In this document: one piece after another, positions 1 through 32,709 of the stretch
Numbering within the stretch: position 1 is the stretch's first letter
How the letters are laid out: each line of letters opens with the position of its first letter
Assembly (NCBI RefSeq): GCF_003687455.1
Contig: NZ_PHOA01000014.1
Location: forward strand, 1-32,709
Length of the DNA: 32,709 bases
Direction: 5' to 3'
Origin: Kocuria tytonicola
Lineage (GTDB): Bacteria > Actinomycetota > Actinomycetes > Actinomycetales > Micrococcaceae
Translations under genes and position numbers: made by a program
The notes under the pieces: model-generated
Databases searched by the model: none
What the model was told of the DNA's origin: nothing
Seen by the model: the letters and a program-made list of their open reading frames with translations, nothing else

Positions 1-39
1 AACCAGCTCCGCATCGCCACGTTCGTGTCGGTGCCCCCG
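1..39. repeat. Left arm of a 39-bp perfect inverted repeat; fragment of serC 3' coding sequence
   Basis: Bases 1-39 are the exact reverse complement of 143-181, which lie inside serC. Read on the plus strand they encode NQLRIATFVSVPP, a stretch near the SerC C-terminus, and the similarity stops abruptly at base 40. The window therefore starts inside a second, oppositely oriented partial copy of the serC end, separated from the real one by 103 nt. A chimeric join at a contig edge or a real inverted duplication would both give this; only sequence to the left can decide. Confidence 0.9.
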
Positions 40-85
40 TGTTGCTCGCACCGCGCGGTGGCACGGCTGGGCCCCGGGCGGTGAC

Positions 86-1207
86 TCAGGCGAGCGCGGC
101 CACGACCCAGTCGAGGCACTCCAGCAGCGCGCGCACGTCCTGCGGGGGCACCGACACGAACGTGGCGATGCGGAGCTGGTTGCGGCCGAGCTTGCGGTAC
201 GGTTCCACGTCCACCACGCCGTTGGCGCGCAGCACCGCAGCGATCCGGGAGGCGTCCACGGCGTCGTCGAAGTCCACGGTGCACACCACGGGGGAGCGGT
301 GGGCGGGGTCCGCGACGAACGGCCGGGCGACGTCGCTGTGCTCCGCCCAGTCGTAGACGAGACCCGAGGTCTCCGCCGTGCGGCGGGAGGCCCAGTCCAT
401 GCCGCCCTGCTCGAGGAGCCAACCGAGCTGCTCGTCCAGCATCAGCAGGCTCGCGAGCGCAGGGGTGTTGTAGGTCTGGTGCTGACGCGAGTTGGAGACC
501 GCCGTGGCCAGGGAGAGGACGTCGGGGATCCAGCGCCCCGAGGCGGCCACCCGCTCCACGCGCGCGAGTGCCGCGGGGGAGAACGCGGCGAACCACAGGC
601 CGCCGTCGCTGCCGAAGTTCTTCTGGGGGGAGAAGTAGTAGACGTCGGTCTCCGTGAGGTCCACGGCCATGCCGCCCGCCGCCGAGGTGGCGTCCACCAC
701 GGTCAGAGCCCCCGGCGCGGCAACGCGGCGCACCGGCATCACCACCCCCGTGGAGGTCTCGTTCTGGGGCCAGGCGTAGACGTCCACACCGGCGCCCGGG
801 CGGGGGCCCGCGGGCCGGGACCCCGCGGGGGCCTCGACCACCAGGGAGGGCTCCAGGAACGGGGCCCTGTCCGTGACGCTCGCGAACTTGGCGCCGAACT
901 CCCCGAACACGAGGTGCTCGGCGCGGTTCTCCACCAGGCTGAAGGCCGCGCTGTCCCAGAAGGTGCTGGCCCCGCCCATGCCCAGGACGATCTCGTACCC
1001 CTCCGGCATCCGGAAGAACTCCGCCATGCGCAGCTGCACGCGGGCCACGAGGTCCTTCACGGGGGCCTGCCGGTGCGAGGTGCCCAGGAGGCGTGTGCCC
1101 CCGCGCGACAGTGCGGCGACCTGCTCCGCCCGGACCCGGGAGGGGCCGGCGCCGAAACGGCCGTCCGCGGGGAGCAGCGAGGGCGGGATCACGGGCATGT
1201 CGGTCAC
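86..1207 (-). CDS. serC: Phosphoserine aminotransferase (SerC, actinobacterial type)
   Basis: PLP-dependent enzyme (EC 2.6.1.52) converting 3-phosphohydroxypyruvate plus glutamate to phosphoserine, the second step of serine synthesis, in the cytosol. The product is 373 residues, the usual size for the actinobacterial SerC group. The PLP-binding lysine is K196 in the context FSPQKNFGSDGG, preceded by the VVDATSAAGG loop. The GTG start at 1207 is chosen because GAGGAG lies just upstream and the protein then begins VTDMPVIPPS. A longer in-frame reading to 1384 is only low-complexity Arg/Gly-rich sequence. The gene is divergent from the IdeR-like gene at 1462. A possible -10 (CACAAT, minus strand) lies at 1247-1252. 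Part of its 3' end is repeated inverted at the window edge. Confidence 0.95.
   Translation of the reverse strand: MTDMPVIPPSLLPADGRFGAGPSRVRAEQVAALSRGGTRLLGTSHRQAPVKDLVARVQLRMAEFFRMPEGYEIVLGMGGASTFWDSAAFSLVENRAEHLVFGEFGAKFASVTDRAPFLEPSLVVEAPAGSRPAGPRPGAGVDVYAWPQNETSTGVVMPVRRVAAPGALTVVDATSAAGGMAVDLTETDVYYFSPQKNFGSDGGLWFAAFSPAALARVERVAASGRWIPDVLSLATAVSNSRQHQTYNTPALASLLMLDEQLGWLLEQGGMDWASRRTAETSGLVYDWAEHSDVARPFVADPAHRSPVVCTVDFDDAVDASRIAAVLRANGVVDVEPYRKLGRNQLRIATFVSVPPQDVRALLECLDWVVAALA
143..181. repeat. Right arm of the 39-bp inverted repeat, inside serC
   Basis: This is the partner of bases 1-39 and codes for part of the SerC C-terminal domain on the minus strand. The match is 39 of 39 and ends cleanly on the inner side, so a recent event or an artefact is more likely than an old diverged repeat. 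Confidence 0.9.
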
Positions 1208-1461
1208 GGGAACTCCTCCACGGACGGGGCGGGATGCTGCCTCCCATTGTGCCCGGTCGGTGGTGCACGCGGTGCGCGGCGCCGCCGGCCCGCTGCCATG
1301 CTGCCGGGCGGGGCCTGCCCCAGGGACGCGCGAGCCCCGGGTCCCTGACCGGGCCACTCGGTACACTTGTTCTGAATCATTCACACCTGGCTGAGCAGCA
1401 GTACCCCGACCGGGGACGGCGGACCCGCGCGCTGCGGTGCGCAGAAACCCGAGGACGGACC

Positions 1462-2163
1462 ATGAGCGGCGACCTGATCGACACCACCGAGATGTACCTG
1501 CGCACGGTGCTCGAGCTCGAGGAGGAGGGCATCACGCCCATGCGGGCGCGGATCGTGGAGCGGCTGCACCACTCCGGCCCCACGGTGTCGCAGACGGTGT
1601 CCCGGATGGAGCGCGACGGCCTGCTCTCCGTGGCCCCGGACCGCGCACTGCAGCTCACCCCGGCAGGCCGCGCCACCGCGGTGTCCGTGATGCGCAAGCA
1701 CCGGCTCGCGGAACGGCTGCTCTCGGACGTGGTGGGACTGGACATGGCGCACGTGCACGAGGAGGCCTGCCGCTGGGAGCACGTGATGAGCGAGCGCGTG
1801 GAGCAGCGTCTCGTGGAGCTGCTCGGCAATCCCGAGGAGTCCCCCTACGGCACGCCGATCCCCGGGCGGGACGACGGGGACGGCACCCCCCAGGTCTTCG
1901 GGGGACTCACCCTCCAGGACGTGGCCTCCTTCCCGCAGCCGGGGGAGTACGAGGTGCGGCTGCTGCCCGAGGTCGTGCAGGCCGACCCGGAGCTCATCGA
2001 GATGCTCAGTTCGGCAGGGATCCTCACCGGAGCCCGCGTGACGGCGGAGGCGAATCCCGGGGACGAGCAGCGCGTGCTGGTCACGAACGTCGCCACGGGG
2101 GTCTCGCTGGACCTCGATGCCGCCACCGCACGCGCCGTCCGGGTCCTCGCAGCGGGCGACTGA
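1462..2163 (+). CDS. ideR: Iron-dependent transcriptional repressor, DtxR/IdeR family
   Basis: Metal-dependent DNA-binding repressor controlling iron uptake and storage genes when loaded with Fe(II). The 233 residues show the three-domain DtxR layout: winged helix (about 1-75, with SGPTVSQTVSRMERDGLL as recognition region), dimerisation and metal-binding domain (about 76-140), and an SH3-like C-terminal domain (about 150-233). Metal ligands known from DtxR are all present, shifted by one: M11, H80, E84, H99, C103, E106 and H107. Presence of the cysteine and the C-terminal domain favours the iron-sensing IdeR/DtxR branch over the shorter manganese-sensing MntR branch. The ATG at 1462 gives the family N-terminus (DTTEMYLRT); a weak GAGGAC precedes it. 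No obvious IdeR box was seen in the divergent region shared with serC. Confidence 0.93.
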   Translation: MSGDLIDTTEMYLRTVLELEEEGITPMRARIVERLHHSGPTVSQTVSRMERDGLLSVAPDRALQLTPAGRATAVSVMRKHRLAERLLSDVVGLDMAHVHEEACRWEHVMSERVEQRLVELLGNPEESPYGTPIPGRDDGDGTPQVFGGLTLQDVASFPQPGEYEVRLLPEVVQADPELIEMLSSAGILTGARVTAEANPGDEQRVLVTNVATGVSLDLDAATARAVRVLAAGD

Positions 2164-2395
2164 GCACGCGTGAGGCGCTCTGCACGTGACCTTTCGGGCG
2201 TGTGGAGGGCCACAGCCACCCCGGAGCCAGAAGTGGACCCGCGGGGGACGGGGCGAGGGCATCGTCCCTGGTCAGAACCGTCATGGAGAGCTCCGCCCGG
2301 CGTTCTCCCCAGTCCCGGATTGATCCTGAAAAAGTTATCAGTAGCCACGATTTCCCGCTCGAAGTGGCCGATCTGTGATCCGTTGTAATCAAAAC
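2164..2395. other. Intergenic stretch upstream of the riboswitch promoter, no gene seen
   Basis: This 232-bp stretch follows the ideR stop. Bases from about 2320 to 2395 are distinctly AT-richer than the surroundings and could hold upstream promoter elements. A TGTGA half-site at 2374-2378 resembles half of a Crp site, but the other half is not convincing. No supportable open reading frame or clear terminator for ideR is visible. Confidence 0.5.
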
Positions 2396-2425
2396 GTGAC
2401 ATTGCCGTTATCTCTGCTGTACAGT
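2396..2425 (+). promoter_or_regulatory. Promoter of the riboswitch-NlpC/P60 transcript
   Basis: GTGACA at 2396-2401 (5 of 6 to TTGACA) and TACAGT at 2420-2425 are separated by 18 nt. Transcription would start near 2432, about 30 nt before the riboswitch aptamer. Confidence 0.65.
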
Positions 2426-2460
2426 CGTCGACGTGCCGATCACTGGTCGGATCCGGCACT

Positions 2461-2650
2461 CCCGAGCGCTCGCCGAGTTCTGCCATGCGCACCCGGGACC
2501 CGTACACACACAATCCGCATGGCAGAAGCGGGGGAACCACTTCCGGATTCGTGACAGCCCCACGAATCCTTGGGGTCAAGCCGGCACGACTCACCAGTTC
2601 GTGCGGCCGGATGTCTCCCATCCGAACCCGACAGCTCACCCCGCAGGCGC
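2461..2650 (+). promoter_or_regulatory. Cyclic di-AMP riboswitch (ydaO-yuaA class)
   Basis: The leader carries the conserved blocks of the c-di-AMP riboswitch in order: GCCGAG near 2472-2477, GGGGGAACCAC at 2530-2540, TTGGGGTCAAGCC at 2570-2582, and CCGACAGCTCACC at 2628-2640, the counterpart of the family's CCGACAGCUAAC. Between them are a perfect 12-bp stem (2478-2489 with 2516-2527), a 9-bp stem (2545-2553 with 2561-2569), a GCACGA/TCGTGC hairpin (2584-2604) and a GGATG/CATCC hairpin (2609-2623). CGCC at 2471-2474 can close with GGCG at 2646-2649. The aptamer ends against the AGGGAGGA ribosome site at 2651-2658, so control may be translational, transcriptional or both. In actinobacteria this class is known to precede cell-wall hydrolase genes such as rpf and nlpC; c-di-AMP normally turns expression off. 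Confidence 0.92.
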
Positions 2651-2664
2651 AGGGAGGAACAACC

Positions 2665-3249
2665 ATGTCTTTCATGAAGCAGAACTCTGCCCGTCACCGC
2701 GCTGAGACCTCGTCCCACGCAGTGCGCAACACCACCGTCGCCGCCGTCGCGGCCGGCGCCGCAGTGGCCGGCGTCACCATGCCCGCCCAGGCGGCCGGGG
2801 AGGTCGTGAACCTCAGCTCGTCCTCGTCCTACAGCTCCTCCGTGGCCAACTACACCACGCAGGCGTCGGACACGCTGGCCTACGGCTCCGGCCTGAGCAC
2901 GCAGTCCACCCACTCCACCGGGGGCATGGCCGGCACCGCCTACCAGGGCATCGGTGGCGCGTACGTCTGGGGCGGCACCGGCTTCAAGGCCTGGGACTGC
3001 TCCGGCTTCACCCAGTGGGTGTACGCCCAGAACGGCATCAACCTGCCCCGCACCACGTGGGCGCAGTTCGCCGCAGGCACCCCCACCGCCAACCCGCAGC
3101 CCGGGGACCTCGTGTCCCAGAACGGCGGCTCGCACGTGGGGATCTACATCGGCAACGGCCAGATGATCTCCGCCCTCAACCCTTCGCAGGGCACTCAGGT
3201 TCACTCCGTGAACGCCATGCAGCTGGACGGCTTCTACACCTTCCACTGA
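2665..3249 (+). CDS. Secreted NlpC/P60 cell-wall peptidase, riboswitch-controlled
   Basis: Predicted exported cysteine peptidase that cleaves peptidoglycan stem peptides. The 194-residue product has a basic N-terminus, a hydrophobic stretch (about 24-38) and a likely signal-peptidase site after AQA near 41-43. A Ser-rich linker (50-86) follows, then a C-terminal NlpC/P60 domain from about 88. Catalytic Cys112 is in WDCSGF and His157 in GSHVGIYIG; a polar third residue is likely in the LNPSQGTQ region. AGGGAGGA at 2651-2658 supports the ATG at 2665. A c-di-AMP riboswitch lies directly upstream, linking expression to osmotic or envelope signalling. A second, larger NlpC/P60 gene follows 230 bp downstream on the same strand. 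Confidence 0.92.
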   Translation: MSFMKQNSARHRAETSSHAVRNTTVAAVAAGAAVAGVTMPAQAAGEVVNLSSSSSYSSSVANYTTQASDTLAYGSGLSTQSTHSTGGMAGTAYQGIGGAYVWGGTGFKAWDCSGFTQWVYAQNGINLPRTTWAQFAAGTPTANPQPGDLVSQNGGSHVGIYIGNGQMISALNPSQGTQVHSVNAMQLDGFYTFH

Positions 3250-3313
3250 TCGGTGACGTCCGCGGATCGTGAGGCCCGCGGGTTCGTCGACCGAGTTCGT
3301 CGCAGCGGTCAGC

Positions 3314-3338
3314 GCGTCCGGCTCCAGCAGCCGGACGC
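3314..3338 (+). terminator. Hairpin between the two NlpC/P60 genes
   Basis: GCGTCCGGCT (3314-3323) pairs perfectly with AGCCGGACGC (3329-3338) around a 5-nt loop. There is no U-tract, so this could be a weak terminator or a processing/stability hairpin, 65 nt after the first NlpC/P60 stop. Confidence 0.55.
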
Positions 3339-3479
3339 CGCCGCGCGGCCCATCTCCCGCACCAGCAAGAAAACATCACACCGCCCACACCGGTGAACCG
3401 ATGCTGCGCTCGCAGACGTCGCGGTCACCGCACACCTCCGTGCCCTGGGTGGACACGAACGTGTTAGGAAACCACACGC

Positions 3480-4457
3480 ATGTCGAACGACACCACGTCC
3501 AAGAACCTCTTCGCGGGCAAGGCCCGCACCGTGGCCGCCGTCGCCGCCTTCTCCGGCCTGGCGCTCGCCACCACCGTCTCCGTGCAGGCCACGCAGAACG
3601 CCGACGAGCAGGCTCCCGCGGCCGCCGTGTCCGAGGCGCCCGCCTCCGAGAACACCGTCTCCGCCGAGCCCGCCGCCAAGGCTGACAAGGCCCAGGAGAA
3701 GAAGGCCGAGAAGGCCCAGCCCGCTCCGAAGGCCGCAGCTCCGGTCCAGTCCTCCGTGGTCGAGGCCGCTCCCGTGGCGAACGTGACCCCGTTCGAGGCC
3801 CCCGCCGCCACCCAGGTGGTCCCCGCAGCTCAGAACGTGACCCCGGTGGCCGAGCAGGCTCCCGCCCAGGGCCGCCACGCCGCGCAGCCCACGCAGCAGA
3901 CCGTCGACGCGGAGAACACCGCACGCCAGGACGCCCAGGTCTTCTCCCAGCACGCCGACTACACCCAGAACACCGGCTACACCCAGGGCACCGGCTACCA
4001 GGGCACGCAGCAGACCACCCAGCGGACCACCTCGCAGGGCGGCCAGATGGCCACCGCGAGCAACGTGACCACCCAGTCCACCACGGTCGAGAACACCGCG
4101 CCCAAGACCACGTCCCACGTGTCCGCCTCGGGCAAGGGCGGCGCCATCCTGAGTGCCGCCCAGGGCCAGGTCGGCGAGTACCAGGACTGCACCCAGCTGG
4201 TCTCCGACTCCCTGGCTGCCGTGGGCATCAACTTCCACGGCTGGCCGGCCGACTACAAGTCCCTCGGCCGCTCGGTCTCCGCCGCTGAGGCCCAGGCCGG
4301 TGACATCGCCTACTACGCCAACGGAGGTTCGGGCATGGCCCACGTGGCCATCTACGCCGGCAACGGCGAGGCCATCCACGGCGGCTGGAACGGCAACCGG
4401 ACCGTGAAGACTTCCGCCTACGTGGGCTCCGGCCCCGAGTTCATCCGCGTGGGCTGA
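3480..4457 (+). CDS. Secreted NlpC/P60-type hydrolase with long Ala/Pro/Thr/Gln-rich linker
   Basis: A 325-residue exported protein. The N-terminus (1-38) is a signal peptide or anchor (KARTVAAVAAFSGLALATTVSV). Residues 40-215 are a low-complexity Ala/Pro/Glu then Gln/Thr/Gly/Tyr-rich spacer with short repeats such as YTQNTGYTQGTGYQGTQ, suited to spanning the cell wall. The C-terminal domain (about 218-325) has candidate catalytic Cys237 (QDCTQLV) and His288 (MAHVAIYAGNGE), with His300 nearby. It is a divergent NlpC/P60 domain; a CHAP-like member of the same superfamily is possible. AGGAA at 3466-3470 supports the ATG. It lies in tandem with the riboswitch-controlled paralogue, but I see no second riboswitch in its own leader. 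A strong terminator follows at 4558. Confidence 0.85.
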   Translation: MSNDTTSKNLFAGKARTVAAVAAFSGLALATTVSVQATQNADEQAPAAAVSEAPASENTVSAEPAAKADKAQEKKAEKAQPAPKAAAPVQSSVVEAAPVANVTPFEAPAATQVVPAAQNVTPVAEQAPAQGRHAAQPTQQTVDAENTARQDAQVFSQHADYTQNTGYTQGTGYQGTQQTTQRTTSQGGQMATASNVTTQSTTVENTAPKTTSHVSASGKGGAILSAAQGQVGEYQDCTQLVSDSLAAVGINFHGWPADYKSLGRSVSAAEAQAGDIAYYANGGSGMAHVAIYAGNGEAIHGGWNGNRTVKTSAYVGSGPEFIRVG

Positions 4458-4557
4458 GCCCCCGCAGATCCGGTGCCGCGGTGATCCACGCGGTGCCGCA
4501 CCTCGTGACGAGTCGGGACCGGTTGTGTACCCGCTTCCGATGAGGACGAGATAGCAG

Positions 4558-4598
4558 ACGTGCGGACCCTGTTGACCACAGGGTCCGTACGTCTTTTC
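4558..4598 (+). terminator. Rho-independent terminator after the NlpC/P60 pair
   Basis: A 15-bp stem (4558-4572 with 4578-4592, one G-U pair) encloses a TGACC loop and is followed by CTTTTC. It lies about 100 nt after the stop of the second NlpC/P60 gene. The rest of 4458-4819 holds a repeated GGTGCCGC (two copies, 20 nt apart) and the promoter at 4807; no gene is visible in it. Confidence 0.85.
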
Positions 4599-4806
4599 CG
4601 TACCCCGGCGCGCGCCCGAGGAGCCCGGGGCCCGGGCCGCGGCACCCAGGGCCCCATAGCCTTCCACCCCGTCGCGGCGTGCGCCGGGACCCGTGCTCGC
4701 GCTGCTCCCGCGGCGGGGCCGCAGGCTCCACCCGTCCCCGGGTCACGGGGCGTTCCGGTTCACACGAGGGGACGGGCCGCTCCGGGGTCTGTCCAGGAGC
4801 GGGCCG

Positions 4807-4812
4807 TAGAAT
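4807..4812 (+). promoter_or_regulatory. -10 element TAGAAT, likely leaderless start
   Basis: TAGAAT ends 7 nt before the ATG at 4820, placing the expected transcription start at or next to the start codon. No good -35 is seen. Confidence 0.5.
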
Positions 4813-4819
4813 CGGGAGC

Positions 4820-5101
4820 ATGTCCACCGACTTCTCCACCGCCGCCCGCACGCCCCAGGACCAGGAGTTCACGTACTACGCCGTGGGGATGGTTGCCGGT
4901 GCGATCCCCGGAATCGTCGTGGGTTTCCTCGTGGCCGCGTTCGCCGGGCACGTGGCCATGTGGCTGTCCGTGTTCGGCGGTCTCGGGATCGTCGTGGGTC
5001 TCGTGGTGGCCGCCATGCTCTTCCGCCGACGCCGCTCGGCCACCCGTCGTGCCGCGGGCCCGGCGGTGACGGAGACCGACCCGCCCGTCAGCGACCGGTG
5101 A
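4820..5101 (+). CDS. Small two-helix membrane protein, function unknown
   Basis: A 93-residue protein not recognised as a known family. Two hydrophobic segments are visible (about 21-45, YAVGMVAGAIPGIVVGFLVAAF, and 49-70, MWLSVFGGLGIVVGLVVAAML), both glycine-rich. They are followed by an arginine-rich cytoplasmic tail (FRRRRSATRRAA), so both ends are probably inside. The GGGAG at 4814-4818 sits only 1 nt from the ATG, so a leaderless start from TAGAAT is more plausible than normal Shine-Dalgarno initiation. Its 3' end overlaps by 14 nt with the convergent DUF4031-HD gene, so the two transcripts are antisense at their ends. Confidence 0.75.
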   Translation: MSTDFSTAARTPQDQEFTYYAVGMVAGAIPGIVVGFLVAAFAGHVAMWLSVFGGLGIVVGLVVAAMLFRRRRSATRRAAGPAVTETDPPVSDR

Positions 5102-5969
5102 GCTCCGCGATCTCCCGCTCCAGGTTCTGCCGCGCCCGTTCCTCCCACAGGTCGACGGCCGCGGGGTGGTGGAAGAGCTGCGGCAGCCCGCGCAGCGCCG
5201 TGAGCACCTCGGCGCGCGCGGCCCGGAACTGCTCCTCCGGCACGTGCGCGTACTCCCGTCGCACTGCCGTGCGGTACCGGTCGTAGTCGTCGGGGTCCCC
5301 TCCCAGCACCGCGAGGTCCGCATCCACCAGCAGGCAGGCGTCCTCGTCCTGCGGGTCGGGATCGTGCTCCGCGGTCACGAGCACCAGGGTGGCCACGCGC
5401 TCCGCAGGGGCGGATGCCCAGCCGTTCGCGGTCAGCAGCCGGCGGGCCAGGTCCGCGGAGTCCCGCTCGTCCTGCCCGGCCCGGCCCTCGTGCACGGCGT
5501 CGTGGAACCACGCGGCGAGCAGCAGCTCGGAGCGGGTGTGGAGGTCCGTGAGACGGTCCAGGGACTCCAGCACGTGCAGGAGGTGCTCGGGCCCGTGGTA
5601 GACCCGGTGGGTTTCTCCCCACCGCCCGAGCAGCTCCCGTCCGAGGTCCGGGTGCGCCGGGAAGTGGTGCCGCCAGCGGGCGGTGAGTGCGGCCGCGAGC
5701 TTGGCCGGGCGGCGTCGGGCGGGGATCCGGAGGCCGCTGGCGATCAGGATCCGTGCGAGCTGCTTGCCGTCCACGGCCCGCGCACCCAGGGTGACGGCGT
5801 CCTCGTGGCGGTGGGCGGGGACATCGTAGTGGTCCTGGTCGAAGGCCCGCTCCGAGACTCCCAGGGAACGGGCGAAACCGTGCAGCTCTTCCAGGGACGC
5901 GTCCGAGACGAGGTGCGAGAACACGGTTCCGTGCGCGGGCCACCGGGGTGGATCGATGTAGACGGTCAT
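5088..5969 (-). CDS. DUF4031 - HD-domain phosphohydrolase fusion
   Basis: A 293-residue protein made of two parts. Residues 1-85 match the DUF4031 pattern (MTVYIDPPRWPAHGT, FSHLVSD, DHYDVPAHRHEDAV). Residues about 98-293 resemble the predicted metal-dependent HD-superfamily hydrolases, with HRVYHGPEHL (H121, H125, H129), the HD pair in AAWFHDAVHE (H156, D157), TAEHDP (H202) and LLVDADLAVLG (D216, D218). Substrate is unknown; HD enzymes act on nucleotides or phosphate esters. The ATG at 5969 gives the conserved DUF4031 N-terminus; a GGGGAG touches it and a CACAAT lies 6 nt upstream, so it may be leaderless. An upstream ATG at 6008 adds only 13 unconserved residues. It is convergent and slightly overlapping with the small membrane protein. 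Confidence 0.88.
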   Translation of the reverse strand: MTVYIDPPRWPAHGTVFSHLVSDASLEELHGFARSLGVSERAFDQDHYDVPAHRHEDAVTLGARAVDGKQLARILIASGLRIPARRRPAKLAAALTARWRHHFPAHPDLGRELLGRWGETHRVYHGPEHLLHVLESLDRLTDLHTRSELLLAAWFHDAVHEGRAGQDERDSADLARRLLTANGWASAPAERVATLVLVTAEHDPDPQDEDACLLVDADLAVLGGDPDDYDRYRTAVRREYAHVPEEQFRAARAEVLTALRGLPQLFHHPAAVDLWEERARQNLEREIAELTGR

Positions 5970-6011
5970 CTCCCCATTGTGCGCCGACTCGCGGGTGGGC
6001 GGCGGCATGGA

Positions 6012-6017
6012 TACAGT
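6012..6017 (+). promoter_or_regulatory. -10 element of the tRNA-Arg gene
   Basis: TACAGT ends 11 nt before the mature tRNA 5' end, the expected spacing for a short 5' leader. No convincing -35 is visible. Confidence 0.55.
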
Positions 6018-6028
6018 AGGGCACTGTT

Positions 6029-6101
6029 GCCCTCGTAGCTCAGGGGATAGAGCACGGCTCTCCTAAAGCCGGTGTCGTTGGTTCGAATCCAATCGAGGGC
6101 A
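6029..6101 (+). tRNA. tRNA-Arg (anticodon CCT)
   Basis: The 73-nt gene folds as a standard cloverleaf: acceptor GCCCTCG (6029-6035) pairs with CGAGGGC (6094-6100), with discriminator A6101. The anticodon stem CGGCT/AGCCG (6055-6059 with 6067-6071) encloses loop CTCCTAA, giving anticodon CCT at 6062-6064, which reads AGG, a rare arginine codon in GC-rich actinobacteria. The T arm carries GTTCGAATC. CCA is not encoded. A hairpin terminator follows immediately. Confidence 0.96.
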
Positions 6102-6106
6102 CGAGC

Positions 6107-6133
6107 AGAGCCCCGCCCGGTCGGCGGGGCTCT
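6107..6133 (+). terminator. Hairpin terminator after tRNA-Arg
   Basis: AGAGCCCCGCC (6107-6117) pairs perfectly with GGCGGGGCTCT (6123-6133) around CGGTC. It may also serve the convergent gene ending at 6164. Confidence 0.8.
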
Positions 6134-6163
6134 CGTCGTGCGGCGGCCGGGCCGTGCGCCGGC

Positions 6164-6865
6164 TCAGTCCCGCGGGCGCTGCCCGGGCAGCCTGCCCCGC
6201 GCGAAGTCGTCGACCTTGCGGCGGACCACGGACACGGACACGAGCACCGCGATCAGGAGCAGTCCGGCGAGCAGCAGCCAGCGCGCCACCACGAGGCCCG
6301 AGGCAAGTGCTGCCGCGCCCTGGTCGGCCGGGTGGGCCACGGCGGCGTCGAGCGCGGCGTTGCCCGCCAGGAACACCACCGCGTGGGCGAGGACCACCAC
6401 CCAGTACACCCACCTCCGGGCCCGCTGCGGGGTGTTGAGGCCGGTGAAGAGCAACCAGCCCAGGCCCGTGAGCAGCGGGGTGAACAGTCCCGTGGTGGCG
6501 TGGACGCCGGAGTACTCGGTGCGGCCGTCCGGCCCGAGCGCGCCCGCCACCTGCGCCACGTGCTCGGGGGCGAACCCGCCCACGAGCAGCTCGGGGGCGG
6601 TGACCCCGTGGGCCAGGTTCCCCGTGACGCCCTGCAGGACGAGCAGGTGGTAGTAGAGCCACAGTGCCACGCCCACGAAGAACGCCACCCCCACCAGGAT
6701 CCCGGCGGAGGAGTTCTTGGTGGGCTCCGCCGCGAGTTCACCGGCGCGCATCTCGTGCACGCTCGGGGGACGGGCCGTGGCCCCGCGGGTGCCCGTGGAC
6801 CCGGTGGGCGCTGAACCCGCGGCCACCCCGTACTTCCTGGCCTTCTGCGCTCTGGTCATTCCCAT
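6164..6865 (-). CDS. Four-helix membrane protein, function unknown
   Basis: A 233-residue protein of no recognised family. The N-terminus (1-55) is basic and hydrophilic (MGMTRAQKARKYG). Four hydrophobic segments follow: AGILVGVAFFVGVALWLYY, TTGLFTPLLTGLGWLLFTGL, VYWVVVLAHAVVFLAGNAAL and ASGLVVARWLLLAGLLLIAV. The C-terminal tail is basic (VRRKVDDFARGRLPGQRPRD). The region between helices 1 and 2 (about 75-110) is likely outside the membrane. The ATG at 6865 is preceded by GATAAT at 6872-6877 with only 6 nt between, so a leaderless transcript is likely; the ATG two codons on (6859) is a possible alternative. It is divergent from the NHL-repeat gene, with closely spaced -10-like hexamers back to back. 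Confidence 0.8.
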   Translation of the reverse strand: MGMTRAQKARKYGVAAGSAPTGSTGTRGATARPPSVHEMRAGELAAEPTKNSSAGILVGVAFFVGVALWLYYHLLVLQGVTGNLAHGVTAPELLVGGFAPEHVAQVAGALGPDGRTEYSGVHATTGLFTPLLTGLGWLLFTGLNTPQRARRWVYWVVVLAHAVVFLAGNAALDAAVAHPADQGAAALASGLVVARWLLLAGLLLIAVLVSVSVVRRKVDDFARGRLPGQRPRD

Positions 6866-6871
6866 GGCTCC

Positions 6872-6877
6872 ATTATC
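6872..6877 (-). promoter_or_regulatory. -10 element GATAAT, likely leaderless start
   Basis: On the minus strand GATAAT is followed by 6 nt and then the ATG at 6865. An opposing TAGTGT at 6888-6893 could serve the divergent NHL gene, so two start sites would lie within about 35 bp. Confidence 0.5.
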
Positions 6878-6937
6878 GCCCGGGGCGTAGTGTGACTCTG
6901 GAAGGGTGCCCACGATCGACGACGGCGTGGGGGGACA

Positions 6938-6953
6938 GGTGCCCCGGGGCACC
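6938..6953. repeat. 16-bp perfect palindrome upstream of the NHL-repeat gene
   Basis: GGTGCCCCGGGGCACC reads the same on both strands and lies 20 nt before the GTG at 6973. It could be an operator in the leader or a chance GC palindrome. Confidence 0.4.
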
Positions 6954-6972
6954 GCGAAAGGTGGTGAGGGTC

Positions 6973-7704
6973 GTGGAACTCTCCATCGGCCTGCCGGACG
7001 GACTGCTCATGAGTGCCGGCGACGGCACGGAACTGACCCTGTACGAGGCGGACCACACCACCGTGCGGCGCCGCATCGACTGCTCGGTCCTGGACGGCGC
7101 TCGGATCTCCGACATCGTGTGGTCCCACAAGCTCTCCGCCGTGGTGGCCGCGGTCCCGCAGCGGCACCAGCTGTTCCGCTGGGACGCCCACACCGACTCC
7201 CTGCAGGAGTGGGGCGGCACGGGAGAGCCCGGACGCCGGGACGGCAAGGTGGCCCAGGCGAAGTTCGCGGCCACGGTCTCGATCACCGAGGCGGGGGACG
7301 GCACCCTGTGGTTCGTGGACCGGGACACGTCCTCGCTGCGCTGCCTCGTGGTCGACACGGACCGGCCCGACGGCGATCCCCACGTGGTCACGGTCGTGGG
7401 GCGGCACGGGGCCGGGTACCTGGACGGGCCGGCCGCGGACGCCAAGTTCGACCACCCCGAGGACCTCCAGATCCTCTACGACGGCTCCGTGGTGGTGGCG
7501 GACACCGGCAACCACGCCCTGCGGCACGTGGACCGCACGGACCGGGAGGTCACCACCATCTACGGCGGTCCCGAGCAGCGGGCGGACGAACTCGGGGACG
7601 AGGACGTGGTGCTGGACGCGCCCACCCGCGTGACGGTCGCGGACTCGCACCTGTGGGTCGTGGACCGCAACGGCCGCCACCTGGTGGAACCGCGCTACGT
7701 GTGA
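6973..7704 (+). CDS. NHL-repeat beta-propeller protein
   Basis: A 243-residue protein with at least two NHL-like repeats: one around AKFAATVSITEAGDGTLWFVD and a clear one around AKFDHPEDLQILYDGSVVVADTGNHALRHVD, followed by a third blade around APTRVTVADSHLWVVDRNGRH. NHL repeats form beta-propellers and usually bind protein or ligand; in actinobacteria such genes can be fused to thioredoxin-like domains, which is not the case here. There is no signal peptide, so it is probably cytosolic. The start is uncertain: GTG codons lie at 6961, 6964 and 6973. I chose 6973 because GAGGG lies just upstream, although the spacing is short. No partner is evident; pcrA starts 51 bp downstream with its own promoter. 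Confidence 0.75.
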   Translation: MELSIGLPDGLLMSAGDGTELTLYEADHTTVRRRIDCSVLDGARISDIVWSHKLSAVVAAVPQRHQLFRWDAHTDSLQEWGGTGEPGRRDGKVAQAKFAATVSITEAGDGTLWFVDRDTSSLRCLVVDTDRPDGDPHVVTVVGRHGAGYLDGPAADAKFDHPEDLQILYDGSVVVADTGNHALRHVDRTDREVTTIYGGPEQRADELGDEDVVLDAPTRVTVADSHLWVVDRNGRHLVEPRYV

Positions 7705-7740
7705 GTCCGCGCGGGCACTCTGCGCGTCCGGGCCCCTGGA

Positions 7741-7746
7741 TACACT
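7741..7746 (+). promoter_or_regulatory. -10 element TACACT upstream of pcrA
   Basis: TACACT ends 9 nt before the ATG at 7756 and no Shine-Dalgarno lies between them, so the pcrA transcript is probably leaderless or nearly so. Confidence 0.5.
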
Positions 7747-7755
7747 GGGCGCACC

Positions 7756-10212
7756 ATGGACTACCTCTCTGACAACCCTCTGCTCTCCGCGTCCTCGGTG
7801 CGCGCCTCGGCCGACGCCGCCGGAGCCGCCTGCGACGACGTCGCCTCCCCGGCCGAGCTCGTGGCGGGACTCAACGAGCCGCAGCGCGCGGCGGTGGAGC
7901 ACTCCGGATCACCGCTGCTGATCGTGGCCGGAGCGGGGTCCGGGAAGACGCGGGTGCTCACCCACCGGATCGCACACCTGCTGGCCACCGGTCGCGCCCG
8001 CCGGGGGGAGATCCTGGCCATCACCTTCACCAACAAGGCCGCCGCGGAGATGCGGGAGCGGATCGTGGAGCTGGTGGGGGACTCCGCGCGGTCCATGTGG
8101 ATCTCCACGTTCCACTCGCTGTGCGTGCGGATCCTGCGGCGCGAGGCCGCCACCCTGGGGCTGTCCACGAACTTCTCCATCTACGACTCCGCGGACTCGC
8201 TGCGACTCATCACGCAGGTGGCCAAGCAGCACGAGCTGGATCCCAAGCGCTGTGCTCCCAAAGCCATCCAGCACAAGATCTCCGCGCTCAAGAACGAGCT
8301 CGTGGACGACGAGACCTACCTGGCGCGGGCCAGCTCCACCGATCCGTTCGAGACGGCCGTGGCGCAGGTCTACCGGGGGTACACGCAGCGGCTGCGCGCG
8401 GCCAACGCGATGGACTTCGACGACCTCATCGGCGAGACCGTCCACATGTTCCGCGCGTTCCCCCAGGTGCTGGAGTACTACCGTCGCCGCTTCCGCCACG
8501 TGCTGGTGGACGAGTACCAGGACACCAACCACGCCCAGTACGCCCTGGTGCGGGAACTCGTGGGCGGGGACTCCCCGCAGGGGACGGATCCGTCGGGTCT
8601 GCCGCCCGCGGAGCTGACCGTGGTGGGGGACTCGGACCAGTCCATCTACGCGTTCCGCGGCGCGGACATCCGCAACATCACCGACTTCGAGCGCGACTAC
8701 CCCTCGGCGCGCACCATCCTGCTGGAGCAGAACTACCGCTCCACACAGAACATCCTGACCGCCGCGAACGCCGTGATCTCGCAGAACGCGGACCGCCGGG
8801 ACAAGAAGCTGTGGACCGCGGAGGGGGACGGTGCTCCGATCGTGGGCTACGCCGCGGAGAACGAGCACGAGGAGGCCCGGTTCATCGCGGAGGAGATCGA
8901 CCGGCTGCAGGACGAGCACGGCGTCCGCCCGGGGGACGTGGCGGTGTTCTACCGCACCAACGCCCAGTCGCGCTCCCTCGAGGAGATCCTCATGCGCGTG
9001 GGCCTGCCGTACAAGGTGGTGGGTGGAACCCGGTTCTACGAGCGCAAGGAGATCAAGGACGCCATGTCCTACCTGCGCGCGATCGCGAACCCCGCGGACG
9101 ACATCACGGTGCGCCGCATCATCAACGAGCCCAAGCGGGGGATCGGGGACCGGGCCCAGGGCTCGATCGCGGCGCTCGCCGAACGGGAGGGCATCTCCTT
9201 CTCGGACGCCATGCACCGACTGGACGAGGCACCCGCACTGGCCACCCGCTCCGCGAACGCCGTCCGGGCGTTCACGCAGCTCATGGACGACCTCCGGGAG
9301 CTGTCGGAGGGTTCCTCCGTGTCGTCCGTTCTCGAGGCGGTCCTCGAGCAGTCCGGCTACCTTGAGGCCCTGCGCACCTCCACCGACCCGCAGGACGAGT
9401 CCCGTGTGGAGAACCTCGCGGAGCTCGTGGCCGTGGTCCGCGAGTTCGAGAAGGACCACCCGGACGCCGGCCTGGGGGAGTTCCTGGAGCACGTGGCACT
9501 GGTGGCGGACGCGGACCAGATCCCCTCGCAGCCGGAACCGTCCGGCGAGGGGGGTGCGAGCGCCCAGCAGATCGCCGACGAGGTGGCGCAGGCGCGCTCC
9601 CACGGGGTGGTCACACTCATGACCCTGCACACGGCCAAGGGGCTCGAGTTCCCCGTGGTGTTCCTCACCGGCATGGAGCACGGGATCTTCCCCCATCAGC
9701 GCAGCTTCGCGAACCCGTCGAGCATGGAGGAGGAGCGGCGGCTCGCCTACGTGGGGATCACCCGTGCCCGGCAGCGGCTCTACATCACCCGGGCGGAGTC
9801 CCGGTCCATGTGGGGACAGTCCCAGTTCAACCCGGCCAGCCCCTTCCTGGACGAGATCCCCGCCCACCTCATCGACTGGAAGCGCGAGGGTGCGCCCGCC
9901 GCGGGCGGCTGGGGTTCTCCCGTTCACTCCGGGTTCGAGTCCCGGGATCCGCTGCGGGGCTCCTCGTGGGGTGCCGCCGCCGGCTCGGGGGCCACGTTCC
10001 GCAGGCTGTCCCCGGCCACCACCGGGCGGGTGCAGCCCCACAAGGAGATCCCCTCGCTGAGCGTGGGGGACGCCGTGGAGCACAAGGCCTTCGGGCGCGG
10101 CTCCGTGCTCGCCGTGGAGGGCAGCGGCGACAAGACCGTGGCGAAGGTGCGGTTCGGCGCGGAGGAGAAGCGGCTGCTGCTGCGCTACGCACCCATGAGC
10201 AAGGTGGACTGA
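7756..10212 (+). CDS. pcrA: ATP-dependent DNA helicase PcrA/UvrD (superfamily 1)
   Basis: Superfamily 1A 3'-5' DNA helicase acting in nucleotide excision repair, replication-transcription conflict resolution and removal of recombinase filaments. The product is 818 residues, typical for actinobacterial PcrA/UvrD1. Walker A GAGSGKT is at 59-65, motif Ia around TFTNKAAAEMRER, Walker B LVDEYQDTN with D252/E253, motif III VGDSDQSIYAFRGAD, motif IV LEQNYRST, motif V TLHTAKGLEFPVVF and motif VI LAYVGITRARQRLY. The C-terminal tail (about 770-818, VGDAVEHKAFGRGSVLAVEG) is the Tudor-like module that binds RNA polymerase in PcrA. It is convergent with the membrane protein at 10235, 22 bp away. Confidence 0.97.
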   Translation: MDYLSDNPLLSASSVRASADAAGAACDDVASPAELVAGLNEPQRAAVEHSGSPLLIVAGAGSGKTRVLTHRIAHLLATGRARRGEILAITFTNKAAAEMRERIVELVGDSARSMWISTFHSLCVRILRREAATLGLSTNFSIYDSADSLRLITQVAKQHELDPKRCAPKAIQHKISALKNELVDDETYLARASSTDPFETAVAQVYRGYTQRLRAANAMDFDDLIGETVHMFRAFPQVLEYYRRRFRHVLVDEYQDTNHAQYALVRELVGGDSPQGTDPSGLPPAELTVVGDSDQSIYAFRGADIRNITDFERDYPSARTILLEQNYRSTQNILTAANAVISQNADRRDKKLWTAEGDGAPIVGYAAENEHEEARFIAEEIDRLQDEHGVRPGDVAVFYRTNAQSRSLEEILMRVGLPYKVVGGTRFYERKEIKDAMSYLRAIANPADDITVRRIINEPKRGIGDRAQGSIAALAEREGISFSDAMHRLDEAPALATRSANAVRAFTQLMDDLRELSEGSSVSSVLEAVLEQSGYLEALRTSTDPQDESRVENLAELVAVVREFEKDHPDAGLGEFLEHVALVADADQIPSQPEPSGEGGASAQQIADEVAQARSHGVVTLMTLHTAKGLEFPVVFLTGMEHGIFPHQRSFANPSSMEEERRLAYVGITRARQRLYITRAESRSMWGQSQFNPASPFLDEIPAHLIDWKREGAPAAGGWGSPVHSGFESRDPLRGSSWGAAAGSGATFRRLSPATTGRVQPHKEIPSLSVGDAVEHKAFGRGSVLAVEGSGDKTVAKVRFGAEEKRLLLRYAPMSKVD

Positions 10213-10234
10213 GCTGCGGCACCCGCCGCCGGGA

Positions 10235-10996
10235 TCAGAGGAGGGCGAGCACGAGCACGGTGAACAGCGCGGTCACGCGCAGGGACTCGCCGGAGCGCAC
10301 ATGGATCAGACCGATCAGCACGTGGACCACCACGATGGTCAGTGCGATCACGGGTCCGCGGGAGAGCAGGGCCACCGCCCCCATCGCCACGCCCGCCACG
10401 AGTCCGCCCCACGGCACCGCGTGCGATCCCCGGAACGTGGCCACACCTCGCACGGCGCGGTGTGCGTAGGCCAGGAAGCCTGCGACGACCACGCAGCGAC
10501 CCACGTGGTAGACCACCCACGCGCACACCGCGAGCCACGCGGACCCGCCGTAGCTGGCGTACAGCTCGCGGTAGCGGTCCGCGGACACCAGTCCCCACGG
10601 CACACCCACGAGGGCGGGCAGCGTGATCGCCACGACCACGGCGGCGAAGCACAGCAGCACCGAGCGCCAGGCGCGGTGGACGAGAGCGGCGTCGTCGGGG
10701 GTGTTCCCCGCAGCGCGTGAGTCCGGATCGGCGGGCAGGGGGTCGAGCCCGCGGCGGCGGCTCCAGGCCACGAGCCCGCGCGCCACGAGCAGCCACGCGA
10801 GCCCCAGCCCCACCCACACCAGGCACTGCCAGCCCAGCGGGTAGAGCGCGGGGGCGGAGCCCGTGTAGGTGAGCACGGTCCCGTCCACCACGAGCTCCAG
10901 GCCCAGGGCCACGAACGAGAACGTGGCGAGCGAGGCCATGAACCCCGGGTCCGCCTCGCGGGCGCCCCAGGTCTCCGGCAGTCCGATGCGTTGCAT
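10235..10996 (-). CDS. Multi-helix membrane protein, function unknown
   Basis: A 253-residue protein of no family I can name. About six hydrophobic segments are visible, including SLATFSFVALGLELVV, LGWQCLVWVGLGLAWLLV, SVLLCFAAVVVAITLPALV, AWLAVCAWVVYHVGRCVVVAG, GGLVAGVAMGAVALLS and VIALTIVVVHVLIGLIHV; the protein ends in a hydrophobic stretch (ALFTVLVLALL). An acidic hydrophilic loop (DPLPADPDSRAAGNTPDDAAL) lies between helices 2 and 3. The ATG at 10996 is chosen because the N-terminal part before it is charged and poorly protein-like. No Shine-Dalgarno precedes it, so the start could differ. It is divergent from sucC and convergent with pcrA. Confidence 0.75.
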   Translation of the reverse strand: MQRIGLPETWGAREADPGFMASLATFSFVALGLELVVDGTVLTYTGSAPALYPLGWQCLVWVGLGLAWLLVARGLVAWSRRRGLDPLPADPDSRAAGNTPDDAALVHRAWRSVLLCFAAVVVAITLPALVGVPWGLVSADRYRELYASYGGSAWLAVCAWVVYHVGRCVVVAGFLAYAHRAVRGVATFRGSHAVPWGGLVAGVAMGAVALLSRGPVIALTIVVVHVLIGLIHVRSGESLRVTALFTVLVLALL

Positions 10997-11101
10997 GGGG
11001 CCAGTCAACCAGGGCCGGGCCGCGGGGGAGAACCGGGACGTGTGCCCGCGGGCGGAGCCCGTGCGCCCGCACGCAGTACGGCGAATCCGGGTCCCATGGA
11101 C

Positions 11102-11107
11102 TAAAAT
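11102..11107 (+). promoter_or_regulatory. -10 element TAAAAT of the sucCD operon
   Basis: TAAAAT lies 114 nt before the sucC start, giving a leader of about 105 nt. No good -35 is visible. Confidence 0.5.
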
Positions 11108-11221
11108 CGCCGTGAGGGCACTGTGAGCGCAGCGCTGCGCCACATCCCCCCACACCAGGTCGATCCAGCCGGGGGTTCCCGGCGCGGGACGACACACCTC
11201 GACGCAGAAGGACACTTATCC

Positions 11222-12391
11222 GTGGACCTGTTTGAGTACCAGGCACGCGACCTGTTCGAGAAGCACGGTGTCCCCGTGCTGGCCGGCATCGTCGCCACTA
11301 CCCCAGAAGAAGCCAAGGCAGCAGCCGAGAAGATCGGCGGCGTGACCGTCGTCAAGGCCCAGGTCAAGGTGGGCGGTCGCGGCAAGGCCGGCGGCGTCAA
11401 GGTCGCGAAGACGCCCGAGGAAGCCTACGAGTACGCCCAGCAGATCCTCGGGATGGACATCAAGGGCCACACCGTCCACCGCGTCATGATCGCGCAGGGC
11501 GCGGACATCGCCGAGGAGTACTACTTCTCGGTGCTGCTGGACCGCGCCAACCGCTCCTACCTGGCCATGTGCTCGGTGGAGGGCGGCATGGAGATCGAGC
11601 AGCTCGCCGTGGAGCGCCCCGAAGCCCTGGCCCGCGTGGACGTGAACCCGGCGGAGGGCATCACCGAGGCCAAGGCCCGCGAGATCGTGGAGCAGGCCGG
11701 GTTCGATGCCGAGACCGCAGCCAAGGTCGTCCCCGTGCTCGTCAAGCTCGGTGAGGTCTACGCCAACGAGGACGCCACCCTGGTGGAGGTCAACCCGCTG
11801 GTAAAGACCGGCGACGGCGAGATCCTCGCCCTGGACGGCAAGGTCTCCCTGGACGACAACGCCGAGTTCCGCCACCCCGAGCACGCCGAGCTCGCGGACA
11901 GGACCACGGCCGATCCCCTGGAGGAGAAGGCCAAGGAGAACGACCTCAACTACGTCAAGCTGGATGGCGAGGTCGGGATCATCGGCAACGGTGCCGGTCT
12001 CGTGATGTCCACCTTGGACGTCGTGGCCTACGCCGGCGAGAAGCACGGCGACGTGAAGCCCGCCAACTTCCTGGACATCGGTGGTGGCGCCTCGGCCGAG
12101 GTCATGGCGGCCGGGCTGGACGTCATCCTGGGCGATCCCCAGGTCAAGTCCGTGTTCGTGAACGTCTTCGGCGGCATCACGGCGTGCGACGCCGTGGCCA
12201 ACGGCATCGTCAAGGCGCTCGAGATCCTCGGCGACTCCGCCACCAAGCCCATCGTGGTGCGGCTGGACGGCAACAACGTGGACGAGGGTCGCGCGATCCT
12301 CCGCGAGGCCAACCACCCGCTGATCACCACCGCGGACACCATGGACGCCGGCGCCGACAAGGCCGCCGAGCTCGCCCACTCCGCCAAGTAA
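11222..12391 (+). CDS. sucC: Succinyl-CoA synthetase (ADP-forming) beta subunit
   Basis: ATP-grasp subunit of succinate-CoA ligase (EC 6.2.1.5), the substrate-level phosphorylation step of the TCA cycle; it works with SucD. The product is 389 residues, the family's normal length. It starts [20 protein letters not shown], shows ATP-grasp sequence near the N-terminus ([18 protein letters not shown]) and the [12 protein letters not shown] and [13 protein letters not shown] motifs near the C-terminus. The GTG at 11222 is supported by AGAAGGAC upstream and by homology; an in-frame GTG at 11123, itself preceded by GAGGG, would add 33 unconserved residues. sucD follows 32 bp downstream, forming an operon. 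Confidence 0.97.
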
Positions 12392-12423
12392 TCGCCCACG
12401 AACAGAGCTACCAGGAAGAAGAC

Positions 12424-13341
12424 ATGTCGATCTTTTTGAACAAGGACTCCAAGGTCATCGTTCAGGGCATCACCGGCGGCGAGGGCACCAAGCACACCGC
12501 ACGCATGCTCGCGGCCGGCACCCAGGTGGTGGGCGGCGTCAACGCCCGCAAGGCCGGGACCACGGTGAGCCACAAGGACCAGGACGGCAACGCCGTCGAG
12601 CTGCCCGTGTTCGGCGGCGTGGCCGAGGCCATGAAGGAGACCGGCGCGAACGCGTCGATCGTCTTCGTGCCGCCGGCCTTCTGCAAGGACGCCGTGATCG
12701 AGGCCATCGACGCCGAGATCCCGCTGGTGGTCGTGATCACCGAGGGCATCCCCGTGCAGGACTCCGCCGAGTTCTGGGCCCACTCCCAGGCGAACACCGG
12801 TGCGGACGGCAAGCCCAAGACCCGCATCATCGGCCCCAACTGCCCGGGAATCATCTCCCCCGAGGAGTCGCTGCTGGGCATCACGCCCGCGAACATCACG
12901 GGCAAGGGCAAGCTGGGCCTGGTCTCCAAGTCCGGCACGCTGACCTACCAGATGATGTACGAGCTGCGTGACCTGGGCTTCACCACGGCCATCGGCATCG
13001 GCGGAGACCCCGTCATCGGCACCACCCACATCGACGCCCTCGAGGCGTTCGAGGCGGATCCCGAGACCGAGGCCATCGTGATGATCGGTGAGATCGGCGG
13101 CGACGCCGAGGAGCGCGCCGCGGAGTTCATCAAGGCCAACGTCACCAAGCCCGTGGTGGGCTACGTGGCCGGGTTCACCGCTCCCGAGGGCAAGACCATG
13201 GGCCACGCCGGCGCCATCGTCTCCGGCTCCTCCGGAACGGCCCAGGCCAAGAAGGAGGCCCTCGAGGCCGCCGGGGTGAAGGTCGGCAAGACCCCCTCGG
13301 AGACCGCGCAGCTCATGCGGGACATCTTCTCCGGCAAGTAA
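12424..13341 (+). CDS. sucD: Succinyl-CoA synthetase (ADP-forming) alpha subunit
   Basis: CoA-binding, phosphohistidine-forming subunit of succinate-CoA ligase, partner of SucC. The 305-residue protein has an N-terminal Rossmann CoA-binding domain ([19 protein letters not shown], with [10 protein letters not shown]) and a C-terminal ligase domain. The phosphorylated histidine is H261 in [12 protein letters not shown], and the [12 protein letters not shown] and [14 protein letters not shown] motifs are intact. AGGAAGAA at 12413-12420 lies just before the ATG. A large bidirectional hairpin at 13370-13417 separates it from convergent purU. Confidence 0.97.
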
Positions 13342-13369
13342 CGGGTTCCCGGTCCGCCGGGAGCGCCAC

Positions 13370-13417
13370 AACGACGACGCCGCTGCCCCACCTCGGTGGG
13401 TCAGCGGCGTCGTCGTT
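13370..13417. terminator. Bidirectional terminator between sucD and purU
   Basis: A perfect 16-bp outer stem (13370-13385 with 13402-13417) continues after one C-T mismatch into a 5-bp inner stem closed by a CTCG loop. As the genes are convergent, it can end both transcripts. Confidence 0.85.
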
Positions 13418-13456
13418 CCGTGCCCGGTCGCTGCGCGCGTGCCCGGGGTGCGTGCC

Positions 13457-14329
13457 TCAGGCCAGCACGATGGTGCGGTTGCCGGAGATCACCACGCGGC
13501 CCTCGGCGTGCCACTTCACGGCCCGTGACAGCGCCTGGGTCTCGGCGTCCGAGCCCACGGCCACGAGATCCGCGGGGGTGTGGGCGTGATCCACGGGGAT
13601 CACGCTCTGGGCGATGATCGGGCCCTCGTCCAGGTCCGCGGTCACGTAGTGGGCGGTGGCACCCACCATCTTCACACCGCGCTCGTAGGCCTGGTGGTAG
13701 GGCTTCGCGCCCTTGAACGAGGGCAGGAATGAGTGGTGGATGTTGATGCACCGACCGGCGAGCTCGCGGGTGAGCTCATCGGAGAGGATCTGCATGTAGC
13801 GGGCCAGGACCACGAGCTCGGTGTCGTACGCGGCCACGAGCTCCTGCAGCTGCGCCTCTGCCTCCCTCTTGGTGTCCTTGCTGACGGGCACGTGGTGGAA
13901 CGGGATGCCGTAGAAGTCCACGAGCGGGCGCAGGTCCGTGTGGTTGGACACCACGGCCACGATCTCCACGGGCAGCGATCCCACGTGGGCCCGGTGCAGC
14001 AGGTCCGCCAGGCAATGGGAGATCTTGGAGACCATCACGAGCACGCGGGTCTTCCTGCGGGCGTCCACGAGCCGGAACCGCATGCCGTGCTTCTCGGCAA
14101 CGGGTCGGAAGCCCGCCACGAGGGACTCCGTGGTCACGGTTCCCGGCTCGCTCATGGTGTGGCACCGGATGAAGAACTCGTTGTCGTGGCGGTCCGAGAA
14201 GTGCTTCACATCGAAGATGTCGCAGCCCTGGCCGGTGAGGTTGGAGGCCACCGCGCTCACGAGACCGTAGGCCTCGGGGCAGTGGGCGGTGAGGACGTGC
14301 GCGTCGGGCGTGGGCTGGTGGGCCGACAT
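13457..14329 (-). CDS. purU: Formyltetrahydrofolate deformylase (PurU)
   Basis: Hydrolyses 10-formyl-THF to THF and formate (EC 3.5.1.10), balancing one-carbon pools and supplying formate. The 290-residue protein has an N-terminal ACT-type regulatory domain (about 10-90, LTAHCPEAYGLVSAVASNL) and a C-terminal formyltransferase fold. Catalytic Asn196 and His198 sit in CINIHHSFLPSF and Asp234 in TADLDEGPII. The ATG at 14329 has AGGAG upstream with 9-nt spacing. A longer in-frame reading to 14404 lacks a ribosome site. It is convergent with sucCD. A long structured non-coding region lies upstream. Confidence 0.95.
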   Translation of the reverse strand: MSAHQPTPDAHVLTAHCPEAYGLVSAVASNLTGQGCDIFDVKHFSDRHDNEFFIRCHTMSEPGTVTTESLVAGFRPVAEKHGMRFRLVDARRKTRVLVMVSKISHCLADLLHRAHVGSLPVEIVAVVSNHTDLRPLVDFYGIPFHHVPVSKDTKREAEAQLQELVAAYDTELVVLARYMQILSDELTRELAGRCINIHHSFLPSFKGAKPYHQAYERGVKMVGATAHYVTADLDEGPIIAQSVIPVDHAHTPADLVAVGSDAETQALSRAVKWHAEGRVVISGNRTIVLA

Positions 14330-14409
14330 GTGGGGGTGCTCCTGGGGTGACGGGACGGATCGACGGCCCGCGTCATGCAGGATCGTGGAGTTGCCGCGGG
14401 CCACGGGTC

Positions 14410-14417
14410 ATTTTATC
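14410..14417 (-). promoter_or_regulatory. Candidate -10 of purU
   Basis: On the minus strand GATAAAAT contains overlapping GATAAA and TAAAAT hexamers about 80 nt upstream of the purU ATG. The -35 position falls on the left arm of the 105-nt inverted repeat and does not match TTGACA. Confidence 0.4.
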
Positions 14418-14434
14418 GTCCCGGAGACCGTGGT

Positions 14435-14539
14435 GCGTTATCGACCGGTGGCCGCGAGAGCGGACGGTAGGAGCCCGTCCGGCGCGGGGAGAGGTGCGCC
14501 TCTGTGAGAGAACCAGCGGCCACCGGCAGGCGATAACGC
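14435..14539. repeat. 105-nt compound inverted repeat, three-way-junction fold
   Basis: The outer arms are GCGTTATCG (14435-14443) with CGATAACGC (14531-14539) and CCGGTGGCCGC (14445-14455) with GCGGCCACCGG (14516-14526): 20 bp interrupted by a 1-nt/4-nt internal loop. Inside are two separate hairpins, CGGACGG/CCGTCCG (14461-14467 with 14475-14481) and AGAGG/CCTCT (14490-14494 with 14499-14503, TGCG loop). It does not match a riboswitch or RNA family I know. The sense strand is unclear. It lies just upstream of the candidate purU -10. Confidence 0.7.
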
Positions 14540-14956
14540 CTCAACGGGATCAAGCCGTGGGCTGAGCGGCTACCGACACACAGCACCGGCTGCAGTGCAC
14601 CCCCCAGTGCAGGAGCAGCGGTTTTCCTGTGCGAAGTCTCCCGTTGCGGTGGTTCGGAGAACCACGCTCACAGAATATCGGAATTTCTCGGCTGACTTGG
14701 AGCGGGTGGAATCTTGTTCGGGCGGTAATCGCCCGCCGGCCCACCGGGCATTCGGCGCCACGAATGAGATTTATCCCACAAACCCCATCTGACTAGGGGG
14801 AACGTTGGGGTGGAGCAGATTCCTCACCGTTCACTCCTGTGAATTCTGAGAAATGTGCTAGATAGCTCATGTTGTTGTGGGCACTAGAGGGGACAAACTG
14901 CAGTTCCCCAACTCGGGACGGCCGGGTCCTCCGTGAGCACCCGGTCCGGCGCCGGC
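14540..14956. other. AT-richer non-coding stretch between purU and the VIT transporter
   Basis: About 417 bp without a supportable gene. Bases roughly 14630-14700 and 14760-14890 are close to 50% GC, far below the surroundings. Visible structure: direct repeat CAGTGCA at 14593-14599 and 14605-14611; a hairpin GTGGTTC/GAACCAC (14649-14665, 3-nt loop); a hairpin GGGCG/CGCCC (14720-14734). A 25-codon minus-strand frame starting near 14869 (MSYLAHFSEF...) has no ribosome site and is not called. It may hold regulatory sites, a small RNA or remnants of acquired DNA. Confidence 0.5.
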
Positions 14957-16114
14957 TCAGGCGACCCCGGTGTTGAAGGCCAGCCCCAGCAGGTACGTGG
15001 CGATCGCCGCCCCGTAGCCGATCCCCAGCTGCCGCAGACCGCGCATGAGGGGGGATGCGCCGGACAGCAGCCCCACGAAGCCGCCGGTGACCAGCAGCGC
15101 AGCACCCACCAGCGCCATCGCGACCACGAGCGCCGCGCCGCCGCCGAGACCGAACAGGTACGGGAGGATGGGGATCACGGCACCGGAGGCGAAGAAGCAG
15201 AAGCTCGACGCCGCGGCGCCGAGGTCCGTGCCGAGCGCCTGGTGGCCGTCGGCGGGGGAGGGAGCCTCGGCGTCGTCGTCCAGGGCGGCCAGCGCCTTCT
15301 CGTCCCGGTAGGACAGGGAGGGGTCGCAGTCGCAGTCGAAGTGGCCGAGCCGCTCGGCCGCCCGGTGCTCGGCGGCTTCCTCGCTCATGCCGCGGGCACG
15401 GTAGATGAGGGTCAGCTCGTTCGCGTCGAGGTCCAGTGAGGGGGCCACCTGCAGGGTCACCTGGGTGGGCCGGGAGGCGTCCAGCAGCTCGCGCTGGGAG
15501 CGCACGGACACGAACTCGCCTGCGCCCATGGACAGGGCTCCCGCGAGCAGCCCCGCAATGCCGGAGAACAGCACCATGGAGCTGGCCGTGCCGGTGGCGC
15601 CCACGCCCATCACGAGCGCGAGGTTGGAGACGAGGCCGTCGTTGGCGCCGAAGACCGCCGCGCGGAAGTTGCCCGAGAGCCGGGTTCGGCCGTCCGTGGC
15701 CAGCGCGCGGATGATCTCCTCGTGCACGGCCTCGTCCGCCGCCATGGCGTCGGTGGCGTCCGGGTCCTCGCGGTAGGGCGAGCGGGACTCGGCGCGCTGC
15801 AGCAGGGCCAGCACGAACACCGAGCTCACGTGCTTGGCCAGGAACATGAGGATCCTGGCCTGCAGCGCCGGGCGGACCGTACGCCGCGCGTGGGGGCCCA
15901 GCAGGCGGCGCCAGTGCTCGGCGTGGCGGCCCTCGCCCTCGGCCACGCTGTGCAGGATCTCGGCGTGGCGCCCGGTGCTGTTGCGGGCCAGGTGCTCGTA
16001 GGTGGCGGCCTCGGCCAGCTCGTCCGCGAGGTAGTGGCGCCAGCGGCGGATCTGGGCGGGGGTCGGTTCGGGGTTCTCGGGCATGACGGAGGACGCGGTG
16101 CGGGGTGCGGGCAT
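14957..16114 (-). CDS. VIT1/CCC1-family Fe/Mn transporter with N-terminal ferritin-like domain
   Basis: Predicted membrane transporter moving Fe(II) or Mn(II) out of the cytosol. The 385-residue protein has an N-terminal ferritin/rubrerythrin-like helical domain (about 15-150) rich in Glu/His pairs (EAATYEHLARN, EGEGRHAEHW, ADEAVHEEII) that could bind iron. The C-terminal VIT domain has FGANDGLVSNLALVMGVGATG, SMGAGEFVSVRSQREL and three further hydrophobic segments at the end (SSFCFFASGAVIPILPYLFG, VVAMALVGAALLVTGGFVGL, GYGAAIATYLLGLAF). The loop HFDCDCDPSLSYRDE carries two cysteines. TAAGAT lies 8 nt before the ATG with no ribosome site, suggesting a leaderless transcript. The IdeR-like repressor in the same window is a possible regulator, but no operator was seen. 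Confidence 0.9.
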   Translation of the reverse strand: MPAPRTASSVMPENPEPTPAQIRRWRHYLADELAEAATYEHLARNSTGRHAEILHSVAEGEGRHAEHWRRLLGPHARRTVRPALQARILMFLAKHVSSVFVLALLQRAESRSPYREDPDATDAMAADEAVHEEIIRALATDGRTRLSGNFRAAVFGANDGLVSNLALVMGVGATGTASSMVLFSGIAGLLAGALSMGAGEFVSVRSQRELLDASRPTQVTLQVAPSLDLDANELTLIYRARGMSEEAAEHRAAERLGHFDCDCDPSLSYRDEKALAALDDDAEAPSPADGHQALGTDLGAAASSFCFFASGAVIPILPYLFGLGGGAALVVAMALVGAALLVTGGFVGLLSGASPLMRGLRQLGIGYGAAIATYLLGLAFNTGVA

Positions 16115-16122
16115 GGCTCGCG

Positions 16123-16128
16123 ATCTTA
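16123..16128 (-). promoter_or_regulatory. -10 element TAAGAT, likely leaderless start
   Basis: On the minus strand TAAGAT is followed by 8 nt and then the ATG at 16114. Confidence 0.5.
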
Positions 16129-16243
16129 CGCACGCGCCGTCGCCGGTGAATTCGGGACGCCGAAAGCTCGGGCGCAGGCCGGTCCGAACGCGGTGAGACC
16201 CGCGGTGACGGCGAGGACCCCGGGGATGGGAACGGGGTGAGCC

Positions 16244-19234
16244 TCAGACCGCCAGCAGGGAGCGGATGTCCTCGGCGTCCAGGCTCGCGGAGAACACGCG
16301 GTCGTCGTCGAGCACCGCGGTGAAGAGGTCCGCCTTGCGGGTCTTCAGCTCCATGACCTTCTCCTCGATCGTGTGCTCGGCGACCATGCGGTAGACCATG
16401 ACCTTCTGGGTCTGCCCGATCCGGTGCGTGCGGTCCACGGCCTGGTTCTCCGCGGCAGGGTTCCACCAGGGGTCCAGCAGGAAGCAGTAGTCCGCCTCCG
16501 TGAGGTTGATGCCGAAGCCGCCCGCCTTGAGGCTCACGAGGAACACGGGGGCCTGCCCGCTGCGAAACTTCTCGAGGGCGCCCGCGCGGTCCCTGGTGCT
16601 TCCGTCCAGGTAGCTGTACGCGATCCCGGCCTCGTCCAGACGGCGGGCCACGAGCTTGAGGAAGCTCGTGAACTGGCTGAACACGAGCGGGCGGTGGCCC
16701 TCCTGGATCAGCTGGGGCAGCTGGTCGAAGAGGACGTCCAGCTTGGAGGAGGACGCCGTGGACCCGGGGTCCACCAGGGCGGGGTCCAGGGCCAGCATCC
16801 GCAGCGTGGTGAGGGACTGGAAGATGGTGAAGCGGTTCTTGTCGAAGTCCCGCAGCAGCCCCAGGATCTTGGCGCGCTCGCGCTGCAGCCGGCGGTCGTA
16901 GGCGCTGCGGTGCTCCGGGTTGAGACCCACGGGCAGCACGTGCTCGAGCTTGGGCGGCAGCTGCAGGTCCACGTCCGCCTTGGTGCGCCGCAGCATGAAC
17001 GGCTTCATCCGGGCGCGCAGCCGTGCCAGCGCGTCCGAGTCCATGGCGCGCTCGATGGGGCGCTGGTAGTGCTCGGTGAAGCGCTTCCGGGACGGGAACA
17101 GGCCGGGGGCGGTGAGGGAGAGCAGGGACCACAGCTCCGAGAGGCTGTTCTCCATGGGGGTGCCCGTGATGGCCAGGGAGGTGCGGGCACGCAGGTTCTT
17201 CACGGCGCGGTACGCCTTGGTGCGGGGGTTCTTCACGAACTGCGCCTCGTCCATGACCACGCCGGCCCACTCCACGGACTGGTAGGCCTCCGCATCAAGG
17301 CGCAGCAGGGCGTAGGAGGTCAGCACCACGTGGGAGGAGCGTGCGGCGCCCGCCGCGGAGTCCTTGGTGGAGTCCAGCACCGTCACGTCCAGGGAGGGTG
17401 CGAAGCGGCGCAGCTCGGCGGACCAGTTGGCCACCACGGAGGTGGGGGCGATCACCAGGTAGGGCGGAAGCTGCGGGTCCCGTGCCGTGGCCCGCAGCAT
17501 CGCGGCAATGGTCTGCACGGTCTTGCCCAGGCCCATGTCGTCCGCGAGCACCCCGCCGAGCTCGTGCTCCCACAGGAAGGTGAGCCACCGGTAGCCCTCG
17601 TACTGGTACGGGCGCAGCGTGGCCTGCAGCTCGGCGGGCACGGGTGGGGAGGGGACCTCCTCCAGGTGCGCGAGGGCCCGGACACCCTCCCGCCAGCGCT
17701 CGGCCTGCTGGGTGTCGGTGGCCAGCTCCTCGAACTGCTCCCAGAGGCTCGTCTGGTACCGGTTCAGCGCGAGCGGGGCGTGCCTGTCCTCCTGCAGCGT
17801 CCGCGCCTCCGCGATCAGGGTGCGCAGCCGCACGAACTCGGGGCGGTCCAGGGAGAAGTAGGAGCCGTCCCGCAGCAGCATCACGTCCTGGCCGCGGTCC
17901 AGGGCCTGGAAGATCTCGGAGAACGGGACGTAGTGCTCCCCGACCTTCACGGTCACCCCCAGGCCGAACCAGTCGTGGTGCTCGGTGGGGGCCGTGGACA
18001 CCGTGATCTCGGTGGGGTCCGCGACCTCCCGGTAGGCGGGGGAACCGCCCGTCTCCTCGATGCGCAGATCCGGGATCCGTCGCAGCTGCGGCAACCACGT
18101 GCGCAGCAGCACGAGCGCGTCCTCCGCGGCGTAGGAGCTGCGCTTGAAGTCCAGCTCCGGAACCCGGCGCTGGACGGCCTGGACCATGGAGGACTCCCAC
18201 CGGGACTCCCTCGCCACGGGTTCGTCCCCCAGCGGGTCCAGCGGACGGAACGGCAGGCGCACCCGCTCCCGGCCCTTCTGGTACTCCCACTCCCACTCCA
18301 CGCGCTCGGTGAGGTCGTCGTGGTGCACGGTCAGCACGAACTCCGGGTCCGCGACCTGCGGCAGGACCAGGGAGTCCTCTTCTGCCGTCACGTGCATGCT
18401 CTGGTGCAGCCGCGGGAAGTAGGTCTCGAAGAACTCCTCCACGCCGTCCCGGGGTACGGTGAGGGACTCCGCCCGGTCCAGGAACGAGCGCTGCTGCTGG
18501 TTCAGACGGGTTCCCAGCACCACGAGGTGCAGCGGGAACCTGTTGAGGTCCTCCGCGGACTCCAGCGCCTCCGGGGTGGCCTCGGGGTGGAAGAGCCCGT
18601 GCCCGGGCTGACCGATGATCCGGGCCCAGCGCAGGGGGATCTCCTCCTCGCCCACGATCAGCTGGGGACGCAGGCAGAGCGCCCCGTGCTCCCCGGCCTC
18701 CACACGGACCTCGAAGCGTCCGTCCCGGTCCAGGACCACGGGGGCCCCGGTGCCGCGGGAGACCAGGGGAATCCCCAGTGTCGCCGCACGGGAGAGAATA
18801 GGCCACAGCAGCGGGGAGGTGTAGCGCTCCACGTGCAGCTGGTGCCGGTCGGCGGCGTAGCTGCCGCGGTGCGACTCGGACAGGGCCCGAAGCTCCTCGA
18901 ACCAGTCGAGCTGCTCCGGGTCCAGCGCACCGCTGCGGGCGTGGGTGGCGAGGTTGCCCCAGTCGATCCCGGTGTGGACCCAGCCACGCCGCCCACGCAG
19001 CACCGGGCGCGCGGTGAGCGTCAGCGGGGTCTCCTCGGGTGATGTCCGCCACGCCCTGGGGGAGCGGTTCTGCACCCGGGCGAGGTCCATCTCGAGTGCC
19101 ACGGCCGGTCCGGAATCGGGGTCCGCCACCACCCGCTCGGCACCGGAGCCCGGCACGATCCGGGAGAGTTCGCTGCGCCAGTCCGGGCCCTCGCCCGGCA
19201 CACGGGCGTCCGGGAACTGCGCAGCACCATCCAT
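16244..19234 (-). CDS. helZ: SNF2-family DEAD-like helicase/ATPase (HelZ-like)
   Basis: Superfamily 2 Swi2/Snf2 ATPase that translocates on duplex DNA or remodels protein-DNA complexes; no specific substrate can be assigned. The 996-residue product has an N-terminal SNF2-associated region (about 1-530, including VEWEWEYQKGRERVRLPF), then SNF2_N with Walker A DDMGLGKTVQTIA (K571), Walker B VVMDEAQFVKN (D662-Q665), TGTPMENSLSELWSLL, and a helicase C domain with VFLVSLKAGGFGINLTEADY and DRTHRIGQTQ near 930-945. Size and order match mycobacterial HelZ (Rv2101). The ATG at 19234 has TACGGT 7 nt upstream and no ribosome site; upstream reading to 19420 is Arg-rich noise. It is divergent from the 1039-residue gene with 286 bp between them, suggesting shared control or function. 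Confidence 0.93.
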   Translation of the reverse strand: MDGAAQFPDARVPGEGPDWRSELSRIVPGSGAERVVADPDSGPAVALEMDLARVQNRSPRAWRTSPEETPLTLTARPVLRGRRGWVHTGIDWGNLATHARSGALDPEQLDWFEELRALSESHRGSYAADRHQLHVERYTSPLLWPILSRAATLGIPLVSRGTGAPVVLDRDGRFEVRVEAGEHGALCLRPQLIVGEEEIPLRWARIIGQPGHGLFHPEATPEALESAEDLNRFPLHLVVLGTRLNQQQRSFLDRAESLTVPRDGVEEFFETYFPRLHQSMHVTAEEDSLVLPQVADPEFVLTVHHDDLTERVEWEWEYQKGRERVRLPFRPLDPLGDEPVARESRWESSMVQAVQRRVPELDFKRSSYAAEDALVLLRTWLPQLRRIPDLRIEETGGSPAYREVADPTEITVSTAPTEHHDWFGLGVTVKVGEHYVPFSEIFQALDRGQDVMLLRDGSYFSLDRPEFVRLRTLIAEARTLQEDRHAPLALNRYQTSLWEQFEELATDTQQAERWREGVRALAHLEEVPSPPVPAELQATLRPYQYEGYRWLTFLWEHELGGVLADDMGLGKTVQTIAAMLRATARDPQLPPYLVIAPTSVVANWSAELRRFAPSLDVTVLDSTKDSAAGAARSSHVVLTSYALLRLDAEAYQSVEWAGVVMDEAQFVKNPRTKAYRAVKNLRARTSLAITGTPMENSLSELWSLLSLTAPGLFPSRKRFTEHYQRPIERAMDSDALARLRARMKPFMLRRTKADVDLQLPPKLEHVLPVGLNPEHRSAYDRRLQRERAKILGLLRDFDKNRFTIFQSLTTLRMLALDPALVDPGSTASSSKLDVLFDQLPQLIQEGHRPLVFSQFTSFLKLVARRLDEAGIAYSYLDGSTRDRAGALEKFRSGQAPVFLVSLKAGGFGINLTEADYCFLLDPWWNPAAENQAVDRTHRIGQTQKVMVYRMVAEHTIEEKVMELKTRKADLFTAVLDDDRVFSASLDAEDIRSLLAV

Positions 19235-19241
19235 GGCGTCT

Positions 19242-19247
19242 ACCGTA
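19242..19247 (-). promoter_or_regulatory. -10 element TACGGT of the SNF2 gene, likely leaderless
   Basis: On the minus strand TACGGT ends 7 nt before the ATG at 19234. The match to TANNNT is complete but no -35 is obvious. Confidence 0.4.
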
Positions 19248-19463
19248 CCGTTCGGCCCGGACACGGGCAGGTGCTGCCGGCAAAGGCCCGGCGCAGCGGC
19301 GGCGTCGGACACGTTGCCCCAGGAGCGGCACTGTCGGACCCGGCGCCGGAGGAGAACCCGGTGGCGGCGGACGCGTCGTCGTCGGCGGGCAGGCCCGGCG
19401 CGCACGGGCTCGTCCGGCACACGGGGGACACGGGGGCCGTGGGACGGGCACGCCGCGGGAACT

Positions 19464-19469
19464 TATACT
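19464..19469 (+). promoter_or_regulatory. -10 element TATACT of the 1039-residue protein gene
   Basis: TATACT matches TATAAT at 5 of 6 positions and lies about 50 nt before the GTG at 19521. This is one of the best -10 elements in the window; no good -35 is seen. Confidence 0.6.
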
Positions 19470-19520
19470 CGGGAGGGACTGAGACGACCAAGAGCGCCCC
19501 TCGGCGCAGACGGAGGATTT

Positions 19521-22500
19521 GTGGCTGACGCTGCCGGTTTCCACACAGGAGACCACGCGATTGCATCCGGACCCCAGGAAGTCGAGTACCTGCGTTGGAA
19601 CGACGCCGTGGCGCGGGCCTTCTTCGGGCCCCGCGTGGCGGGGGAACTGGTCCACCTGGACCTGGACGAGAGGATGCTCGAGCAGATCGGCTCGGAGTTC
19701 GGCCTGGACGGTCCGTCCACCCTGCGGGCGCTCGCGGACTCGGTGACCCCGCTGCTCGTGACAGACGGCTCCCGCCGCTCGCTCTTCGACGCGTTCAACA
19801 AGCTCACCGAGGTCTGGTACCGGATGTCCCGGCGCCAGCTGGAGGACCTCACCAAGATCGGTCCCCCGCCCATCGTGGCGCTGCTCGCACTGCTGTCCCT
19901 GGCCGGACGCCACATGTCCGCGCTCGCGGCGCGCACCGGCAAAAAGTCCGTCTCCACGTTCTACCTCCCGCTGGCCGTGCTGCTGCAGGCCGGGCAGGAG
20001 AACGTCAAGGCGCTCGAGAGCGCCGTGCGCAAGGACACCGAGACCTACTGGGACGCGCTGCGCTACTGGCTCGAGGCCTTCGACGGCCAGCTGGGCCTGC
20101 CCTCGGCCTACGCCGTGAACCACCGGCCCGTGGGCCTGGCGCTCTCCCAGACCCTGTTCGGCCCCTCCGAGCTGCGGCAGCTGCACCAGATGTTCGAGGA
20201 CCTCGAGCTGACCACCGCGCAGGGGATGAGCGCGCAGGAGCTGGGAATCTACATCGACTTCTGGCTGGACATCGCGGACACGGACGTCTCCAAGTCCATG
20301 CGCAGCATCTGGTCCAACCCGCTCACCCGTGACCCCGCCCTGCAGGTGGCGCTCGCGCAGCTGGCCGCGTGGGAGTCCGCCCCGGACGACGACGCCGCGG
20401 GCGCCCCCCGCGGCTCCCGGCACCTGGGCCCCCGCAGCCCCGGGCTGTGCCTCACGGACGGCACGGACTTCGTGGGCAACCCCGTGTACGAGCTGGGCTT
20501 CGTGGTGCCCAAGCGACTGGTCCCGGGCCGTGAGGTGGACCTGGCCACCACGGCCGGCCCACGCACCATGTTCCTGAACTACATCGGGGACGCCTACCTG
20601 GGGATCTCCGCGTACAGCGCGCGCATGACCAACGACACCCTGCTCTCCGGCCAGCTCACGGTCACCGCGGGGGAGCTGACGCTCACCCGCAACCCCCGGC
20701 CCGTGGTGGTGTTCGCGAAGGACGCCTACTCGGACACGTTCCTCTCCGTGGACCACGTGCCCACCGCGTGGCCCTGCCGGATCATGGTGCGGGACGAGCC
20801 GGAGTGGGTGGAGCAGGTCCGGGCCATCCTGGACGACTCCGCCTCCCCGGACTACCGCGAGGTGGCCCCCGGCGAGAACGGCGTGGCCGAGGGCTGGGTG
20901 CTCTTCGACGACGTCCAGGTGCTGCGTGCCGGGGATCCCGCCCTGACCGTGAACGACAACTTCTCGGCCCTCGTGCCCCGGCTCGTGCCCACGCTGACGC
21001 TGTCCGGGGGGCTGCGGATCCCCGGGGACGTGGAGCGCTTCTCCGCACTGCGCCCGCCGCAGCTGACCGTGACCTCGGACAGCGACGACCCCCTGTTCGT
21101 GGAGTGCGAGTGGCGCAACCCGCACTCGTTCAAGCTCATGAGCACCAAGCTCACCCCGTCGCGGGTGCCACCGTTCCAGGTGAGCCTGGGCCGCACGGAG
21201 CTGGCGCTGGCGGACGGGCACCTCAAGCCCAACGACTACACGCTGGTGCTGCGCGCGGGACGCACGGTCAAGCAGCGCCTCGAGTTCCGGGTGCGGGACG
21301 CGTCGTACTACATCACCCAGCGCTCCCTCGGCTACGAGGGCGAGATGGTGCACGTGGCGGAGGAGAGCCTCTGGCCCGTCACCGCCGTCACGCGGGACGA
21401 GCTCCCCGAGCAGTACGTCCAGGGCTCGTTCGACAACATGGACCCGCACGAGGGCGAGTTGCCGGACGCGGAGGTCCCCGAGGTCGCGGGCTGGGAGTCC
21501 GCCGAGGGCCAGATGTTCCCCGAGCGCAGCAACGAGCTGCCCGAGGCCCCGGACGTCTCCTGCATGGTCACGGGCAAGCACAAGGTGGTCCTGCCGCCCA
21601 TGGACCCCAAGGCCAAAGCGCCGTGGGTGTTCGGCCGGTGCAAGTTCTGCGGCCTCACCAAGCGCTATCCCGGCCGCCTCACCAAGCTCTCCGCGGTGGG
21701 CCAGACCGGCTCGGTGGAAGCCCTGCAGTTCATCGGCCCGGACGAGGGGGAGTACCCCGGCTCCTGGGCGCCGTTCAAGGACATGCTCACGTTCCTGGGC
21801 GGGGGCAAGCGCTCCACCCTCTCGATCGTGGCCCGGCAGCTGGAGGACTCCGAGCGCTTCGAGGAGTGGTTCGTGGGCCACCTGCAGGCCCTCGGCTTCC
21901 TGGAGGTCATCCGGGACGAGAACTGGACCGTGCGCCGCTGGCAGGTGTGCTCTCCCGCGCTCACCCAGCTGGTGGACGGCTCCGTGCTGCTCACGGGCGG
22001 GTGGAAGGCCGAGCAGGAGGACGCGGTCACCCGCGCCACCGCGGCACAGGGCGGGGAGGCCGTGGTGCTCTCGCCCGAGGACCACGCGACCACCATGCTC
22101 CAGGACGTGGACCTCGACGCCCTGAGCAGGTCCCTGCCCGAGGGCATGTGCGACGTGGTCTACGACGCCGGGCCCGAGATGCTGGACACCCTCCCGCCGC
22201 TGTCCTCCGTGGTGGCGGGTCTGCCCCTGCGCGAGATGCAGTACAACGGGGTGGCCGAGCGCTTCGTGCCGGCGGACGCCACCTGGGAGGCCACCGAGGA
22301 CCGCAACCAGCCAGGGCTGTACCGGATCAACCACCACCACAAGACGCGCTACGCGTACCGCACGGAGGAGAACGTGGTCTCGGGGCACTGCCGTCCCGTG
22401 TCCTCCGGTCTGGGCAAGCACCTGGTGGCCCGGGACACCGGCACCCCGCTGGTGAGCTACGATCCCGAGCTGCGGCTGCTGTCCGTGCCGATCGGTGCGG

Positions 22501-22640
22501 CCCTGCCGGGCCTGTACGCGCGGGCCGCGGTGCTGTGCTCGGGGCTGCTGCCCACGCTCGTGGACGAGGACTTCTCTCTCAACTACGGGGACGTGTCCGA
22601 GGAGTTCGCCGCGGCCCTCGTGGCCAAGCTCCTGGGCTGA
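19521..22640 (+). CDS. Large protein of unknown function, divergent from the SNF2 helicase
   Basis: A 1039-residue protein I cannot assign to a named family. Visible parts: a helical N-terminal region (about 1-290); a beta-rich middle (about 310-620) with repeated sandwich-like segments (ELGFVVPKRLVPGREVDL, TLVLRAGRTVKQRLEFRVRD); a possible metal site with C681, C707 and C710 (RCKFCGLTKRYPGRL); a winged-helix-like segment (about 760-830, LGFLEVIRDENWTVRRWQV); and a C-terminal region with PGLYRINHHHKTRYAYR and AAVLCSGLLPTL. The last two recall accessory proteins encoded beside helicases in some bacterial defence loci, but this is only an impression. GGAGG at 19512-19516 supports the GTG start. 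A strong terminator overlaps its end. Divergence from the SNF2 gene suggests they act together. Confidence 0.85.
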   Translation: MADAAGFHTGDHAIASGPQEVEYLRWNDAVARAFFGPRVAGELVHLDLDERMLEQIGSEFGLDGPSTLRALADSVTPLLVTDGSRRSLFDAFNKLTEVWYRMSRRQLEDLTKIGPPPIVALLALLSLAGRHMSALAARTGKKSVSTFYLPLAVLLQAGQENVKALESAVRKDTETYWDALRYWLEAFDGQLGLPSAYAVNHRPVGLALSQTLFGPSELRQLHQMFEDLELTTAQGMSAQELGIYIDFWLDIADTDVSKSMRSIWSNPLTRDPALQVALAQLAAWESAPDDDAAGAPRGSRHLGPRSPGLCLTDGTDFVGNPVYELGFVVPKRLVPGREVDLATTAGPRTMFLNYIGDAYLGISAYSARMTNDTLLSGQLTVTAGELTLTRNPRPVVVFAKDAYSDTFLSVDHVPTAWPCRIMVRDEPEWVEQVRAILDDSASPDYREVAPGENGVAEGWVLFDDVQVLRAGDPALTVNDNFSALVPRLVPTLTLSGGLRIPGDVERFSALRPPQLTVTSDSDDPLFVECEWRNPHSFKLMSTKLTPSRVPPFQVSLGRTELALADGHLKPNDYTLVLRAGRTVKQRLEFRVRDASYYITQRSLGYEGEMVHVAEESLWPVTAVTRDELPEQYVQGSFDNMDPHEGELPDAEVPEVAGWESAEGQMFPERSNELPEAPDVSCMVTGKHKVVLPPMDPKAKAPWVFGRCKFCGLTKRYPGRLTKLSAVGQTGSVEALQFIGPDEGEYPGSWAPFKDMLTFLGGGKRSTLSIVARQLEDSERFEEWFVGHLQALGFLEVIRDENWTVRRWQVCSPALTQLVDGSVLLTGGWKAEQEDAVTRATAAQGGEAVVLSPEDHATTMLQDVDLDALSRSLPEGMCDVVYDAGPEMLDTLPPLSSVVAGLPLREMQYNGVAERFVPADATWEATEDRNQPGLYRINHHHKTRYAYRTEENVVSGHCRPVSSGLGKHLVARDTGTPLVSYDPELRLLSVPIGAALPGLYARAAVLCSGLLPTLVDEDFSLNYGDVSEEFAAALVAKLLG

Positions 22641-22684
22641 GAGGACGGCGGCGGGGCCGGCGTTGCGACCCCGCCGCCGTCCTC
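22641..22684 (+). terminator. Terminator directly after the 1039-residue gene
   Basis: A perfect 16-bp stem (22641-22656 with 22669-22684) with a 12-nt loop begins at the base after the stop codon. Its 3' arm overlaps the palindrome around the putative betT -10. Confidence 0.85.
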
Positions 22685-22698
22685 CCTACAGTGGGAGG
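22681..22698. promoter_or_regulatory. Palindrome CCTCCC-TACAGT-GGGAGG around the putative betT -10
   Basis: CCTCCC (22681-22686) and GGGAGG (22693-22698) flank TACAGT (22687-22692), a plausible -10 for betT with a start near 22700. A repressor bound here would block the promoter, but no regulator gene is adjacent. Confidence 0.45.
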
Positions 22699-22777
22699 GC
22701 CGCCAAGGACTACCGAGTGGTAATACGACGTCTCGACCCCGGGTCGCCCTCGTCCGGCCCAGCGAAGCGAAGCTCCC

Positions 22778-24997
22778 ATGAGCCAGTCCCCGTCCACACC
22801 GCCCGAGCGTGCAGGGTCCTCGCCCCGAGCAGCGACCGACGCCACCTCCACCGCGGCACCCGGATCCCCGGGGGCCGCCGACGCCTCGGCAGCCCTGGAC
22901 GGTTCCGCCTCCCCGAGCACGACGGTCAAGCTGCCGGTGAACTGGCGCGTGCTGATCGCGGCCGCCACGGTCATCGTGGGGCTCTCCGCGTGGGCCATCG
23001 CGGCCCCGGAACAGGCCGACGCCGTGATCGGCGGTGTGGTGGCGTGGGTCGCCTCCCAGCTGGGCTGGTTCTACGTCCTCACCGCCACCCTGGTGATCGT
23101 GTTCGTGTTCGTGATCGCGGTGGCGGTGAGCCGCGGTGGCTCCGTGCGGATGGGACCGGACCACGCCCGCCCGCAGTTCAACATGTTCACGTGGACGGCC
23201 ATGCTCTTCGCGGCCGGCATCGGCGTGGACCTCATGTTCTTCTCGGTCTCCGAACCGGTGAGCCAGTACTTCGCCCCGCCCTCCGGGGACGGTCAGAACC
23301 TGGAGGCCGCCCGCCAGGCCGTGGTGTGGACCCTGTTCCACTACGGCATCACCGGGTGGGCCATGTACGCCCTCATGGGCATGGCCTTCGGGTACTTCGC
23401 GTACCGCTTCGGGATGCCCCTGAGCATCCGCTCCGCGCTGTACCCCCTGCTCGGCAAGCGTATCCACGGGGCCGCGGGCGACGCCGTGGACACCGCAGCG
23501 CTGCTCGGCACCGTGTTCGGGGTGGCCACCTCCCTGGGCATCGGTGTGGTGCAGTTGAACTACGGGCTCAAGACCCTGTTCGGTGTGCCCGAGAACCTTG
23601 CGGTGCAGTCCGCGCTGATCGCCGTGGGCGTGGGCATGGCCGTGGTCTCGTGCGTCTCCGGGGTGGACAAGGGCATCCGGCGGTTGTCCGAGCTGAACAT
23701 CGTCCTGGCCATCGGCCTCATGCTCTACGTGCTGGTGGCGGGGCGCACGGCGTTCCTGCTGGACTCGATCGTGATGAACATCGGGGACTTCGTCGCCCGC
23801 TTCCCGGGGATGACCCTGAACACGTTCGCGTTCGAGGCGCCCCAGGAGTGGATGAGCACGTGGACCCTGTTCTTCTGGGCCTGGTGGATCGCGTGGGCGC
23901 CCTTCGTGGGGCTCTTCCTGGCGCGCATCTCCCGCGGCCGCACGCTGCGCCAGTTCGTGGTGGGCACCATGACGGTCCCGTTCGCGTTCATCCTGCTGTG
24001 GATCTCGATCTTCGGGAACTCCGCCCTGGACATCGTGGTGGGCGGCAACACGGAGTTCGGCGACGTGGCCATGAACACCCCCGAGCGGGCCTTCTACTCC
24101 CTGCTGGAGCAGTACCCCGGCGCCACGGTGGCCGCCTCGATCGCCACGTTCACCGGTCTGCTGTTCTACGTGACGTCCGCGGACTCCGGCGCGCTCGTGA
24201 TGAGCAACTTCACCTCCAAGATCGACGACCCCAACCAGGACGGCCCCAAGTGGCTGCGCGTGCTCTGGGCCGTGAGCACGGGCGTGCTGACGCTGGCCAT
24301 GCTGCTGGTGGGCGGTGTGACCACGCTGCAGAACGCCACGCTCGTCATGGGACTGCCGTTCTCGGTGGTCATGTACCTCATCATGGTGGGACTGTGGCGG
24401 GCCCTGCAGGTGGAGGTCAGCACCGCGGCCTCCGGCGCCGTGGCCAGCCGCTCCGCCGTGGCAGGGCGCACCGGCCGGGACACGCACTGGCGCTCGCGGC
24501 TCTCCCGCCTGGGCTCGTACCCGGGTCCCCGCGCCGCGCAGCGCTACGTGAAGGACGTGGCGGCGCCGGCACTCGAGACGCTCGCGGCGGAGATCCGCGG
24601 TTCCGGGGTCGCGGTCACCGTGGCGACCACGCCGGTGGAGGAGGACCCCGGGCTGCAGCAGACCAGCCTGCACGTGGACCTCGCCCCCGAGCGGGACTTC
24701 CTGTACCGGGTGCACCCCGTGGCGTTCCCCACCCCGGGGTTCGGAGGCTTCCGCACCAACCCGGACTCGGACCGGTACTTCCGGCTGGAGGTCTTCACGG
24801 CCACCGGCTCACTGGGCTACGACGTGCTGGGGTACACGTCCGAGCAGCTCATCAACGACGCGCTCGACTGCTACGAGCGCCACCTGGAATTCATCCGGCT
24901 CAACCACGAGCACCCCGGCAGCACCCAGATCGGCCTTCCCACGACCGAGACGGGGATGTGGGCCGAGACCGCACCGAACAAGGAGGACACACCGTGA
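22778..24997 (+). CDS. betT: BCCT-family choline/betaine transporter (BetT type)
   Basis: Secondary transporter of the betaine-choline-carnitine family importing choline or glycine betaine; choline is likeliest from the downstream genes. The 739 residues have a hydrophilic Ser/Ala/Pro-rich N-terminus (1-50), about 12 membrane segments (55-555) with the family's tryptophan-rich signature at about 365-388 (FFWAWWIAWAPFVGLFLARI), and a hydrophilic C-terminal domain of about 180 residues ending QLINDALDCYERHLEFIRLNHE. Such long tails are typical of BetT and known to sense osmotic strength. The ribosome site is weak (GAAGCGAAG). The stop overlaps the betB start (GTGA), indicating translational coupling. 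Confidence 0.93.
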   Translation: MSQSPSTPPERAGSSPRAATDATSTAAPGSPGAADASAALDGSASPSTTVKLPVNWRVLIAAATVIVGLSAWAIAAPEQADAVIGGVVAWVASQLGWFYVLTATLVIVFVFVIAVAVSRGGSVRMGPDHARPQFNMFTWTAMLFAAGIGVDLMFFSVSEPVSQYFAPPSGDGQNLEAARQAVVWTLFHYGITGWAMYALMGMAFGYFAYRFGMPLSIRSALYPLLGKRIHGAAGDAVDTAALLGTVFGVATSLGIGVVQLNYGLKTLFGVPENLAVQSALIAVGVGMAVVSCVSGVDKGIRRLSELNIVLAIGLMLYVLVAGRTAFLLDSIVMNIGDFVARFPGMTLNTFAFEAPQEWMSTWTLFFWAWWIAWAPFVGLFLARISRGRTLRQFVVGTMTVPFAFILLWISIFGNSALDIVVGGNTEFGDVAMNTPERAFYSLLEQYPGATVAASIATFTGLLFYVTSADSGALVMSNFTSKIDDPNQDGPKWLRVLWAVSTGVLTLAMLLVGGVTTLQNATLVMGLPFSVVMYLIMVGLWRALQVEVSTAASGAVASRSAVAGRTGRDTHWRSRLSRLGSYPGPRAAQRYVKDVAAPALETLAAEIRGSGVAVTVATTPVEEDPGLQQTSLHVDLAPERDFLYRVHPVAFPTPGFGGFRTNPDSDRYFRLEVFTATGSLGYDVLGYTSEQLINDALDCYERHLEFIRLNHEHPGSTQIGLPTTETGMWAETAPNKEDTP

Positions 24998-26487
24998 GCA
25001 GCACGCTGTACATCGACGGCCAGTGGGTCCCCGCCCTGCAGGGCGGCACCCGCACCATCACCTGCCCCGCGGACGGCACCGAGGTGGCCGTCGTCGCCGA
25101 GGCCACCCGCGAGGACACCGAGCGCGCGATCGGCGCGGCCCGCGTGGCCTTCGACGACGGCCGCTGGTCGGACGTCCCCGCGGGGGAGCGCGGCGGCTTC
25201 CTGCTGCGCGTGGCCGCCCTGCTGCGCGAGCGCGCCGAGGAGTTCGCCCGCGCCGAGTCCCTGGACACCGGCAAGCGCATGGACGAGTCCCGCCAGGACA
25301 TCTCGGACATCGCGGACTGCTTCGAGCACTTCGGCAGGATCGCCGCGCAGGACGCGGGCCGCGTGGTGGACGCCGGGAACCCGGACGTGGTCAGCCGCGT
25401 GGTCCACGAGCCCGTGGGTGTGTGCGGTCTCATCACCCCGTGGAACTACCCGCTGCTGCAGGCCGCGTGGAAGATCGCACCCGCGCTCGCGGCGGGCAAC
25501 ACGTTCGTGCTCAAGCCGGCCGAGCTCACGCCCCACACGGCCATCCTCATGATGCAGGTGCTCGAGGAGCTGGGGCTGCCCGCGGGTGTGGCCAACCTCG
25601 TGCTGGGTGCCGGGGCGGAGGCCGGCGCGCCGCTGTCCTCCGACCCCCGCGTGGACCTCGTGTCCTTCACCGGCGGGCTCGTGACCGGCCGTGTGGTCGC
25701 CCGCGAGGCCGCGGCCACCGTCAAGAAGGTGGCCCTCGAGCTGGGCGGCAAGAACCCCAACGTCGTCTTCGCGGACGCGGACTACGACGCCGCGCTGGAC
25801 AACGCCCTGAACGCCGCGTTCGTGCACTCGGGGCAGGTCTGCTCCGCCGGAGCGCGGCTGGTGGTGGAGGAGTCCATCGCGGAGAAGTTCGTGAGCGATC
25901 TCGCGGCGCGCGCGGAGGCCATCCTGCTGGGCGGCCCGTTCGACGAGAAGGCCGAGACCGGCGCGCTGATCTCCGAGGCGCACCGGGACAAGGTGCACGC
26001 CTACGTGGAGCGTGCCCGCGAGCAGGGTGCGCGCATCCGCTGCGGCGGCCGCTTCGCCGAGGGGCCCTCCGCGGACGGAACGCTGCAGCTCGAGAACGGC
26101 TGCTTCTACCTGCCCACGGTGATCGACGAGTGCACCCCGGACATGGACTGCGTGCACGACGAGGCCTTCGGCCCCACCGTGACCGTGGAGACCTTCCGCA
26201 CCGAGGAGGAGGCCGTGGCGATCGCCAACGACACGTACTACGGCCTGGCCGGCGCCGTGTGGAGCCAGGACTCGGGCAAGTCCCAGCGGGTGGCCGGGAA
26301 GCTGCGCCACGGCACCGTGTGGATCAACGACTTCCACCCCTACCTGCCGCAGGCGGAGTGGGGCGGCATGAAGCAGTCCGGCGTGGGCCGCGAGCTGGGC
26401 CACGACGGGCTGGGGGAGTACCAGGAGACCAAGCACGTCTACCAGAACGTCCGACCGGCCGTCACCGGGTGGTTCGCGCAGCACTGA
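24994..26487 (+). CDS. betB: Betaine aldehyde dehydrogenase
   Basis: NAD(P)-dependent aldehyde dehydrogenase (EC 1.2.1.8) oxidising betaine aldehyde to glycine betaine. The 497-residue protein has the NAD-binding motif (CGLITPWNYPLLQAAWKIAP), catalytic Glu249 (LELGGKNPNV) and nucleophile Cys283 (SGQVCSAGAR), 34 residues apart as in the family, and WINDFHPYLPQAEWGGMKQSG near the C-terminus. One family member difference: the usual FTGS after the NAD site reads FTGG here. AAGGAGGAC precedes the GTG, which overlaps the betT stop. Close homologues act on other aminoaldehydes, but the operon makes betaine aldehyde the best substrate. Confidence 0.93.
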   Translation: MSSTLYIDGQWVPALQGGTRTITCPADGTEVAVVAEATREDTERAIGAARVAFDDGRWSDVPAGERGGFLLRVAALLRERAEEFARAESLDTGKRMDESRQDISDIADCFEHFGRIAAQDAGRVVDAGNPDVVSRVVHEPVGVCGLITPWNYPLLQAAWKIAPALAAGNTFVLKPAELTPHTAILMMQVLEELGLPAGVANLVLGAGAEAGAPLSSDPRVDLVSFTGGLVTGRVVAREAAATVKKVALELGGKNPNVVFADADYDAALDNALNAAFVHSGQVCSAGARLVVEESIAEKFVSDLAARAEAILLGGPFDEKAETGALISEAHRDKVHAYVERAREQGARIRCGGRFAEGPSADGTLQLENGCFYLPTVIDECTPDMDCVHDEAFGPTVTVETFRTEEEAVAIANDTYYGLAGAVWSQDSGKSQRVAGKLRHGTVWINDFHPYLPQAEWGGMKQSGVGRELGHDGLGEYQETKHVYQNVRPAVTGWFAQH

Positions 26488-26532
26488 GCGCGGCGCACCA
26501 CCGCGCCGGGCCCGCCCCGGCGCACCGGCCGA

Positions 26533-26584
26533 CGACGCCGCGCCCGTCCCGTTCGTAGCACACGGACGGGCGCGGGCGGCGTCG
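26533..26584. other. Strong hairpin inside the betT-betB-codA operon
   Basis: CGACGCCG plus CGCCCGTCC (26533-26549) pair with GGACGGGCG (26564-26572) and CGGCGTCG (26577-26584), giving 17 bp with a 4-nt bulge and a 14-nt loop. There is no U-tract. It lies in the 121-bp betB-codA gap and could lower codA expression by partial termination or stabilise processed mRNA. Confidence 0.6.
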
Positions 26585-26608
26585 CACACCCCGACGAAGG
26601 GAGAAGAC

Positions 26609-28195
26609 ATGAGCGAGAAGAACACCCTGGCCGAGTACGACTACGTGGTGGTGGGGGCTGGCTCCGCCGGCGCCGTGGTCGCCGCGCGCCTGAGCGAGGA
26701 TCCGAGCGTGTCCGTGGCCCTGCTGGAGGCCGGCGACCACGACGCCGGGTACCCCGAGGTGCTGCAGCTCAACCGCTGGATGGAGCTGCTGGAGTCCGGC
26801 CACGACTGGGACTACCCGCTGGAGGAGCAGGAGAACGGCAACTCCTTCATGCGCATGGCCCGTGCCAAGGTGCTGGGCGGCTGCTCGTCCCACAACTCCT
26901 GCATCGCGTTCTGGGCGCCGAGCGAGGACCTGGACGAGTGGGAGTCCAAGCACGGGGCGCAGGGCTGGAACTCCGAGCTGGCGTTCCGGCTGTACCAGAA
27001 GCTGGAGAACAACGAGGACCCGGGCGCCCACCACGGCCACGACGGCCCCGTGCGGCTGCGCAACGTGCCGCCGGCGGACCCGAGCGGCGTCGCCCTGCTG
27101 GAGGCGGCCGAGCAGGCCGGGATCCCGCGCGCGGACTTCAACACGGGCAAGACCGTGACACAGGGCGCGAGCTTCTTCCAGATCAGCGCCCGAGAGGACG
27201 GCACGCGCTCCTCCTCATCCGTGAGCTACCTGCACCCCGCGCAGGACCGTGAGAACCTCTCGATCCTCACGGGCACCCAGGTCAAGCGGGTGCTCTTCGA
27301 CGAGGACCTCCGCGCCACCGGTGTGGAGGTCACGGACAACGCGTTCGGCAAGGCCCACGTGATCTCCGCGCGCCGCGAGGTGGTCGTCTCCGCCGGGGCG
27401 GTCGACACCCCCAAGCTGCTCATGCTCTCCGGCATCGGCCCCGCCGAGCACCTCTGCGAGGTGGGCGTGGACGTCCTGGTGGACTCCCCGGGCGTGGGCT
27501 CGCACCTGCAGGACCACCCGGAGGCGGTGATCCAGTGGGAGGCGAAGAAGCCCATGGTGGAGGACACCACCCAGTGGTGGGAGATCGGCGTGTTCGACCA
27601 GGTGGACGAGGGCCTGGACCGCCCGGATCTGATGATGCACTACGGCAGCGTGAACTTCGACATGCACACCTACCGCCAGGGCTATCCCACGGCGGACAAC
27701 GCGTTCTGCCTGACCCCGAACGTGACCCACGCCCGCTCCCGCGGCACCGTGCGGCTGCGCACGCGTGACTTCCGGGACAAGCCCCGTGTGGATCCCCGCT
27801 ACTTCACGGATCCCGAGGGCTACGACATGCGCATCATGACGGCGGGCATCCGCCGCGCGCGGGAGATCGTGGCGCAGCAGGGCATGTCCGAGTGGGCCGG
27901 CAGGGAGCTGTTCCCCGGGGAGGACGTGCAGAGCGACGAGGAGATCGCGGACTACATCCGCCGCACCCACAACACCGTGTACCACCCGGCGGGCTCGTGC
28001 CGCATGGGTCCGGTGGAGGACGCGGACTCGCCCCTGGACCCGCAGCTGCGGGTCAAGGGTGTGAGCGGGCTGCGCGTGGCGGATGCCTCCGTCATGCCGG
28101 AGCTCGTGACCGTGAACCCCAACATCACCGTCTACATGATCGGTGAGCGGGCCGCGGAGCTGATCGCGGCGGACCACGGGGCCGGGCAGCAGTAG
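26609..28195 (+). CDS. codA: Choline oxidase (GMC oxidoreductase)
   Basis: FAD flavoprotein oxidising choline to betaine aldehyde and on to glycine betaine with O2, releasing H2O2 (EC 1.1.3.17). The 528 residues closely follow the Arthrobacter globiformis enzyme from memory: N-terminal FAD site VVVGAGSAGAVVAARLSE, WMELLESGHDWDYP, and His95 in GGCSSHNSCIAFWAP, the residue that binds FAD covalently. The active-site set known from that enzyme is present: Ser97, Glu305 (DHPEAV), His344 (MMHYGS), His459 (TVYHPAG) and Asn503 (TVNPNITV). This favours oxidase over choline dehydrogenase (BetA), which is similar but lacks much of the shared sequence. AGGGAG precedes the ATG. It ends the choline operon and is followed by a 20-bp hairpin. 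Confidence 0.92.
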   Translation: MSEKNTLAEYDYVVVGAGSAGAVVAARLSEDPSVSVALLEAGDHDAGYPEVLQLNRWMELLESGHDWDYPLEEQENGNSFMRMARAKVLGGCSSHNSCIAFWAPSEDLDEWESKHGAQGWNSELAFRLYQKLENNEDPGAHHGHDGPVRLRNVPPADPSGVALLEAAEQAGIPRADFNTGKTVTQGASFFQISAREDGTRSSSSVSYLHPAQDRENLSILTGTQVKRVLFDEDLRATGVEVTDNAFGKAHVISARREVVVSAGAVDTPKLLMLSGIGPAEHLCEVGVDVLVDSPGVGSHLQDHPEAVIQWEAKKPMVEDTTQWWEIGVFDQVDEGLDRPDLMMHYGSVNFDMHTYRQGYPTADNAFCLTPNVTHARSRGTVRLRTRDFRDKPRVDPRYFTDPEGYDMRIMTAGIRRAREIVAQQGMSEWAGRELFPGEDVQSDEEIADYIRRTHNTVYHPAGSCRMGPVEDADSPLDPQLRVKGVSGLRVADASVMPELVTVNPNITVYMIGERAAELIAADHGAGQQ

Positions 28196-28207
28196 CCCTC
28201 GGCCCAG

Positions 28208-28251
28208 GCACGACGACGCCCGGCACCGTGAGGTGCCGGGCGTCGTCGTGC
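28208..28251. terminator. Bidirectional terminator after codA
   Basis: A perfect 20-bp stem (28208-28227 with 28232-28251) with a GTGA tetraloop. It lies between codA and a convergent small gene and can serve both. Confidence 0.88.
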
Positions 28252-28292
28252 TCCGGACCGGTCTGCCCCGGTGCCGGGGAGCGCCGAGGCGC

Positions 28293-28589
28293 TCAGGCGG
28301 AGAGCGGCTCCAGCTTGTAGAAGGACATCCCGCCGGTGACGCCGGAGGCCCCGGGGACCAGGAGCCTGCGGTACTTGGCGCACCACTGGCCCCGCCCGCG
28401 GGTGTGCCGCGCGGCCGCGGCGACCGCACGGACGTCGTCCGTGGCGTACTGGTGCTGCTGGCCGTCGGGCTCCGTGAGGGACACGAGGTGGTGCGCGGTG
28501 TCCGCGTGGACGGTCACGTCCACCCACTGCTCTCGGGAGTCGGGGCTCGTCCGCTGGGTGGACGGGGGTCGCTGTGCTGTGCTGTTCAT
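28293..28589 (-). CDS. Small hypothetical protein
   Basis: A 98-residue protein, not recognised. Residues 1-20 are polar and probably disordered; 22-60 look like a small beta-rich domain (EQWVDVTVHADTAHHLVSLTEPDGQQHQYATDD) followed by a basic helix (VRAVAAAARHTRG) and WCAKYRRLLVPG. No signal peptide or membrane segment. GGAAG directly touches the ATG, too close for normal use, while AGAGG lies 12 nt upstream. It has its own terminator shared with codA and an intergenic region with a 12-bp palindrome upstream, so it appears to be a single-gene unit. The even composition and clean boundaries make it likely real. Confidence 0.65.
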   Translation of the reverse strand: MNSTAQRPPSTQRTSPDSREQWVDVTVHADTAHHLVSLTEPDGQQHQYATDDVRAVAAAARHTRGRGQWCAKYRRLLVPGASGVTGGMSFYKLEPLSA

Positions 28590-28628
28590 CTTCCGTGGCC
28601 TCTGACTTCTTCTGGTCGCTTGCCGGAA

Positions 28629-28640
28629 TCACGCGCGTGA
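28629..28640. promoter_or_regulatory. 12-bp perfect palindrome, possible operator
   Basis: TCACGCGCGTGA, flanked by AA and AT on its sides, lies 40 nt upstream of the small hypothetical gene's start. The size and position suit a dimeric regulator; the regulator is unknown. Confidence 0.45.
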
Positions 28641-28711
28641 ATCGGCCACTTCGTCATCCAAACCACCCCTGAACCGAGGGTTGGCGTGCGCCGAGTTGGA
28701 GCTCGGGTGAA

Positions 28712-28734
28712 CGCGCGGGCCGGTGGCCCGCGCG
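28712..28734 (-). terminator. Hairpin downstream of the glycosyltransferase
   Basis: CGCGCGGGCC (28712-28721) pairs perfectly with GGCCCGCGCG (28725-28734) around a 3-nt loop, about 120 nt past the minus-strand stop at 28853. There is no U-tract. Confidence 0.55.
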
Positions 28735-28852
28735 CAGGCGCATCTCGTGAAGGTGGTTCGAGCCTAGTCAGCGCTGCCCGGTGCGAGCCAGGGACCGGCC
28801 GGGAATGTCATCAAAACTTAACCAACGGAGCCTGGTGGCCCGGGCCGTCCGG

Positions 28853-30016
28853 TCAGCGGGCGCCCAGCCCCGTCCGCCGTGCCCCGTTCGTGCGGGAGTT
28901 CACGCGGGCCGCTCGCCCGTAGTGCTCCACGAGCTGGTCGCACACGGCGTCCCACGTGCGGGTCTGCACCGTCCGGTGGGCCGTGCGCGCGAACGCGAGA
29001 CGCTTGGCGTCGTCGCCCACGAGGTCCCGCACCCGATCCCGCAGGGCCTCGGTGTCCCCGGGGCGGTAGAGCCAGCCGTTGCGGGAGGAGTCCACGAGGT
29101 CCAGCGGGCCGCCGCGGCCCACGGCCACCACGGGGACCGCGCAGGCCATGGCCTCCTGGATGGTCTGGCAGAACGTCTCGTGCTCGCCGGGGTGGACGAA
29201 CACGTCCAGGGAGGCCATGACCGTGGCCAGCTCGGTGCCGGAGAGGAACCCCTCGAAGTGGGCGTGGGGGAGCAGCGCACGCAGCGACTCCTTCTGGGGG
29301 CCGGAGCCCACCACCACGAGCTGGGTGTCCGGCAGGGAGTCCAGGACCACGAGGTCCGCCACCTGCTTCTCCGGAGCGAGCCGCCCCACGTACCCGACGA
29401 TCCGCCGGCCGCCGCCCACCCGATCGCGCCACGCGTCGTCGCGCCGGTCCGGGCTGAAGCGGACGGTGTCCACGCCGCGGCGCCACGTGTGGACCCGCTG
29501 CACCCCGTGCTCGTGCAGGGAGGCGATGGACGCCGTGGAGGGGGCCAGGGTGAGGGTGGCGCTGTTGTGCATGGTGCGCACGTGGGACCACATGCTCTTC
29601 TCCAGGAGCGCGGCGCCGTAGCGCGCGGCGTAGCCGGGGACGTCCGTCTGGTAGACGGCCACGCACGGCAGACCCAGGCCCTTGGCGGCCTGGATGGCCT
29701 GCCAGCCCAGGATGAAGGGGGAGGCCACGTGGACCACGTCCGGCGCGAAGCGCGCCAGGATGCGCTGCATCCGGTTCACGGTGCAGCTTGCGACGCGCAC
29801 CTCCGGGTACCCGGCGAGCGGGAGGGAGGGAATGCGCTCCACACGCACGCCGTCCACGTGGTCCACGGAGCCCAGGAAGAGGGTCTTCTCGTAGGAAGGA
29901 GCGATCACCATGGCCTCGTGGCCGTGGTCGCGCAGGTGTTCCAGGACGCGGATCACGGAGTGGGTGACGCCGTTGACGTGGGGGAGGAACTGTTCGGCAA
30001 CCAGTGCGATTCTCAC
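28853..30016 (-). CDS. GT4-family glycosyltransferase, GDP-mannose-dependent alpha-mannosyltransferase type
   Basis: Predicted cytosolic retaining glycosyltransferase that adds mannose to a lipid acceptor in cell-envelope glycolipid or lipomannan synthesis. The 387 residues form a GT-B fold: N-terminal Rossmann domain beginning VRIALVAEQFLPHVNGVTHSV with VVHVASPFILGWQAI, and C-terminal donor-binding domain with GYVGRLAPEKQ and the EX7E signature in HPGEHETFCQTIQEAMACAVPVVA. It resembles the mycobacterial MgtA/PimB group; the exact linkage cannot be read from sequence. The GTG at 30016 matches the family N-terminus but GGAGG lies only 1 nt before it; a GTG at 30043 adds nine residues and is possible. 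It is divergent from the PerM-like gene, with 107 bp between. Confidence 0.88.
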   Translation of the reverse strand: MRIALVAEQFLPHVNGVTHSVIRVLEHLRDHGHEAMVIAPSYEKTLFLGSVDHVDGVRVERIPSLPLAGYPEVRVASCTVNRMQRILARFAPDVVHVASPFILGWQAIQAAKGLGLPCVAVYQTDVPGYAARYGAALLEKSMWSHVRTMHNSATLTLAPSTASIASLHEHGVQRVHTWRRGVDTVRFSPDRRDDAWRDRVGGGRRIVGYVGRLAPEKQVADLVVLDSLPDTQLVVVGSGPQKESLRALLPHAHFEGFLSGTELATVMASLDVFVHPGEHETFCQTIQEAMACAVPVVAVGRGGPLDLVDSSRNGWLYRPGDTEALRDRVRDLVGDDAKRLAFARTAHRTVQTRTWDAVCDQLVEHYGRAARVNSRTNGARRTGLGAR

Positions 30017-30123
30017 GCCTCCACCCTGGCGCCCGTGCCCCACCGCGGCGTCACGCGCCGGTGTCCTGCGGGTGAAGTCCGGACGAACAGCGCTGCGGGC
30101 CGCGGCCGCCCGGACGTGGAAAG

Positions 30124-32055
30124 ATGAGCGTGATGAAACTTCCCTCAGTGCCCGGTGCGATCACGGGCGTACGCGACCGATGGCGAGCGCGCGGCTCCTC
30201 CGCCGCGGACGGTTCCGCCCCAGACGACCGGCGGGAACCCGGACGGCTCCCCCCGGGCGGCGCACCAGGCTCCAATACGGGGGATTTCGGCAGGGGGGAC
30301 GACGGCGCACGGGGCGCCGGGGCGCGACGCTCCGTCACGCAGCCCGCCACCGCGACGTCTCCCGCCGCGAAGCCCCCCGCGGTGCAGCGCGACGACGCCG
30401 GGCTGCCCATGCCCCTGGCCCTGCAGGGCGTCGTCGAGATGCTCGCGGTGGGTCTGGTGGGCCTGCTGCTCGGCGCTCTGCTGCTGGGCGCGGTCTGGGT
30501 GGCCGGGGGCTTCGCGACGCTCGGCGCCGGCGGCAGCCTCCGGCTGGCCGGGCTCGGCTGGCTGCTCGCGCACGGCACGCCCCTGGACGTGCGGGCCGCC
30601 GAGGGGCTGCCCCTGGACGGCGGTGGCACCGTCACCCTGGTGCCGCTCGGTCTCACGCTGATCCCGTTCGCGCTCGCCGTGGTCGCCGGGCGGCGGATCG
30701 CGCGGGCCTGCTGGCGCGGGCAGTTCCTCGTGCCGTTCTGCGCGGGCATGGTGGCGTACGCGCTCCTCGCCGCGGTGGTGGCACTGGTCTCCCGCACGGA
30801 CCAGGTGTCCGTGGACCTGCTCTCCGCGGCACTGTGCTCCCTGCTGCCCGTGGGCCTGGGGGCACTCGTGGGCGGCTGGAGCGTCTCGCGCTCGCTGGCA
30901 GCGGTCCTCGGGACGGATGCCGCCTCCTGGCTGCAGCGCACGAGCCAGTACTCGCGCTGGGCGGGCTCCTACGTGTGGGCCGTGATCCGCGCGGGATCCC
31001 TCGCGGCCGCCGCGGCCGTGGCGGGAGGTGCGCTGCTGCTCGTCGTGGCGCTCGCGGGGAGCTGGGGCGGCATCGTGACCGTGTACCAGGATCTCGGCAC
31101 GGGGACCGCGGGGGACACCGCGCTCACCGCCCTGCAGTTCGGCTTCCTCCCCAACATGGTGCTCTGGGCCCTCGCGTGGGCCTCCGGCGCCGGCTTCGCG
31201 GTGGGGTCCGGGACCCTCACGTCGCCGTTCCAGACCACAATGGGCCCGCTGCCGCAGTTCCCCGCCCTCGCGGCTCTGCCCGCCGGTGACCCGTGGACCT
31301 TCGCGCCCGCCGTTCTCGCGCTGCCCGTGCTCGCCGGGCTGCTCGCGGGCTGGTGGTTCTGCCGCGAGGGGGAGAACCACCTGGACGACTGGATGGCCAT
31401 CCGCCTGCCCCTGCGCTGGTTCACGTTCCTGCTCTCCACCCTTCTCACCGTGGTGTTCATCGCCGCGGTCGGCTCCGGCATCGTCGCGGTGCTGACGTGG
31501 CTGTCCCACGGCTCGCTCGGCATCGGCCGGCTCACGGACATCGGTCCCCACGCCGGGGAGGTGTTCCTGTGGCTGGGCGCCGAACTCGCCGTGGGTGCGG
31601 CGGTGGGCTACCTCGTGGGGCCGTGGCTCGAGCGCGAGGGCTACCGCTCCCACACGTGGCAGGACTCCGACGACGACGCCGCGCCGCCCGTGGCCGCGCA
31701 CGCCGCCGGTGGGCGCACGTCCCGGGAGGAGACGGCGCCCGCTGCCGTCCGCGTGGAGCCGTCGCGCTCGCCCGGGGCGGGTGCCGCCGCAGGAGAGCTC
31801 TCCGCACCGGAGCCGACCCGCGCGAGCCGTGGCGCCGAGACCTCCGGGTCCGCCAGGACCGGAGGGGTCAGGCCCCTCTCCGTTGGCCCGCGGGGTTCCG
31901 GCTCCACGCGGTTGACGCGTCCCGCCGCCGAAGAGCCGGGCACGGGGCACGGGCTCTCCCGGCGGGAGGAGGCCAGGCGACGTCGTGCGGAGCGGCGCTC
32001 CGCGAAGCGCAAGGCGGCGCGGCTGGCGGCGCTGGACCGCGAGAACGAGCGCTGA
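30124..32055 (+). CDS. DUF6350 multi-pass membrane protein (PerM-like)
   Basis: A 643-residue integral membrane protein resembling actinobacterial DUF6350 proteins, which include mycobacterial PerM, a factor stabilising cell division under stress. Layout: a disordered, charged N-terminus (1-95), roughly nine to ten hydrophobic helices (about 98-500; for example MLAVGLVGLLLGALLLGAVW, VTLVPLGLTLIPFALAVVAG, FTFLLSTLLTVVFIAAVGSG) and a hydrophilic tail (about 505-643) ending in an Arg/Lys-rich helix (RREEARRRRAERRSAKRKAA). In many actinobacteria the family sits between sucCD and purN-purH; here it is about 17 kb from sucCD. The ATG at 30124 has GGAAAG adjacent; the ATG at 30133 has better spacing to it and may be the true start. 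Confidence 0.75.
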   Translation: MSVMKLPSVPGAITGVRDRWRARGSSAADGSAPDDRREPGRLPPGGAPGSNTGDFGRGDDGARGAGARRSVTQPATATSPAAKPPAVQRDDAGLPMPLALQGVVEMLAVGLVGLLLGALLLGAVWVAGGFATLGAGGSLRLAGLGWLLAHGTPLDVRAAEGLPLDGGGTVTLVPLGLTLIPFALAVVAGRRIARACWRGQFLVPFCAGMVAYALLAAVVALVSRTDQVSVDLLSAALCSLLPVGLGALVGGWSVSRSLAAVLGTDAASWLQRTSQYSRWAGSYVWAVIRAGSLAAAAAVAGGALLLVVALAGSWGGIVTVYQDLGTGTAGDTALTALQFGFLPNMVLWALAWASGAGFAVGSGTLTSPFQTTMGPLPQFPALAALPAGDPWTFAPAVLALPVLAGLLAGWWFCREGENHLDDWMAIRLPLRWFTFLLSTLLTVVFIAAVGSGIVAVLTWLSHGSLGIGRLTDIGPHAGEVFLWLGAELAVGAAVGYLVGPWLEREGYRSHTWQDSDDDAAPPVAAHAAGGRTSREETAPAAVRVEPSRSPGAGAAAGELSAPEPTRASRGAETSGSARTGGVRPLSVGPRGSGSTRLTRPAAEEPGTGHGLSRREEARRRRAERRSAKRKAARLAALDRENER

Positions 32056-32085
32056 GCGACGGCGGCCCGGGGCGGGTGGCGTCGC
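32056..32085. terminator. Weak hairpin between convergent genes
   Basis: GCGACG (32056-32061) pairs with CGTCGC (32080-32085) across an 18-nt GC-rich loop, in the 39-bp gap between the PerM-like gene and the convergent partial gene. Confidence 0.35.
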
Positions 32086-32094
32086 CCGGCCAGT

Positions 32095-32709
32095 TCAGCG
32101 CGAGGGCGTGGTGCTCCCGCTGGGGGATGCCGAGGCGGGAGCGGACGCCCCCGTGGAGGCTGCTCGGGAGGGGCTTGCACTGCCGGTTCCGGACGGGCTC
32201 TCGCTGCCGGAGGCACCGGGGGAGGCACTCGAGGACTCCGCGGCCGTGGGGTCCGCGGAGGGGCCGCCGGTCTCCAGGGGCCGCCCGCCCACCTGGTTGA
32301 AGACGTTGTCGTTGAGCTGCTGCTGGCAGTGCTGCTGGGATGCGAGGGTCAGTGCGCCGTCGGTGCACTCCTGGTAGGCCTGCGTGGCGGGCCACACGAG
32401 CAGACGGCTTGCCCCGCCCAGGGTGTTGAGGGTGCCCCACAGGACGGCGATCACCCCGAGGGCGATGACGAGGCCCCGTGACGTGGCCCCGCGGGCGCGG
32501 ACGAGGGCCACGATGCCCATGACCACCCCGGCCACGGCCAGGGCGACGCCCAGCCACGTGGCGAGCACGTCCCTGTTCACGAGGGCGGAGGCAAGGACCG
32601 CGAGAGCGGCGGCCACGGCGGCGAACCGGACCCGGGCGGTGTCGTTCCCGCCGCGGGGGTGGGAGGGCTTCCCGGAGCGCGGGGCGCCGGGCGTCGGATC
32701 GTGGGGCGG
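32095..32709 (-). CDS. Membrane protein with Ser/Pro-rich tail, 5' end outside the window
   Basis: An open frame of 204 codons that runs unbroken to the window edge. The part beginning PPHDPTPGAPRSGKPSHPRGG is a Pro/Gly-rich cytoplasmic segment; then come three hydrophobic helices (AAVAAALAVLASALV, WLGVALAVAGVVMGIVALV, GLVIALGVIAVLWGTLNTLGG), a short extracytoplasmic region with two cysteines (AYQECTDGALTLASQQHCQQQ) that may form a disulfide, and a long Ser/Ala/Pro-rich C-terminal tail. The helix pattern resembles DUF4190-type membrane proteins. A GTG at 32616 could start a shorter form, but the open frame beyond it suggests the true start lies to the right of the window. Confidence 0.65.
   Translation of the reverse strand, partial: PPHDPTPGAPRSGKPSHPRGGNDTARVRFAAVAAALAVLASALVNRDVLATWLGVALAVAGVVMGIVALVRARGATSRGLVIALGVIAVLWGTLNTLGGASRLLVWPATQAYQECTDGALTLASQQHCQQQLNDNVFNQVGGRPLETGGPSADPTAAESSSASPGASGSESPSGTGSASPSRAASTGASAPASASPSGSTTPSR

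What the first reader, a model, noticed from the sequence alone, without database searches (positions are those of the whole stretch)
19235..22640. Divergent HelZ-like SNF2 helicase and an unrecognised 1039-residue protein as a possible two-gene system
A complete SNF2/HelZ-type ATPase and a very large uncharacterised protein are transcribed back to back from a 286-bp region containing -10-like elements for both. The large protein combines a helical N-terminus, beta-rich repeats, three clustered cysteines (C681, C707, C710), a winged-helix-like segment and a C-terminal region that, to me, resembles helicase accessory proteins of bacterial defence loci. No other DNA-modification or nuclease gene is nearby, so this could be a compact two-component nucleic-acid-processing or defence module. 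Co-function is inference from gene order.
Basis: partly seen in the sequence, partly recalled or inferred. Interest (0 to 1): 0.65.

Follow-up and report, generated by a model that had tools for sequence, protein, structure and literature searches.

The report
Orphan Druantia DruF-DruL protein beside SNF2
The large unknown protein is a piece of the anti-phage system Druantia that has lost its usual helicase partner and become a fixed, well-conserved chromosomal gene in the bacterial genus Kocuria, always back to back with an unrelated DNA motor, so an immune part seems to have been kept for a new or reduced role.

Summary
In detail: a complete SNF2 ATPase (16244-19234, -) and a 1039-aa protein (19521-22640, +) diverge from a 286-bp gap. 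The large protein is not unrecognised: it is a full-length Druantia DruF with DruL fused at its C-terminus. All 29 other DruF/DruL loci that I fetched in the class have the helicase DruE alongside. The Kocuria locus does not: 27 of 27 genomes carry this orphan, always divergent from the SNF2 gene, and 1 of 27 has a full-length DruE, next to a second DruF copy. The orphan copies form one clade beside DruE-linked copies of the same family, with dN/dS near 0.12 in five close pairs. Losses of otherwise conserved residues fall in the DruF half (window: 20 of 54 against 0 of 37). The SNF2 gene belongs to a widespread family: 142 of 149 family genomes have a relative, and SNF2 proteins without DruF score as well on the same defence models. 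So this is a domesticated, DruE-less Druantia adaptor. A substitute helicase is likely; whether SNF2 or a resident YprA-type helicase is untested.

The parts
19521..22640 (+). Orphan fused DruF-DruL gene, 1039 aa, GTG start with a conserved Shine-Dalgarno sequence
   Evidence: PADLOC DruF2 model PDLC00023 E 1.6e-164 over residues 22-1035 (positions 8-1007 of 1011); residues 782-1035 match DruL4 PDLC00057 E 7.7e-21; no Pfam, NCBIfam or PHROGs match
19521..21497 (+). DruF half (residues 1-659): the part that lost residues conserved in DruE-linked homologues
   Evidence: window departs at 20 of 54 conserved columns here against 0 of 37 in the DruL half; boundary agrees with the DruF/DruL gene split in L077
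21498..22637 (+). DruL half (residues 660-1039) with zinc-site residues C681, H687, C707, C710
   Evidence: four residues identical in 29 of 29 rows; zinc binding is inference
19235..19520 (.). 286-bp divergent intergenic region with separate conserved elements: TATACT at 19464-19469 (+) and TACGGT at 19247-19242 (-), the latter 7 nt before the SNF2 ATG
   Evidence: alignment of 10 Kocuria regions; promoter role is inference; strict scan negative
16244..19234 (-). SNF2-family ATPase, 996 aa
   Evidence: Pfam SNF2-rel_dom and Helicase_C over their cut-offs; relatives in 142 of 149 family genomes; 18 Kocuria rows form one clade
14957..16114 (-). VIT-family gene, left neighbour (context only)
   Evidence: Pfam VIT1 E 4.2e-54; present in 17 of 18 Kocuria loci, but 1.2 kb or more from SNF2 in 13 of these 17

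Best explanation
Shown: the 1039-aa protein is homologous, over its full length, to the DruF and DruL subunits of Druantia type II/IV fused into one chain. Kocuria keeps it as a lone, constrained chromosomal gene back to back with an SNF2 gene, without the DruE helicase that accompanies every other copy I examined. Inferred: it was left behind when DruE was lost in the ancestor of Kocuria. DruF-DruL is the recognition or activation subunit of Druantia. In Kocuria it still binds its target (nucleic acid or a nucleic-acid complex) through the conserved zinc-bearing DruL half, and hands it to a helicase other than DruE, the contact having been remodelled in the DruF half. I think the divergent SNF2 translocase is the more likely substitute, with the resident YprA-type helicase second. 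The product is a genus-fixed genome-surveillance or restriction activity.
For: Family. DruE alongside in 29 of 29 fetched DruF/DruL loci outside the Kocuria core locus: 13, 7, 9; two of these DruE confirmed by PADLOC. With four DruE queries at E<=1 the window and 18 Kocuria loci give one chance-level hit (E 0.53), while the same queries hit all 9 control loci, three of which supplied queries. Full-length DruE in 1 of 27 Kocuria, G299, at its second DruF copy. Orphan and SNF2 divergent in 27 of 27 genomes. The genes beyond vary: on the right the choline-gene block lies in the same orientation in 9, inverted in 4 and not found in the fetched flank in 5 of 18 loci; on the left 1.2-3.3 kb separate SNF2 from the VIT gene in 13 of the 17 loci with a VIT gene, under 0.2 kb in 4. 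One clade (100/100; 100), grouped with DruE-linked Micrococcaceae copies (SH-aLRT 99). dN/dS 0.11-0.13 in five close pairs, below SNF2 in the same pairs (0.15-0.25). GC3 follows that of SNF2 in 8 of 8 loci compared, 0.57 to 0.99. Asymmetric residue loss.
Against: No direct evidence of contact or co-function between the two proteins. SNF2 relatives exist without DruF across the family. Each gene seems to have its own upstream element, so no co-regulation is shown. AlphaFold models were poor (mean pLDDT 39.7 and 57.7), so binding surfaces are unknown. The half-boundary for the residue-loss test was set after a first block scan, although it agrees with the L077 gene split; in the group test it holds for boundaries 560-700 (p 0.003-0.025) and not at 740 or 780 (p 0.075, 0.28). 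Of DruE-linked rows tested singly, L078, L126 and L127 also lean that way at p<0.05. Low dN/dS is not special: the choline dehydrogenase-like neighbour is lower (0.07-0.11), and in one pair (L009-L016) DruFL is slightly above SNF2 (0.039 against 0.033).
Confidence: 0.47

Rival explanations
1. The orphan DruF-DruL works in trans with the resident YprA/MrfA-type helicase of Kocuria (DEAD, Helicase_C, HRQ1 winged helix, MZB), the same helicase class as DruE; its neighbourhood to SNF2 is accidental.
For: Each of 27 Kocuria genomes has a match to the helicase motifs of DruE outside the true DruE, in an open frame of 764-936 aa in 24 of 27; the window genome's copy on contig 77 has DEAD, Helicase_C, WHD_HRQ1 and MZB domains. 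In print, MSMEG_6160 and MRA_3684, resident DUF1998 helicases, replace DruE in a type III Druantia and MSMEG_6160 binds DruH (PMC13316683, section 2.4 read).
Against: That precedent is for DruH, not DruF. The residues lost lie in the DruF half, which would be odd if a DruE-like contact were kept there. Lone YprA helicases are described as DNA-repair-related (PMC12458937, passage), so this one probably has its own job; I did not test its presence in genomes without DruF.
Confidence: 0.24
2. The pair is today an active anti-phage or anti-plasmid system in which SNF2 replaces DruE, that is, a compact Druantia variant rather than a housekeeping unit.
For: DruF family; SNF2-type proteins are named parts of Zorya, DISARM and Dpd (PADLOC names) and ARMADA has a Swi2/Snf2-type helicase (PMC12458937, passage); strict co-retention.
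Against: Fixed in 27 of 27 genomes, one clade, GC3 like the neighbouring SNF2 gene, and no island around it: of 10 further window proteins scanned only PcrA matched PADLOC models, as a generic UvrD helicase. Defence systems are described as patchy (PMC8565338, passage), and DruF relatives elsewhere are (13 of 297 order genomes, own included).
Confidence: 0.2
3. The orphan is kept for a function without any helicase, such as regulating the neighbouring gene, or blocking invading Druantia-bearing elements by occupying DruE as a decoy.
For: Absence of DruE with retention of the partner; losses in the DruF half could turn it into a non-productive binder.
Against: One Kocuria (G299) carries both the orphan and a DruFL-DruE locus, so exclusion is not absolute. 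No known domain was recognised in the protein.
Confidence: 0.07
4. It is a decaying remnant of a lost Druantia system.
For: No DruE at the locus; the draft copies in G297 and L018 are broken.
Against: Full-length open frame in 25 of 27 genomes, the two exceptions being drafts of 79% and 76% completeness; dN/dS about 0.12 in close pairs; conserved upstream and ribosome-binding blocks.
Confidence: 0.02

Closest known systems
Druantia type IV (DruE, DruF, DruL; PADLOC, PMC8565338, passages seen)
   Same: Carries DruF and DruL homology
   Different: DruF and DruL are one chain; no DruE at the locus; fixed in a genus instead of patchy; SNF2 gene next door
Druantia type II (DruM, DruF, DruG, DruE)
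   Same: Best match is to the long DruF2 models PDLC00023 and PDLC00016, which include the DruL-like part
   Different: No DruM, DruG or DruE found at the locus
DruE-linked fused DruFL of Micrococcaceae (L126-L130)
   Same: Nearest relatives in the tree, 30-34% identical over almost the full length
   Different: Followed by DruE; GC3 0.50-0.70 (not compared with their hosts)
Micrococcaceae SNF2 helicases (PADLOC DpdE/ZorD-like)
   Same: Same leading PADLOC models in 4 control proteins
   Different: The controls have no DruF neighbour; NCBIfam cut-offs for ZorD, DpdE, DrmD not reached by the window protein

Membership tests
Druantia (any type) | DruE, the helicase shared by all subtypes (PMC13192584, passage) | tested here: not met
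   Four DruE queries at E<=1: one chance-level hit (E 0.53) in window and 18 Kocuria loci; full-length DruE in 1 of 27 Kocuria genomes, at another locus
Druantia (any type) | Patchy distribution between close relatives (PMC8565338, passage) | tested here: not met
   27 of 27 Kocuria, always beside the same SNF2 gene
DruF protein family | Full-length match to a DruF model | tested here: met
   PDLC00023 E 1.6e-164, residues 22-1035 on positions 8-1007 of 1011
DruL protein family | C-terminal match to a DruL4 model | tested here: met
   PDLC00057 E 7.7e-21, residues 782-1035 on positions 43-299 of 309; L077 has the two halves as separate genes
Druantia type II | DruM and DruG beside DruF and DruE | tested here: not met
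   None among 12 window proteins scanned with PADLOC; not every window ORF was scanned
SNF2 ATPase family | SNF2 and Helicase_C domains over the curated cut-offs | tested here: met
   225 bits against 24.9 and 73.5 against 23.5
DpdE (Dpd system) | NCBIfam DpdE equivalog cut-off of 500 bits | tested here: not met
   61.9 bits; PADLOC PDLC02851 scores 665 here and 668-733 in 4 control SNF2 proteins without DruF
ZorD (Zorya) and DrmD (DISARM) | NCBIfam equivalog cut-offs 1500 and 950/610 bits | tested here: not met
   225.5, 76.7 and 32.8 bits
Two-component SNF2-DruFL defence module | Physical or functional dependence of the two products | not testable with these tools
   Only gene order was measured

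The most novel reading that the evidence does not exclude
Druantia without Druantia's core: the recognition subunit DruF-DruL was uncoupled from DruE, the one component common to all Druantia types, re-partnered with a chromosomal SNF2 translocase, and fixed as a permanent genome-surveillance unit of the genus Kocuria. Target recognition in Druantia would then be a portable module that can drive a motor of another helicase family.
Probability: 0.3. Interest if true: 0.72.

Novelty: new variant of a known kind. Interest (0 to 1): 0.5.

Why it matters
Recent work treats DruE as the conserved core of Druantia and the subtype proteins as its triggers (PMC13192584, passage). PADLOC lists DruF and DruL as of unknown function. 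A lineage that lacks the core but keeps the trigger under purifying selection gives a clean natural experiment on what DruF-DruL does alone, with 27 genomes, DruE-linked relatives for swaps, and residue changes that point to the surface that changed. It would also add a case of an immune component turned into a core bacterial gene.

Tried and rejected
Dpd, Zorya or DISARM membership of the SNF2 gene: rejected, because four control SNF2 proteins without DruF score as high or higher on the leading model and NCBIfam cut-offs fail.

Structure: AlphaFold on the full protein with 17 Kocuria rows gave mean pLDDT 39.7, on the C-terminal 380 residues 57.7. Foldseek against PDB with the second model found nothing at E<=0.001. 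VIA-align rows for model residues 143-223 are headed by eIF1/aIF1-like folds at Z 6.5 or less, under the level at which I would trust them. No PDB sequence relative: phmmer's only row was E 0.44, the profile search gave none up to E 1.

Viral copies: three IMG/VR scans found no relative. Plasmids: 2 of 72,556 records match, 24-26% identity.

Not followed: three weak DruF-like scraps (G414, G794, G1017; open frames of 81-212 aa) were not fetched and are not in the 29. Among the 29, at least L115-L117 and L132-L134 have DruF and DruL as separate genes or only one of the two matched, so DruE can lie one gene away from the matched part. Open frames of 2129-2261 aa with weak DruE-motif matches in 7 of 27 Kocuria genomes (G298, G299, G305, G308, G313, G318, G322) were not identified further; they are not universal.

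Mended on checking: I first took the VIT gene for an equally tight neighbour of SNF2. One search shows that it is not (13 of 17 loci have 1.2-3.3 kb between, with a 350-520-aa frame in 12 of these 13), which slightly favours the SNF2-DruFL link, and I moved the odds a little (best reading 0.45 to 0.47).

Dropped rows: purU dN/dS for two pairs (L007, L008) was an alignment artefact and ignored; sucC gave no rows there. L079, the second SNF2 copy of G302, fell out of the SNF2 tree because its best single match was too short. L018 is a broken draft copy. L111, nearly identical to L074, was left out of the 29-row set, as was L131, which is split. The query I called BADH was read in a frame without NCBIfam match and is not used in any count. 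Pairs with saturated dS (window against L011, L014: dN/dS 0.43-0.61) are not quoted as estimates.

Literature searches. DruF together with Druantia occurs in 1 paper of the library; Kocuria together with Druantia in none. So an orphan DruF is not in print as far as these searches of open-licence papers go.
Full report
What is there. The window is contig 55 of a 2.6-Mb, 239-contig genome whose nearest named relatives at this locus are Kocuria (93% identical DruFL in K. rhizophila TA68 and K. tytonis). The SNF2 gene occupies 16244-19234 on the minus strand (996 aa) and the large gene 19521-22640 on the plus strand (1039 aa), with 286 bp between. Surrounding genes look ordinary: pcrA, sucC, purU and a VIT-family gene on the left; a BetT choline transporter, a choline-dehydrogenase-like gene (below its NCBIfam cut-off) and a glycosyltransferase on the right.

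The large protein is DruF-DruL. Pfam, NCBIfam and PHROGs have nothing for it. PADLOC gives DruF2 over residues 22-1035 at E 1.6e-164 and DruL4 over residues 782-1035 at E 7.7e-21. In one relative, L077, the two halves are separate genes followed by DruE, so the long form is a fusion of the DruF and DruL that PADLOC lists as two subunits of Druantia IV (PMC8565338, passages).

The partner is missing. I fetched 29 loci of DruF or DruL homologues outside the Kocuria core locus: 12 from the order sample plus the second copy of Kocuria G299, 7 from the class sample, 9 from the family sample. All 29 have a DruE-like gene on the same strand, directly following the fused gene or, in the split forms, at most about one gene away. 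Two were checked against PADLOC and are DruE2; the others match the DruE of L066 at about 32-64% identity. In the Kocuria core locus four DruE queries find one chance-level hit, E 0.53, in the window and 18 loci, while the same queries find all 9 control loci (three of these supplied queries). Genome-wide, a full-length DruE is in 1 of 27 Kocuria genomes, G299, at its second DruF copy; the other matches, of 36 bits or less, are confined to helicase motifs.

The orphan is a fixed, constrained gene. It is in 27 of 27 Kocuria genomes, as one full-length frame in 25; the other two are drafts of 79% and 76% completeness. It is always divergent from the SNF2 gene. Outside Kocuria, DruF relatives are rare and scattered: 13 of 297 genomes in the order sample, own included, 10 of 394 in the class sample, own included, 39 of 395 in the family sample, of which 27 are Kocuria. 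The tree puts the core copies in one clade, joined to DruE-linked copies from the same family (SH-aLRT 99, quick search, midpoint root), on a stem of about 1.5 changes per column; root-to-tip paths from the joint are about 1.6-1.8 for the core and 0.95-1.4 for the DruE-linked group. Within the genus evolution is slow: dN/dS 0.11-0.13 in five close pairs against 0.15-0.25 for SNF2 in the same pairs; the choline-dehydrogenase-like neighbour is slower still, 0.07-0.11. GC3 of the orphan is close to that of SNF2 in 8 of 8 loci, from 0.57 to 0.99. The DruE-linked relatives L126-L130 have 0.50-0.70, which I did not compare with their hosts.

Where it changed. Against 15 DruE-linked rows, the window departs from conserved columns at 20 of 54 in the DruF half and 0 of 37 in the DruL half (p 5e-6); the other eight core rows lean the same way (p 5e-6 to 6e-3). 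The five DruE-linked family rows lose 7-9 of 54 and 0-4 of 37; two of the five reach p<0.05 singly, as a group they do not (13 of 54 and 7 of 37, p 0.62). With these five added to the reference the core group gives 19 of 52 and 4 of 40, p 0.004. In an earlier set, of eight DruE-linked groups or rows taken as focal only L078 reached p<0.05. I chose the boundary after a first block scan; the group result holds for boundaries 560-700 and fades at 740 and 780. The zinc-site residues C681, H687, C707 and C710 are identical in 29 of 29 rows. That the DruF half carries the helicase contact is inference.

The SNF2 gene. It is an intact SNF2 ATPase. Relatives at E<=0.001 occur in 142 of 149 Micrococcaceae genomes. 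In 20 non-Kocuria loci fetched, a VIT gene lies within the flank in 4 and sucCD in 3 of these, which hints at a shared ancestral region. The 18 Kocuria copies form one clade. Its PADLOC DpdE score is matched or beaten by four SNF2 proteins without DruF. I infer that SNF2 was there first and that DruFL came to stand beside it in the Kocuria ancestor. Since then the pair has held while both outer sides moved: on the right the choline-gene block is in the same orientation in 9 (2 of them fragments), inverted in 4, not found in the fetched flank in 5 of 18 loci; on the left 1.2-3.3 kb lie between SNF2 and the VIT gene in 13 of 17 loci and under 0.2 kb in 4. In 10 intergenic regions each gene has its own conserved upstream block; the block beside SNF2 would suit a leaderless transcript (established actinobacterial pattern, recalled).

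How it most likely works. Published work assigns DNA processing to DruE and triggering to the subtype proteins (PMC13192584, passage). DruF-DruL should therefore be the recognition or activation part. Kept without DruE, it must act alone or with another motor. SNF2 is favoured by the unbroken linkage. The resident YprA-type helicase is favoured by kinship with DruE and by the finding that such resident helicases can replace DruE for DruH (PMC13316683 section 2.4). I give the first 0.47 as part of the full statement and the second 0.24.

Verdict. Druantia membership fails on its defining component, so I do not call this a Druantia system. It is a DruE-less, domesticated DruF-DruL, a new variant of a known kind. 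The biochemical role and the partner are untested.

Noticed in passing
window 22778-28195 and L003-L020: The choline transporter (BetT) and choline-dehydrogenase-like genes downstream of DruFL are in the same orientation in 9, inverted in 4 and not found in the fetched flank in 5 of 18 Kocuria loci; in L005 and L006 (K. marina) the transporter matches only in fragments.
   Followed up: partly
L078 (G299 C4:144601-164600): A second, DruE-linked DruF-DruL locus in one Kocuria genome, with a further 2129-aa YprA-like frame some kb away: possibly a defence island.
   Followed up: partly
L129 and L130: Beside DruFL-DruE in two Micrococcaceae genomes lie a frame of about 2030 aa with YprA-like helicase motifs and a 759-aa frame, possibly a second related defence system in tandem.
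   Followed up: no
Kocuria genomes G298, G299, G305, G308, G313, G318, G322: Open frames of 2129-2261 aa match DruE helicase motifs weakly; perhaps Druantia III or related systems.
   Followed up: no
L079 (G302 C1:885201-905200): One Kocuria carries a second SNF2 homologue, about 46% identical, without a DruF neighbour.
   Followed up: partly
window 19503-19523: The leader stretch GGCGCAGACGGAGGATT before the DruFL start is almost invariant in 10 Kocuria, longer than a Shine-Dalgarno sequence needs.
   Followed up: no
G309 C1:2062730-2065712: The SNF2 gene of this Kocuria matches in two overlapping pieces in different open frames near its N-terminus, a frameshift or a sequencing error.
   Followed up: no
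L005, L009, L010, L012-L020, between the VIT and SNF2 genes: A frame of roughly 350-520 aa stands between VIT and SNF2 in 12 Kocuria loci but not in the window; it was not identified.
   Followed up: no
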